Positions 1 to 46,610 of a stretch of 46,610 nt of DNA are shown here, piece after piece. Both the position numbers and the translations under genes were made by a program. The notes under the pieces are model-generated. The model saw only the letters and a program-made list of their open reading frames with translations, did no database searches and was not told where the DNA came from. Each line of letters begins with the position of its first letter. Within the stretch, counting starts at the first letter, position 1. The stretch is from an uncultured Bacteroidales bacterium (lineage in GTDB: Bacteria; Bacteroidota; Bacteroidia; Bacteroidales; Muribaculaceae): assembly GCA_902774055.1 (NCBI GenBank), contig CACYGX010000002.1, forward strand, positions 102,650 through 149,259. The letters are read 5' to 3'.

Positions 1-515
1 CTGGCGGTGCCATGTTCCGCTATGCTCACAATAGCCGATGGGCTTTTAAGGCCAATCTGAACTATGCCAGCATCAGTGGCGACAGCAAGGGCCTTGACAT
101 CCGCTTCCCTGAAGGAGAACAGTATAAGTTCTCTTCAAGCCTCATCGATCTGGGTTTTACTGCTGAATTCAATTTCCTGAACTATGGTAGAGGTCCTGCT
201 TACAAGAAGTACAAGCCCATTTCGCCCTATATGGTTGCTGGTGTGGGATTTGTGTTTGCCATCTGCAATGGCAGCAATCAGGCCTCGTTCACCATACCCA
301 TTGGCATCGGTGTGAAATACAAGTTCAAGGAGAGGCTCAACCTGGGCTTTGAGTTCACCATGCGCAAGGAGTTCAGCGACCGCATTGACGGCCTGAGCGA
401 CCTGTTTGGCATCAAGCACTCGTTTGCCAAGAACACTGACTGGTACTCGTTTGCCATGTTCTCGGCGACCTATGAGTTTGGTAAACGCTGCATCAAGTGT
501 AACTATATAGAATAA
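1..515 (+). CDS. DUF6089-type outer-membrane beta-barrel protein (5' end outside window)
   Basis: The frame is open from the window edge, so the start and any signal peptide lie outside; the ATG at 12 is internal. The visible 170 or so residues alternate hydrophobic and polar residues in strand-like stretches ([59 protein letters not shown]), as in a small 8-10-stranded outer-membrane barrel. The segment [21 protein letters not shown] and the neighbourhood match the DUF6089 proteins that sit directly before uppS and bamA in Bacteroidales. The gene stops 5 nt before the uppS start, so co-transcription is likely. The family's molecular role is not established. The barrel assignment is from pattern; the DUF6089 name rests on recall plus synteny. 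Confidence 0.75.
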
Positions 516-520
516 TCGCT

Positions 521-1288
521 ATGGCAACACTGAGTGACAAAATACAACAACTGGACCAGACGCGCATTCCACGTCACGTGGCCATCATCATGGATGGTAA
601 CGGGCGATGGGCCAAGCAGCATGGCCATGAACGCAGTTTCGGCCACGAGAATGGCGTGTCAACGGTCCGTCAAGTGACCGAGATAGCCAGTGAGGTGGGT
701 GTGCAGTTCTTGACGCTTTACACCTTCTCGACCGAGAATTGGAACCGTCCACAAGATGAGGTTGATGCACTCATGAACCTCATTGTGGTGAGCATCGAGA
801 AACAGACCCCCGACCTGATCAAGAACAACGTGCGCTTGACGACGATCGGCGACATGAAGCGCATGCCCGAGTTTGCTGCCAACCGCCTGCGCAAGTGCAT
901 GCAGGACACGTCCCATTGCACGGGGCTCGTGTTGTGCCTGGCCTTGAGTTACTCGTCACGTTGGGAGATTGTCGAGGCCTGCCGCAGCATAGCCAGCAGG
1001 GCCGCTTCCGGCACGCTGAATCCCGATGACATCGACGACGAGATGATATCGGCCCATCTGGCAACCAGCGACATGCCCGATCCCGACCTGCTCATCCGCA
1101 CCGGTGGTGACCTGCGCGTGAGCAACTATCTGCTGTGGCAGATTGCCTATAGCGAACTCTACTTCACTTCAAAATATTGGCCCGATTTCACCAAGGAGGA
1201 CTTCGTTGACGCGATAGCCGATTTCCAAGCGCGTGAGCGCCGTTATGGTAAAACGAGCGAACAGGTAAATCATGAAAATGAAGAGTAA
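521..1288 (+). CDS. uppS: Isoprenyl transferase (undecaprenyl diphosphate synthase)
   Basis: A cis-prenyltransferase of 255 residues, the usual family size. It condenses isopentenyl diphosphate units onto farnesyl diphosphate to make the C55 carrier lipid for peptidoglycan and glycan export, at the cytoplasmic membrane face. Seen in sequence: the N-terminal [14 protein letters not shown] motif (residues about 19-32) with the catalytic Asp, [21 protein letters not shown], and the C-terminal [19 protein letters not shown] and ELYFT motifs that bind diphosphate and Mg2+. The ATG at 521 puts DGNGRW at the normal distance from the N terminus. The gene follows the barrel gene by 5 nt, and its 3' end overlaps the first possible bamA start by 17 nt, so the genes form one operon. 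Confidence 0.97.
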
Positions 1289-3953
1289 ATCAATAATGAT
1301 GAACATAAAACATATACTGCTGGCGATGATGGCTCTTGTAGCGCTATCGCCAGTGGCTGTGAATGCGCAAGAGACCTATACGGTCAATGATACGATCTAT
1401 AATCCCAAGATTGTCTTCACTGGCACACCCTCGTCCTATGAGATCGCGGGCATCCGTGTCCAGGGCGTCGATAGCTATGATGAGAATATCATCATCGGTT
1501 ACTCGGGACTGGCTGTGGGTCAACGCATCGACATTCCCGGCGACGATATCAAGGCGGCGGCAAAACGCTTTTGGCGTCAGGGACTGTTCTCTAAGGTGCA
1601 AATCCTGGTCGATAAGATTTATCACGACCAGGCATGGCTCGTGTTTAACCTGCGTCAGCAACCCCGTGTTTCTCAGATCAACTACAATGGCATGAAGGGT
1701 GGCGAGAAAAAGGACATCATCGAGAGGTTGGGTTTCCAGCCGGGTAGCCAGATGACTCCCAACATCGCAGACCGCATCAAGATCATCGTTGAGAAGTACT
1801 ACGCTAACAAGGGCTTCGGCCAGGCCACGTGCGAGGTCGTTCAAGTGCCCGACCTGAGCAAGCAGAACGAGGTCATCGTCAACATCAATGTGGACAAGCA
1901 CGAGAAAATCAAGGTACACAAGATCTACATCGACGGCAACGAGGTGTTGAGCGACGGCAAGCTCAAGCGCACAATGAAGAAGACCAACGAGAAAACAAAC
2001 ATCTGGAAAATCTTCTCCCAGAAGAAGTTTGTCCAGAGCGACTACGAAGCCGACAAGCAACTCATCATTGACAAGTATAACGAGAAGGGATACCGCGATG
2101 CCGTTATCGTGAGTGACAGTGTTGTCCCCTATAATGAAAAGAGTGTTGACGTTTACCTCAAGATTGATGAGGGCAAGAAATACTACATCTCAGACATCAC
2201 CTGGGTGGGCAATACGGTCTATCCCTCGGTAATCCTGAATGAAGTCTTGGGCATCAAGAAGGGTGACGTCTATAACCAGAAACTGCTCAACAAGCGCACT
2301 CAAGAAGATGACGACGCCGTTGCCAACCTGTATATGAACAACGGTTACCTCTTCTATCAGCTCGTGCCCATCGAGAGCAAGATTGAGGGCGACAGCATTG
2401 ATCTGGAGATGCGCATGTTTGAGGGCAAACAGGCCCGCATCAACAAGGTGGTCATCAATGGTAACGATCGCTTGTACGAGAAGGTGGTGCGCCGCGAGTT
2501 GCGTGTTCGCCCTGGTGACCTGTTCTCTAAGGAGGACCTCGTGCGCTCGGCACGTGAGATTGCCCAGACCGGTCACTTCGACCCCGAGAAGATGGATATC
2601 CGTCCTGAACCTAATGCCGACAACGGTACGGTGGACATCATCCTCAATCTCGAGAGCAAGGCCAATGACCAAGTTGAGCTGAGTGCCGGTTGGGGACAGA
2701 CGGGTGTCATCCTCAAGGCATCACTCAAGTTTACCAACTTCTCGATACAGAATCTGTTGCACCCATCGTCCTACAAGGGCTTGATTCCTCAGGGCGAGGG
2801 CCAGACGTTCACTATCAGCGCCCAGACCAACGCCAAGTACTATCAGGCCTATAGCGTGTCGTTCCTTGACCCGTGGTTTGGCGGAAAACGTCCCAATTCG
2901 CTGTCGGTATCGGCCTTCTATAGCCGCCAGACGGGTATCAACTCGTCCTACTATAACCAGCTGTACCAGAATGCGATGTACAATTATGCCAACTCGATGT
3001 ACGGCTATGGTGGCTACGGTTATGGCGGTTACGGCTACGGTGGCTATAGCGGTTACAATTACTACGAGAATGCTTATGATCCCAACAAGTACCTCCAGAT
3101 GGCTGGTCTGACGGTGGGCTTCGGTAAGCGCCTGAAGTGGCCCGATGACTACTTCACCATTATGGCAACAGTCAGCTACCAGTGGTATAGCCTGAAGAAT
3201 TGGGAATACCTTTATTATATGAAGAACGGTGTATCGAACTCAATCGTGCTGGGATTGACCCTGTCGCGCAACAGTATCGACAACCCGCTCTATACCCGCC
3301 GCGGTAGTTCGTTCACACTGTCGTTCAATGCCACGCCACCGGCAAGCCTGTTTGGCAAGAAGAACTGGAAGGCGTTGAGCGAGAGCACCACCGAGGCCTC
3401 CAAGAAGGAACTCTACCGCTGGATAGAGTATTGGAAACTCAAATTCCAGGCTCGTACCTACACGCCGCTCACCGATCCCGACGGACGCTGGACCCTGGTG
3501 CTCATGACGCGTGCCGACATCGGTCTGCTGGGCAGCTGGAATAAGTGGCTGAAATCTCCGTTCGAGACCTTCTATGTGGGTGGTGACGGTATGACAGGCT
3601 CTTACACCTATGCTACCGAGACTATCGCCCTGCGCGGTTATGAGAATGGTGCGTTCACCCCCTATGGCAGTGAGGGCTATGCCTATAACCGCTATGTGCT
3701 GGAGCTTCACTTCCCCTTGATGCTTTCACAGAGCGCGACCATCTATCCGCTCGTGTTCGTCGAGGCAGGTAACGCATGGACCCACGTCAGCGACTTCAAC
3801 CCCTTCAACATCAAGCGATCGGCAGGTGTGGGTGCCCGCATCTTCCTGCCCATGATTGGTATGATGGGTATCGACTGGGGTTATGGCTTTGACAAAGTCT
3901 TTGGTGAAAAGGGTGGCAGCAATTTCCACTTTGTGCTGGGTCAGGAGTTCTAA
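1272..3953 (+). CDS. bamA: Outer-membrane protein assembly factor BamA
   Basis: 893 residues if the first ATG (1272, overlapping uppS) is used; ATGs at 1296 and 1299 are equally good starts for the signal peptide (hydrophobic [14 protein letters not shown], cleavage after VNAQ or nearby). POTRA repeats fill roughly residues 40-440 (for example [25 protein letters not shown] and [23 protein letters not shown]). The Omp85 barrel follows and ends in Phe (VLGQEF), the outer-membrane insertion signature. [11 protein letters not shown] (about residue 785) is the conserved VRGF/Y loop motif that enters the barrel lumen. BamA folds and inserts other outer-membrane proteins. Odd feature: three perfect YGYGG pentapeptide repeats at about residues 577-591 (nt 3000-3044) in a predicted surface loop. 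The downstream skp-like genes supply periplasmic chaperones for the same pathway. Confidence 0.97.
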
Positions 3954-4052
3954 GGCCGTTAACACTGTTAAGTTAATTTTTCAACGAAGCGAAATAAACG
4001 ATTTAATCCATTCGTAGTCTAAAAGTCGAAATTTTAAAAATTAAATAAGGAT

Positions 4053-4565
4053 ATGAAAAGATTTTTTTTGATCGCAGTGACCGTCGTTGCAGGCTTTATG
4101 GCCGCCAACGCACAGAAATTTGCCCTGGTTGACATGGAGTATGTGCTCAAGAACATTCCGGCCTATGAGATGGCCAACGAGCAGTTGAACCAGGTGTCCC
4201 AGCGCTGGCAGCGCGAGGTGGACGAACTCAAGAAGGAGGCCGATACCATGTACAAGAACTATCAGGCCGACATGGTCTTCCTGACCGATGACCAGAAGAA
4301 GAAAAAAGAGGCCGAAATCACCGAGAAGGAGAAAGAGGCTCAGCAACTGCAGTACAAGTACTTTGGTCCTCAGGGTGAATTGTTCAAGAAGCGCCAGTCG
4401 CTCATCAAGCCCATTCAGGACGATGTGTACAATGCCTGCAAGAAGGTGTGTGAGGAGCGTGGCTTCCAGGTGATCTTTGACCGCGCCAGCAGCCAGAGCA
4501 TCATCTTTGCATCGCCCCGCATCGACGTCAGCAACGAGGTGCTCGAGAAACTGGGTTACAAGTAA
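4053..4565 (+). CDS. OmpH/Skp family periplasmic chaperone, paralogue 1
   Basis: 170 residues. The signal peptide (MKRFFLIAVTVVAGFMAANAQ) is followed by the family's KFALVDMEYVLKNIPAYEMANEQL start, then a long charged helical arm (residues about 45-120, rich in K, E and Q), and the C-terminal returning strand segment GFQVIFDRASSQSIIFASPRIDVSNEVLEKLGYK. Skp proteins form trimers whose coiled-coil arms hold unfolded outer-membrane proteins in the periplasm and hand them to BamA. The gene lies 99 nt after bamA with no terminator seen between them, so read-through from bamA is likely. It is one of three tandem paralogues and the most diverged in the N-terminal motif. Confidence 0.92.
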   Translation: MKRFFLIAVTVVAGFMAANAQKFALVDMEYVLKNIPAYEMANEQLNQVSQRWQREVDELKKEADTMYKNYQADMVFLTDDQKKKKEAEITEKEKEAQQLQYKYFGPQGELFKKRQSLIKPIQDDVYNACKKVCEERGFQVIFDRASSQSIIFASPRIDVSNEVLEKLGYK

Positions 4566-4632
4566 ATCACCCACTGCACCACGATAAAAAAGAGAACAAT
4601 TAGTATACTAACATAATATTATTTTTTTAGAC

Positions 4633-5145
4633 ATGTTTAAAAGATTTATGCTCTTAGCCGTTACGGCTACTATGATGTGCTTTGCCGCACAAGCTCAGAA
4701 ATTCGGTTACGTTAACACCAGCGAGATTTTCAACGTCATGCCCGAGAAGGCCACGGCCGAGAATACCCTCAAGTCGGTGAGCGACAAGTACGAGACCGAG
4801 TTTAAGAACTTGCAGGATGCTTTCCAGAAAAAGATGGCTGACTATGAGGCTGCTGACAAGGACGCCAGCACTCCCCAAGCTATCAAGGATCGCCACAATC
4901 AGGAACTGCAGGATGACTATGTGAAGATTCAGAACTTCCAGCAGACCGCTGCCCAGGACTTGCAGCGCCAGCAGGAGACTCTGCTCGCTCCCATCACCCA
5001 GAAGCTCCAGAATGCCATCCAGGCCGTTGGCGCTGAGGGCGGTTACACCTTCATCTTTGATCAGGCTGTCGGCGCCATCCTTTACACGGGCACCAACGCC
5101 GAGGACATCAGTGCTAAGGTGAAAGCCAAATTAGGTATCAAGTAA
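4633..5145 (+). CDS. OmpH/Skp family periplasmic chaperone, paralogue 2
   Basis: 170 residues with a signal peptide (MFKRFMLLAVTATMMCFAAQAQ), the motif KFGYVNTSEIFNVMPEKATAENTLKSVSDKY, a helical arm with KKMADYEAADKDASTPQAIKDRH, and the C-terminal GGYTFIFDQAVGAILYTGTNAEDISAKVKAKLGIK. This is the usual Skp layout: trimerization base, coiled-coil tentacle, base. It begins 67 nt after paralogue 1, behind an AT-rich spacer with a small palindrome (ttagtatactaa), and is followed by a strong terminator at 5190-5226. It therefore closes the uppS-bamA-skp transcription unit. It is closer in sequence to paralogue 3 than to paralogue 1 (shared VMPEKA/LMPEKA and DASTP/DASMP segments). Confidence 0.92.
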   Translation: MFKRFMLLAVTATMMCFAAQAQKFGYVNTSEIFNVMPEKATAENTLKSVSDKYETEFKNLQDAFQKKMADYEAADKDASTPQAIKDRHNQELQDDYVKIQNFQQTAAQDLQRQQETLLAPITQKLQNAIQAVGAEGGYTFIFDQAVGAILYTGTNAEDISAKVKAKLGIK

Positions 5146-5189
5146 TTTTAGGCATCTCAAAATACACTATCACGATAAATGCAAGATGC

Positions 5190-5226
5190 GCCCCTCGTGA
5201 GCCTTGGTGGTTCATGAGGGGCTTTT
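5190..5226 (+). terminator. Rho-independent terminator after skp paralogue 2
   Basis: A 14-bp stem starting gcccctcgtgagcc pairs with ggttcatgaggggc (two G-U wobbles), with a 5-nt loop, followed by TTTT. It ends the uppS-bamA-skp1-skp2 unit. Confidence 0.85.
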
Positions 5227-5279
5227 CATAGGGGGGAGGACGGGTTGTGTTTCGTGACGAACTTAATAATATCCTGGAA

Positions 5280-5309
5280 TTGCCCATTCAAAAAAATGTG
5301 CTACCTTTG
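5280..5309 (+). promoter_or_regulatory. Promoter of skp paralogue 3
   Basis: -33 TTG at 5280-5282, a 19-nt spacer, and -7 TACCTTTG at 5302-5309, which fits the Bacteroidota sigma consensus TAnnTTTG exactly. It lies between the upstream terminator and the start at 5344, so the third paralogue has its own promoter. Confidence 0.8.
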
Positions 5310-5343
5310 CCTTATATTATAATGTGTATAAAACGATAGAACG

Positions 5344-5850
5344 ATGAAAAGATTTCTCATGATTGTAATGGCGCTGCTGCCCCTCATGCTGGCGGCACAG
5401 GCTAGGATTGGTATAGTCAATTCCCAACAGATTTTTGACCTCATGCCCGAGAAAGCGCAAGCCGAGGCTCAACTCAAGACCATGAGCGACCGCTATCATG
5501 CCGAGTATGAGTTTTTAAAGGGAGAGTTTGACAAGAAATATGCCGACTACCAGATCGTGGCCGCCGATGCCTCGATGCCCGAGACCATTAAGGAGCGCCG
5601 CGTGCAGGAATTGCAGGAAAGCGATAAGAAGATGCGTGAATTTGAGCGCCGTGCCGCCGACGATATCGCTGCGCGCCGTGCCATGCTCACCAAGCCCTTG
5701 ACCGACAAGCTCCAGGCCGCCATCCGCACCGCTGGCGAGCAAGGCGGCTATGACTTGGTGCTCGATACTGCTGTCACCCCTGTCGCCTATGTGGGCCCCA
5801 ACACCACCGACATCACTCCCGTTGTGAAAAAACTGATGGGAATCCAGTAA
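5344..5850 (+). CDS. OmpH/Skp family periplasmic chaperone, paralogue 3
   Basis: 168 residues: signal peptide (MKRFLMIVMALLPLMLAAQA), then RIGIVNSQQIFDLMPEKAQAEAQLKTMSDRY, a charged coiled-coil arm (YADYQIVAADASMPETIKERRVQELQESDKKMREFERRAADDIAARRAM) and the closing GGYDLVLDTAVTPVAYVGPNTTDITPVVKKLMGIQ. It differs from its neighbours in having a private promoter (5280-5309) and its own terminator (5876-5905). Its expression can therefore be set independently of bamA, which hints at a stress-regulated or client-specific chaperone (inference). The arm is rich in Arg where paralogue 2 has Lys. Confidence 0.92.
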   Translation: MKRFLMIVMALLPLMLAAQARIGIVNSQQIFDLMPEKAQAEAQLKTMSDRYHAEYEFLKGEFDKKYADYQIVAADASMPETIKERRVQELQESDKKMREFERRAADDIAARRAMLTKPLTDKLQAAIRTAGEQGGYDLVLDTAVTPVAYVGPNTTDITPVVKKLMGIQ

Positions 5851-5875
5851 TGTGACTCACGGATGAAATAAAAAA

Positions 5876-5905
5876 GCCTGCATCATTGCAATGCAGGTCT
5901 TTTTG
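5876..5905 (+). terminator. Rho-independent terminator after skp paralogue 3
   Basis: The stem cctgcat/atgcagg has a 7-nt loop and is followed by a T-rich tract (tctttttg). It lies between the skp gene and the oppositely oriented tRNA-His. Confidence 0.75.
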
Positions 5906-5913
5906 TTGATGGG

Positions 5914-5988
<75 letters not shown>

Positions 5989-6018
5989 ATGTAATGCGTT
6001 TTCTCTTAAACGCGGGTG

Positions 6019-6049
6019 CAAAGATAATACCAATTTTGTTCCTGTGCAA
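6019..6049 (-). promoter_or_regulatory. Promoter of tRNA-His
   Basis: Read on the minus strand: -33 TTG (6047-6049), a 20-nt spacer, and -7 TATCTTTG (6019-6026), a perfect TAnnTTTG match. It lies just upstream of the tRNA, with a small inverted repeat (gcgttt/aaacgc, 5997-6014) in the transcribed leader. Confidence 0.75.
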
Positions 6050-6104
6050 GACTTGATGCAAAAAAACGGAGAAAAAAATGATTTGGGCGCCGCTGGGGCT
6101 GGTT

Positions 6105-7301
6105 TCAGCGTTGGACGATTTCGGCTGGGGCATTGCGGTCACTCCCCTTGACAAACTCGCCCATCGAGTACACGCCCCGCAGGTTGATGTCGCTGTCCAG
6201 CAGCAGGATATCTGCATCCTTGCCACGTTGCAACGACCCCTTGCGGTCATAGATTCCCATGATTCTCGCGGGTGTCTCGCTGGCCATCCTCACGGCATCT
6301 TGCAGTGGCACGTCAACGACGCGCACCATCGTCTTGATCAGGCGGTCCATTGTCGCGATGCTGCCTGCTAGGGCCGAGCGGTCCGAGAGCTTGCACACGC
6401 CATCCTCGATGATGACACGCGGGTCAAACGCGTGCTCGCTGTCGCTGTCGGTTACGGCCAGGGCATCGGTGCACAGGGCGGTGTGTTCCACACCCTTGAT
6501 GTGGTAAACCAGGTTGAGCAGGGTGGAGGGGACATGGATGCCGTCGGCAATCACCTCAACGGCCATGTCCTGGAGCAGGTAAACGCTCTCGACGGTGCCA
6601 GCGTGCTTAAATTCCCTGATGTTGTGGAAGCCCGGCATGCCATTATAGAAATGGGTCGCCAGCGTGTATCCGGCATCCCATGCGGCCTTGACCTGTGGGT
6701 ACTCGGCGGCGGTGTGGCCGATTGCGGCGACGATGCCCTTACCGGTGATGTATTGTCCCATCTCGACGGCCCCGGGCAACTCGGGGGCTGAACTCCAACG
6801 CCTCATGCAGTCAAAATCCTCGACGATGTGCTTGTACTCGTCGGGGTCAGGAATGCGGATGACTTCGGGCATCTGGGCGCCAGCCTTGCTGGGGTTGAAG
6901 TAGGGCCCCTCCATGTGCATGCCCATGATGGTGCAGTTGGGCTCGTTCATGATCGCGTCACACGTCTCACAGGCTCTCTCCATCATGTCTAGCGTGGATG
7001 ATGACAAGGTAGCGTAGATGGCAGTCGTGCCGTGCCTCAAGTGGGTGCGGGCGGCAGTCTCAAACGCCTCACGGCTGCATTCCTGGAAATCACAACCTCC
7101 GCCCCCATGACAATGCAGGTCTATGCCACCGGGCACCACGTGCATGCCGTGGGCGTCGATAGCCTTGTCCATGCCCTCGAGCATGCGGCTGCTCTTGCTC
7201 ACCTCCTTGATGCGGTTGTCCTCGATGACGATCGATCCGCTGTTGATCCAGCCTTCGGGAGTGAGCACGTGACCGTTATAGATCTGGGTTAACATTGTCA
7301 A
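6105..7301 (-). CDS. nagA: N-acetylglucosamine-6-phosphate deacetylase
   Basis: 398 residues, amidohydrolase fold. It removes acetate from GlcNAc-6-phosphate to give glucosamine-6-phosphate in the cytoplasm, feeding amino-sugar catabolism or wall recycling. Motifs in order: GGIDLHCHGGGG (metal-binding HxH, about residue 60), MGMHMEGPYFNPSKAGAQ (metal-ligand Glu and substrate loop), AIGHTAAEY (His ligand), ATHFYNGMPGFH (His and substrate contact), VEVIADGIHV, and CTDALA with the catalytic Asp before LAGSIATMDR. Two starts are 6 nt apart (7301, 7295). No nagB is in the window. The gene runs toward tRNA-His with no clear terminator between. A -7 box lies at 7333-7340. Confidence 0.95.
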   Translation of the reverse strand: MTMLTQIYNGHVLTPEGWINSGSIVIEDNRIKEVSKSSRMLEGMDKAIDAHGMHVVPGGIDLHCHGGGGCDFQECSREAFETAARTHLRHGTTAIYATLSSSTLDMMERACETCDAIMNEPNCTIMGMHMEGPYFNPSKAGAQMPEVIRIPDPDEYKHIVEDFDCMRRWSSAPELPGAVEMGQYITGKGIVAAIGHTAAEYPQVKAAWDAGYTLATHFYNGMPGFHNIREFKHAGTVESVYLLQDMAVEVIADGIHVPSTLLNLVYHIKGVEHTALCTDALAVTDSDSEHAFDPRVIIEDGVCKLSDRSALAGSIATMDRLIKTMVRVVDVPLQDAVRMASETPARIMGIYDRKGSLQRGKDADILLLDSDINLRGVYSMGEFVKGSDRNAPAEIVQR

Positions 7302-7332
7302 TCTTTTTTATCCTTGTCTCCTACTTGACTTG

Positions 7333-7340
7333 CAAATGTA
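7333..7340 (-). promoter_or_regulatory. Candidate -7 box of nagA
   Basis: TACATTTG on the minus strand fits TAnnTTTG and lies 32 nt before the nagA start. No TTG is found at the usual -33 distance, so this is a partial match. Confidence 0.45.
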
Positions 7341-7443
7341 CGTTTTTTTTTAATATCCTGTATGGCGTGGTTACATTTTTTTTGATTTCTTGACAAAAAT
7401 TTCGGATGTAATTGTTATATACATGTCCTGGGCACGTGTTGAC

Positions 7444-7539
7444 TTGAGCAAAAGCGTGTTTTGGTTTGTCTTTGTTTTTAGGCCTTTTGTCAACGAGATT
7501 AGTCGATTGGTCACGAAGTGGCCAAAAGGCGTTTTTTTT
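7444..7539 (+). promoter_or_regulatory. Candidate short leader or small RNA: promoter plus terminator upstream of the DUF4890 gene
   Basis: In the 330-nt gap between nagA and the DUF4890 gene, TTG (7444-7446), a 20-nt spacer and TGTCTTTG (7467-7474, one mismatch to TAnnTTTG) resemble a promoter. About 10 nt later gccttttg (7482-7489) can pair with caaaaggc (7523-7530), enclosing a second hairpin ggtcac-gaa-gtggcc, followed by eight T residues (7532-7539). This terminator has no plus-strand gene before it. It is either a transcription attenuator for the gene at 7632 or the end of a small RNA of about 60 nt. The two hairpins share bases, so they could be alternative folds. Confidence 0.4.
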
Positions 7540-7631
7540 ATCCATTTTTTCTCTTTTACTTTGTAGCGTAATCGAGTGTCGATATGGCACTTGCAGTTAC
7601 CATTATTAATTTCAAAAACACCACTAGAAAG

Positions 7632-8120
7632 ATGAAAAAGATTGTTTTAATGTTGATTGTGGCCCTCATGGGCACTATGGTGACTAACGCACAACCGCCG
7701 CGCCGTCATAACATGGACCCGCAGCAAATGGTCGAAAAACGTGTCGAGCGTCTGGACAAAGCCCTCGGGCTGACAGCCGAGCAGAAGGCAGAGATCACTA
7801 AGATCTACACCCTGGAGATGGAAGCTATGAGCAAGGACATGCCGGCACGCGACAACAAGAGCGAAAAGCCTGATGAGGCCGTCATGAAGGCTCATCACGA
7901 GAAGATGAAGGCCCAACGCGAGGCAACCAATGCCAAGGTCGCATCGCTACTGACGCCCGAGCAGGCTGCCAAGTTCGCCCAGATGAAGGACCACAAGGGC
8001 AAGCGTGGCCATGGCAAGCGACATGACCGATGGTCGGAAGGCGAGCATGGGCACAAGAAGGCCAATCAACAGCGTAATGACTGCTGCAAGCGCAATAGCG
8101 CTGAGAAAACTGAGAAATGA
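7632..8120 (+). CDS. DUF4890 / Spy-CpxP-like periplasmic protein
   Basis: 162 residues from the ATG at 7632; an in-frame ATG at 7584 would put extra polar residues before the signal peptide. The signal peptide is MKKIVLMLIVALMGTMVTNAQ. The mature part starts PPRRHNMDPQQMVEKRVERLDKALGLTAEQKAEITKIY and later has KVASLLTPEQAAKFAQMK. These two LTxEQ helices are typical of Spy/CpxP/LTXXQ and of the Bacteroidales DUF4890 family. The tail is rich in His, Lys and Gly (KHDRWSEGEHGHKK type), which could bind metal (inference). Spy-like proteins act as ATP-independent periplasmic chaperones; whether DUF4890 does is not known. TTACTTTG at 7556-7563 is a possible -7 box. Confidence 0.8.
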   Translation: MKKIVLMLIVALMGTMVTNAQPPRRHNMDPQQMVEKRVERLDKALGLTAEQKAEITKIYTLEMEAMSKDMPARDNKSEKPDEAVMKAHHEKMKAQREATNAKVASLLTPEQAAKFAQMKDHKGKRGHGKRHDRWSEGEHGHKKANQQRNDCCKRNSAEKTEK

Positions 8121-8151
8121 ATTGATTTAATCGTGTGTGTGTTTTGAATGG

Positions 8152-8193
8152 GGAGAGTGTTTCCTGATTGAAGGAAGTGCTCTCCTGTTTTTT
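8152..8193 (+). terminator. Rho-independent terminator after the DUF4890 gene
   Basis: The 14-bp stem ggagagtgtttcct/aggaagtgctctcc has three G-U pairs and a 6-nt loop, followed by a T-rich run (gtttttt). Confidence 0.8.
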
Positions 8194-8296
8194 AGCGACT
8201 TTGTCAATGCTGCATTGTGGGTCGAAAAAAGATTAGAAGATGTTAAAAACCCATCATTTTTACTTAAAAAAGACACCTATCAGGGCAAAAACTGTC

Positions 8297-8325
8297 TTGA
8301 AAATGAAAAAAAATTGCTAACTTTG
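8297..8325 (+). promoter_or_regulatory. Promoter of the GT5 starch-synthase-like gene
   Basis: -33 TTG (8297-8299), an 18-nt spacer, and -7 TAACTTTG (8318-8325, exact TAnnTTTG). The start codon is 25 nt downstream, giving a short leader. Confidence 0.75.
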
Positions 8326-8350
8326 CATTATAAAATACAGTGTACACAAC

Positions 8351-9148
8351 ATGGATGTAAAGAAAGTCTTATTTATATCACAGGAGATTGCTCCCTATGT
8401 GCCCGAGCGCCGTTTGTCTCAGATTGGTAGGATACTGCCACAAGGCATCAAGGAACAGGGTATTGAGGAACGCACTTTCATGCCCAAGTACGGCATGATT
8501 GCCGAGCGCAGCAACCAATTGCACGAGATGATTCGCCTCTCGGGCATGAACGTGATAATCGATGATACCGACCACCCGCTGATCATCAAGGTGGCCACAC
8601 TTCAGCAAGCACATTTTCAGGTCTATTTCATTTATAATGAGGACTATTTTGCCAGCAACCGCATCGACGAGCTGGAGATGAACTGCTCAACGCAGGACAA
8701 TGACGAGCGCAGCATGTTCTTTGTGCGTGCCGTCATCGAGTCCATCCGCAAGATGCGTTGGGTGCCCGACATCATCCAGTGCACTGGATGGATCTCGGCC
8801 CTGGCTCCGGTTTACATCCGCACCCTCTATGGCGATGACCCGTCATTCCGCGATGCCAAGATTGTGACGGCACTGTTCAATGAGCAACTGCCCGCACCGC
8901 TGGCCGTGCGACTCAGCGAGAAGATGCACATGGACGGCATCCCCAAGAATGCCCTTAAGCCCATTGCCGGCAAGGAATTGGATTATGACGGCCTGATGGC
9001 CCTCTCACTCAAGTACAGCGACGCGGTCATCCAGTGTGAGGACGGCGTGAGCGATGCCGTGCTCGAGTCGGCCCAGGGCTTGCCCTCGCTGCAGTTCATC
9101 GACGATGACGATGTGGCTAAGGTAAAGGAATTCTATGAGTCATTGTAG
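8351..9148 (+). CDS. Glycogen/starch synthase catalytic-domain protein (GT5 N-terminal domain only)
   Basis: 265 residues. The start MDVKKVLFISQEIAPYVPE and PDIIQCTGWISALAPVYIRTLYGDD match the N-terminal Rossmann domain of GT5 glycogen/starch synthases (K-x-G-G-like acceptor region and DIIHxHDW-like motif, here diverged to DIIQCTGW). Full-length enzymes have about 480 residues with a second Rossmann domain that binds ADP-glucose. That half is absent here: the ORF stops normally after YSDAVIQCEDGVSDAVLESAQ. Similar short proteins are known in Bacteroidales and are annotated as glycogen/starch synthase. Without the donor domain, autonomous synthase activity is doubtful; a regulatory or scaffold role is inference. 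It has its own promoter and is followed by the DUF4270 lipoprotein gene 68 nt downstream. Confidence 0.8.
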   Translation: MDVKKVLFISQEIAPYVPERRLSQIGRILPQGIKEQGIEERTFMPKYGMIAERSNQLHEMIRLSGMNVIIDDTDHPLIIKVATLQQAHFQVYFIYNEDYFASNRIDELEMNCSTQDNDERSMFFVRAVIESIRKMRWVPDIIQCTGWISALAPVYIRTLYGDDPSFRDAKIVTALFNEQLPAPLAVRLSEKMHMDGIPKNALKPIAGKELDYDGLMALSLKYSDAVIQCEDGVSDAVLESAQGLPSLQFIDDDDVAKVKEFYESL

Positions 9149-9216
9149 GGAAGATTGACCACGACATTCTGGCCATTCGTTATTCTTAATTCCACCGATT
9201 ATATCAATTTGAGAAT

Positions 9217-10629
9217 ATGAAAAAATTCTTCAATGTGATACTGGCAGCAGTTGTGCTGCTTGGCCTGTACGCATGTACCGACGAGACCATCGGCGTATCG
9301 ATCACTGATAGCGTCTCGACAATCATCGAGGATTCTTCATTTGTAATCACGGGGCATTCGGTGCGTGATGCACGCGTACAGATGCGCACCAGCACCAAGA
9401 TGCTGGGCGCCCTCAGCAGTGAGGGCTATGGTGACCTCACCGCCTCGGCCGTGACCATGTGGATGCCCGCCATGAACATCGACACCACCAATATGAAGGC
9501 CGACTGGATTGACTCTTGCCGTCTGAAACTCCGCATACCTTATACCAACGGTTATACTGGCAATGCAAAGGCCCCCATGCGTCTGGATGTCTATCGCCTC
9601 AACAAGTCCTTACCGTCGCCCATCTACAGCGACTTTGACCCCACGGGTTATTACGACGAGTTGTTGGCTTCGGAATCCTATTCGCCTACTTCGGGTTGGG
9701 CCGAAGTGGCTCAGTCCTATACGTCAGGATCACTCGTTACCGACACTGTTCGTGTGATTTCGGTGCCCATGCCTGTCTCGCTGGGAAAGGAACTCTATAA
9801 TGCCTTTGTTAGCGATCCCGTCAAGTTCTCCAATCCCAGGACCTTTGCCGACATCTTCCCGGGCATCTACATCACTAACAGTTATGGCAGTGGCCATGTG
9901 ATCAACATTCAGGCCACCCAGTTCGACGTGTATTATCACAAGCACATTGTGAAGAATGATACCACCGAGGTCGATTCGACTTTCTCCCAGTCCTATCTGG
10001 CTTCGACCCCTGAGGTGATTTCCAACAACATCATCAACTTTGACATCGATGACCAGATCACTTCGATGGTCGATGTAGGCAGGGCTATCATCGTGGCGCC
10101 CGCTGGCTATGAGGTGCAGGTACGTTTCCCCATCCAGGACATCATCGACGATTATCGGGCGAGTGTGGGCAACAATCAGTCGGTAATCAACTCATTGTCG
10201 CTTGAACTGCCCGTGAGCATTCCCGCAACGACTTATAAAATTCAGCCTCCTGAATACCTGCTCATGGTCAAGACGTCCAAGAAGGATGCCTTTATCAATG
10301 GCGACAGTCTTGTCAACAACAAGGATTCATTCTATGCCATCTATGACGAAGTTGACAAGACATATACTTTCTCGGGATTGCGCAATTACATTTTGAATAT
10401 CATCAACAAGCAGGGCGGCATCGCCACCGAGGACGATATCAACTTTACCATCACTCCTGTTGACGTCAGCACTTACGTCTATCCGACATCTTATTCCTAC
10501 TATTATAGCTCCTCGTCATCATCGATTGTGACCAAGATCTCACCCATGGTATCACGCCCGGCCATAGTGGAGTTATTGCTCGACAGGGCTAAGATTAAGA
10601 TCAGCTACAGTTCACAAATTGTCAATTAA
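9217..10629 (+). CDS. DUF4270 family lipoprotein
   Basis: 470 residues. The signal peptide MKKFFNVILAAVVLLGLYAC ends in a lipobox (LYAC, Cys20), so the protein is lipidated. The rest is Ser/Thr/Tyr-rich beta sequence (TSGWAEVAQSYTSGSLV, YLASTPEVISNNIINFDID, SYYYSSSSSSIVTKISP) without obvious catalytic motifs, as in the DUF4270 proteins of Bacteroidales that commonly follow the short GT5 gene. Location is probably the outer membrane. Function is unknown; the pairing with a glucan-synthase-like gene suggests an envelope or glycan role (inference). The next element is the tRNA-Thr promoter, 4 nt past the stop. Confidence 0.85.
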   Translation: MKKFFNVILAAVVLLGLYACTDETIGVSITDSVSTIIEDSSFVITGHSVRDARVQMRTSTKMLGALSSEGYGDLTASAVTMWMPAMNIDTTNMKADWIDSCRLKLRIPYTNGYTGNAKAPMRLDVYRLNKSLPSPIYSDFDPTGYYDELLASESYSPTSGWAEVAQSYTSGSLVTDTVRVISVPMPVSLGKELYNAFVSDPVKFSNPRTFADIFPGIYITNSYGSGHVINIQATQFDVYYHKHIVKNDTTEVDSTFSQSYLASTPEVISNNIINFDIDDQITSMVDVGRAIIVAPAGYEVQVRFPIQDIIDDYRASVGNNQSVINSLSLELPVSIPATTYKIQPPEYLLMVKTSKKDAFINGDSLVNNKDSFYAIYDEVDKTYTFSGLRNYILNIINKQGGIATEDDINFTITPVDVSTYVYPTSYSYYYSSSSSSIVTKISPMVSRPAIVELLLDRAKIKISYSSQIVN

Positions 10630-10632
10630 TCC

Positions 10633-10663
10633 TTGTCGGATTAGAAAATTTGTGTTACCTTTG
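10633..10663 (+). promoter_or_regulatory. Promoter of tRNA-Thr
   Basis: -33 TTG (10633-10635), a 20-nt spacer, and -7 TACCTTTG (10656-10663, exact consensus). It starts 4 nt after the DUF4270 stop codon and 33 nt separate the -7 box from the tRNA. Confidence 0.82.
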
Positions 10664-10695
10664 CACCCGCATTGCAAATCATCGCAGTGCACCAA

Positions 10696-10771
10696 GCCGC
10701 AATAGCTCAGTCGGTAGAGCATTTCATTCGTAACGAAAAGGTCGCGGGTTCGAGTCCCGCTCGCGGCTCCA
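10696..10771 (+). tRNA. tRNA-Thr (CGT anticodon)
   Basis: Cloverleaf: acceptor GCCGCAA/TCGCGGC (A-C mismatch at pair 6), D arm GCTC...GAGC, anticodon arm TTTCA-TTCGTAA-CGAAA with anticodon CGT (reads ACG; A-C at the closing pair), variable loop AGGTC, T arm GCGGG-TTCGAGT-CCCGC. The CCA end is encoded (10769-10771), unlike the tRNA-His in this window. Confidence 0.95.
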
Positions 10772-10776
10772 CCACA

Positions 10777-10808
10777 ACGGGAAGACATTGATGTTTTCCC
10801 GTTTTTTT
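10777..10808 (+). terminator. Terminator after tRNA-Thr
   Basis: The 10-bp stem acgggaagac/gttttcccgt (one G-U) has loop attgat and is followed by at least six T residues. Confidence 0.85.
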
Positions 10809-10821
10809 AATTGAAAAGAAG

Positions 10822-11568
10822 ATGGAAATCAAGGTTAAGGATTATATGGAGCGTCAGCCCAATCACCCCAAGGTGGCCGAGACTGACCAGTTCTACTTGT
10901 GGATTGCCCTGCGACTGGCCAAGTTGTGGGACGAGTCGCCATGGCTGCGTGAGTTGGACGACGATGTGCGCCGTGATGTGGTGCTCGCCGTGACGGGCTA
11001 TTTTCAGGACGTGGTAGCCGACGGTGGCATCTGGCGGTCGTTCTCGCGCCTGCACAACGACAGGCACGGCTCGCCCATGCCCCATTACGGTCGCAAGGAA
11101 GACTATGTGGACTACGAGCTGAACCGTGATGATGTGCGTTATGTGATATGGTGGACGATAGCCGGCGAATGTGGCGATATCCTTGATCCCTTCGACCAGG
11201 AACTCGAGGCGCTGGCAACGGCGTTCTTCATGCTCCTTGACGAGGAATATGAGGCCGCTCCCGTCCCCAGGCAGTTCTGCGTCGCCAGTGAGGTTGACTT
11301 GGACAATCCACAGGACGCTCAGCGCATCTATGACTACGCCTACTGGCTCTATTGGCGCAGCTTCCTGTTGCGCCCTTCGTCTCAGGCCGTGATGGAACGC
11401 GCTATGCCTGAGGCTCATGCCATTATCGAGAGGGCAGGCGAGAGCGATGCCCGCCCCTTGCTGCAGGACCTCAACGAGCGCCTGATGTATTCCCAGCCAG
11501 CCGGCCCTATTCCCTTGACCACCGCCCAGTGGCTCCGCCTCATCATCGACGACGAGATGCCCGAGTAA
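10822..11568 (+). CDS. Uncharacterized acidic protein, DUF3843-like
   Basis: 248 residues, start ATG at 10822 after a purine-rich stretch (gaaaagaag). No signal peptide or membrane segment, so cytoplasmic. The sequence is acidic and Trp-rich (FYLWIALRLAKLW, YVIWWTIAGECGDILDPFDQELEALATAFFMLLDEEYE), with a mostly helical pattern. The N-terminal IKVKDYMERQPNHPKVAETDQFYLWIA resembles the start of Bacteroidales DUF3843 proteins (IKDWL...KPY...TDxYYL); I assign the family tentatively from recall. Function is unknown. It lies between the tRNA-Thr terminator and the convergent secA terminator, so it is probably monocistronic. Confidence 0.6.
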   Translation: MEIKVKDYMERQPNHPKVAETDQFYLWIALRLAKLWDESPWLRELDDDVRRDVVLAVTGYFQDVVADGGIWRSFSRLHNDRHGSPMPHYGRKEDYVDYELNRDDVRYVIWWTIAGECGDILDPFDQELEALATAFFMLLDEEYEAAPVPRQFCVASEVDLDNPQDAQRIYDYAYWLYWRSFLLRPSSQAVMERAMPEAHAIIERAGESDARPLLQDLNERLMYSQPAGPIPLTTAQWLRLIIDDEMPE

Positions 11569-11587
11569 ACCCAAACTGAAAACCAAT

Positions 11588-11629
11588 GAAAACAAACAGA
11601 CGTGCCAACCACAGCGGTTGACACGTCTG
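11588..11629 (-). terminator. Terminator of secA
   Basis: The inverted repeat cagacgtg.../...cacgtctg (11597-11629, 14 pairs) forms a better helix on the minus strand, where the one irregular pair is G-U. There it is followed by a T-rich tract (tttgtttt). On the plus strand the same pair is C-A and the T tract is weaker. Confidence 0.75.
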
Positions 11630-11656
11630 TATTGTCTTGTACTGCAAGGCTTTAGG

Positions 11657-14600
11657 CTAGGCTAGGCCGCGGCCGTGGCAGTTCTTGTACTTCTTGCCGC
11701 TACCGCAGGGGCAGGGATCGTTGCGGCCGATCTTGGGACCCTCGTTGCGGATGGGACCTACGGGACCCTGGGGACGAGGACCGACGGGTGCCGCATTGGG
11801 ACGGCTGGGATCGGGCTCACCACCACGGTTCTCGCTGTAACGCGGCTGGCGGGGTTGGGGCTCGCGCTCCTGAACGTTCTGTTGGGGCGGTGCCTCAGGA
11901 ATCTGGCCACGCATGAGGATGGCGATGGACTTGCCGTTCATGATGCCGACCATCTGCTTGAACATGTTGAAGGCTTCGGTCTTGTAGATCACGAGCGGGT
12001 CTTTCTGCTCATAGCTGGCGTTCTGCACACTCTGGCGCAACTGGTCCATCTCGCGCAGGTGCTCTTTCCAGTTATCATCGATGGTGAGCAGCATCACGGC
12101 CTTCTGCCAAGCCTTAGTGAGCGACTTGCAGTGGGTATCGGCTGCTTCCTTGATGTCGATAACGATGCCGAAGGTGCGTTTGCCGTCGGTGATAGGCACG
12201 CGGATGAGGCCTTGAGGCTCCATGCCGTTGGCTATCTGATCAGCGACAATCTGTTGGATGATGGGATCAGCCACCTCGCTCAAGCGCTCCATTTTGCGGT
12301 TAAAGGCCTTGAGTACAGCGTCATACAGGATTTCCTGCTTCTTGCCGTCGTCCATGCGGCGGTATTCCTCCTCCTCAAACGGGGTCTCGATAGCGTAGGT
12401 CTTGAGCACTTGCATCTTGAAGTCCTCAAAGTCATCAGCATCATACTTGTCAACCACATCCTCCACACTGTCATAGAGGGTGTTAATCAAGTCCAGACCG
12501 ATGCGCTCACCGATGAGGGCGTGATGGCGGCGGGTGTAGATCACCTTACGCTGGGCGTTCATCACATCGTCATACTCGAGCAGGTGCTTACGGATACCGA
12601 AGTTGTTCTCCTCGACGCGTTTCTGGGCGTTCTCGATGCTCTTGGTCACCATGTTGCTCTCGATGGCCTCGCCATCCTTGAGTCCCAGGCGGTCAAGCGT
12701 CTTGACCACGCTCTCGCTGGCGAACAGACGCATCAGTTTGTCCTCGAACGATACGAAGAATACCGATGAACCTGGGTCTCCCTGACGACCGGCACGACCA
12801 CGCAACTGGCGATCGACGCGACGTGACTCGTGGCGCTCGGTACCGATGATGGCAAGACCGCCAGCCTCTTTAACGGCAGGCGAGAGCTTGATATCGGTAC
12901 CACGACCTGCCATGTTGGTGGCGATGGTCACAACACCCTTGCCGTCAATCGATTGACCGGCCTGGGCAACGATATCGGCCTCCTTCTGGTGCAACTTGGC
13001 GTTCAACACATTGTGCGGGATGTGGCGCAGGTTGAGCATGCGGCTCAGCATCTCACTGATCTCGACGCTCGTGGTACCCACCAGCGTGGGGCGTCCTGAG
13101 TTGCGCATCGCCTCGATCTCGGCAATCACTGCGTTGAATTTCTCCTTCTGCGTCTTGTAAACGCGGTCGGCCATATCGTTGCGGATAACGGGCTTGTTGG
13201 TGGGAATGGTGACAACATCCAGCTTGTAGATGTCCCAGAACTCACCAGCCTCGGTCTCGGCGGTACCGGTCATACCGGCCAACTTGTGGTACATGCGGAA
13301 GTAGTTCTGCAGCGTGATGGTGGCGAACGTCTGGGTTGCGGCCTCGACGTTCACGCCCTCCTTGGCCTCGATAGCTTGGTGCAGACCGTCGCTGTAGCGG
13401 CGACCTTCCATCACACGACCCGTCTGCTCATCGACGATCTTCACCTTGCCCTCGTTGTCAACGATGTACTCGTCGTCGCGGTTGAACAGGGTATAGGCCT
13501 TCAAGAGCTGAGTGACGGTGTGCACGCGCTCGGCCTTCACCGAGTAGTTGGCGAGCAGTTCGTCCTTCTTGTTGGTCTTTTCCTCGTCGGTCAGCGGCTC
13601 GTTGGTCACGGCCGACAATTGGGCAGCAATATCGGGGAGGATGAAGAATTCGGGGTCGTCGGTGCCCTTGGTGAGCACGTCGATACCCTTATCAGTCATC
13701 TCGACGGTGTTGTTCTTCTCATCGATGATAAAGAACAAGGGGTCGGTAACAATGGGCATCTCGCGGTTGTTGTCCTGCATGTAGTAGGCCTCGGTCTTGA
13801 GCATGGCGTTCTTGACACCCTCTTCACTCAAGTACTTGATCAGGGGCTTATACTTGGGTAGACCCTTGAAGGCACGGAAGAGCCTCAGCGTACCCTCCTT
13901 AACGGTGGCTTCGTCGTCGCTGGCCATCATCTTCTTGGCATCGGCGAGCAGTCCGGTCACCAGCTGGCGCTGGGCGTTGTAAACGCGCTCCACGTTGGGC
14001 TTGAATTCATTGAACATCTGATCCTCTCCCTTGGGAACGGGACCAGAGATAATCAACGGGGTACGGGCGTCATCAATGAGGACGCTATCGACCTCATCGA
14101 CGATGGCAAAGTTGTGGGGGCGCTGCACCATGTCCTCGGGGCGCATCGCCATGTTGTCACGCAGGTAGTCAAAACCGAACTCACTGTTGGTGCCGAAGGT
14201 GATGTCGCAGTTGTAGGCGGCGCGGCGCTCGGCAGAGTTGGGCTCGGTCTTGTCGATACAAGCCACTGTCATGCCGTGGAACATATACAACGGACCCATC
14301 CACTCGCTATCGCGCTTGGCCAGATAGTCGTTGACAGTTACCACATGCACACCGTTGCCGGTCAAGCCGTTGAGGAAGACGGGCAGGGTAGCCACCAGGG
14401 TCTTACCTTCACCAGTCGCCATCTCGGCAATCTTGCCCTGATGCAGGACGATACCACCGATGAGCTGAACGTCATAGTGTACCATATCCCACTTCATGTC
14501 GTTGCCACCGGCAATCCAGTGATTGGTGTAGATGGCCTTGTCACCGTCGATGCTCACAAAGTCCTTGCCTTGGGCTGCCAGGTCGCGGTCGAGCTGGGTG

Positions 14601-14992
14601 GCGGTAACGGTAATGGTCTCGTTCTCGGCAAAGCGTCTTGCGGTGGACTTCACGATGGCGAACACGGTGGGCAGCACCTCGTTGAGTTTCTCCTCGAGAA
14701 CGTCGAGAATCTCCTTCTGGATATCATCGACCTTCTTCCACAGCGGTTCGCGCTCCTCATAGTCGAGGGTCTCGATTTCGGCCTTGATACGTTCAATCTC
14801 GTCTCGCTTGTCCTGTACCGAGTCGTTGAGCAACTGGCGGATGTCGGCGGTGCGCTGTCTCAGGCTGTCGATGTCCAGAGCGTCAATCTCGGGATAAAGT
14901 TCTTTGATTTGGTTGACAATAGGCGTGATTTTCTTCAAGTCACGCGTTGACTTATTGCCAAACATTGATTTTAAAATGTCACTAAGTCCCAT
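11657..14992 (-). CDS. secA: Preprotein translocase ATPase SecA
   Basis: 1111 residues, somewhat longer than the roughly 900 of E. coli, as usual in Bacteroidota because of insertions. It drives unfolded precursors through SecYEG by ATP hydrolysis at the inner membrane. Seen: N-terminal [21 protein letters not shown], Walker [15 protein letters not shown] (about residue 190), DEAD-type [20 protein letters not shown] (about 295), the preprotein crosslinking domain, [34 protein letters not shown] and [23 protein letters not shown] (second helicase domain), the helical scaffold, and a Pro/Arg-rich linker. It ends in a SEC-C zinc motif [17 protein letters not shown], which binds SecB or ribosomes in other species. 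A -7 box is at 15041-15048 and a terminator at 11588-11629. Confidence 0.98.
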
Positions 14993-15040
14993 TTTTGGTT
15001 GTTATGTTATGATTTTTTTGTTGTTTTCTTGTCCAAACTG

Positions 15041-15048
15041 CAAAAGTA
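15041..15048 (-). promoter_or_regulatory. -7 box of secA
   Basis: TACTTTTG on the minus strand fits TAnnTTTG, 48 nt before the secA start. No TTG is seen at the -33 distance. Confidence 0.5.
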
Positions 15049-15171
15049 CAAAAAAGTTTTCAGTTTTTGGCGTTCTCTGCAGGGCTAATGCGTATTTCGC
15101 TAATTTTACTAACCTTTTGAATTAGTTGAATTAGCGTAATTGGCATGAAAAATCCAATTTCTTGCTTCTGA

Positions 15172-16416
15172 TCAAGAGCGGGTGGGGCCGCGGGTTGGCT
15201 GGCTCAGCAGGAAGACGTTGGTCAGCGAGCGCATGACCAGAGCTGCCATCAGCGGGAAGAAGGCGATGTTACCCACCTGCGGTTGCCAGGGCCATGCCAG
15301 CATGAGCAGGGCTACAACAAGCGCATTCAGGGCGTGAAGCCATCGGGCTATCGGGCGGGTTTTCTTGAACCAGGGCAACACGGCAAGCAGCAACAACAGG
15401 GGATGCAACCATACCATGTTGATGTTGGGCGAGGTGGCCTCATGGGTCGAGAAGAAGATGAGGAAAAACAGGATGCACCCTGCCAGGCCGCCCATGGTGA
15501 ACAAGAGGGTGTCGAACCAGCGGGTAACCTCATGGCGCCTCCAGTCACGACCACTAACGAGCAATGTCAGTGCCAGCACAATCAGGGCAAAGGCCATGGG
15601 GGACTGGTACCAGGGCGTGGGCGGGCGGACGTTGCCCTCGGTGCTCTTGTCGATAGGCACGGTTGTCGCTTTGACCAGCGGTACAATCCCGCTATCGGTC
15701 TTGATGGTGGCTCCTGCCACGGCATCCATGAGCAGCATGGGGATAAACATGGTGGCACGCTGGTCGATGACCGTGTCCACATCCCAACCCAGTACCAGGT
15801 CGATGCCAAATTTCTCCCATGCATAGTTGCGGCAGTAATGTGCCAAAATGTCACGATAGGTGACAGCACTGTCGCCCATCGCGGGATATTGCAGACTCTC
15901 GCCGGCGGCCATCTCGATGATGTCGCGGGGGCGGGTAGAGCAGTTGTCACTCAAGAATTTATAACGGTAGGTGCAATTCTCGGGCTGTGCATTGTTCCAC
16001 AGGAATGCTTTGACGGCAAGGGCCCTGTCCTGCGGCAGGTTGAGCTCCTGCTCCACCATGCGACGGTTTTCCATGCCCAATGTGGCATAGATTCGGGGAA
16101 CAGGTTGGCACAAATAGTCCGTCTCGCCCAGCATAAACCGCCACATGAACGCTGGTGCCTGGAAGTCGAACACGCCGTAGTTGAAGTACAGGTCGGTAGA
16201 GCCTTGCTGGACACGTATCTCGCTGTGTCCCCAGATGTTGTGCGGCTCGCTACCAGGATAGAAGGTGACAAGACTCACGCGCACTGAGTCTTCGGTACTC
16301 TCCTCTTGGGATAAGGACTCGGGCTGGGGCACTTCGGGAGCGGCATCAAGTGTGCCTGTTGCGCACAGGGCACACAACACAGTCGTCAGATAATATGACC
16401 TAAATAGCCGTTGCAT
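15172..16416 (-). CDS. Lnb-family (DUF4105) membrane protein, candidate lipoprotein N-acyltransferase
   Basis: 414 residues. An N-terminal signal segment (YYLTTVLCALCATGTLDAA) is followed by a periplasmic domain carrying the DUF4105/Lnb marks: VSLVTFYPGSEPHNIWGHSEIRV with a conserved His, YFNYGVFDF, and FLSDNCSTRPRDIIE with a conserved Cys suited to a thioester acyl intermediate. The C-terminal third has about four hydrophobic segments (FALIVLALTLLV, TLLFTMGGLAGCILFFLIFF, LLLLLAVLPWF, ALNALVVALLMLAW). The family has been linked to transfer of a third acyl chain onto outer-membrane lipoproteins in Bacteroides, where Lnt is lacking; I state this from memory. The chemistry for this copy is inference from motifs. 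A good promoter lies at 16516-16547. Secreted lipoproteins such as DUF4270 would be substrates. Confidence 0.8.
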   Translation of the reverse strand: MQRLFRSYYLTTVLCALCATGTLDAAPEVPQPESLSQEESTEDSVRVSLVTFYPGSEPHNIWGHSEIRVQQGSTDLYFNYGVFDFQAPAFMWRFMLGETDYLCQPVPRIYATLGMENRRMVEQELNLPQDRALAVKAFLWNNAQPENCTYRYKFLSDNCSTRPRDIIEMAAGESLQYPAMGDSAVTYRDILAHYCRNYAWEKFGIDLVLGWDVDTVIDQRATMFIPMLLMDAVAGATIKTDSGIVPLVKATTVPIDKSTEGNVRPPTPWYQSPMAFALIVLALTLLVSGRDWRRHEVTRWFDTLLFTMGGLAGCILFFLIFFSTHEATSPNINMVWLHPLLLLLAVLPWFKKTRPIARWLHALNALVVALLMLAWPWQPQVGNIAFFPLMAALVMRSLTNVFLLSQPTRGPTRS

Positions 16417-16515
16417 TTATACATTTATATATAATGGCAAAAACAATGCCAGATGACTCAGTCACACATCTTCAAGCGTTTTGACATGTTCTCGCCATGG
16501 TCGTAATCGTGATGA

Positions 16516-16547
16516 CAAAACTACATTTTTCTAGGCAACCAGCCAAA
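16516..16547 (-). promoter_or_regulatory. Promoter of the Lnb-family gene
   Basis: Minus strand: -33 TTTG (16544-16547), a 20-nt spacer, and -7 TAGTTTTG (16516-16523). It leaves a leader of roughly 95 nt before the start at 16416. Confidence 0.72.
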
Positions 16548-16746
16548 TCTTTTTCTCATAAAACTCAAAGTTCGGCCCCATTTCATTATTGCATAATAGC
16601 AGCCACGGTTTTTTTGAGGCAAAATTTCCCAAAAGTCCTATGGTAAAAAGCCTCTCCTTTACCATAGTAATGCAGGGACGCCCCACTAAAAGCAGTGGTT
16701 TTTTGCATGTTTTTGCAAAATTTTAAGCAGATTTCTTGTGGAAAAT

Positions 16747-16868
16747 TTTGTGGGATAAAAAAAAATTCCGTCCTTTGCACTCGAATTAAGGAGATATTGC
16801 ACTTTTCTATACAGATTCTATTCATAAAACTAAAGTCCCACTCGTGAGAGCCGGACTTTTTTTATTTT
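16747..16868 (+). ncRNA. Candidate small RNA with its own promoter and terminator
   Basis: No protein gene lies on the plus strand here, yet a promoter-like pair and a terminator frame a short transcript. TTTG (16747-16750), a 19-nt spacer and GTCCTTTG (16770-16777, one mismatch to TAnnTTTG) predict a start near 16783. The hairpin aaagtcc/ggacttt (16832-16838 with 16853-16859), with an inner ctc/gag pairing, is followed by a long T run to 16868. The predicted RNA is about 85 nt. It contains AAGGAG (16788-16793) shortly before a TTG that opens 16 codons, so a tiny peptide is an alternative; I consider the RNA more likely. The rest of the 16417-17201 gap holds the Lnb promoter and an inverted repeat. 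Confidence 0.4.
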
Positions 16869-16914
16869 TCCATTGGTGTCTAAAAATTGCAGCACGCTGT
16901 GGAAGGTGTGTAAC

Positions 16915-17061
16915 GTAGGGCCTCGCCTTGGCGTGGCCGCGGGGCGACAGAAAGTAATACGCTTGCCAATAGCCAAGTCCCTAATCTCTTACATGAACGC
17001 CTTGAAATCATGTGTTGTTGAACTATCCAGCAGTAACGGCCACGCCAAGGTGAGGCCCTAC
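16915..17061. repeat. 25-bp inverted repeat, REP/BIME-like
   Basis: The arms 16915-16939 (gtagggcctcgccttggcg...) and 17037-17061 match as reverse complements in 24 of 25 positions and enclose 97 nt. Each arm is itself an imperfect palindrome (ggcc-t-cgcc/ggcg-t-ggcc), so the unit looks like two REP-type hairpins in opposite orientation, as in bacterial interspersed mosaic elements. No gene covers it; a 78-codon frame across it owes its length to the repeat. Confidence 0.6.
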
Positions 17062-17201
17062 AGCCACAGGTACGCCCATAATCCTGAAAATTTCCTTGAT
17101 TGTTATTAATCAGGGAATTGTGATGAATTTAGAAATATTGTACGGACAATAATGTCTTTTACCCTATTTTGTGTTTTCTAGGAGATGGTCAGGGGTCCGA
17201 T

Positions 17202-18671
17202 TTACCAGGAGCCGTAATTGCCGCGGTCCATGTCGATGCGCAAGAGGATGAACAGCAGAATAGTAAATCCCCACAGCGAGGAGCCACCGTAGCTGAAGAA
17301 CGGCAAAGGAATGCCGATGACAGGACATAGGCCGATGACCATGCCGATGTTGATGGCGACGTGGAAGATGAGGTAGGACGCTACACAATAGGCATAGACC
17401 CGCGCGAAGGTCGAGTGATTGCGCTCGGCTAGGGTGATGATGCGCAGAATCATCGCCAGGAACAGGATGATAACCGCCACGCTGCCGATGAAGCCCTGTT
17501 CCTCACCGATGGTGCAGTAGATAAAGTCGGTGTGCTGCTCGGGAACGTATTTGAGTTTGGTTTGTGTGCCTTGCAGGAAACCCTTGCCCGTGACGCCACC
17601 GCTACCGATGGCAATCTTGCTCTGGTTGACGTTATAGCCAGCGCCGCGGGGGTCATCCTCGATGCCCAGCGTAACCTTGATGCGCGTCTGCTGATGAGGC
17701 TCCAGCACCTTGTCAAAGGCTACACTGACCGTGAAAATGAAGAAGAGCGACGCTGCAGCAAAGCAGATGGTGATGAGCACCTTTTTCAGGTCATCGTGCA
17801 GCATGCCCCACAACAGGTAAACCAGCGACAGAATAATGACAGGAATGAAGAAGGCATAGCCGTTCACATGTACTCCCGCTATAGTCAGTCCTCCAGCGAT
17901 GGCCCCTGCAACTAAATAACCCAGCAGCACATTGCGCCCGAGGATCCACGACCGGCAATAGACCAGCAGCATGCCCACAATCAGCGTCATGATCATGATG
18001 AAAGCAATGGCCATGCCCAACGGGATGCCCATGAAGGTGATGGCGGCGAACTTCAGCACCACGACAAAATAGACCACTGCCATCAGTGCGGCAAAGAGCA
18101 CAAAGCCCGACATGCCCTCGCGGTAGAGGACAAAGATGAGCGAGGTGTAAACCAGTGCCGATCCCGTTTCCTTTTCCAGGATGATGCACAAGATGGGCAG
18201 GATGATGATGCCGATGGCAATGGCATAATTGCGCCACCCGTTCAGCGTGAAACCATAGGTACTGAACAACTTGGCCAAGGCCAGTGCTGTCGCCGTCTTG
18301 GCAAACTCGGCAGGTTGCAGGCTCACAGGGCCAAATACCAGCCACGAACGGGAGCCCTTGATGTCGGGCGCGACAAAGATGGTGACAATCAGCAACAATA
18401 TCATGAACCCATAGAGCGGGTAGGCATAGGCTTCGTAGATGCGCCTGTCAATCAGCAATAGCGAGAAACCGATGAGGAACGAGAGGCCAGCCCACAAGAA
18501 CTGCTTGCCCGAGAATTCACTCAGGTCAAACATGCTTGCCTTGTCATAGTCGTAGGTGGCGGCATAGATGCTCACTGCCCCAGCAACGACCATAATGAGG
18601 TAGAGGATCAGCGTGAACCAGTCCACCGACCTCAATAGGTTGGTATTCTCATCGTCATTCCTTGTTTCCAT
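17202..18671 (-). CDS. rodA: Rod shape-determining protein RodA (SEDS glycosyltransferase)
   Basis: 489 residues, polytopic membrane protein. SEDS proteins polymerize glycan from lipid II; RodA does so for lateral wall growth with its partner PBP2, which is encoded directly upstream. Seen: an N-terminal cytoplasmic tail, many hydrophobic helices, FGPVSLQPAEFAKT (family loop), SKIAIGSGGVTGKGFLQGTQTKLKYVPEQHTDFIYCTIGEEQGFIGS (the conserved large periplasmic loop with its catalytic region), and the C-terminal IGLCPVIGIPLPFFSYGGSSLW signature. It is about 110 residues longer than E. coli RodA, with extra hydrophobic helices in the middle, as usual in Bacteroidota. Its start overlaps the mrdA end by 17 nt. 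It is the last gene of the operon. Confidence 0.96.
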   Translation of the reverse strand: METRNDDENTNLLRSVDWFTLILYLIMVVAGAVSIYAATYDYDKASMFDLSEFSGKQFLWAGLSFLIGFSLLLIDRRIYEAYAYPLYGFMILLLIVTIFVAPDIKGSRSWLVFGPVSLQPAEFAKTATALALAKLFSTYGFTLNGWRNYAIAIGIIILPILCIILEKETGSALVYTSLIFVLYREGMSGFVLFAALMAVVYFVVVLKFAAITFMGIPLGMAIAFIMIMTLIVGMLLVYCRSWILGRNVLLGYLVAGAIAGGLTIAGVHVNGYAFFIPVIILSLVYLLWGMLHDDLKKVLITICFAAASLFFIFTVSVAFDKVLEPHQQTRIKVTLGIEDDPRGAGYNVNQSKIAIGSGGVTGKGFLQGTQTKLKYVPEQHTDFIYCTIGEEQGFIGSVAVIILFLAMILRIITLAERNHSTFARVYAYCVASYLIFHVAINIGMVIGLCPVIGIPLPFFSYGGSSLWGFTILLFILLRIDMDRGNYGSW

Positions 18672-20586
18672 CGCTGCTAGTCACGGATTTTACGGTTGAT
18701 TTCATATTTTTGTCGGCCTTGCTGCCGGAGTCTGATGATGTTTTCTTCGCCTTGGGGTAGGAGATAGTGTGGCGGCTGGCCATCGCGCGTCCCTGAGCCT
18801 GCAGGCCAGGCGAATTGCCACGCAGGTATCGTTGAATCATCAGCGCGCCGATGGGCACACCGAAGGCGGCACCGAAACCCGCATTCTCAACATAGACGCA
18901 AACCGCGATTTTCGGGTCATTCATCGGTGCAAAGCCCATGAAAATCGAGTGGTCACGTCCGTGGGGGTTCTGGGCGGTACCCGTCTTGCCGCACACGTCC
19001 AGGCCAGGGATATTGGCCCGCGAGCAAGTGCCGCCCAGCACTGCCATGCGCATGCCCTCGACAATGTCGGTGTAATAGTGCTTGTCGATGTCGGTGTCAT
19101 GGCGTTCCAGGTTCTTCTTGAGCACGCCGACGCCCTCGATGTTCTTCACCACATGGGGCGTAATGTAGTAGCCACGGTTGGCGATAGTAGCGCTCAGGTT
19201 AGCGATCTGCAGCGGTGTGGCAAGGATTTCACCCTGGCCGATGGCATCGCTGATGATGGTTTGTCCCACCCATTTGCCTTCGCCGTAAATCTTGTCATAG
19301 AAGGCCGTGTTGGGGATAAATCCGCGGCTCTCGCCAGGCATGTCGATGCCCAGTTTGTAGCCGTAGCCCATCGACACCATGTGGTTCTTCCACACCTCAA
19401 AGGCCTTGCCCGTAGTGCCATATTTGCTACGCTTGTCCATCATGTACTTGAAACCCCAGCAGAAGTAGGCATTGCACGAGGTCTGCAAGGCGGGTTTCAG
19501 GGGAATGGGGGAGCCATGGCCGTGGCACCCCACGCGCAGGCCCGCATTGACATATCCGCGATGGCATGGGAAAACGGTTTTGGGCGTGATGATGCCCTCT
19601 TGCAGGAAAATCAGGCCCTGGGTGGGCTTGAATGTCGAGCCAGGAGGATAGGCCGCCATGATGGAGCGGTCATACAGGGGCTTGAGCCTGTTGTTGACCA
19701 GGTCGCGGTAGTTCTTGCCGCGTTCCTTGCCCATGAGCAATGCCGGGTCAAAACTGGGACTGGAAACCAGCGCCAGAATCTCGCCTGTCTTGGGCTCGAT
19801 GCACACGATGGCGCCTATCTTGCCCTGCATGAGCAGTTCGCCGTAGGCTTGAAGTTCGATATCGATGCTCAACTTGAGGTTGTTGCCCGCCACGGGTGAC
19901 ACGTCGTCGGCACCGTCATTGTAGCGTCCCTTGATTTTGCCCGTCGCGTCGCGGATGAGGATTTCCTTGCCCTTGATGCCGCGCAGCCATGTCTCGTAAC
20001 TCTTCTCGATGCCCAAGTCGCCCGTATAGTCGCCCGGGCGGTAATAGTCATCGTTCTCGATGTCACGGGCATTGACCTCGCGGATGTCGCCCAGCACGTT
20101 GGCGGCAACCGAGTAATTGTACTGGCGCAGGATGCGCTGCACGACAAAGAAACCGGGGAAACGGTAAAGCTTTTCTTGCAGGCGGCCGTAGTCCTCGGGT
20201 GTGAGGTGGTTCATGAACACCTGTTGGGTGAAAGCCGAATAGTTGCGGCTTTTTCTCATCTCCTCCCAGCGGTGGTTAAACTCTGAGCGGCTGATTTGCA
20301 GCGTGTTGCAAAAGTCGATGGTGTCAAACGGCACGACATCCTTGGGAATCATCACCAGGTCATACTCGGGCGTGTTATACACCACCAGTTTGCCGTTGCG
20401 GTCATAAATCAGGCCGCGTGACGGATAAATCACCTTCTCCATGAAGGCGTTGTTGTCGGCATGGGCCTTGTAGGTGCTGTCTAGCACCTGCAACTGCACC
20501 AGGCGGATGATGTAGGTGATTGCAATGGCCACAATGAAACCGCCGATGACCAGTTTGCGCTTCTCCAGGTTATAATCTTTTCTCAC
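18655..20586 (-). CDS. mrdA: Penicillin-binding protein 2 (elongasome transpeptidase)
   Basis: 643 residues, class B PBP. One N-terminal membrane anchor (KLVIGGFIVAIAITYIIRLVQLQVL), a pedestal domain (PSRGLIYDRNGKLVVYNTPEYDL), then the transpeptidase domain. The active-site motifs are present: STFK in YPPGSTFKPTQG (nucleophile Ser), SCN in LQTSCNAYF, and KTG in CGKTGTAQNPHG. It crosslinks new glycan strands made by RodA during cell elongation. The C-terminal tail after RYLRG is Ser/Lys-rich and probably disordered. It overlaps mreD by 17 nt upstream and rodA by 17 nt downstream, so translation of the three is coupled. Confidence 0.96.
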   Translation of the reverse strand: MRKDYNLEKRKLVIGGFIVAIAITYIIRLVQLQVLDSTYKAHADNNAFMEKVIYPSRGLIYDRNGKLVVYNTPEYDLVMIPKDVVPFDTIDFCNTLQISRSEFNHRWEEMRKSRNYSAFTQQVFMNHLTPEDYGRLQEKLYRFPGFFVVQRILRQYNYSVAANVLGDIREVNARDIENDDYYRPGDYTGDLGIEKSYETWLRGIKGKEILIRDATGKIKGRYNDGADDVSPVAGNNLKLSIDIELQAYGELLMQGKIGAIVCIEPKTGEILALVSSPSFDPALLMGKERGKNYRDLVNNRLKPLYDRSIMAAYPPGSTFKPTQGLIFLQEGIITPKTVFPCHRGYVNAGLRVGCHGHGSPIPLKPALQTSCNAYFCWGFKYMMDKRSKYGTTGKAFEVWKNHMVSMGYGYKLGIDMPGESRGFIPNTAFYDKIYGEGKWVGQTIISDAIGQGEILATPLQIANLSATIANRGYYITPHVVKNIEGVGVLKKNLERHDTDIDKHYYTDIVEGMRMAVLGGTCSRANIPGLDVCGKTGTAQNPHGRDHSIFMGFAPMNDPKIAVCVYVENAGFGAAFGVPIGALMIQRYLRGNSPGLQAQGRAMASRHTISYPKAKKTSSDSGSKADKNMKSTVKSVTSSDGNKE

Positions 20587-21088
20587 GGCGCGTGCTGACT
20601 AAAGTGTCTAACCCAAAGATGATGATGATCGACAACGCGCTGCTGGCGGCAATGCGCGCCAGGGTAAGCAAAATGTTGTGCAGCGTGAAGGCCTGGATGA
20701 GGAAAATCAGCGTGCAATAGATGGTCACCAGGGTCGCCATGTACTTGAAATAGTCGCCCACGCCCATCGAGTCAACCGACGGGATGGGAATATTCATGTC
20801 GTTCTCGCGAGAAACATAGGCGTTGAACACGGGTCGCCTCACTGCCGCCAATATCGTGCAGGCCAGGGCATTCATGCCCGGCGTGTTGTTGAAGATGTCG
20901 ATGAGCAGACCTGTAAAGAAGGCAATCGTGAGCACCCATCCGCCGTGCAGATTAACGGGCAGTCTGAGGATCAGGTAGATAAATACCACAGGCATGGCGA
21001 TGTTGAACAGCACAATCTTGTTGCACACCAGTTGCAGTACAACCAGGGCAAGGAACAGGACGATGAATTGTATGACAGTTTTGGTCAT
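20570..21088 (-). CDS. mreD: Rod shape-determining protein MreD
   Basis: 172 residues, small polytopic inner-membrane protein with about five hydrophobic segments (VIQFIVLFLALVVLQLVC, VVFIYLILRLPV, GWVLTIAFFTGLLIDIFN, MATLVTIYCTLIFLIQAF, ASSALSIIIIFGL). MreD links MreC to the RodA/PBP2 synthase in the elongasome. FFTGLLIDIFNNTPGMNALACTILA is the most family-like stretch. The start overlaps the mreC stop as ATGA (4 nt). Sequence similarity in this family is low, so the assignment rests on position as well as topology. Confidence 0.9.
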   Translation of the reverse strand: MTKTVIQFIVLFLALVVLQLVCNKIVLFNIAMPVVFIYLILRLPVNLHGGWVLTIAFFTGLLIDIFNNTPGMNALACTILAAVRRPVFNAYVSRENDMNIPIPSVDSMGVGDYFKYMATLVTIYCTLIFLIQAFTLHNILLTLARIAASSALSIIIIFGLDTLVSTRREKRL

Positions 21089-22113
21089 GGCTGCTCTCCT
21101 CCTTGATTATCGGGTTGTTCTGGTGGCGTTACAGGCTGAGCCGGCTGGGCGACGGGCTGGGCGGGCTCCTTGATGGGCTCTTTGGCAGGCTGCTTGGCGG
21201 GCTTGGGGTCGCTGGGAATCACGTCAACGATTTCAGGCTTGATTTCGGGACGTGTCTCGATGTTGGCAGCGGTGTCGATACCCATTTCGGCGCGACGCAG
21301 GGCGTCAATCTGCTCCTTCATCGAGTTGGTGATGACGCGCACGCTGCTCAACTGGCTGAAGTTGGTGGTCAACTTGATGCGCAACGACACGAAGCTGTCG
21401 CTCATGCCTCGGGCCAGTCCCTCTACAGTGCCGACAATGATGCCCTCGGGGAAGACTGCCGAGTAGCCACTGGTGACAATGGTGTCACCCTTGTGGAACT
21501 GGACGTGCTTGGGCAGCTCCTCGAGAACGGCAAGTTGCGGGCTCTTACCGTCCCACACCAGGCTGCCGTAGAAGTTGTTGCTCTTGAGTTTGCAAGATAG
21601 CCTCATGTGAGGGTTCAGCAGTGAGATGATGCGGGCTGCATGGGGACCAACGACATTGACGATGCCCACCACGCCATTCTGGTCGATGACGCCCATTTCG
21701 GGCTCAATGCCATCGATATAGCCGCGGTTGATGGTGATGTAGTTGTTGGCCTGGGCGATGCTGTTGCTGATAACCTGGGCCATGACAAAGGTGTACTGGC
21801 TCAAGGCGGGCTGGTGGAGGGAGTCTGGCGACATCAGTGCTTGCTCCGCCATCTGGTTGCGTAGCTCAATCAGTTCCATCTCCAGCGCGGCGTTACGTTC
21901 CTGCAGGCTCTCGTTGATATCCCGCAGGTGGAAATAGGACGTAACACCGTTGAACGCCTTATAGACGGCGGCACTCAACGAGTTGGCCGATGTCAGATAG
22001 ACGCTCTGCTGGTAAGGATTGTCCTTAAATAGCAGCACGAGGCTCAATATCACATAAATAGCGAATATGAACCACGCACTGTGTTTGACGAAAAAGTTGA
22101 GCAGATTATTCAT
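21085..22113 (-). CDS. mreC: Rod shape-determining protein MreC
   Basis: 342 residues. One N-terminal transmembrane helix (AWFIFAIYVILSLVLLF), a coiled coil (INESLQERNAALEMELIELRNQMAEQ), then the periplasmic beta domain (AQVISNSIAQANNYITINRGYIDGIEPEMGVIDQNGVVGIVNVVG), typical of MreC. It activates PBP2/RodA from the periplasm. The C-terminal 70 residues are Pro/Lys/Gln-rich with PAK(Q/E)P-type repeats, probably a disordered wall-spanning tail. Between mreB and mreC (22114-22192) lies an AT-rich stretch that can form a weak hairpin (taagtttt/aaaactta on the minus strand), which may reduce read-through and set the mreB:mreC ratio (inference). Confidence 0.95.
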   Translation of the reverse strand: MNNLLNFFVKHSAWFIFAIYVILSLVLLFKDNPYQQSVYLTSANSLSAAVYKAFNGVTSYFHLRDINESLQERNAALEMELIELRNQMAEQALMSPDSLHQPALSQYTFVMAQVISNSIAQANNYITINRGYIDGIEPEMGVIDQNGVVGIVNVVGPHAARIISLLNPHMRLSCKLKSNNFYGSLVWDGKSPQLAVLEELPKHVQFHKGDTIVTSGYSAVFPEGIIVGTVEGLARGMSDSFVSLRIKLTTNFSQLSSVRVITNSMKEQIDALRRAEMGIDTAANIETRPEIKPEIVDVIPSDPKPAKQPAKEPIKEPAQPVAQPAQPVTPPEQPDNQGGEQP

Positions 22114-22192
22114 CGTGCTTGTATGAGTTTTAAGTTTTTAAGTCGCTAGTTTTTAGTGTAGTAACTAAACCCTAAAACTTAAAGCCTTAAAA

Positions 22193-23215
22193 TCAGCGCA
22201 TGAGGAACTTGAAGTGCTTGATATTCTTCAAGGCGATGCCGGTACCCTTAGCAACAGCGTGCAAGGGATCTTCGGCAACGTGGAACTCGATACCGATCTT
22301 GTCGGTCAAGCGACGGTCTAGACCGCGCAGCAGGGCGCCACCACCCGTCAGGAAGATACCGTTGTGCACGATGTCCTGATACAACTCAGGGGGCGTCTGC
22401 TCCAGGGCACTCAGCACGGCAGCCTCGATCTTGGAGATGGACTTCTCGATGCAGTGGCACACCTCCTGATAGGTTACGGGGACCTCGAGGGGCAGAGAGT
22501 TCACCTGGTTGGGGCCGTGGATGATGAAGTCCTCAGGGGCATCGGGACCCAGGTCGGGCAGGGCAGAGCCGACGTTGATCTTGATGGCTTCGGCAGTGCG
22601 CTCACCCACGCGAACGTTGTGGGCACGGCGCATGTGCTCCTGGATGTCCTCGGTGAGGTCATCGCCAGCGGTGCGGATGCTCTTGTTGCTCACGATACCA
22701 CCCAGCGAAATCACAGCGATCTCGGTCGTACCACCACCGATGTCAACAATCATGTTGCCCTCGGGGGCCAACACGTCGAGACCGATACCCAGAGCGGCTG
22801 CCATGGGCTCGTAAATCATGTAAACGTCACGTCCGCCAGCATGCTCACTGGAGTCGCGGACGGCGCGGATCTCGACCTCGGTCGAACCAGAGGGGACACA
22901 TACGACCATGCGCAGCGAGGGCGAGAACCAGTGGTTCTTGGCGCTCACCTTCTTGATCATGCCGCGAATCATGTGCTCGGCGGCATTAAAGTCAGCAATC
23001 ACACCGTCGCTCAGGGGACGCACGGTGCGGATGCCCTCATGGACCTTGCCGTGCATCTCGCGGGCACGTTCACCCACGGCGATGGGCTTGTTGGTCTTGG
23101 AGTCGAGGGCGACGACCGACGGCTCGTCAATGACGATGCGGTCATTATGGATGATAATGGTGTTGGCTGTTCCTAAATCGACAGCGATTTCTTGAGTGAA
23201 TGAAAACCATCCCAT
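22193..23215 (-). CDS. mreB: Rod shape-determining protein MreB (bacterial actin)
   Basis: 340 residues, full length. Actin-fold ATPase that polymerizes into membrane-bound filaments and orients the elongasome. Seen: N-terminal FSFTQEIAVDLGTANTIIIHND (membrane-binding start and phosphate-1 loop DLGTAN), VVCVPSGSTEVEIRAVRDSSEHAG, YEPMAAALGIGLDV, NMIVDIGGGTTEIAVISLGGIV (phosphate-2 loop), and IFLTGGGALLRGLDRRL (adenosine motif). It is the first gene of mreBCD-mrdA-rodA, transcribed leftward, with a -7 box at 23289-23296. Confidence 0.98.
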   Translation of the reverse strand: MGWFSFTQEIAVDLGTANTIIIHNDRIVIDEPSVVALDSKTNKPIAVGERAREMHGKVHEGIRTVRPLSDGVIADFNAAEHMIRGMIKKVSAKNHWFSPSLRMVVCVPSGSTEVEIRAVRDSSEHAGGRDVYMIYEPMAAALGIGLDVLAPEGNMIVDIGGGTTEIAVISLGGIVSNKSIRTAGDDLTEDIQEHMRRAHNVRVGERTAEAIKINVGSALPDLGPDAPEDFIIHGPNQVNSLPLEVPVTYQEVCHCIEKSISKIEAAVLSALEQTPPELYQDIVHNGIFLTGGGALLRGLDRRLTDKIGIEFHVAEDPLHAVAKGTGIALKNIKHFKFLMR

Positions 23216-23288
23216 GATTGTTATCTTATCTATATGTTTGATAGTTATTTATGAAATCTAATGCTAAAAACTCTCGTTAATTGGACTG

Positions 23289-23296
23289 CAAAATTA
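23289..23296 (-). promoter_or_regulatory. -7 box of the mre operon
   Basis: TAATTTTG on the minus strand fits TAnnTTTG, 74 nt before mreB. The nearest TTG lies only 12 nt further up, so the -33 element is unclear. Confidence 0.45.
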
Positions 23297-23425
23297 GTGA
23301 ATTATTGCCAATCTGCCGCTATGTTTTAGTGTAGTTTTTTGAAATAGTTTTTTTGATGCCCAAAATCTATCCAATCCTCCTGGCATCATTCCTGTCGAGG
23401 TGTAAAATCCTGCATCGGCCTGCCG

Positions 23426-23830
23426 CTAAGCCCATAAATCCTCCAGAGCCTTGACAGCGTGGCGCACACAATCCTCGCACGAACACAGCACGCCGCGGTC
23501 CGAGCCTACGCCCTTGAGATCCTTGCAACGTGTGGCTCCGCACCGCTGTTCAAACTCGGCCCTCAACTGGCTGGCCTGAGGGTTCATCCTGCGGTTGTCA
23601 AATTTTAACAACCCCTGCGCTATTTGCGCGCCGCACAGCGCACCACAGGTCTCCTCCATGCACCCCATTCCGCTACCAAAACAGGCGCCCATCGCCAGCA
23701 GTTTTTCCTCTGGTAAATCCAGTTCTGGAGCAAACGCCATCAGCACTGCCTGGCAGCAGTTGTAATTGCGCTTGTACATTACGGCACGCTCCTGGCGCGG
23801 CATCCCTGCCATCATATCATTCTGTTCCAT
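23426..23830 (-). CDS. C_GCAxxG_C_C family cysteine-rich protein
   Basis: 134 residues, no signal peptide. The family motif is clear: GACFGSGMGCMEETCGALCGAQIAQG (about residues 47-72). Further cysteines occur at NCCQAV, RCGATRCKDL and LCSCEDCV, eleven in all, most in CxxC-like spacing, which suggests metal or Fe-S binding or redox chemistry. Members are small cytoplasmic proteins of unknown function, often next to redox or transport genes. The gene stands alone here between the mre operon and the divergent T9SS cargo gene. TACCTTTG at 23878-23885 is a likely -7 box. Confidence 0.88.
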   Translation of the reverse strand: MEQNDMMAGMPRQERAVMYKRNYNCCQAVLMAFAPELDLPEEKLLAMGACFGSGMGCMEETCGALCGAQIAQGLLKFDNRRMNPQASQLRAEFEQRCGATRCKDLKGVGSDRGVLCSCEDCVRHAVKALEDLWA

Positions 23831-23877
23831 CTCGATTATGCTTTATTGATAATTAATGTGTCAAAAATTCTCTCGCA

Positions 23878-23885
23878 CAAAGGTA
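23878..23885 (-). promoter_or_regulatory. -7 box of the C_GCAxxG_C_C gene
   Basis: TACCTTTG on the minus strand, an exact TAnnTTTG match, 48 nt before the start. No TTG is seen at the usual -33 position. Confidence 0.5.
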
Positions 23886-24030
23886 CCACAATCCCGCGAC
23901 ATAGCCATCGTGCGGACTGAGGATTATTGTCATGAAGTTTTCTTTTTAGGCCATAATCTGGTGCGCTGTGGCAATATCGGGAGGGGCTTCACGTTATATA
24001 TAATATAAAGAGAAATACTAAGTGCGTACT

Positions 24031-25386
24031 ATGAACAAGAGATTGATTTCGCTCATGGCAACCGCGCTGGCTTTGTTGTCGGCGGCGGGACAGGTGTCGT
24101 TTGCTGGTCCTGGTGTGGAAGAGCATAAGGTTATCGAGATAACGCCGGCAAGAAGCACCGGCCTGGATAAGATTTTTGTCATCTATGACACTGATGGAGT
24201 GTCAATGACTTTCACCTCGACGCAAGGTGCAATGAGGACAACATGGTGCACCTTTGATGAGAACACCTGGAAAAATCCTGACACTTTGCGCAACACCGTT
24301 TGGGATCGAGGAACCAATACCACGCTCAATCAGGTGAAGAAAAACACGGGCTATATTATCAAGGATGGTCACAAGCGTTATTACTACTGGGTAATCAATT
24401 ATGCCGACTATCAACTGTCGTTGTACGACTTATTTCCACTCAATGACCGTCCGTGCGACTTTTTGAGTTTCAAGGTTGATGGCGAGGGGGTAAGGATACC
24501 CTACAGCACCACCACGGGGCAAATCGAGTATCTTGACCGTGGTATCAAACTGCATTATGACACCCAGGAGTGGAACGATGGTGTTATTCCTCCACGATGG
24601 GAAAATACGCCTATGGCCGCTTCCTTTATTAGTCTGGGCGACATAATGATAGAACAACCGTTGTGTGATACTTTCTTTGAACTCACTGGTGACTATTTCC
24701 TCGAGGAATGGGGAGAAGAAACACAGAAAACTGAGAGCGGCGAATTATATCACACGCATGCTGTGAAGTGCAATAGCGACACGATGAAAGTCTCTAGTGG
24801 CAAGATCGATTCGGCGCCAGTCGAGATTATCTTTACGGGCTATCCTACCCAAGCGGTCGTCTATCGCGCGTGGGAAATGGCAACGGATCCCGAGTTTGAA
24901 AACATCATCTTGACCTATAACCAAGACGAGGTGGATTATACCTTCAATGAGTCGGGAACCTACTACATGCGTTATAAGGTCGCTAATGAAGACGGAACGT
25001 GCGAAGACTATGGCGAAACCTACACCATCTCGGTGGGTGAGAGCGAGTTAGTCTGCCCCAATGCTTTTTCACCGGGTACAACCCCAGAAATTAATGATGT
25101 CTGGAAGGTGAAATACAAGTCGCTGATAGAGTTCCACTGCTGGATCTTCAACAGGTGGGGTAACCTCGTGTGTGAATTTACTGATCCTGACGAAGGTTGG
25201 GACGGTACCTACCACGGCAAGCTCGTTGACACTGGCGTTTATTACTATGTGATAACAGCCGTGGGAAGCGATGGCAAGACCTATAAGAACCGTGGCGACA
25301 TCACCATCCTGAGATACAAGAGAGGTACCGGCGGTGCAGATACTGGTGGGCTCGTCCCAGATGGTGGCGGCGGTACAGTTAATTAA
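24031..25386 (+). CDS. Secreted protein with T9SS type B sorting domain (CHU_C)
   Basis: 451 residues from the ATG at 24031; a GTG at 24022 would add three residues before the signal peptide (MNKRLISLMATALALLSAAGQVSFAG). The middle is an unrecognized beta-rich region with a PKD/Ig-like stretch near residues 240-330 (PVEIIFTGYPTQAVVYRAWEMATDPEFENIILTYNQDEVDYTFNESGTYYMRYKVAN). The last 100 residues form a CHU_C or gliding-motility C-terminal domain: CPNAFSPGTTPEINDVWKVKYKSL, FHCWIFNRWGNLVCEFTDPDEGWDGTYHGK, DTGVYYYVITAVGSDGKTYKNRGDITIL. This domain directs export by the type IX secretion system and, in type B cargo, anchoring with a partner PorP/SprF protein, which is not in the window. A Gly-rich tail of about 20 residues follows the domain, which is unusual because type B domains normally sit at the very end. 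Confidence 0.88.
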   Translation: MNKRLISLMATALALLSAAGQVSFAGPGVEEHKVIEITPARSTGLDKIFVIYDTDGVSMTFTSTQGAMRTTWCTFDENTWKNPDTLRNTVWDRGTNTTLNQVKKNTGYIIKDGHKRYYYWVINYADYQLSLYDLFPLNDRPCDFLSFKVDGEGVRIPYSTTTGQIEYLDRGIKLHYDTQEWNDGVIPPRWENTPMAASFISLGDIMIEQPLCDTFFELTGDYFLEEWGEETQKTESGELYHTHAVKCNSDTMKVSSGKIDSAPVEIIFTGYPTQAVVYRAWEMATDPEFENIILTYNQDEVDYTFNESGTYYMRYKVANEDGTCEDYGETYTISVGESELVCPNAFSPGTTPEINDVWKVKYKSLIEFHCWIFNRWGNLVCEFTDPDEGWDGTYHGKLVDTGVYYYVITAVGSDGKTYKNRGDITILRYKRGTGGADTGGLVPDGGGGTVN

Positions 25387-25391
25387 TGTTC

Positions 25392-25419
25392 ACAAATTGC
25401 GGCATTTGCCGCAATTTGT
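25392..25419 (+). terminator. Strong hairpin after the T9SS cargo gene
   Basis: A 13-bp perfect inverted repeat (acaaattgcggca/tgccgcaatttgt) lies 5 nt past the stop. Only an AT-rich stretch follows, not a clean T tract, so termination is likely partial. Confidence 0.55.
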
Positions 25420-25449
25420 CAATTATTATTGATAAGATAGAAAAACCAG

Positions 25450-26415
25450 ATGGGCATGAAGAAAGCATTATTGATAGCCGCGTTACTCCTGGCATCGTCA
25501 GTGACCATGCAGGCACAACTCAAGCGGGAATACAGCACCACGGGCAAGTCGTCCCCGGTGTTTGGCACGACAGTCAGTCCCGACATACCATCGAGTGTGA
25601 CGTTTGCTGGCGAAAAGGTCAACTTTGACCGCTTGGATATGGCCGAACGGCTGGACCGCGAGTTGACGGGCATCATTTATGGCCAGACGACAACAGAACT
25701 GTGCTTCAAGCGGGCCAACAGGTATTTTCCGGCCTTGGCCAAGATCTTGAAGGAGCAAGGTGTGCCCCTGGACTTCCTCTATCTGGCAGTCACCGAGAGT
25801 TCAATGGATTACAACGCCTATTCCAGCGCAAAGGCTGCAGGAATGTGGCAACTGCTGGCGGGAACAGGACGTGACTATGGCCTGGAGGTGGGAGACGAGG
25901 TCGATGAGCGCTATGACCCCGAGAAATCGACCGTCGCTGCCTGCAAATATCTCAAGGCCGCCCACAAGAAATATGGCCACTGGCCTACAGTCGCAGCCAG
26001 CTATAATGCCGGAATGCAAAAATTATCCAATGAACTGTCGAAGCAACAGGTGGATAATTCCTTTGATTTGTATCTGGTACAAGAGACGTCGCGTTACGTC
26101 TTCCGTATCATCGCCTATAAACTGGTGATGGAGAACCCCAAGCGCTACGGCTACCGTTTCTCGCGCAAGAACCTGTATCAGCCGGTCGCCTACACGACCG
26201 TTGATGTCACGGGACCTGTCGCCAGCTGGATCGACTGGGCAAAGTCGAAGGGTATCACCTATGCACAACTGCGTGAAGCCAACCCGTGGATACGCTCCAC
26301 CAAGCTCACCAATGCCAGTGGAAAGACCTACAAGGTGCGCATTCCCAAGCAGAGCGAGCTCTACCGCAGCAAGCGCTCCTTCACTGCCTATAGCAAGGAT
26401 TGGGTCATCGACTGA
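25450..26415 (+). CDS. MltD-like lytic transglycosylase (SLT domain)
   Basis: 321 residues (ATG 25450; 25456 gives MKKALL and is equally good). Signal peptide MKKALLIAALLLASSVTMQAQ. The SLT catalytic domain follows: LYLAVTESSMDYNAYSSAKAAGMWQLLAGTGRDYGL with the catalytic Glu at about residue 116, AACKYLKAAHKKYGHWPTVAASYNAGM, and the family GxMQ-like motif as AGMWQ. It cleaves peptidoglycan glycan strands, leaving 1,6-anhydro ends, for wall remodelling or recycling. E. coli MltD carries C-terminal LysM repeats; here the C-terminal region (ITYAQLREANPWIRSTKLTNASGKTYKVRIP) resembles one LysM-like module. It runs 28 nt before uvrA, so they may be co-transcribed. Confidence 0.9.
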   Translation: MGMKKALLIAALLLASSVTMQAQLKREYSTTGKSSPVFGTTVSPDIPSSVTFAGEKVNFDRLDMAERLDRELTGIIYGQTTTELCFKRANRYFPALAKILKEQGVPLDFLYLAVTESSMDYNAYSSAKAAGMWQLLAGTGRDYGLEVGDEVDERYDPEKSTVAACKYLKAAHKKYGHWPTVAASYNAGMQKLSNELSKQQVDNSFDLYLVQETSRYVFRIIAYKLVMENPKRYGYRFSRKNLYQPVAYTTVDVTGPVASWIDWAKSKGITYAQLREANPWIRSTKLTNASGKTYKVRIPKQSELYRSKRSFTAYSKDWVID

Positions 26416-26443
26416 TAGCATAAAGAACTGATAACCACAGAAT

Positions 26444-29281
26444 ATGAAACTAAACGGGCAGGATATTGATTGTGTTGAGGTGCTGGGGGCAAGAGTCCAC
26501 AACCTCAAGAACATTGACGTTGAGATTCCTCACGACAGCCTCACGGTAGTGACGGGGTTGAGTGGCAGCGGCAAGTCGTCGCTGGCATTTGACACCGTGT
26601 TTGCCGAGGGGCAGCGCCGATACCTGGAAACCTTCTCTTCCTATGCCCGTAACATGATGGGGATGCTCGAGCGCCCCAACGTGGACAAGATTTCCGGCCT
26701 GTGTCCCGTCATCTCGATAGGGCAGAAGACGGTCAACCGCAACCCGCGCAGCACCGTGGGCACCACCACCGAGGTCTATGACTACCTGCGACTCCTGTAT
26801 GCCCGCGCTGCCGACGCCTATTCCTACCTGTCGGGAGAGCGCATGGTGAAATATACCATCGACAAGATATTGTCGCTGATCATGGAGCGTTACCAGGGAC
26901 ACCGCATCTACATCATGGCCCCGCTTGTCAAGAACCGCAAGGGACATTACAAGGATCTGTTCGAGAATCTCCGCAAGAAGGGATACATCAACGTCAGGGT
27001 CGATGGGGTGTTGCGGGAAATCACCTTTGGCATGAAGTTGGACCGCTATGTGAACCACAGTGTGGAACTTGTTGTCGATCGCCTGAAGGTGGCCGACAAG
27101 GACAGTAAACGCCTGGAAGACACCGTTGACCTGGCTTTCAAGCAGGGCAACGGACAACTGATGATACTCGATGCCGAAACCGACGAAGTAGGCTACTATA
27201 GCCGGTCGCTCATGGATCCCGCCACGGGATTGTCCTACATGGAACCGGCACCGCACAATTTCTCGTTCAACTCGCCCCTGGGCGCCTGCCCCCATTGCAA
27301 GGGACTGGGATATGTCAATATCATCGACCGTGACAAGATCATGCCCGACATGACCTTGAACATCCGCAATGGCGGCATCCTGCCGTTGGGCAAATACAAG
27401 AATGTGCAGATCTTTTGGCAGATATCTGCCATCTGTGAGAAATACGGCTGCACTCTCGACACCCCGTTGAATGAACTCCCCGAAGAGGCGCTGAACGATA
27501 TCCTCAATGGTACCAACGAGCGCTTGAACCTGCGCACCGAGACCCTATCGACGAGCAACTATTTCCTCACCTTTGACGGTCTGGTAAAGTATATTGAGAT
27601 GCAGCAGGACGACACCGCCACGAGTGCGGCCCAGAAGTGGGCTGGACAATTTTTCTCGCGTGCGGTCTGTCCCGAGTGCGGCGGCTCCCGCCTCAATCGC
27701 GAGGCGCTACACTTCAGGCTGAATGACAAGAACATAGCCCAACTGGCGGCTATGGATATCAGTGAGTTGAGAGACTGGATTGAAGACCTCCAGAATCACG
27801 TGACGCCCATGCAGTGGGAAATTGCCCGCGAAATCGTCAAGGAAATCGGCTCAAGGCTGAATTTCTTGATCGAGGTCGGCTTGGATTATATGTCGCTCAA
27901 CCGCAACTCGGCGTCGTTGTCGGGCGGCGAGAGCCAGCGCATCAGGCTTGCTACCCAGATTGGCTCGCGGCTCGTGAATGTGCTTTATATCCTTGACGAG
28001 CCTTCTATCGGTCTGCACCAGCGCGACAATCAGCGGCTCATCGACTCGTTGAAGACGTTGCGTGACGATGGCAACACCATCCTGGTGGTCGAGCATGACA
28101 AGGAGATGATGCTGCAAGCCGACTACATGATTGACATCGGCCCATTGGCAGGACGCAAGGGAGGCAATATCGTGTTTGCTGGCACTCCGGCCGAACTGCT
28201 CAAGCAACATACCCTCACTGCCGATTACCTGAACGGCACGCAGGCCATCGAAGTGCCCGAGAAACGTCGTGAAGGCAATGGCAAGGCCCTAATCCTGGCA
28301 GGCGCTCGCGGTAACAATCTCAAGAACGTTGACGTGGCGTTTCCGCTAGGGACTTTCATTTGTGTCACGGGAGTGAGTGGCAGCGGCAAGTCCACAATGG
28401 TCAATGCCACCTTGCAGCCCATCCTGAGTCAGCGTTTCTACCGTTCACACACGGCACCCTTGCCCTATGACTCCATCACTGGATTGGAACACGTGGACAA
28501 GGTGGTCACGGTCGATCAGGCCCCGCTGGGACGCACTCCGCGTTCCAATGCAGCCACCTATACCGGCGTGTTCACCGACATCCGCAACCTGTTTGTCAAT
28601 CTGCCCGAATCCAAAATCCGTGCCTACAAGCCTGGACGTTTCTCGTTCAACACTGGCGGCGGCCGTTGTGAGGCCTGTGGCGGAAACGGCTACAAAGCGG
28701 TCGAGATGAATTTCTTGCCTGACGTCCTCGTTCCCTGTCAGGAGTGTGGAGGCAAGCGTTATAACCGCGAGACGCTGGAGGTGAAGTTTAAGGGCAAGTC
28801 CATTGCCGACGTGCTCGACATGACCATCAATCAGGCAGTCGAGTTCTTTGATGCTGTGCCGTCGATTTTGCGCAAGATCAAAGTGCTGCAAGATGTAGGT
28901 TTGGGCTACATCAAGCTGGGACAACCTTCAAGTACGCTCTCGGGTGGAGAGTGCCAGCGTGTAAAGCTCGCCTGTGAACTGGCCAAGAAGGACACGGGCA
29001 AGACGGTTTATATCCTGGACGAGCCGACGACGGGCCTTCACTTTGAGGATGTCAAGGTGTTGCTCGGTGTGCTCAACCGTCTTGTCGATAAGGGCAACAC
29101 GGTCATCGTCATCGAGCACAATATGGATGTCATCAAGTGTGCCGACTATGTCATCGACATGGGACCCGAGGGTGGGCGAGGCGGTGGACAGGTCGTGGCC
29201 TGCGGCACCCCCGAACAGGTGGCTCAATCCACTGCATCAATCACGGCCCAATTCCTCAAGCAAGAACTTCCCCAACGCTAA
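26444..29281 (+). CDS. uvrA: Excinuclease ABC subunit A (UvrA family)
   Basis: 945 residues, double ABC ATPase of nucleotide excision repair that scans DNA and loads UvrB. First half: Walker A GLSGSGKSSLAFDTVF (about residue 40), GQRRYLETFSSYARNMMG, the UvrB-binding region after NPRSTVGTTTEVYDYLRLLYAR, CPHCKGLG, and signature SLSGGESQRIRLATQIGS with LYILDEPSIGLHQRD. Second half: GVSGSGKSTMVNATL, a zinc module CEACGGNGY...CQECGGKRYN, TLSGGECQRVKLACEL and VYILDEPTTGLH. Odd: in the usual first zinc module (about residues 245-285) the first CxxC pair is missing, replaced by MDPATG, leaving only the second pair. Another UvrA may therefore exist elsewhere in the genome; a paralogue (UvrA2-like) assignment is possible. 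Confidence 0.95.
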   Translation: MKLNGQDIDCVEVLGARVHNLKNIDVEIPHDSLTVVTGLSGSGKSSLAFDTVFAEGQRRYLETFSSYARNMMGMLERPNVDKISGLCPVISIGQKTVNRNPRSTVGTTTEVYDYLRLLYARAADAYSYLSGERMVKYTIDKILSLIMERYQGHRIYIMAPLVKNRKGHYKDLFENLRKKGYINVRVDGVLREITFGMKLDRYVNHSVELVVDRLKVADKDSKRLEDTVDLAFKQGNGQLMILDAETDEVGYYSRSLMDPATGLSYMEPAPHNFSFNSPLGACPHCKGLGYVNIIDRDKIMPDMTLNIRNGGILPLGKYKNVQIFWQISAICEKYGCTLDTPLNELPEEALNDILNGTNERLNLRTETLSTSNYFLTFDGLVKYIEMQQDDTATSAAQKWAGQFFSRAVCPECGGSRLNREALHFRLNDKNIAQLAAMDISELRDWIEDLQNHVTPMQWEIAREIVKEIGSRLNFLIEVGLDYMSLNRNSASLSGGESQRIRLATQIGSRLVNVLYILDEPSIGLHQRDNQRLIDSLKTLRDDGNTILVVEHDKEMMLQADYMIDIGPLAGRKGGNIVFAGTPAELLKQHTLTADYLNGTQAIEVPEKRREGNGKALILAGARGNNLKNVDVAFPLGTFICVTGVSGSGKSTMVNATLQPILSQRFYRSHTAPLPYDSITGLEHVDKVVTVDQAPLGRTPRSNAATYTGVFTDIRNLFVNLPESKIRAYKPGRFSFNTGGGRCEACGGNGYKAVEMNFLPDVLVPCQECGGKRYNRETLEVKFKGKSIADVLDMTINQAVEFFDAVPSILRKIKVLQDVGLGYIKLGQPSSTLSGGECQRVKLACELAKKDTGKTVYILDEPTTGLHFEDVKVLLGVLNRLVDKGNTVIVIEHNMDVIKCADYVIDMGPEGGRGGGQVVACGTPEQVAQSTASITAQFLKQELPQR

Positions 29282-30772
29282 ATATAACAGAAGTTGACCC
29301 TGCAATTTTTAAGGTAACAATATAGACGTTGACCCTGATAGTTTTTTAATGCCAATTTCGCTAATAAGACAAATGACACGAAAAAAGTTAAACTAGTCGC
29401 AATCATTTGATAAATTCGTGATATTTGCATTAGCCCCAGGGCCACGGGTCAACAGTTATATCATTGCCTTTTTTTAAATGCGATTTCCGCTGCTGAGACA
29501 ATTTCACTCGCAATGAACTTCGCAATAATTTGATAAATTGAGGTCACCAAGATAAAGGTTCGAGCAATTCGCATGAGCCCCGCTGGGGGTAGGCGAACTT
29601 GGATTTCATTGTCAAAAATGATGTTTGGCACGGTCTCATCTGGATGGGGTAGAGCGTCCAATTTTGAGATGATTTTGAAAAATTGCACAGTTTTTGGTTC
29701 AGAAAATTTCGTTTCAAGAGGTCCTGGACGTGTCTTAAAGGCCCCCTCTGTTGAACAAAAAATCAGAAAAATCTTCCTTAATCCAAAGCTCATTTTTCAC
29801 TCTCGACAGCGTGTAGGGTGGGCGAGAATCAACGATTTAGGCTGATATTGAACATTTGAAAAATTGGTCAAAATGTCGCATTTTGGCCAATTTTTGCCTT
29901 TAAATGCCAAAATCAAGGAAAATGGCCGATTTTTGGCGTTTTTCCTGTTTTCTGAATCAATATCAGGAGTTAAATTTACGCCCCAATAAACGCCATTAAA
30001 CATAGATAAATAGGGGTTGTTTGTCAAATGTTGGAAAGTTATTAATCCTGTAGAATTGATTATTTTTTGGAATTTCGACCTGATTTAGGTGCGCTTGTAA
30101 AATATCGCAAGGAAATCGAGTTGAGCGCTCAGAAAACCAAAATTGGTATTTTACCAACGCGAAATTCTGGTTTGAAAACGGGTCGATATTTGCGTTTTCA
30201 AACGGTGGGGTGGGGAACGAAATCCCCTGTTTTTGCCCCTGGATCCCTATTTGCATTTGCGACACAGGCTTAAAAAACGGGAATTTACACCTGTAAAGTT
30301 TACAAAAACAGCCAAAAATTGAGTTAACACATTTTTACATACACTACAATTAATTGAAAATCAGTAAAATATACAAAAAACATCGAGTTTTACTATATGA
30401 TTTAGCCTATCTAGTACTGATGTGGTTTTTGCTCTTAAATAATAACAACTTAAATCACTGAAAATCAACAAATAATATATTATTATATAAAGTATTAATT
30501 TAAATAATTTGATTTACTTTTGAAATCGGGCAAAAATTGCCATTTTTTGGAAAAAGTAATTGCAAATTATAAAATTTTCGTTTTTAAATTTGGTCAATTC
30601 AATAATTCGTTTTAAATTTGCAATCCCAAAATTAAAGAAACCAAACAGGCCAATTTTTGATTTTGGGGAGATTTTTGGGGGTATTCCGAGTCACTGGTTT
30701 GGTTCAGAAAATTTTTTACTCACAGATTTGTGATTCTAGAGCCCTTGAGTATGGATTGAAAATTGTTCTTAA
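29282..30772. other. 1.5-kb AT-rich gene desert
   Basis: No frame here has a start context, conserved motif or codon use like the neighbours. The stretch is strongly AT-rich, most so at 30340-30640, in a window otherwise near 50% GC. It holds gttgaccctg twice (29293-29302, 29328-29337) with its inverse gggtcaac at 29446-29453, a degenerate direct duplication (see 29397-29539), and recurring ttggcc(a/g)atttttg words near 29880-29940 and 30648. TACTTTTG at 30515-30522 fits a -7 box without a -33 partner. No DnaA-box cluster, tRNA or integrase is seen. It may be a decayed insertion or a large regulatory region for the XRE gene that follows. Confidence 0.6.
29397..29539. repeat. Degenerate direct repeats in the AT-rich region
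   Basis: tcgcaat.atttgataaatt occurs at 29397-29416 and 29520-29539 (19 of 20 identical). The resemblance extends on both sides: aatttcgct...gagac/taagacaa-like words upstream and gca(t)t(t/g)agcccc downstream. This suggests two diverged copies of a unit of roughly 110-120 nt. Confidence 0.5.
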
Positions 30773-31309
30773 ATGGATATTGTATCGAGATTAAAAAAGT
30801 TCCTGGATCATGCTGGGATTTCCAATTCCCAGTTTGCGGACACTTGCGTGATACCACGTCCGACCCTTTCACAGTTGCTCAACGGACGCAACAAGAAAGT
30901 GAGTGATGAGGTGATCGCCAAGATACATCGTGCATATCCTTCACTCAACATTATGTGGCTCCTCTTTGGGGATGGCGAGATGATCTCGGGTGGTGAGAAC
31001 AATACTGGCGAGGGAGAGAATCTCTCAGGCGCTGCTAAAAACCCCGAGGGCCATGTTGACGACATGGGCCAGAGGGCGATATCGTTCGTGGACGAGGACA
31101 ATAATAATGGGTACCGTCCCGTGTCTCGTCCCGCCCAGCGCATGGCGACCCCCTCAACGGTAAACGAGGCCATCCAGAACCTGATGCGCAGCAGTACCGC
31201 CGGCCGCATGCAACGCGGTGCTGCCCCGCCCGATGCCCGTCGGGTGGTGAACATCATGGTCTTCTACAGTGACGGTCGCTTTGAACAATTCATACCTCAG
31301 CAATCATGA
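30773..31309 (+). CDS. XRE-family helix-turn-helix regulator
   Basis: 178 residues. The N-terminal 60 form a lambda-repressor-like HTH: MDIVSRLKKFLDHAGISNSQFADTCVIPRPTLSQLLNGRNKKVSDEVIAKIHRAYPSLNIMWLLFGDGEM, a form common in Bacteroidales, ending in the WLLFGxG motif. A Gly/Asn/Glu-rich linker leads to a short C-terminal module ARRVVNIMVFYSDGRFEQFIPQ that resembles a small beta domain found at the end of many such regulators. No phage genes are nearby, so a housekeeping or local regulator is more likely than a prophage repressor (inference). It follows the AT-rich desert and precedes an inverted repeat. Confidence 0.85.
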   Translation: MDIVSRLKKFLDHAGISNSQFADTCVIPRPTLSQLLNGRNKKVSDEVIAKIHRAYPSLNIMWLLFGDGEMISGGENNTGEGENLSGAAKNPEGHVDDMGQRAISFVDEDNNNGYRPVSRPAQRMATPSTVNEAIQNLMRSSTAGRMQRGAAPPDARRVVNIMVFYSDGRFEQFIPQQS

Positions 31310-31336
31310 AGGAATTATTATAATGTAATAATGTTG

Positions 31337-31474
31337 ACTCACGGGGCTTTGCCGGCTGCGACACACTTTTTTTAGAATAACGACTTTTGCCGCACATTAA
31401 TAGTAAAACAGACCAATACCATAATAATAGAAACGAACCATTGCTATCGAAGAGCAGCCGGCAAGCCAGTGAGT
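31337..31474. repeat. Long inverted repeat between the XRE and HerA genes
   Basis: The arms 31337-31359 (actcacggggctttgccggctgc) and 31454-31474 (gcagccggcaagccagtgagt) are near reverse complements (core tgccggctgc perfect, with small gaps) around a 94-nt AT-rich centre. Within the 320-nt gap this would fold into a cruciform or an RNA stem closed at its base. It precedes an A/C-rich stretch with two copies of an aataaa(a)caaccatt motif (near 31488 and 31516) and then the terminator at 31570-31599. A structured small RNA is possible, but I see no good promoter. Confidence 0.5.
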
Positions 31475-31569
31475 GTACTAGAGAGACAATAAACAACCAT
31501 TCAATAGCACTAACATAATAAAACAACCATTACCTAACTGATAAAACGACAAACCAACTAAGCACAAGA

Positions 31570-31599
31570 ACAGCCCTGAGGTGATTGCCTCAGGGCTGT
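31570..31599. terminator. Bidirectional terminator between the XRE and HerA genes
   Basis: The 12-bp perfect stem acagccctgagg/cctcagggctgt has a 6-nt loop. It lies 32 nt after the HerA stop as read on the minus strand and serves the convergent plus-strand transcript as well. T-rich tracts on both sides are modest. Confidence 0.75.
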
Positions 31600-31631
31600 C
31601 GTTTCCTGTTAAACGGGTGAGCGGGTCTTCC

Positions 31632-33212
31632 CTACTTGACTACATTGCCCAGGATGTCGCGCAATATCTGCCGTCCGGCAGCGCTGGTGGCATTCTTTAC
31701 CGCACGCCCCGCAGCGTCCTTGACGCTGGTGTTCTTGCCTTTCTTGCCCGTGATGGCATCGGACACGGTTTTGCCTAAGATGGTTGCTAGGGTGCCTGTC
31801 ACTGCCGTTACCACGGCTTTCCACACCTTGGACCAGATGGTCTTTTCTTTCTTCTTGGACTTCTCTTCTTTTTCGGCCTCCTTGGCGGCGGCAGCCTCTT
31901 CAGCGGCCTTGGCATCGGCTTCGGCCTCACGTGCAAAGACCTCAAAGACGCTCTCGCGTTCCTGGACTTCTTTATACTTGCGGTTGATGTCGCTGGCGGC
32001 ATTCATGATGTCCAGGCGCTGCCCCTCGGTGATGGCACCGATTTGGCTCAACGGGAAGAGTATCTTGGCGCGTTCGACGACACATGGCGCACCTTTCTCG
32101 TCAAGGAACGACACGAGCGCTTCACCAGTCTCGAGGTTGAGGATGGCGTCCTCAGTCTTGAATTCAGGGTTAGCGCGGAAGGTCTCGGCAGCCACTTTGA
32201 CGGCCTTCTGGTCGCGCGGGGTATAGGCGCGCAGGGCATGCTGCACACGGTTACCCAACTGGCCCAGGATGACATCGGGGATGTCGGTGGGCAGCTGTGA
32301 GATAAAGAAGATACCCACGCCCTTACTGCGAATCAGGCGGATGACTTGCTCAATCTTATCGGTCAGGGCCTTGCTGGTGTCCTCAAACAGCATGTGTGCC
32401 TCGTCAAAGAAGAAGATCAGTTTGGGTTTCTCCAGGTCGCCCACCTCGGGCAGGGTGCTGTAGAGCTCACTCAGCAGCCACAGCAGGAAGGTAGAGTATA
32501 ACTTGGGCTGCAGCATCAGTTTGTCGGCTGCAAGGACACTCAGCACGCCTTGGCCGTCCTTGGTGGCCAGCAGGTCCATGATGTCAAACGAGGGCACGCC
32601 GAAGAACTTATCGGCGCCCTGGTTCTCGAGATGAAGCAATGCACGCTGGATGGCGCCGATGCTGGCGGTGGACACGTTGCCATATTGGGTGGTGTACTCC
32701 TTGGCGTGTCGCGACAGCCAGTCCAGGGCCGAGCGGAGGTCCTTGACATCGTCGAGCAGCACGCCTTTCTCGTCGAGAATGCGGTACAGGATGTTGAGCA
32801 CGCCCGTTTGGGTGTCATTCAGGTTCAGGATGCGGGCCATCAAGTCGGGACCCATCTCGCCAATGGTCGAGCGCATCGAGATGCCTTGCTCGCCAAACAC
32901 GTCATAGAACCTTACTGGGCAGCCCTCAAAGGTCAGGTCGCTCTGATCCATGCCGAACTCGGGCAATCTCTTCTCGATGAAGCCTGACAGCTTGCCCGGC
33001 TGGCTGACTCCCGACAGGTCGCCCTTCATGTCGGCCATGAAGCAGGGCACGCCGGCCTTGCAGAAACTCTCGGCAATCACTTGCAGGGTCACCGTCTTGC
33101 CTGTTCCCGTCGCGCCGGCGATCAGGCCGTGGCGGTTGGCCATGTTGCCCAGGATGCTGATGGGACCGTTAGGCCCGTGGGCGATGTAGAATCCGTTCTC
33201 TTGAGTGTACAT
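31632..33212 (-). CDS. HerA-like ATPase (DUF853 family, YjgR-type)
   Basis: 526 residues, FtsK/HerA-superfamily P-loop ATPase. Seen: N-terminal GPNGPISILGNMANRHGLIAGATGTGKTVTLQVIAESF with Walker A GATGTGKT (about residue 35), DMKGDLSGVSQPGK, Walker B LIFFFDEAHMLFEDTSKAL (about 265), sensor IFFISQLPTDIPDVILGQLGNRVQHALRA. After residue 420 comes an Ala/Glu/Lys-rich coiled coil (AEADAKAAEEAAAAKEAEKEEKSKKKEK), then a hydrophobic C-terminal region. Family members are widespread, and their substrate (DNA or protein pumping) is not settled. No NurA nuclease partner lies nearby, unlike true HerA operons. The promoter is at 33265-33296. Confidence 0.9.
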   Translation of the reverse strand: MYTQENGFYIAHGPNGPISILGNMANRHGLIAGATGTGKTVTLQVIAESFCKAGVPCFMADMKGDLSGVSQPGKLSGFIEKRLPEFGMDQSDLTFEGCPVRFYDVFGEQGISMRSTIGEMGPDLMARILNLNDTQTGVLNILYRILDEKGVLLDDVKDLRSALDWLSRHAKEYTTQYGNVSTASIGAIQRALLHLENQGADKFFGVPSFDIMDLLATKDGQGVLSVLAADKLMLQPKLYSTFLLWLLSELYSTLPEVGDLEKPKLIFFFDEAHMLFEDTSKALTDKIEQVIRLIRSKGVGIFFISQLPTDIPDVILGQLGNRVQHALRAYTPRDQKAVKVAAETFRANPEFKTEDAILNLETGEALVSFLDEKGAPCVVERAKILFPLSQIGAITEGQRLDIMNAASDINRKYKEVQERESVFEVFAREAEADAKAAEEAAAAKEAEKEEKSKKKEKTIWSKVWKAVVTAVTGTLATILGKTVSDAITGKKGKNTSVKDAAGRAVKNATSAAGRQILRDILGNVVK

Positions 33213-33264
33213 AATTGTGGTCGTATTTATTGGTTATTTATGTTCTTCTCTTGTTTATCGGTTA

Positions 33265-33296
33265 CAAAGTTAGACCTTTTCCCGAACAAATCCAAA
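33265..33296 (-). promoter_or_regulatory. Promoter of the HerA-like gene
   Basis: Minus strand: -33 TTTG (33293-33296), a 20-nt spacer, and -7 TAACTTTG (33265-33272). Both elements fit the consensus. Confidence 0.8.
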
Positions 33297-33410
33297 TCAA
33301 ATGTGTAAATATATCATCATTTCATAAGCAGATGTCCTCTTGGTTGCGGCCCATTATTAACTGATTCCCGTAATTGTGCCCATTTTTGTGAAATTTTTTT
33401 ATGATTATTC

Positions 33411-33441
33411 TTGTTTGTATGAATTATTGAATATATATTTG
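33411..33441 (+). promoter_or_regulatory. Promoter of the trpL-trpB2 transcript
   Basis: -33 TTG (33411-33413), a 20-nt spacer, and -7 TATATTTG (33434-33441). Transcription would begin near 33447, about 15 nt before the leader peptide. Confidence 0.82.
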
Positions 33442-33462
33442 CCGCGTCAACATAAATATGAG

Positions 33463-33525
33463 ATGACAATGACAATGATTTCATTAAATTGGTGGTGGCG
33501 CAACTCGAGATTGAAAAAGTCGTGA
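33463..33525 (+). CDS. Tryptophan leader peptide (trpL-like, 20 aa)
   Basis: A 20-codon ORF: ATG at 33463, then M-T-M-I-S-L-N, three consecutive Trp codons (TGG at 33490-33498), then RNSRLKKS and TGA at 33523-33525. It lies between a consensus promoter and a terminator hairpin ahead of trpB2. WWWRNS closely recalls the WWRTS end of the E. coli trp leader peptide. Its expected job is to be translated: stalling at the Trp codons when charged tRNA-Trp is scarce would change the downstream RNA fold. Methionines at codons 3 and 5 are alternative starts that keep the Trp run. Three Trp codons in a row at random are very unlikely. The peptide itself probably has no other role. Confidence 0.85.
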   Translation: MTMTMISLNWWWRNSRLKKS

Positions 33526-33599
33526 GTCGCCTGACCGTATGGAATCATAAGATTACAATAAAGAAAAAAAAGGTCTGTCGTTCTTGCGACAGACCTTTT
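33491..33599 (+). promoter_or_regulatory. Ribosome-mediated tryptophan attenuator (pause, antiterminator and terminator hairpins)
   Basis: Three mutually exclusive folds can be drawn. 1:2 pause hairpin: ggt (33491) with acc (33534), ggcg (33497-33500) with cgcc (33528-33531), actc (33503-33506) with gagt (33524-33527); arm 1 covers the Trp codons and arm 2 the stop codon. 2:3 antiterminator: gtcgc (33526-33530) with gcgac (33586-33590) and gacc (33533-33536) with ggtc (33572-33575). 3:4 terminator: 13 perfect pairs aaaaggtctgtcg/cgacagacctttt (33568-33599), loop ttcttg. A ribosome stalled on Trp frees arm 2 for 2:3; one that reaches the stop covers arm 2 and lets 3:4 form. On the plus strand the terminator's T run is inside the stem and followed by aaattatt. 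Confidence 0.78.
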
Positions 33600-33626
33600 A
33601 AATTATTAATCATAATCATTACCAAA

Positions 33627-34985
33627 ATGAAACAGAAACGATTTATTCTTCAAGAGAACGAGTTGCCCACAGCATGGTACAACATTCAGGCTGACATGGC
33701 CACCAAGCCCATGCCTCCCATCCATCCTGCCACACGGCAGCCGCTTGGCGTGGACGATTTGGCCCGCATTTTCCCGCGTGAATGTTGTGTGCAGGAACTA
33801 GATACCGAGCACCAGTTCATCCCCATCCCCGAGGAAGTATTGGACAAGTATAAATTCTATCGTTCTACCCCACTCGTGCGTGCCTATGCGCTGGAGCAGG
33901 CCCTGCAGACGCCGGCGCATATCTACTTCAAGAATGAATCGGTAAACCCGTTGGGTTCCCATAAAATCAACTCGGCCCTGGCGCAGTGCTATTATGCAAA
34001 GCAGGAAGGGACCACCAACGTCACCACCGAGACGGGAGCCGGGCAATGGGGTGCTGCCCTGGCCTATGCTGCAAAGGTGTTTGGCCTTGAGGCAGCTGTA
34101 TATCAAGTGAAAATCTCCATGCAACAGAAGCCCTACCGCTCGTCTATCATGCGCACCTTTGGCGCCGCCGTGACGGGTTCGCCTTCCATGTCAACCCGAG
34201 CGGGCAAGGACATCATTACACGCGATCCTCACCACCCAGGATCGCTTGGAACCGCTATATCTGAGGCGGTGGAATTGGCCACAACGACCCCGAACTGCAA
34301 GTACACTCTAGGCTCGGTGCTCAACCATGTGGGCCTTCATCAGACTATCATCGGTCTGGAGGCCGAGAAACAGATGGCCATGGCTGGCGAATATCCCGAT
34401 GTGGTCATTGCCTGTTTTGGTGGCGGCTCAAATTTTGGCGGCATTGCCTTCCCCTTCATGCGTCACAATCTCAAGGACGGCAAGCAGACCGAGTTCATCG
34501 CCGCCGAGCCCGAGAGTTGCCCGAAACTCACACGTGGCGTGTTCCGTTATGATTTTGGTGACGAGGCTGGCTATACCCCGTTGTTGCCGATGTTCACGTT
34601 AGGGCATTCCTTCAAACCAGCCAATATCCATGCTGGAGGCTTGCGTTATCATGGCGCAGGCGTGATTATCTCCCAGTTGCTCAAGGACGGGCTCATGCGC
34701 GGTGTCGATATCCCCCAACTCGAATCCTTTGACGCCGGAATGCTCTTTGCCCGCACTGAGGGCATCATCCCCGCCCCAGAGTCCAGCCACGCCATTGCCG
34801 CTGCCATCCGTGAAGCCGAGAAATGCAAGCAAACGGGCGATGAAAAGGTCATCCTGTTCAATCTCTCGGGCCATGGCCTGATTGACATGACTGCCTACGA
34901 CCAGTATCTGAATGGCGATCTCATGAACTATAGGATCACCGATGCCGACATCGAACGGACCCTGCAGGGCCTGCCCAGCATTTAG
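33627..34985 (+). CDS. trpB: TrpB2-type tryptophan synthase beta subunit
   Basis: 452 residues from the ATG at 33627. The frame is open further upstream but overlaps the leader peptide and terminator, so the later start is chosen. PLP enzyme making L-tryptophan from indole and serine. Seen: N-terminal MKQKRFILQENELPTAWYNIQADM and RSTPLVRAYALEQ, typical of the longer TrpB2 branch (about 450 residues against about 400 for TrpB1), PLP lysine in NPLGSHKINSALAQ (Lys113), ETGAGQWGAALA, and the PLP phosphate loop ACFGGGSNFGG. TrpB2 works without a strong TrpA contact and is thought to salvage free indole. No trpA or other trp gene is in the window, and the gene sits alone behind its own attenuator. 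Indole salvage under Trp shortage is the likely role (inference). Confidence 0.94.
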   Translation: MKQKRFILQENELPTAWYNIQADMATKPMPPIHPATRQPLGVDDLARIFPRECCVQELDTEHQFIPIPEEVLDKYKFYRSTPLVRAYALEQALQTPAHIYFKNESVNPLGSHKINSALAQCYYAKQEGTTNVTTETGAGQWGAALAYAAKVFGLEAAVYQVKISMQQKPYRSSIMRTFGAAVTGSPSMSTRAGKDIITRDPHHPGSLGTAISEAVELATTTPNCKYTLGSVLNHVGLHQTIIGLEAEKQMAMAGEYPDVVIACFGGGSNFGGIAFPFMRHNLKDGKQTEFIAAEPESCPKLTRGVFRYDFGDEAGYTPLLPMFTLGHSFKPANIHAGGLRYHGAGVIISQLLKDGLMRGVDIPQLESFDAGMLFARTEGIIPAPESSHAIAAAIREAEKCKQTGDEKVILFNLSGHGLIDMTAYDQYLNGDLMNYRITDADIERTLQGLPSI

Positions 34986-35018
34986 ACTTTTACCTGACAT
35001 AACTTATCATGATAATGG

Positions 35019-35060
35019 GTCGTTCACTGCTGCGTCAAGTGGTGGTGGACGACTGATTTT
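35019..35060 (+). terminator. Probable terminator after trpB2
   Basis: gtcgttcac (35019-35027) pairs with gtggacgac (35045-35053), nine pairs with one G-U and a 17-nt loop, followed by tgatttt. Moderate strength. A 12-nt palindrome (ttatcatgataa) lies just before it. Confidence 0.45.
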
Positions 35061-35084
35061 CTGCAGTAAGATAATGGTGTGGGG

Positions 35085-35116
35085 TTTGTTTTTTTGAGGT
35101 AGAGTGACTAACTTTG
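35085..35116 (+). promoter_or_regulatory. Promoter of the fucose-type operon
   Basis: -33 TTTG (35085-35088), a 20-nt spacer, and -7 TAACTTTG (35109-35116). The GTG start at 35139 is 22 nt downstream, giving a very short leader. Confidence 0.8.
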
Positions 35117-35138
35117 CAGTTCTAAAATCTAATGAATC

Positions 35139-36308
35139 GTGGCTAATAAGAAAGTTTTTGTCTCGGGTTGCTATGACCTGCTACACTCGGGGCACGTGGA
35201 GTTCTTCAGGCAGGCGTCGCAGTTTGGTGACCTGTATGTGGGCATCGGCAGCGACAAGACCATCGAGGCCTTGAAGGGTCACAAGACGATGTATAGCGAG
35301 CAGGAGCGGCTGTTTATGGTGCGCGCCATCCGCTATGTCAAGGAGGCCTACATCAATCAGGGTAGCGGTTTCCTGGACTTCCTGCCCACCCTCGACATGG
35401 TCCATCCTGACTGCCTGGTGGTCAACGAGGACGGCGACCGTGAGGACAAGCGCCAGCTATGCCGTGAGCGCGGCATGGGGTACATCGTGCTCAAGCGTGA
35501 ACCCGGCGAAGGCCTGCAGGCACGCAGTAGCACGGGCCTCAAGCAGGCCGTGAGTCAGCTGCCCACGCGTCTGGACTTGGCGGGGACGTGGATTGACCAA
35601 CCCTATGTCTCATGCTATGCCCCGGGATGGGCGTTGACCATTTCGCTGGAGCCCACCTTTGAGGTGCGTGAGCGTTGCGGCCTGTCCACGAGCACGCGCA
35701 ACACCATCAAACGCGTGTGGCCCATCCAGTTGCCAAACATGGATCCCGAAATGCTGGCGCGACTGGTCTTCTGCCTCGAGAATGACCCGGAGCGCAGCGA
35801 TGGCATCGTGAGCGGAGCCCAGGACGCTATCGGCATCTGTGTGCCTGGCTTGGCGAGGCATTACTATAACGGCAGCTATTGGCCCGAGAAGATAGAATAC
35901 ACCCAGGATCCCGCTTTGCTCGGTTGGCTGGAAGATCACCTGTGCATGATTCCCATGTTCCCACGTCGCCCTGGCTGCAGTGTGGTCCAGGGGAAGGATA
36001 TCACCCCCCAGAAAGTCCGTAATCTTGCTGCTGCTGCCGACGATTGCTGGCAGAGCATCCACCGCATGGACATCGACGGGTTTGCAAGGGCCTACAAGGC
36101 CTCCTTCGAGGCTCAGGTGGCTATGTTCCCGGCGATGATTCAGCCTGGTGTGCAGGACTATATCGACCGATACAGTGCCCTTGATGGCGTGTTGGCGTGG
36201 AAGATGCCTGGAGCTGGAGGCGGCGGTTATCTAGCCCTCGTCTGCCGTGACAGGGACAGTTTCCCCGAGGGAGCCATCACACTCACCATTCGCCGCTCCG
36301 GCATGTAA
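35139..36308 (+). CDS. Nucleotidyltransferase / GHMP-kinase-like fusion protein
   Basis: 389 residues from a GTG start; the ATG at 35132 runs into a stop after four codons, and the N-terminal beta strand begins at once (ANKKVFVSGCYDLLHSGHVEFFRQA). Residues 1-140 form a cytidylyltransferase-like domain with HSGH, the HxGH nucleotide motif, and IGSDKTIEALKG. From about 145 a GHMP-kinase-like part follows: LAGTWIDQPYVSCYAPGWALTISLEP, SGAQDAIGICVPGLARHYYNG (compare GxQDxxAxxxGG of fucokinase/heptose kinases), and the C-terminal GAGGGGYLALV motif. The kinase phosphate loop (PxSSGLGSS) is not evident; LSTSTRNTIKRVW occupies that area. A sugar-1-phosphate activating enzyme was probably the ancestor. 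With a mutarotase and fucose permease downstream, L-fucose or a similar sugar is the likely substrate (inference). It differs from Fkp. Confidence 0.75.
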   Translation: MANKKVFVSGCYDLLHSGHVEFFRQASQFGDLYVGIGSDKTIEALKGHKTMYSEQERLFMVRAIRYVKEAYINQGSGFLDFLPTLDMVHPDCLVVNEDGDREDKRQLCRERGMGYIVLKREPGEGLQARSSTGLKQAVSQLPTRLDLAGTWIDQPYVSCYAPGWALTISLEPTFEVRERCGLSTSTRNTIKRVWPIQLPNMDPEMLARLVFCLENDPERSDGIVSGAQDAIGICVPGLARHYYNGSYWPEKIEYTQDPALLGWLEDHLCMIPMFPRRPGCSVVQGKDITPQKVRNLAAAADDCWQSIHRMDIDGFARAYKASFEAQVAMFPAMIQPGVQDYIDRYSALDGVLAWKMPGAGGGGYLALVCRDRDSFPEGAITLTIRRSGM

Positions 36309-36364
36309 AGATAAAATTACTCCGTTAAAACCGTTATCTCCGTTAAATTCGTCCCATCCGCCAA

Positions 36365-36703
36365 ATGAAACGCTACTGCCAAACCCTAGACCTGCGCGAT
36401 GACCGCGCGATGATTGAGAAATATGTAGAGGCCCATGCCCATGTCTGGCCCGAGATTCAAGAGGGAATCCGCTCGGTTGGTATCCTTGATATGCAGATAT
36501 TTATCCACGGTAACCGACTCTTCATGATATGTGACACGGTCGATGATTTTGACTGGGAGAAGGACAACGCCCGGCTGGCTACACTGCCCCGACAGGCCGA
36601 GTGGGAAGCCTATGTGGCCCAATTCCAGGGCTGCGACCCCGATGCGCCCTCTACCGCCAAATGGCAACTGATGGAACGAATCTTTAAACTTGACACGAAA
36701 TGA
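36365..36703 (+). CDS. L-rhamnose mutarotase family protein
   Basis: 112 residues, RhaM/YiiL family (dimeric alpha-beta barrel). Seen: MKRYCQTLDLRDDRAMIEKYVEAHAHVWPEIQEGIRSVGILDMQIFIHGNRLFMICDT with the His and Tyr positions of the active site, and the closing AKWQLMERIFKLD. Members interconvert alpha and beta anomers of L-rhamnose or L-fucose; several Bacteroidota copies sit in fucose loci, as here. It lies 56 nt after the fusion gene, and its stop overlaps the permease start as ATGA (36700-36703), so the last two are translationally coupled. Confidence 0.9.
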   Translation: MKRYCQTLDLRDDRAMIEKYVEAHAHVWPEIQEGIRSVGILDMQIFIHGNRLFMICDTVDDFDWEKDNARLATLPRQAEWEAYVAQFQGCDPDAPSTAKWQLMERIFKLDTK

Positions 36704-38019
36704 CAACCGATAGTCCAAAGAAATCCCGTATGCTGGTGACCCGTGAGGGCGTGAGCTATGTTTTGCCTTTTATCGTGGTGACCTGCTGCTTTGCCCTTTG
36801 GGGCTTTGCCAACGACATTACCAACCCGATGGTGAAGGCCTTCTCCAAGATTTTCCGCATGAGTGTGACCGACGGCACGCTGGTGCAGGTGGCCTTCTAT
36901 GGTGGCTACTTCTGCATGGCCTTGCCGGCAGCGATGTTTATCCGTCGCCACTCGTTCAAGAGTGGTGTTGTGATGGGGTTATCGCTCTATGCGCTGGGTG
37001 TGCTGCTGTTCATTCCCGCTAAGGCGATGGGCGTCTTTGCGCCATTCCTCCTGGCCTATTTCATCCTTACGTGCGGCTTGTCGTTTCTTGAGACGACTGC
37101 CAATCCCTATATCCTGCTCATGGGCGATGCCGAGACGGCGACCCGTCGATTGAACTTTGCCCAGTCGTTTAACCCCATCGGGTCGTTGACGGGCATGTTC
37201 GTAGCCATGAATTTTATCCAGGCCCGACTTTCCCCGCTTGATACCGCGGAACGGGCAACACTCGACGATGCCAGTTTCGAGGCATTGAAGCAGAGCGACC
37301 TGAGCGTGCTCATTCAGCCCTATGCGCTATTGAGTGTGGTCATCATCCTGTTGCTGGTGGTGCTGTTGATTGTGAAGATACCGTTGGTGCGTCAAAAGGC
37401 ACGCGACGAGCGCGCCCCGCTGTGGCCTGCCGTCAAGCGCTTGTGGGAAAATAAACCCTATCGAAACGGTGTCGTGGCCCAATTCTTCTATGTAGGCGCC
37501 CAGATTACATGTTGGACGTTCATTATCCAGTATGGCACCCGCGTGTTTATGGCCGAGGGTATGACCGAGCAGGCAGCCGAGGTCTTGTCGCAGCGTTACA
37601 ACATTGTGGCAATGGTGCTGTTTTGCCTGATGCGGTTTGTCAACATTTATCTCATGAAATACTTCAAGCCCGGCAGACTTCTGGCCTTTTTTGCAGCCCC
37701 GGCAATGCTGTTGCTGCTCGGCGTTATCCTGATTGGTGGCCGCACTGGAATGTATTGCCTCGTGGGCGTGTCGGCATGTATGAGCCTGATGTTCCCCACC
37801 ATCTATGGCATCGCCCTGGGTGGAGTGCGTCAAGACACCGAGGTGGGCTCGGCAGGACTGATTATGGCCATCTTGGGCGGTAGCGTGCTGCCCGCTCTTC
37901 AAGCGATGATCATCGACAGCAACGTCTCTTTCTTGCCAGCCGTCAACGTCTCCTTCGTCGTCCCCCTGTTCTGCTTCCTGGTAGTCATGCTCTACGGCCT
38001 GCGTAATAGTCGCAGTTAA
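36700..38019 (+). CDS. fucP: L-fucose:H+ symporter (FucP family)
   Basis: 439 residues, twelve-helix major facilitator. Seen: PFIVVTCCFALWGFANDITNPMVKAFSKIF (family start, with the Asp of the NDI motif), VQVAFYGGYFCMALPAAMFIRRHSFKSGVVMGLSLYALG, LSFLETTANPYILLMG with the ETxANP motif typical of FucP, RRLNFAQSFNPIGSLTGMF, and MSLMFPTIYGIALGG. Import of L-fucose by proton symport at the inner membrane is the expected role. It is the last gene of the three-gene operon; palindromes of the transposase element begin 50 nt past its stop and may act as terminators. Confidence 0.93.
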   Translation: MTTDSPKKSRMLVTREGVSYVLPFIVVTCCFALWGFANDITNPMVKAFSKIFRMSVTDGTLVQVAFYGGYFCMALPAAMFIRRHSFKSGVVMGLSLYALGVLLFIPAKAMGVFAPFLLAYFILTCGLSFLETTANPYILLMGDAETATRRLNFAQSFNPIGSLTGMFVAMNFIQARLSPLDTAERATLDDASFEALKQSDLSVLIQPYALLSVVIILLLVVLLIVKIPLVRQKARDERAPLWPAVKRLWENKPYRNGVVAQFFYVGAQITCWTFIIQYGTRVFMAEGMTEQAAEVLSQRYNIVAMVLFCLMRFVNIYLMKYFKPGRLLAFFAAPAMLLLLGVILIGGRTGMYCLVGVSACMSLMFPTIYGIALGGVRQDTEVGSAGLIMAILGGSVLPALQAMIIDSNVSFLPAVNVSFVVPLFCFLVVMLYGLRNSRS

Positions 38020-38068
38020 GCATTGAAGATAGAACAGGTCGCTTATGCGAGATTGTTCAAATAGCAGA

Positions 38069-38182
38069 CGCCCATAGGGCGGCCCTCCGTGTAACCCCCT
38101 GTGTTGACCGAAGAACGAGCAAAGCGAGTGAATCGGTCGGCACAGGGGGAGATTGACGAAGAAAAATGTCGCCTACGGCGAC
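38069..38182. repeat. Left palindrome cluster of the transposase element
   Basis: Three palindromes in order: A, cgccc-ata-gggcg (38069-38081); B, ccccctgtgttgaccga...tcggtcggcacaggggg (38095-38149, 17 pairs with G-T wobbles, with gaacgagcaaagcga inside); C, gtcgcc-tac-ggcgac (38168-38182). The same three types recur in reverse order on the other side of the transposase gene. Confidence 0.75.
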
Positions 38183-38232
38183 CCCAAAATGCATTTGTAC
38201 ACTTCAGTCGTATTGTATACTTTTATGACATT

Positions 38233-38685
38233 ATGAGCTACACCAATCTAATCTATCATATCGTATTCCGCACCTATCGCAGCACTCAAGCTATTAATGA
38301 AGATCATGAGCGAGAGTTGTATGCCTATATGCATGGCTATATTGTCCGTCACCGTGGAATACTCTATCGAGTGAACGGAATGCCAGACCATGTGCACCTC
38401 TTGGTGTCATTGCCACCCGATCTGGCCGTTGCCGAATTTGTGAGAGGACTGAAGTATGCCACCAACACATGGCTCAAACAGAACCCAGCATTCCCGGCTT
38501 TTTCGGGTTGGGGTGAGGGTTATGCCGCTTTTACTTATTCTCGTGAGCAGATTCCTGTAGTAAAACAGTATATCATTAACCAGAAGGAGCATCACCACAA
38601 GACTACCTTTGCCGAGGAATACAGGCAATTTATCCTTGATCATGGAGGAGAGATAGACGAGCGGTTTTTCTTGAATGATAAGTGA
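38233..38685 (+). CDS. IS200/Y1-type transposase, REP-associated (RAYT-like)
   Basis: 150 residues from the ATG at 38233; the frame is open earlier but covers palindromes, and SYTNLIYHIVFRTYRST is the usual Y1 start. HUH single-strand DNA transposase: the metal-binding His pair is in MPDHVHLLVSLP (His53, His55), and the nucleophile candidate is Tyr113 in VVKQYIINQKEHHHK. FVRGLKYATNTWLK lies between. Y1 enzymes nick at hairpin-tipped ends; RAYTs move or maintain REP palindromes. The gene is complete and bracketed by mirror-ordered palindromes (38069-38182 and 38700-38840), not by simple inverted repeats. It is followed by a convergent dockerin gene. The RAYT subtype is inferred from the palindromes. 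Confidence 0.85.
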   Translation: MSYTNLIYHIVFRTYRSTQAINEDHERELYAYMHGYIVRHRGILYRVNGMPDHVHLLVSLPPDLAVAEFVRGLKYATNTWLKQNPAFPAFSGWGEGYAAFTYSREQIPVVKQYIINQKEHHHKTTFAEEYRQFILDHGGEIDERFFLNDK

Positions 38686-38699
38686 TGACGTATGATGGG

Positions 38700-38840
38700 G
38701 TCGCCGTCGGCGACGGCGTTGTTTGGCCGTCTATCCCCCTGTGAATCAAACTCTCTCGCTGCGCTCGTTCGCCTGATTTACAGGGGGTTATTCAAATGGT
38801 CGCCCTTTCGGGCGAGCCATCTGTCGGCAAAAAGTTGCCG
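38700..38840. repeat. Right palindrome cluster of the transposase element
   Basis: C', gtcgcc-gtc-ggcgac (38700-38714); B', ccccctgtgaatca...tgatttacaggggg (38735-38787, 14 pairs, one G-T) containing tcgctgcgctcgttc, the reverse complement of the left core with two differences; A', cgccc-tttc-gggcg (38801-38814); and a further cggcaa/ttgccg hairpin (38825-38840). The order mirrors the left cluster. Confidence 0.75.
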
Positions 38841-38898
38841 GGGGCATAGCTTACACGATATTGTATACAACAAGGGCGAATTTACACAATGCGCTAAG

Positions 38899-39594
38899 CT
38901 AGTTGGTGCCTGATAGGAGCATGTCGATGAGGGCCGAGACATCGGCGATGCTGATGCTGCCGTCGCGGTCCACGTCGGCCGATTGAGGTGTAGAGGCGCT
39001 GTTTCCGGCCAATAGCATGTCGATGAGGGCTGACACGTCGGCGATATCGACTCTGTTGTTGCCGTCCACGTCGCCGATGACGGGATCGTCACCACCACCT
39101 CCTCCAGGTGTCGATGTGACGGGTGTGAGCTCTATCCTCTTCACAAATCCGCAGTTGCTCATATCGGCATCTCTCGAATAGAACCGCAACCGGGCCGTGC
39201 TTGCCCCGTTGGGTATCGGCAGCGAGCATTTCAACTTCTGTGACGATGATGACGAGGTGGGTAAGCACCTTGCCGAATCACATGGTGTCCCCTGGTCGTT
39301 GTCGATGACCGCAGTCACACCCACGGCCATGTCTTGTGAGGTCCACCTGATGAGAATGGCGACGCTGTCCATTTCCTGACAAGAGAAGTAAGGGGAACTG
39401 AGCGTGAGCACATTCCCCTGGCTGGTGACATACAGGGCGATACCTTTACTAAAGCTTTGTGGGGTAATCTCCCCTCCAGTGTAACTCCATCCCTCATAGC
39501 TGTCATAGGCAAACTGAGGTAATTGTTGTGCGGTTGCCAGCATTGTTGTCAACAAGGCGATGAATAAGGTCAGTCGAAGTCTTTTTGTGCCCAT
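38899..39594 (-). CDS. Secreted protein with C-terminal dockerin-like tandem repeat
   Basis: 231 residues. Signal peptide (LRLTLFIALLTTMLATAQ), then a beta-rich domain of about 130 residues (SYEGWSYTGGEITPQSFSKGIALYVTSQGNVLTLSSPYFSCQEMDSVAILIRWTSQ) resembling a jelly-roll or carbohydrate-binding module, a TPGGGGGDDP linker, and a C-terminal type I dockerin-like pair: GDVDGNNRVDIADVSALIDMLLAG and ADVDRDGSISIADVSALIDMLLSG. Each has a DxDxN/D calcium loop and an ADVSALIDMLL helix. Dockerins dock to cohesins on the cell surface or on scaffolds; no cohesin is in the window. Such tails are known on secreted proteins of gut Bacteroidota, where their partner is mostly unknown. -7 box at 39622-39629. 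Confidence 0.85.
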   Translation of the reverse strand: MGTKRLRLTLFIALLTTMLATAQQLPQFAYDSYEGWSYTGGEITPQSFSKGIALYVTSQGNVLTLSSPYFSCQEMDSVAILIRWTSQDMAVGVTAVIDNDQGTPCDSARCLPTSSSSSQKLKCSLPIPNGASTARLRFYSRDADMSNCGFVKRIELTPVTSTPGGGGGDDPVIGDVDGNNRVDIADVSALIDMLLAGNSASTPQSADVDRDGSISIADVSALIDMLLSGTN

Positions 39595-39621
39595 AGTTTT
39601 GTTGGATTAGGTATTTATGCC

Positions 39622-39629
39622 CAAAGGTA
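39622..39629 (-). promoter_or_regulatory. -7 box of the dockerin-protein gene
   Basis: TACCTTTG on the minus strand, exact TAnnTTTG, 28 nt before the start. The nearest TTG is only 12 nt away, so no proper -33 element is seen. Confidence 0.5.
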
Positions 39630-39683
39630 GCGCTTTTTGTGCAATCATTAATGGAAAAGATAATAAACTTTGTGAAAATCCCG

Positions 39684-39711
39684 TTTGCTTGTGAAAAAAT
39701 GACTATCTTTG
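39684..39711 (+). promoter_or_regulatory. Promoter of glutamine synthetase
   Basis: -7 TATCTTTG (39704-39711, exact consensus). The nearest upstream TTTG (39684-39687) leaves a spacer of 16 nt, shorter than usual. The leader to the TTG start at 39830 is over 100 nt long. Confidence 0.6.
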
Positions 39712-39829
39712 CCAGAAAACTAAAAACCATTAATTAACCTAAGAGGGTATCATTATTCAATAGTGTTGCAAGTAATTGATTTTCACCGAATTAAATAATG
39801 TTTATCCTCGATTAATATCTTACACAAAA

Positions 39830-41338
39830 TTGGAAAACGAAATTCTGGCACTTAACGCCAACCAGGTAGTGGCTTACCTGCAGAAAGAACCTCAAGAGTT
39901 CACCAAGGCCGACATCATCCGCTACATTGAAGAGAACAACATCCGCATGGTCAATTTCATGTACCCTGGCGGTGACGGCAAGTTGAAAACCCTGAATTTT
40001 GTCATCAGCAGCAAGGATTACCTGCGCACCATCCTCTCGTGTGGTGAGCGTGTTGACGGTTCCAGCCTGTTCAGCTTTATCCAGGCCAGCTCGAGCGACC
40101 TGTATGTGTTGCCGCGCTTCAGCACCGCATTCCTTGACCCCTTTGCCGAGATTCCGACACTGTGCATGCTCTGCTCCTTCTTTGACAAGGACGGCAATCC
40201 CCTGGAGAGTTCTCCCGAGAACACCCTGCGCAAGGCCGCACAGGCTTTCCGCGAGACCACGGGCATGGAGTATCACGCTATGGGCGAGCTGGAGTACTAC
40301 GTTATCCGTCCCTCGGTTGACTTCTACCCCGCACGTGACCAGCACGGCTATCACGAGTCAATGCCTTATGCCAAGACCAACGACTTCCGCCAGCGCTGCA
40401 TGGATTACATTGCCAAGGCTGGTGGCCAGATCAAGTACGGCCACAGCGAGGTGGGTAACTTTGAGCAAGACGGTGTAGTCTATGAGCAGAACGAGATCGA
40501 GTTCTTGCCCGTTCCCGTCCTGGATGCTGCCGACCAGCTGATGGTCGCCAAGTGGGTGATCCGCAACCTGGCCTTCCGTGCTAACCTCAATGTCACCTTC
40601 GCTCCCAAGATTACCACCGGTAAGGCTGGCTCGGGTCTGCACATTCACATGCGCATGATGAAGGATGGCCGCAACATGATGCTCAACGATAAGGGCGTCC
40701 TCAGTGATGAGGCCCGCAAGGCTATCGCCGGTATGATGGACCTGGCACCCGCTATCACCGCCTTCGGCAACAAGAATCCCATGTCCTACTTCCGTCTGGT
40801 GCCCCACCAGGAGGCTCCCACCAACGTGTGCTGGGGTGATCGCAACCGCTCGGTGCTCGTGCGTGTGCCTCTGGGATGGACCGCTGGAGCCGACATGTGC
40901 CGCATTGCCAACCCGCTGGAGCCCGCCAGCAATTTCGATACGACCCAGAAGCAGACCGTCGAGATGCGTTCGCCGGATGGCTCGGCCGACATCTATCAGC
41001 TGCTGGCCGGACTGTGTGTAGCCTGCCGCCATGGCTTCGAGATGGAGAATGCGTTGGAATTGGCTGCCAAGACCTATGTTGATGTGAATATCCACGATGC
41101 CGCTAATGCAGACCGCCTTAACGAACTCGACTGCCTGCCTGACAGCTGCGTTGCCAGCGCCGACTGCTTGGAGAAACTGCGTGCTGCTTTCGAGGAGCAT
41201 GGCGTCTTCAGCGCTCACATGATTGATGGTATCATCGCCGAGTTGCGCTCGTTCAACGACCGCACCCTGCGTCACGACATCGAACATGATCCTAAGCGCA
41301 CAGCTCAACTCGTCAACGAGTACTTCCAGTGCGGCTAA
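39830..41338 (+). CDS. glnA: Glutamine synthetase family protein
   Basis: 502 residues from a TTG at 39830 (ENEILALNANQVVAYLQKEP); an earlier in-frame TTG at 39776 adds residues unlike the family. I see no ATG that fits the N terminus. Makes glutamine from glutamate, ammonia and ATP. Seen: beta-grasp region (IRMVNFMYPGGDGKLKTLNFVI), the metal site ELEYYVI, HSEVGNFEQDGVVYEQNEIEFLPV, GSGLHIHMRMMKDGRNMM (ATP and substrate His), NRSVLVRVP, and VEMRSPDGSADIYQLLAGL. It differs from the long GSIII (about 730 residues) also found in Bacteroidales. Expressed from its own promoter with a leader over 100 nt and a strong terminator. Confidence 0.92.
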   Translation: MENEILALNANQVVAYLQKEPQEFTKADIIRYIEENNIRMVNFMYPGGDGKLKTLNFVISSKDYLRTILSCGERVDGSSLFSFIQASSSDLYVLPRFSTAFLDPFAEIPTLCMLCSFFDKDGNPLESSPENTLRKAAQAFRETTGMEYHAMGELEYYVIRPSVDFYPARDQHGYHESMPYAKTNDFRQRCMDYIAKAGGQIKYGHSEVGNFEQDGVVYEQNEIEFLPVPVLDAADQLMVAKWVIRNLAFRANLNVTFAPKITTGKAGSGLHIHMRMMKDGRNMMLNDKGVLSDEARKAIAGMMDLAPAITAFGNKNPMSYFRLVPHQEAPTNVCWGDRNRSVLVRVPLGWTAGADMCRIANPLEPASNFDTTQKQTVEMRSPDGSADIYQLLAGLCVACRHGFEMENALELAAKTYVDVNIHDAANADRLNELDCLPDSCVASADCLEKLRAAFEEHGVFSAHMIDGIIAELRSFNDRTLRHDIEHDPKRTAQLVNEYFQCG

Positions 41339-41366
41339 TTTTCCAGACAACAACGAAAAACCATAC

Positions 41367-41410
41367 AAACAACAAGGGACAACAATCATCAGCGTTGTCC
41401 CTTGTTGTTT
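41367..41410 (+). terminator. Terminator of glutamine synthetase
   Basis: A 17-bp perfect stem (aaacaacaagggacaac/gttgtcccttgttgttt) with a 10-nt loop, followed by attttag. The 3' arm ends in a T run. Confidence 0.85.
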
Positions 41411-41460
41411 ATTTTAGGGCAATTTTGTCCGCAAAATTCAAACCCCATCGTTATTTACCG

Positions 41461-41571
41461 ATGAATAACAATCTGGGTGCAATTATAGCTATTGTGATCG
41501 TAGGGATCACAGCAAGAACCGCTAGATGGTTGTTTATCAACTGTTTGTCGGATATTCATTTTGCACATTGA
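41461..41571 (+). CDS. Possible small membrane peptide (36 aa)
   Basis: ATG at 41461 opens MNNNLGAIIAIVIVGITARTARWLF, with a clear hydrophobic stretch (GAIIAIVIVGI) followed by basic residues, then LINCLSDIHFAH-like tail and stop at 41571. It could be a single-pass peptide with a basic cytoplasmic side. There is no promoter of the usual type close by, and it lies after a strong terminator. Nothing homologous is recognized. Low confidence; it may be chance. Confidence 0.25.
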   Translation: MNNNLGAIIAIVIVGITARTARWLFINCLSDIHFAH

Positions 41572-41583
41572 AAAATTAAGGCT

Positions 41584-41613
41584 CAGCCGAGGGTGTGACA
41601 TCACCCTCGGCTG
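41584..41613 (-). terminator. Terminator of the tandem receptor unit
   Basis: The 12-bp perfect stem cagccgagggtg/caccctcggctg has a 6-nt loop. On the minus strand it is followed by agccttaattttt, a T-rich stretch. It lies downstream of the leftward receptor gene. Confidence 0.7.
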
Positions 41614-41650
41614 GCTACGGTAATGAAGCTACTGCTGTGTATGATCCTGT

Positions 41651-41698
41651 TTACAGGCGGTTGCGCTCGTCTTTGCCGACATGGTCACCTTTGTAATA
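41651..41698 (-). pseudogene. Relic of a receptor C-terminal tail
   Basis: Read on the minus strand, this stretch encodes YYKGDHVGKDERNRL followed by a stop, in a different frame from the receptor gene that ends at 41707. The other receptor (44294-46610) ends RYKGSHAGQDERNRL. The last 23 nt, including the stop codon, are identical (41651-41673 and 44294-44316). So the 3' tip of a second-type receptor gene survives just past the stop of the first. A TGA immediately precedes it, and nothing can translate it as part of a longer protein. Confidence 0.75.
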
Positions 41699-41706
41699 TC
41701 AGTTGG

Positions 41707-44022
41707 CTAATGAATGTCTTTAATCTCTTCGTAGTTTTGTGAGCCGCTATTTACTACATTATACTTTTGGTTCTTGCCGCCTGAGAATTTCCAATGCAGC
41801 GAGATTCCAACACTTTGGACCGGCGTGGTATAGTCATACGTTATCGTGCGGCCATTGGCCTGTCTGTCATACTTGCGACGGTCGCCAAGGGCGGTGAAAG
41901 ACATAGACAACTGCAACTTGTCCTTGCACATGGACTTATATATTTGTCCGCTGACATCCCAGACGGTGTAATAAGTGCGGTCGTAATTTTTGTATGTCGG
42001 CTCATAATTGATGTTCAGCATGCCGCCCCAACCGTGATCAAAACTGAAAGTGTTATACATGTGATAGTACTGGCGGAACCTTGTCTTGCCATAGTAAACG
42101 CCACCTAAGGTTAGATCTTCAGGGCAAATCTCATAGCGTCCTGACAAATTCATCGTCCATGGCTTTACCGGACTCCAATTCACCTCAACTCCTGCTCCAT
42201 ACCAATTCTGAGCCGGCAGATTGACAGGGGTTGTATAGAACGCATCGGGGACAGTTGGGCTTTGCTTGGTCTCCCAATGAATAATATTCCTTGCCCTTGC
42301 ACAAATTGCATCCAGGCTTAACAGATTGTGGAACATCGACACGCCAGCCATGACCATAAATCCTGTAGAAGCCTTCAAATCGGGATTACCGACAGTGTAG
42401 TTATATGGATCAGACCAACGAATGGTTGAAGAAATGGCGGAATAAGGAATGTTCTTAAGTATCCGCTTGTAGTTAAGCATAAGAGCGTGCTTCTCATTGC
42501 TCCCTAATGGCATCATTAACTGCACTGTGGGGTTGATGCCCCATTGTGTGTCTGTAGATGTTTCGCCGTCATCCAAGGTCTCATACCAAATCCTATTCAA
42601 CTGAAAATTGGCACCTGCACTGTATTGGATTTTCCAAATCTGTCCCATAGCTGATGCATATACCAGTGGAGTCAGGCCGCTCGTGCGTGTTGCCTCTTGG
42701 CTGGTTTGGAATCGGTCAGAGACATCAACCGCACCAACAATTGGAGTATATTTTGACGTAATGTATTGTAACGATGCGCCATATTTCCAAACCAGCTTTT
42801 GACTGCGTGGATCTGTCAAATCCACCGAAAACTTGTACATACTCACCGTGGTCTTATCCTCCGACATGCTGGACGGATTCTGGGCATAAGTATAGTTTGA
42901 CTTGTTATCTGACTGGCGGTTATAATAGTCGCCGATTATATCCAATGTCGTTCCACGTTGGCTAAGGGACGACGAATTGTACTTTAATGTCGCTTCCTGA
43001 AAAAGATAACTGCTTCTGCCTTCTACACTGGACAGACCGGTCGCGTCCTTGTCCAAAGTAGTGCCCTTGGCCTTGTTGGTCGAGATGTAGTAACTTCCTC
43101 CCAAATAGCTCTTATCGTTGATGTTGTGGGTAAGACTCAAACGGTTACTGAAAGTTTGCCACTTGAATTTTACTTCTTCATCGATTTCTGTAAGCAAATC
43201 CTCAGCCTGATCCCAGATTGACTGCTTTGCAGTCTCTTGTGGCTGGTATAAAGACAATGAGAGGTTATCATAGATGCTCAGGTTTTTGTACCGATAGTAA
43301 ATTAAAGCACCAAGATTCTCATCTCTGAAACCGTATGAAGGTTGATATTCAGCACCACCCCACAATGATCCGTAATAGCTGCCCTCTGAAGGTTTGCGTA
43401 ATGTGATCTCAATAGTTCCTCCTGCATTTGCAGCATCTTGATTGACTCCCGCGAAATATTTAACCTTCACTTTATCTATCATGTCCGCAGGGATGTTCTT
43501 GAGTTCATCTATAGATGGGAGTTTTACTCCATCCACATAGATTTCACTTACCGTCAAACCATTGATACTGTAAATGCCTTCTTTTTGCGTGACGCCAGGA
43601 AGAAAAGCCAGCATATCAGATGCCTGCTTGCCTTTGGCAATATCTGATGAACGGAGGTTTATTGTGTACCCAGTGGCCTCGTGGTGGATTCTTGAGCCTT
43701 CAATGATGACGTTATTGAGAGCGAACTTGTCGGGTTGCATCTTGATGGTGCCGATGTTGTCGCGGGAGCACTGGCGATAGGCGGTTTTGTAGCCGACGTA
43801 AGAGATGCGTGCGATGACCTTGCCGTGGTCGTTGGGGATGACGAAACGGCCGCTCTCGTTGGTCACACCGCCGCCCACCATCGTCGAGTCGGCGGGGCTG
43901 AGCAGGGTGACGTTAGCGTACGGTAGCGGCAGATTGTTCTCATCAACCACCAGCCCCTTGAGGTGGTGCTCGGTCTTGTTGATGCACTCTACATAGATTT
44001 CGCCCTTTTCGCCCTGGGTCAT
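41707..44022 (-). CDS. TonB-dependent receptor-like outer-membrane barrel protein (copy A)
   Basis: 771 residues from the ATG at 44020-44022, which overlaps the stop of a 62-residue signal/STN ORF. Residues 1-100 are the end of an STN domain and a carboxypeptidase-regulatory-like domain (LKGLVVDENNLPLPYANVTLLSPADSTMV, GRFVIPNDHGKVIARISYVGYKTAYR). A plug follows (LPGVTQKEGIYSINGLTVSEIYVDGVKLPS, NAGGTIEITLRKPSEGSYYGSL), then a large barrel (OMP_b-brl_3 type). As read, the protein has no signal peptide, so it could reach the outer membrane only through frameshifting from the upstream ORF or if that break is absent in life. Its N-terminal 100 residues are about 90% identical to copy B, the barrel is not. 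A B-type tail relic follows the stop. Confidence 0.8.
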   Translation of the reverse strand: MTQGEKGEIYVECINKTEHHLKGLVVDENNLPLPYANVTLLSPADSTMVGGGVTNESGRFVIPNDHGKVIARISYVGYKTAYRQCSRDNIGTIKMQPDKFALNNVIIEGSRIHHEATGYTINLRSSDIAKGKQASDMLAFLPGVTQKEGIYSINGLTVSEIYVDGVKLPSIDELKNIPADMIDKVKVKYFAGVNQDAANAGGTIEITLRKPSEGSYYGSLWGGAEYQPSYGFRDENLGALIYYRYKNLSIYDNLSLSLYQPQETAKQSIWDQAEDLLTEIDEEVKFKWQTFSNRLSLTHNINDKSYLGGSYYISTNKAKGTTLDKDATGLSSVEGRSSYLFQEATLKYNSSSLSQRGTTLDIIGDYYNRQSDNKSNYTYAQNPSSMSEDKTTVSMYKFSVDLTDPRSQKLVWKYGASLQYITSKYTPIVGAVDVSDRFQTSQEATRTSGLTPLVYASAMGQIWKIQYSAGANFQLNRIWYETLDDGETSTDTQWGINPTVQLMMPLGSNEKHALMLNYKRILKNIPYSAISSTIRWSDPYNYTVGNPDLKASTGFMVMAGVSMFHNLLSLDAICARARNIIHWETKQSPTVPDAFYTTPVNLPAQNWYGAGVEVNWSPVKPWTMNLSGRYEICPEDLTLGGVYYGKTRFRQYYHMYNTFSFDHGWGGMLNINYEPTYKNYDRTYYTVWDVSGQIYKSMCKDKLQLSMSFTALGDRRKYDRQANGRTITYDYTTPVQSVGISLHWKFSGGKNQKYNVVNSGSQNYEEIKDIH

Positions 44023-44041
44023 GCGGATGGGGTAGAAGCCT
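43726..44041 (-). repeat. Direct repeat, copy 1 (receptor 5' module)
   Basis: Aligns without gaps to 46295-46610 (offset 2569 nt). The stretch nearest the gene start (about 98 nt including the ATG) is identical, with scattered, mostly silent differences after that. Similarity ends sharply where the plug domains begin. The second copy runs to the window edge and may go on. Confidence 0.9.
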
Positions 44042-44207
44042 CCAACTCATTATAGAGGAAGTAGATGGTGTAGTCGCGGGATTCTTCGGCCAACTGGCGC
44101 AGGGCGTCGGCAATCGACACGTCGCGGTAGTTGCGGGTAATGCGTTGCGCGTGTGCTATGCCTGCCAAGGCACATATCAACAATATGATAATTAGAATTC
44201 GTCTCAT
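44019..44207 (-). pseudogene. Signal peptide plus STN fragment, out of frame with receptor copy A
   Basis: 62 residues: signal peptide MRRILIIILLICALAGIAHAQ, then RITRNYRDVSIADALRQLAEESRDYTIYFLYNELE, the first half of an STN domain, then ASTPSA in the wrong frame and a TGA overlapping the ATG of copy A. The continuation GFYPIRM lies in the other frame. In related receptors I recall about 20 residues (DFR-x-TT...DAIRQ type) between NELE and GFYPI. Their absence suggests a deletion of about 62 or 64 nt that also changed the frame. A -1 shift after GAG would restore reading, but no slippery heptamer is seen. It begins 86 nt after the copy B stop. Confidence 0.75.
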
Positions 44208-44233
44208 CTATTTACGTCTTATTTCTTGGTAAA

Positions 44234-44272
44234 GGCAGGCAGCATCAGCGTCAAGTCTATCAGCTGCCTGCC
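44234..44272 (-). terminator. Hairpin between the two receptor genes
   Basis: The 10-bp perfect stem ggcaggcagc/gctgcctgcc has a 19-nt loop, with tttacc after it on the minus strand. It could end the copy B transcript, though the T tract is short. Confidence 0.5.
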
Positions 44273-44293
44273 CAAAGAAGCTATTTATATTCA

Positions 44294-46610
44294 TTACAGG
44301 CGGTTGCGCTCGTCTTGACCGGCATGGCTTCCCTTATAGCGGCTGCGGGTGGCGTTGAATTTCCAAGAAATGTCGATGCCGAAGCGACGCTTGTCTTGAT
44401 ACTCGTGGTACTGAGTGCGGATGTTGATGCCGCCATAGGCAACTCGCTCCATGTAATTAGTTTTGAAAATATCATTAGCAAGGATGGCAACACTCAAACT
44501 TTTGTCCTTAAGGAACTGTTTGCCCAGACGCAGATTCAGATAGCCATTGGCCTCGGTCTGGCAAGGGCCTGATTCATTGTAAGGAGTGAAACCACCTTTG
44601 ACATTCAACAGCCATGAGTGTGGTAACGAGAAGGTGTTGTCAAGCGTTATAACGGTAATAAGCCCATTCCACTTGTGAGTAATACCCAATGGATAAACAT
44701 CATCGTTGCAGAAATAGAGGTCTGCCGAATAGTTCATCTGCCAAATACCCACTTTAGGCGTGAAACTTAATGTAATGCCATAATACTCCTGTTTGGGTGT
44801 ATTGCGGTAGTCCATGATGACCACGCCAGGATGATTCTCGTCATCATAGGCCGTCTGGAAGGAACGTATCGTATTTTTGTAATATTGATAGTATGCTTCT
44901 GCATTTATCCACTTCCATGAAGAAGTCCACGAGAAATTGTGATGAGTCTGCGGTTTCAATAATGGATTGCCTGTATCGTACTCGTACTTACTGCGATAAT
45001 TGACCGAGGAAGACAATAGGCTATACTGTGGATTATATCGCGAACAATTATAAGACAACCGGTGCTGCCAATTCCCTGAGTTATAAGCCAACGATACACG
45101 AGGGATTAGTACTGAATAGTCAGGACTCATCTCATCATTCCGTTGGCCGCCGATGTCATAAATGTTATGCTCATTTTGCCATCTCAGGCCTGTGCTCATC
45201 GAGAATTTGCCCAGTTGCAATGAGTAGTTGGCAAAAAGCGACCAGATTGATGTTTCTTGTTTCACATGACTATCGGCCGAGAAGCCACTCTGAATGAAAT
45301 CGTGAGTGCGATGAACCAATGAGGCTTCTTCACCAAAGGTCAATTCCCCTTTTGGTACAGGCGCTGTGATGACCAGTTTTTCGGCCAATAGGCGATTATT
45401 TGAGTTCGTTTGGCTACTGATGGTAGTTGAGCCTTCAGTACCACCCTCCATTTCGTTGATTGACTTCGCCTGATAGAAATCTGCGCTGAAGTCGATGTTC
45501 CATTTGCCGACATTGCCTACGTAGTAGGCATTAACCGTGTGTCTCATGCGTGGCTTCTCCACCGTATTTGTCTTGCTGTGACCACCATCGACGACTACTC
45601 CGTCTTGCCATGTCTGCTCGTCCATCTTGCGACGGGTGAGACTGTTGCCAATATAATTGAAGGCCGTGTAAGTCAAGCCCACCGAATGGTTATCGTTGAT
45701 TTCCCAGTTCCAACCAAGGTCGGCAAAATAGTATTTCATTCTGAAAAGCCAGGATGCATCTTTCTGGTAATCCCACGTTGAGGAGGCCTGCAATTGGTCC
45801 TGAGCTGTCGCATCAATCGCCATATTATTATCGTTCAGGTAACCACGGGCGAAGAAGTCCATGCCGTTGCGCAGGCGGTAGTTCAGGGCTACATTGACAT
45901 TGGCATAATACTCCTTACCTTGGCGGTATGAGGCCGAGAAATTGCCGCTCCAGCCTTCACCGGCCTTGCGCACGGTCTTCAGGCGGATGACCGAGGTGAC
46001 GTCTGCGCCGTATTCAGGCCCGGGATTTGTGATAATCTCGGTTGAGAGGATTTCGTCGGCACGGTAACGGTCGAGTTCGGAGGCATCACGCACTTTCTTG
46101 TTGTTGATGTAGATTTCGGGCTTGCCGTGGCCTGCGATGTTACCGTCACTCATCATCAGGGGCAGGTGGGACAGCATCTCGGTCACAGATCCGAATTGTT
46201 CCAAAACTGTGCCCTGCACATTAGCAAGCAAACCGCGGTCGGTTGGGCGGGTTAATCGCTTGGAACCCTTTACTGTCACACCGTCCAGGGTGTACTTGTC
46301 GGGTTGCATCTTTATGGTGCCCACGTTGTCTCGGGCACAGAGGCGATAGGCGGGTTTGTAGCCGACGTAGGTGATGCGGGCGATGACTTTGCCGTGGTCG
46401 TTGGGGATGACGAAGCGGCCGCTCTCGTTGGTCACTCCGCTGCCCACCATCGTCGAGTCGGCGGGGCTGAGCAGGGTGACGTTGGCATAGGGCAGCGGCA
46501 GGTTGTTCTCGTCAACCACCAGCCCCTTGAGGTGGTGCTCGGTCTTGTTGATGCACTCTACATAGATTTCGCCCTTTTCGCCCTGGGTCATGCGGATGGG
46601 GTAGAAGCCT
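44294..46610 (-). CDS. TonB-dependent receptor, outer-membrane beta-barrel family (copy B, 5' end outside window)
   Basis: The frame is open through the window edge (GFYPIR precedes the Met at 46591), so signal peptide and most of the STN domain lie outside. Visible: carboxypeptidase-regulatory-like domain as in copy A, then a plug (LLANVQGTVLEQFGSVTEMLSHLPLMMSDGNIAGHGKPEIYINNKKVRDASELDRYRADEILSTEIITNPGPEYGADVTSVIRLKTVRK) and a barrel of about 550 residues (OMP_b-brl_3 type: SYNCSRYNPQYSLLSSSVNYRSKYEYDTGNPLLKPQTHHNFSWTSSWKWINAEAYYQYYKN). It ends WKFNATRSRYKGSHAGQDERNRL. Barrels of this type import unknown ligands with TonB-ExbBD energy; no SusD partner is present. It lies upstream of copy A on the same strand. 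Confidence 0.88.
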   Translation of the reverse strand, partial: GFYPIRMTQGEKGEIYVECINKTEHHLKGLVVDENNLPLPYANVTLLSPADSTMVGSGVTNESGRFVIPNDHGKVIARITYVGYKPAYRLCARDNVGTIKMQPDKYTLDGVTVKGSKRLTRPTDRGLLANVQGTVLEQFGSVTEMLSHLPLMMSDGNIAGHGKPEIYINNKKVRDASELDRYRADEILSTEIITNPGPEYGADVTSVIRLKTVRKAGEGWSGNFSASYRQGKEYYANVNVALNYRLRNGMDFFARGYLNDNNMAIDATAQDQLQASSTWDYQKDASWLFRMKYYFADLGWNWEINDNHSVGLTYTAFNYIGNSLTRRKMDEQTWQDGVVVDGGHSKTNTVEKPRMRHTVNAYYVGNVGKWNIDFSADFYQAKSINEMEGGTEGSTTISSQTNSNNRLLAEKLVITAPVPKGELTFGEEASLVHRTHDFIQSGFSADSHVKQETSIWSLFANYSLQLGKFSMSTGLRWQNEHNIYDIGGQRNDEMSPDYSVLIPRVSLAYNSGNWQHRLSYNCSRYNPQYSLLSSSVNYRSKYEYDTGNPLLKPQTHHNFSWTSSWKWINAEAYYQYYKNTIRSFQTAYDDENHPGVVIMDYRNTPKQEYYGITLSFTPKVGIWQMNYSADLYFCNDDVYPLGITHKWNGLITVITLDNTFSLPHSWLLNVKGGFTPYNESGPCQTEANGYLNLRLGKQFLKDKSLSVAILANDIFKTNYMERVAYGGINIRTQYHEYQDKRRFGIDISWKFNATRSRYKGSHAGQDERNRL
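46295..46610 (-). repeat. Direct repeat, copy 2 (receptor 5' module)
   Basis: Ungapped match to 43726-44041, ending only because the window ends. See copy 1. Confidence 0.9.

Follow-up and report, generated by a model that had tools for sequence, protein, structure and literature searches.

In an uncultured Bacteroidales bacterium of the gut, the gene trpB2 is preceded by a leader that is very probably a ribosome-mediated transcription attenuator of this gene, distantly related to the Bacteroid-trp leader (RF01692). On comparison of its relatives, ribosome-mediated attenuation in response to tryptophan appears well supported. Furthermore, we lean somewhat towards a broader reading, in which an antiterminator found across Bacteroidota Trp leaders captures the terminator by its loop: the segment holding the leader stop codon would pair with the terminator at its apical loop and 3' arm, the switch would be decided while that loop leaves RNA polymerase, and the leader would have been placed or kept before trpB2 in a lineage that lacks the tryptophan pathway and bears tryptophanase. 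The window referred to below is the whole stretch of DNA analysed, 46,610 nucleotides in length.

All parts of the leader lie on the + strand. A promoter of the Bacteroidota type at 33414..33441 (TTTG at 33414-33417, TAnnTTTG at 33434-33441) is followed by a leader peptide ORF of 20 codons, MTMTMISLNWWWRNSRLKKS, at 33463..33525, running from ATG at 33463 to TGA at 33523-33525, with in-frame ATG codons at 33469 or 33475 as alternative starts. Three consecutive Trp codons (33490..33498) form the putative sensor. A predicted hairpin over these codons pairs arm 1 with arm 2 (33475..33548) and, in the state without a ribosome, would sequester arm 2, of which the segment GUCGUGAG (33519..33526) holds the leader stop codon. 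The terminator hairpin occupies 33568..33599, its stem of 14 bp joining 33568-33581 to 33586-33599 around a UCUU loop, and the ATG of trpB2 (33627..34985), the regulated gene, lies 27 nt past the hairpin end at 33627. Reading the sequence thus bore out the original prediction of a promoter, an ORF of this length with three TGG codons, hairpins and trpB2 at this distance. The trpB2 product exceeds both curated cut-offs, those of TIGR01415 (TrpB-related, trpB_rel; 583.6 bits, cut-off 518.85) and NF009057 (684.5 bits, cut-off 366). At the gathering cut-off, an Rfam scan of the window returned two tRNAs only.

The upstream parts are conserved among relatives. All 19 distinct trpB2 leaders have TAnnTTTG ahead of their first Trp codon, compared with 8% of shuffled stretches, at a distance of 53-65 nt in 18 of them, and an upstream TAnnTTTG is likewise present in 25 of 29 leaders of the trp-operon (RF01692) type. 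The Trp run, whose conservation among trpB2 orthologues had been named as a supporting check, is kept throughout the 19-row alignment of trpB2 leaders, reading WCW in four rows and comprising two Trp codons in L044. The stop codon had been placed within arm 2 and is found there in the window; in 14 of the 19 distinct trpB2 leaders it is the TGA within GTCGTGAG (UGA in GUCGUGAG). L002, L007, L028 and L044 have a UAG or UAA stop codon two codons upstream of that position. L119 has lost the UGA, so that its ORF continues; the switch helix described below is still present there, with C-G replacing U-G or U-A. The arm 2 segment is translated as codons in L091 and L085, and yet is still there, which suggests that it is kept as RNA.

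The leader is folded more than chance would have it: the minimum free energy (MFE) of 33447-33605 is -50.7 kcal/mol (z = -6.3; none of 200 shuffles as low), and a fold cut at 33575 gives z = -3.0 (2 of 200 shuffles as low). With no ribosome, the arm 1:2 hairpin and the terminator form together. Compensatory changes had been proposed for three hairpins and are seen in the terminator, which covaries in both the trpB2 and the trp-operon leaders, and in the switch helix, but the hairpin spanning the Trp codons, of which 85.7% of cells are paired across the 19 trpB2 leaders, shows no more covariation than shuffles do. In seven of the 19 trpB2 leaders a change in the 5' arm disrupts one terminator pair, and the 3' letter of that pair still pairs with arm 2 in all 19. 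The terminator hairpin itself stands, with 14 pairs; its originally stated strength does not. On the + strand the TTTT of the terminator stem is followed by AAATTATT (AAATT), giving the tail TTTTAAATTATT, also written TTTTAAATT, and a consensus terminator scanner called the hairpin on the - strand only, where the T-tail is better. The U-tract holds 3-5 T in 8 in all 16 leaders from the close clade, whose TrpB2 shows at least 92% identity, and 6-7 T in 8 in seven of eight more distant trpB2 leaders, and by eye it is longer in the trp-operon leaders (L083-L112, L222-L249). Given its short U-tract, the window terminator should be weaker than was first stated.

A candidate antiterminator is present, as predicted, but arm 2 would pair in it chiefly with the loop of the terminator and its 3' arm, and not with the 5' arm alone. 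The segment GUCGUGAG at 33519-33526 is complementary to CUUGCGAC at 33583..33590, the terminator loop and the start of the 3' arm, and this pairing constitutes the switch helix; GACC at 33533..33536 may extend it inwards by pairing with GGUC at 33572-33575. When 28 trp-operon and three trpB2 leaders are aligned (alignment A2, which omits L085 because its ORF reads through arm 2), 90.8% of switch-helix cells are paired, compared with 26-50% in slid versions, and both sides have changed in five of the eight pairs. Such both-sided cells number 12, against 4.3 in shuffles that ignore kinship, none of 500 of which reached as high. Co-changed sides are evident in individual trp-operon leaders, where ACCGUGAGU pairs with ACUUACGGU (L108), UCGUGAAC with GUUCGCGA (L107) and GUGAGG with CCUCAC (L106), while L109 has a different terminator stem and the same loop match. 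The switch-helix covariation of the trp-operon leaders, like that of the terminator, is thereby apparent from aligned sequences.

Native partners were also compared with swapped ones in 70 leaders, leaving out L094 (at a contig end, without the hairpin) and 11 duplicate rows; these permutations, like the shuffle controls, ignore relatedness. In the 29 trp-operon leaders, the native pairing of arm 2 with loop and 3' arm averages -10.02 kcal/mol, against -8.28 for swapped partners, and none of 2000 permutations was as low, the native partner being best or tied in just 4 of the 29. Native partners are not better than swapped in the trpB2 set (261 of 2000 permutations) or in 22 wider-class leaders (657 of 2000), where the sequences are too alike to tell, and the 19 trpB2 leaders taken alone contain no both-sided change in the helix. 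Within a narrow search interval, and again without L094, a helix of at least 6 bp occurs in 18/19 trpB2, 22/29 trp-operon and 21/22 wider-class leaders, as opposed to 44%, 25% and 31% with arm 2 shuffled; in L009 the helix has 5 bp.

We infer that stalling, termination and antitermination at the trpB2 leader would proceed as follows. When tRNA-Trp is charged, the ribosome would reach the stop codon at 33523 and cover arm 2, whereupon the terminator hairpin would form and transcription would end before trpB2. With uncharged tRNA-Trp, stalling of the ribosome at 33490-33498 would open the arm 1:2 hairpin; the freed arm 2, GUCGUGAG together with GACC, would capture the terminator by its 5' part, its loop and its 3' arm (GGUC...CUUGCGAC) as these emerge from polymerase, and trpB2 would be transcribed. 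If no ribosome starts, both the arm 1:2 hairpin and the terminator would form. The terminator and antiterminator exclude one another and the stop codon lies in or beside the arm that they share, as is expected of an attenuator.

Folds with arm 1 masked, a check proposed at the outset, favour the antiterminator over a short interval. Folding from 33511, with a ribosome at the Trp codons, the antiterminator is the MFE structure at 3' ends 33588, 33590 and 33592 (-12.0 to -18.0 kcal/mol), but from 33595, the next end tried, and beyond it the terminator is. When everything up to 33537 is removed, representing a ribosome at the stop codon, the terminator forms, arm 2 being absent by construction. 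At equilibrium the full terminator (-26.6 kcal/mol) is more stable than the forced antiterminator (-18.0 kcal/mol), and hence the model depends on kinetic capture. Since RNA polymerase shields roughly the final ten bases of its transcript, the antiterminator can form while the terminator is still partly hidden, and the switch would be under kinetic control.

The nearest competing account is an antiterminator of the E. coli kind, in which arm 2 pairs with the terminator 5' arm, its fit to the loop and 3' arm being of secondary importance; we think this unlikely. It draws on GACC:GGUC, a pairing of arm 2 with the 5' arm of which all four pairs are intact in 15 of the 19 trpB2 leaders and three of four in the remainder, and on L262, where a segment past the leader stop looks, by eye, complementary to the 5' arm. 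GACC also pairs with the Trp codons in the arm 1:2 hairpin, however, so its conservation is ambiguous. When the E. coli type was tried as the main switch near the stop codon it was not favoured: pairing of arm 2 with the terminator 5' arm in the 29 trp-operon leaders reaches -4.07 kcal/mol, with 1993 of 2000 permutations as low, whereas the energy of the loop and 3'-arm pairing lies below all 2000 permutations.

Capture of the loop by arm 2 remains our preferred reading of the switch, and the remaining alternatives concern what the leader does. In the genus of the window the hairpin might be poor at ending transcription and the leader might instead affect trpB2 translation or mRNA stability. 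The short U-tract of the close clade, longer in most distant trpB2 leaders, and the - strand call of the scanner are consistent with this, but the hairpin ends 27 nt ahead of the trpB2 start, and stem, loop and switch helix are conserved both inside the close clade and outside it, which makes such a role quite improbable. The released leader RNA or peptide could also act in trans on other genes, as is reported for the Sinorhizobium trp attenuator (PMC7298713). The residues SRLKKS after the Trp run are well conserved among the trpB2 leaders, as a peptide acting in trans might demand, but their codons also lie within paired RNA arms that could explain the conservation, and we give trans action little credence. 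Least credible of all is that there is no regulator, and that a chance Trp-rich ORF lies beside a bidirectional or minus-strand terminator. The better T-tail of the hairpin on the - strand would suit this, but Trp run, promoter distance and hairpin are conserved in 19 distinct leaders, and the left neighbour gene (31632-33212, - strand) begins at 33212 and runs away from the leader, and so needs no terminator there.

Among the best 80 of 584 TrpB2 loci in named genomes, 15 have a leader peptide within 300 nt (L002-L004, L006-L013, L015, L028, L034 and L044). ORFs that the screen picked up in L020, L026, L049 and L065 are unrelated to it. Relatives that keep trpB2 without a leader had been named as the case against the original prediction, and they exist: 65 of the 80 loci have no leader within 300 nt, one of them (L005) having just 119 nt upstream. 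In the family of the window, TrpB2 is matched in 159 of the 297 genomes sampled, and from these we examined the upstream regions of the window and 109 others, among which L121, L124, L126, L129, L166 and L217 are short. The leader is present in all 11 other genomes of the same genus with TrpB2 at least 92% identical, although in G471 an insertion element has apparently separated leader and trpB2, which lie on different contigs. It is found in none of 18 genomes of the genus with TrpB2 69-72% identical, and in none of 80 upstream regions from other genera of the family. Trp-containing ORFs flagged in L142 (among them WGWKKVKW, 152 nt upstream of trpB2), L145 and L153 bear no resemblance to the leader, have no hairpin of at least 9 bp by the screen and, in the respective genomes (G386, G543 and G538), no match to the leader model.

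The leader largely follows one TrpB2 lineage. In a quick tree of 110 proteins, 24 of 26 leader-bearing rows fall in one clade of 26 rows (SH-aLRT 97), with L028 and L044 outside, and the leader label requires four changes, against 23.5 in shuffles. The other two rows of the clade, L005 and L121 (from G471), are near-identical proteins whose contigs start 119 nt before the gene. Most leaderless loci sit in other TrpB2 lineages, which we read as the leader being absent or lost beyond a single clade. L042 and L057 have a similar terminator without a Trp ORF, a state that looks like decay. A covariance model built from 19 trpB2 leaders gives 12 strong matches (137-164 bits) over the 297 family genomes, of which 11, counting the window, precede trpB2 and the twelfth (L253) sits at the end of a contig. 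Of 18 loci with weaker matches read besides L253, three (L262, L264, L274) have, by eye, a Trp ORF before trpB1, and the other 15 look like unrelated terminators. The switch helix is not obvious by eye in L274.

RF01692 aligns to the window over 131/131 model positions with 40.4 bits, below its gathering cut-off of 49, and with E values of 0.0025, 0.0038 and 0.0012, or 0.32 in a larger search. The cut-off is reached by none of 16 loci, comprising the window (L001) and the 15 leader-bearing trpB2 relatives; in a permissive scan of another 16 trpB2-type loci, 12 from the genus (window included) plus L011, L013, L028 and L044, five are seen at E <= 1. Conversely, the trpB2-leader model finds all ten trp-operon leaders given to it, nine from L083-L112 plus L246. 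The scores include 99.9 bits for L246 (E 4e-25), 67.3 for L088 (E 9e-16) and 66.9 bits for L084, all of which pass the RF01692 cut-off themselves, and the weakest of the ten is L112 (E 0.002). Judged by these matches, homology between the trpB2 leader and the RF01692 members is clear, and the former appears to be a divergent, previously unannotated relative of the Bacteroid-trp leader. The RF01692 consensus ends inside the terminator, before the loop, so the switch helix lies outside the Rfam model and is new here.

The 58 loci with RF01692 matches comprise 30 from the order and 28 from the phylum. Matches were found in 43 of 295 genomes of the order (E 0.01), 15 passing the cut-off, and in 41 of 395 genomes of the phylum (E 0.001), 37 passing; of the 28 phylum loci, L246 is within the window's order, while 27 come from elsewhere in the class, in families outside that order that we take for Flavobacteriales. 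The next gene is TrpB-like at 23 loci and TrpE-like at 33, with no call for L094 and L103. The 23 TrpB-like products are at most 31% identical to the window TrpB2 and are taken for TrpB1 on that account; the TrpE label rests on one representative, whose best match, TIGR00564, scores 417.9 bits, below the cut-off of 517.7. The regulated gene is therefore new, being trpB2 here, as opposed to TrpB1- or TrpE-like genes at 56 of 58 RF01692 loci. The original suggestion that such attenuation was undescribed in the phylum does not hold: Rfam has listed RF01692, 'Bacteroidete tryptophan peptide leader RNA', since 2010 (PMC2864571), and it was noted upstream of the Flavobacterium psychrophilum trp operon (PMC6414381). 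On the narrower claim, which concerns a stand-alone trpB2, open-licence literature on Bacteroid-trp, RF01692 and trpB2 or Bacteroidetes attenuation yielded no trpB2 case, nor an experimental mechanism for the RF01692 leader family. A survey of terminator-based attenuators (PMC2965389) contains neither 'bacteroid' nor 'tryptophan', and 'Trp' once, about NusA, and the accessible portions of PMC2395257 and PMC4833913 hold no description of such a trpB2 leader.

The genome content of the bacterium suggests a use for this regulation. In the genome, which is 94% complete, TrpB2 has a single match at E <= 10, and neither trpA nor a chorismate-binding domain has any. The TrpB-type enzyme presumably makes tryptophan from indole and serine. 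A tryptophanase, TnaA, is encoded (NF053783, 906 bits against 750; below the cut-off of TIGR02617). With TnaA present and trpA and chorismate-binding enzymes unmatched, tRNA-Trp may gate the remaking of tryptophan from indole, and a cell that both breaks tryptophan down to indole and remakes it would have reason to make TrpB2 only with uncharged tRNA-Trp. A second route to tryptophan is possible, as the genome also has an indolepyruvate ferredoxin oxidoreductase alpha homologue that scores 531.9 bits (cut-off 650.9) and contains one internal TGA. A tnaC-like Trp leader was sought before tnaA, and upstream + strand ORFs of at least 20 aa included no look-alike; the region upstream of tnaA has no Rfam match at E <= 0.1.

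These comparisons would extend tryptophan attenuation in the Bacteroidota from a biosynthetic operon to a salvage enzyme, in leaders that fall below the cut-off of Rfam and hence were missed there, and they provide the leader family with a specific, mutable switch helix. If the model is true, the uptake of indole into tryptophan is gated by tRNA charging in these bacteria, with a bearing on indole levels where tryptophanase-bearing Bacteroidales live.

Two known systems invite comparison. With Bacteroid-trp (RF01692) the window leader shares its phylum, a Trp-rich leader ORF, the UCGURAG segment, the 5' part of the terminator and a position upstream of a tryptophan gene, usually TrpB1- or TrpE-like for Bacteroid-trp; it differs in that the gene is trpB2 and not the trp operon. 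With the trp-operon leaders the trpB2 leader appears homologous, and the switch helix is shared in most of them. The trp leader of E. coli has a run of Trp codons, a stop codon in arm 2, alternative hairpins and a terminator, and its antiterminator takes the terminator 5' arm. By its Rfam model (RF00513) the window does not belong to that family, its score of 13.9 bits (E = 5.9) lying far below the cut-off of 41. The Trp run, the stop codon in arm 2, the alternative hairpins and the terminator before the gene are nevertheless common to both, whereas the window antiterminator is predicted to take the terminator loop and 3' arm.

The genome from which the window comes encodes a tryptophanase, TnaA (locus L280 on contig C5; family model NF053783, 905.9 bits), and in this genome no match was found to trpA or to chorismate-binding enzymes. 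No tnaC-like leader was seen upstream of its tnaA. A homologue of the indolepyruvate ferredoxin oxidoreductase alpha subunit on contig C33 (L281) scores 531.9 bits, below the cut-off of 650.9, and the match contains one TGA; it is possibly a second route linking indole compounds and Trp. Downstream of trpB2, positions 35139-38019 of the window encode a protein in which a cytidylyltransferase-like part is fused to a kinase-like one; with it come a small ORF that is mutarotase-like by eye (36365-36703) and a FucP permease (549.9 bits), and this region looks like a fucose utilisation cluster. It is followed at 38101-38685 by an ORF whose motif, read by eye, resembles that of a REP-associated/IS200-type transposase.

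At two further trpB2 loci, L042 (2856-2976) and L057 (2805-2953), a leader-like terminator is present with the same loop letters as in the window's leader and the Trp ORF is absent; at L042 the promoter element TAnnTTTG lies approximately 18 nt upstream of the hairpin. Both may be decayed attenuators. In genome G471, of the same genus, the leader stands at the 3' end of contig C3 (L253) and trpB2 at the 5' end of contig C45 (L121). Both contig ends bear sequences resembling insertion-element termini, GTGTCCACTAAAAA and TTTTTAGTGGAC, and such an insertion would part the attenuator from its trpB2 here.

Within the genus, genome G386 (L142) has a trpB2 of 71% identity, and 152 nt before this gene starts a short ORF that includes WGWKKVKW and thus three Trp codons. 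No hairpin of at least 9 bp accompanies the ORF, which may have arisen by chance or may be a Trp leader of unrelated origin. In G577, another genome of the genus, which gave no trpB2 match, a short WW leader ORF (L274) precedes a gene read by eye as trpB1, which suggests that both leader settings, trpB2 and trpB1, are present within the genus.
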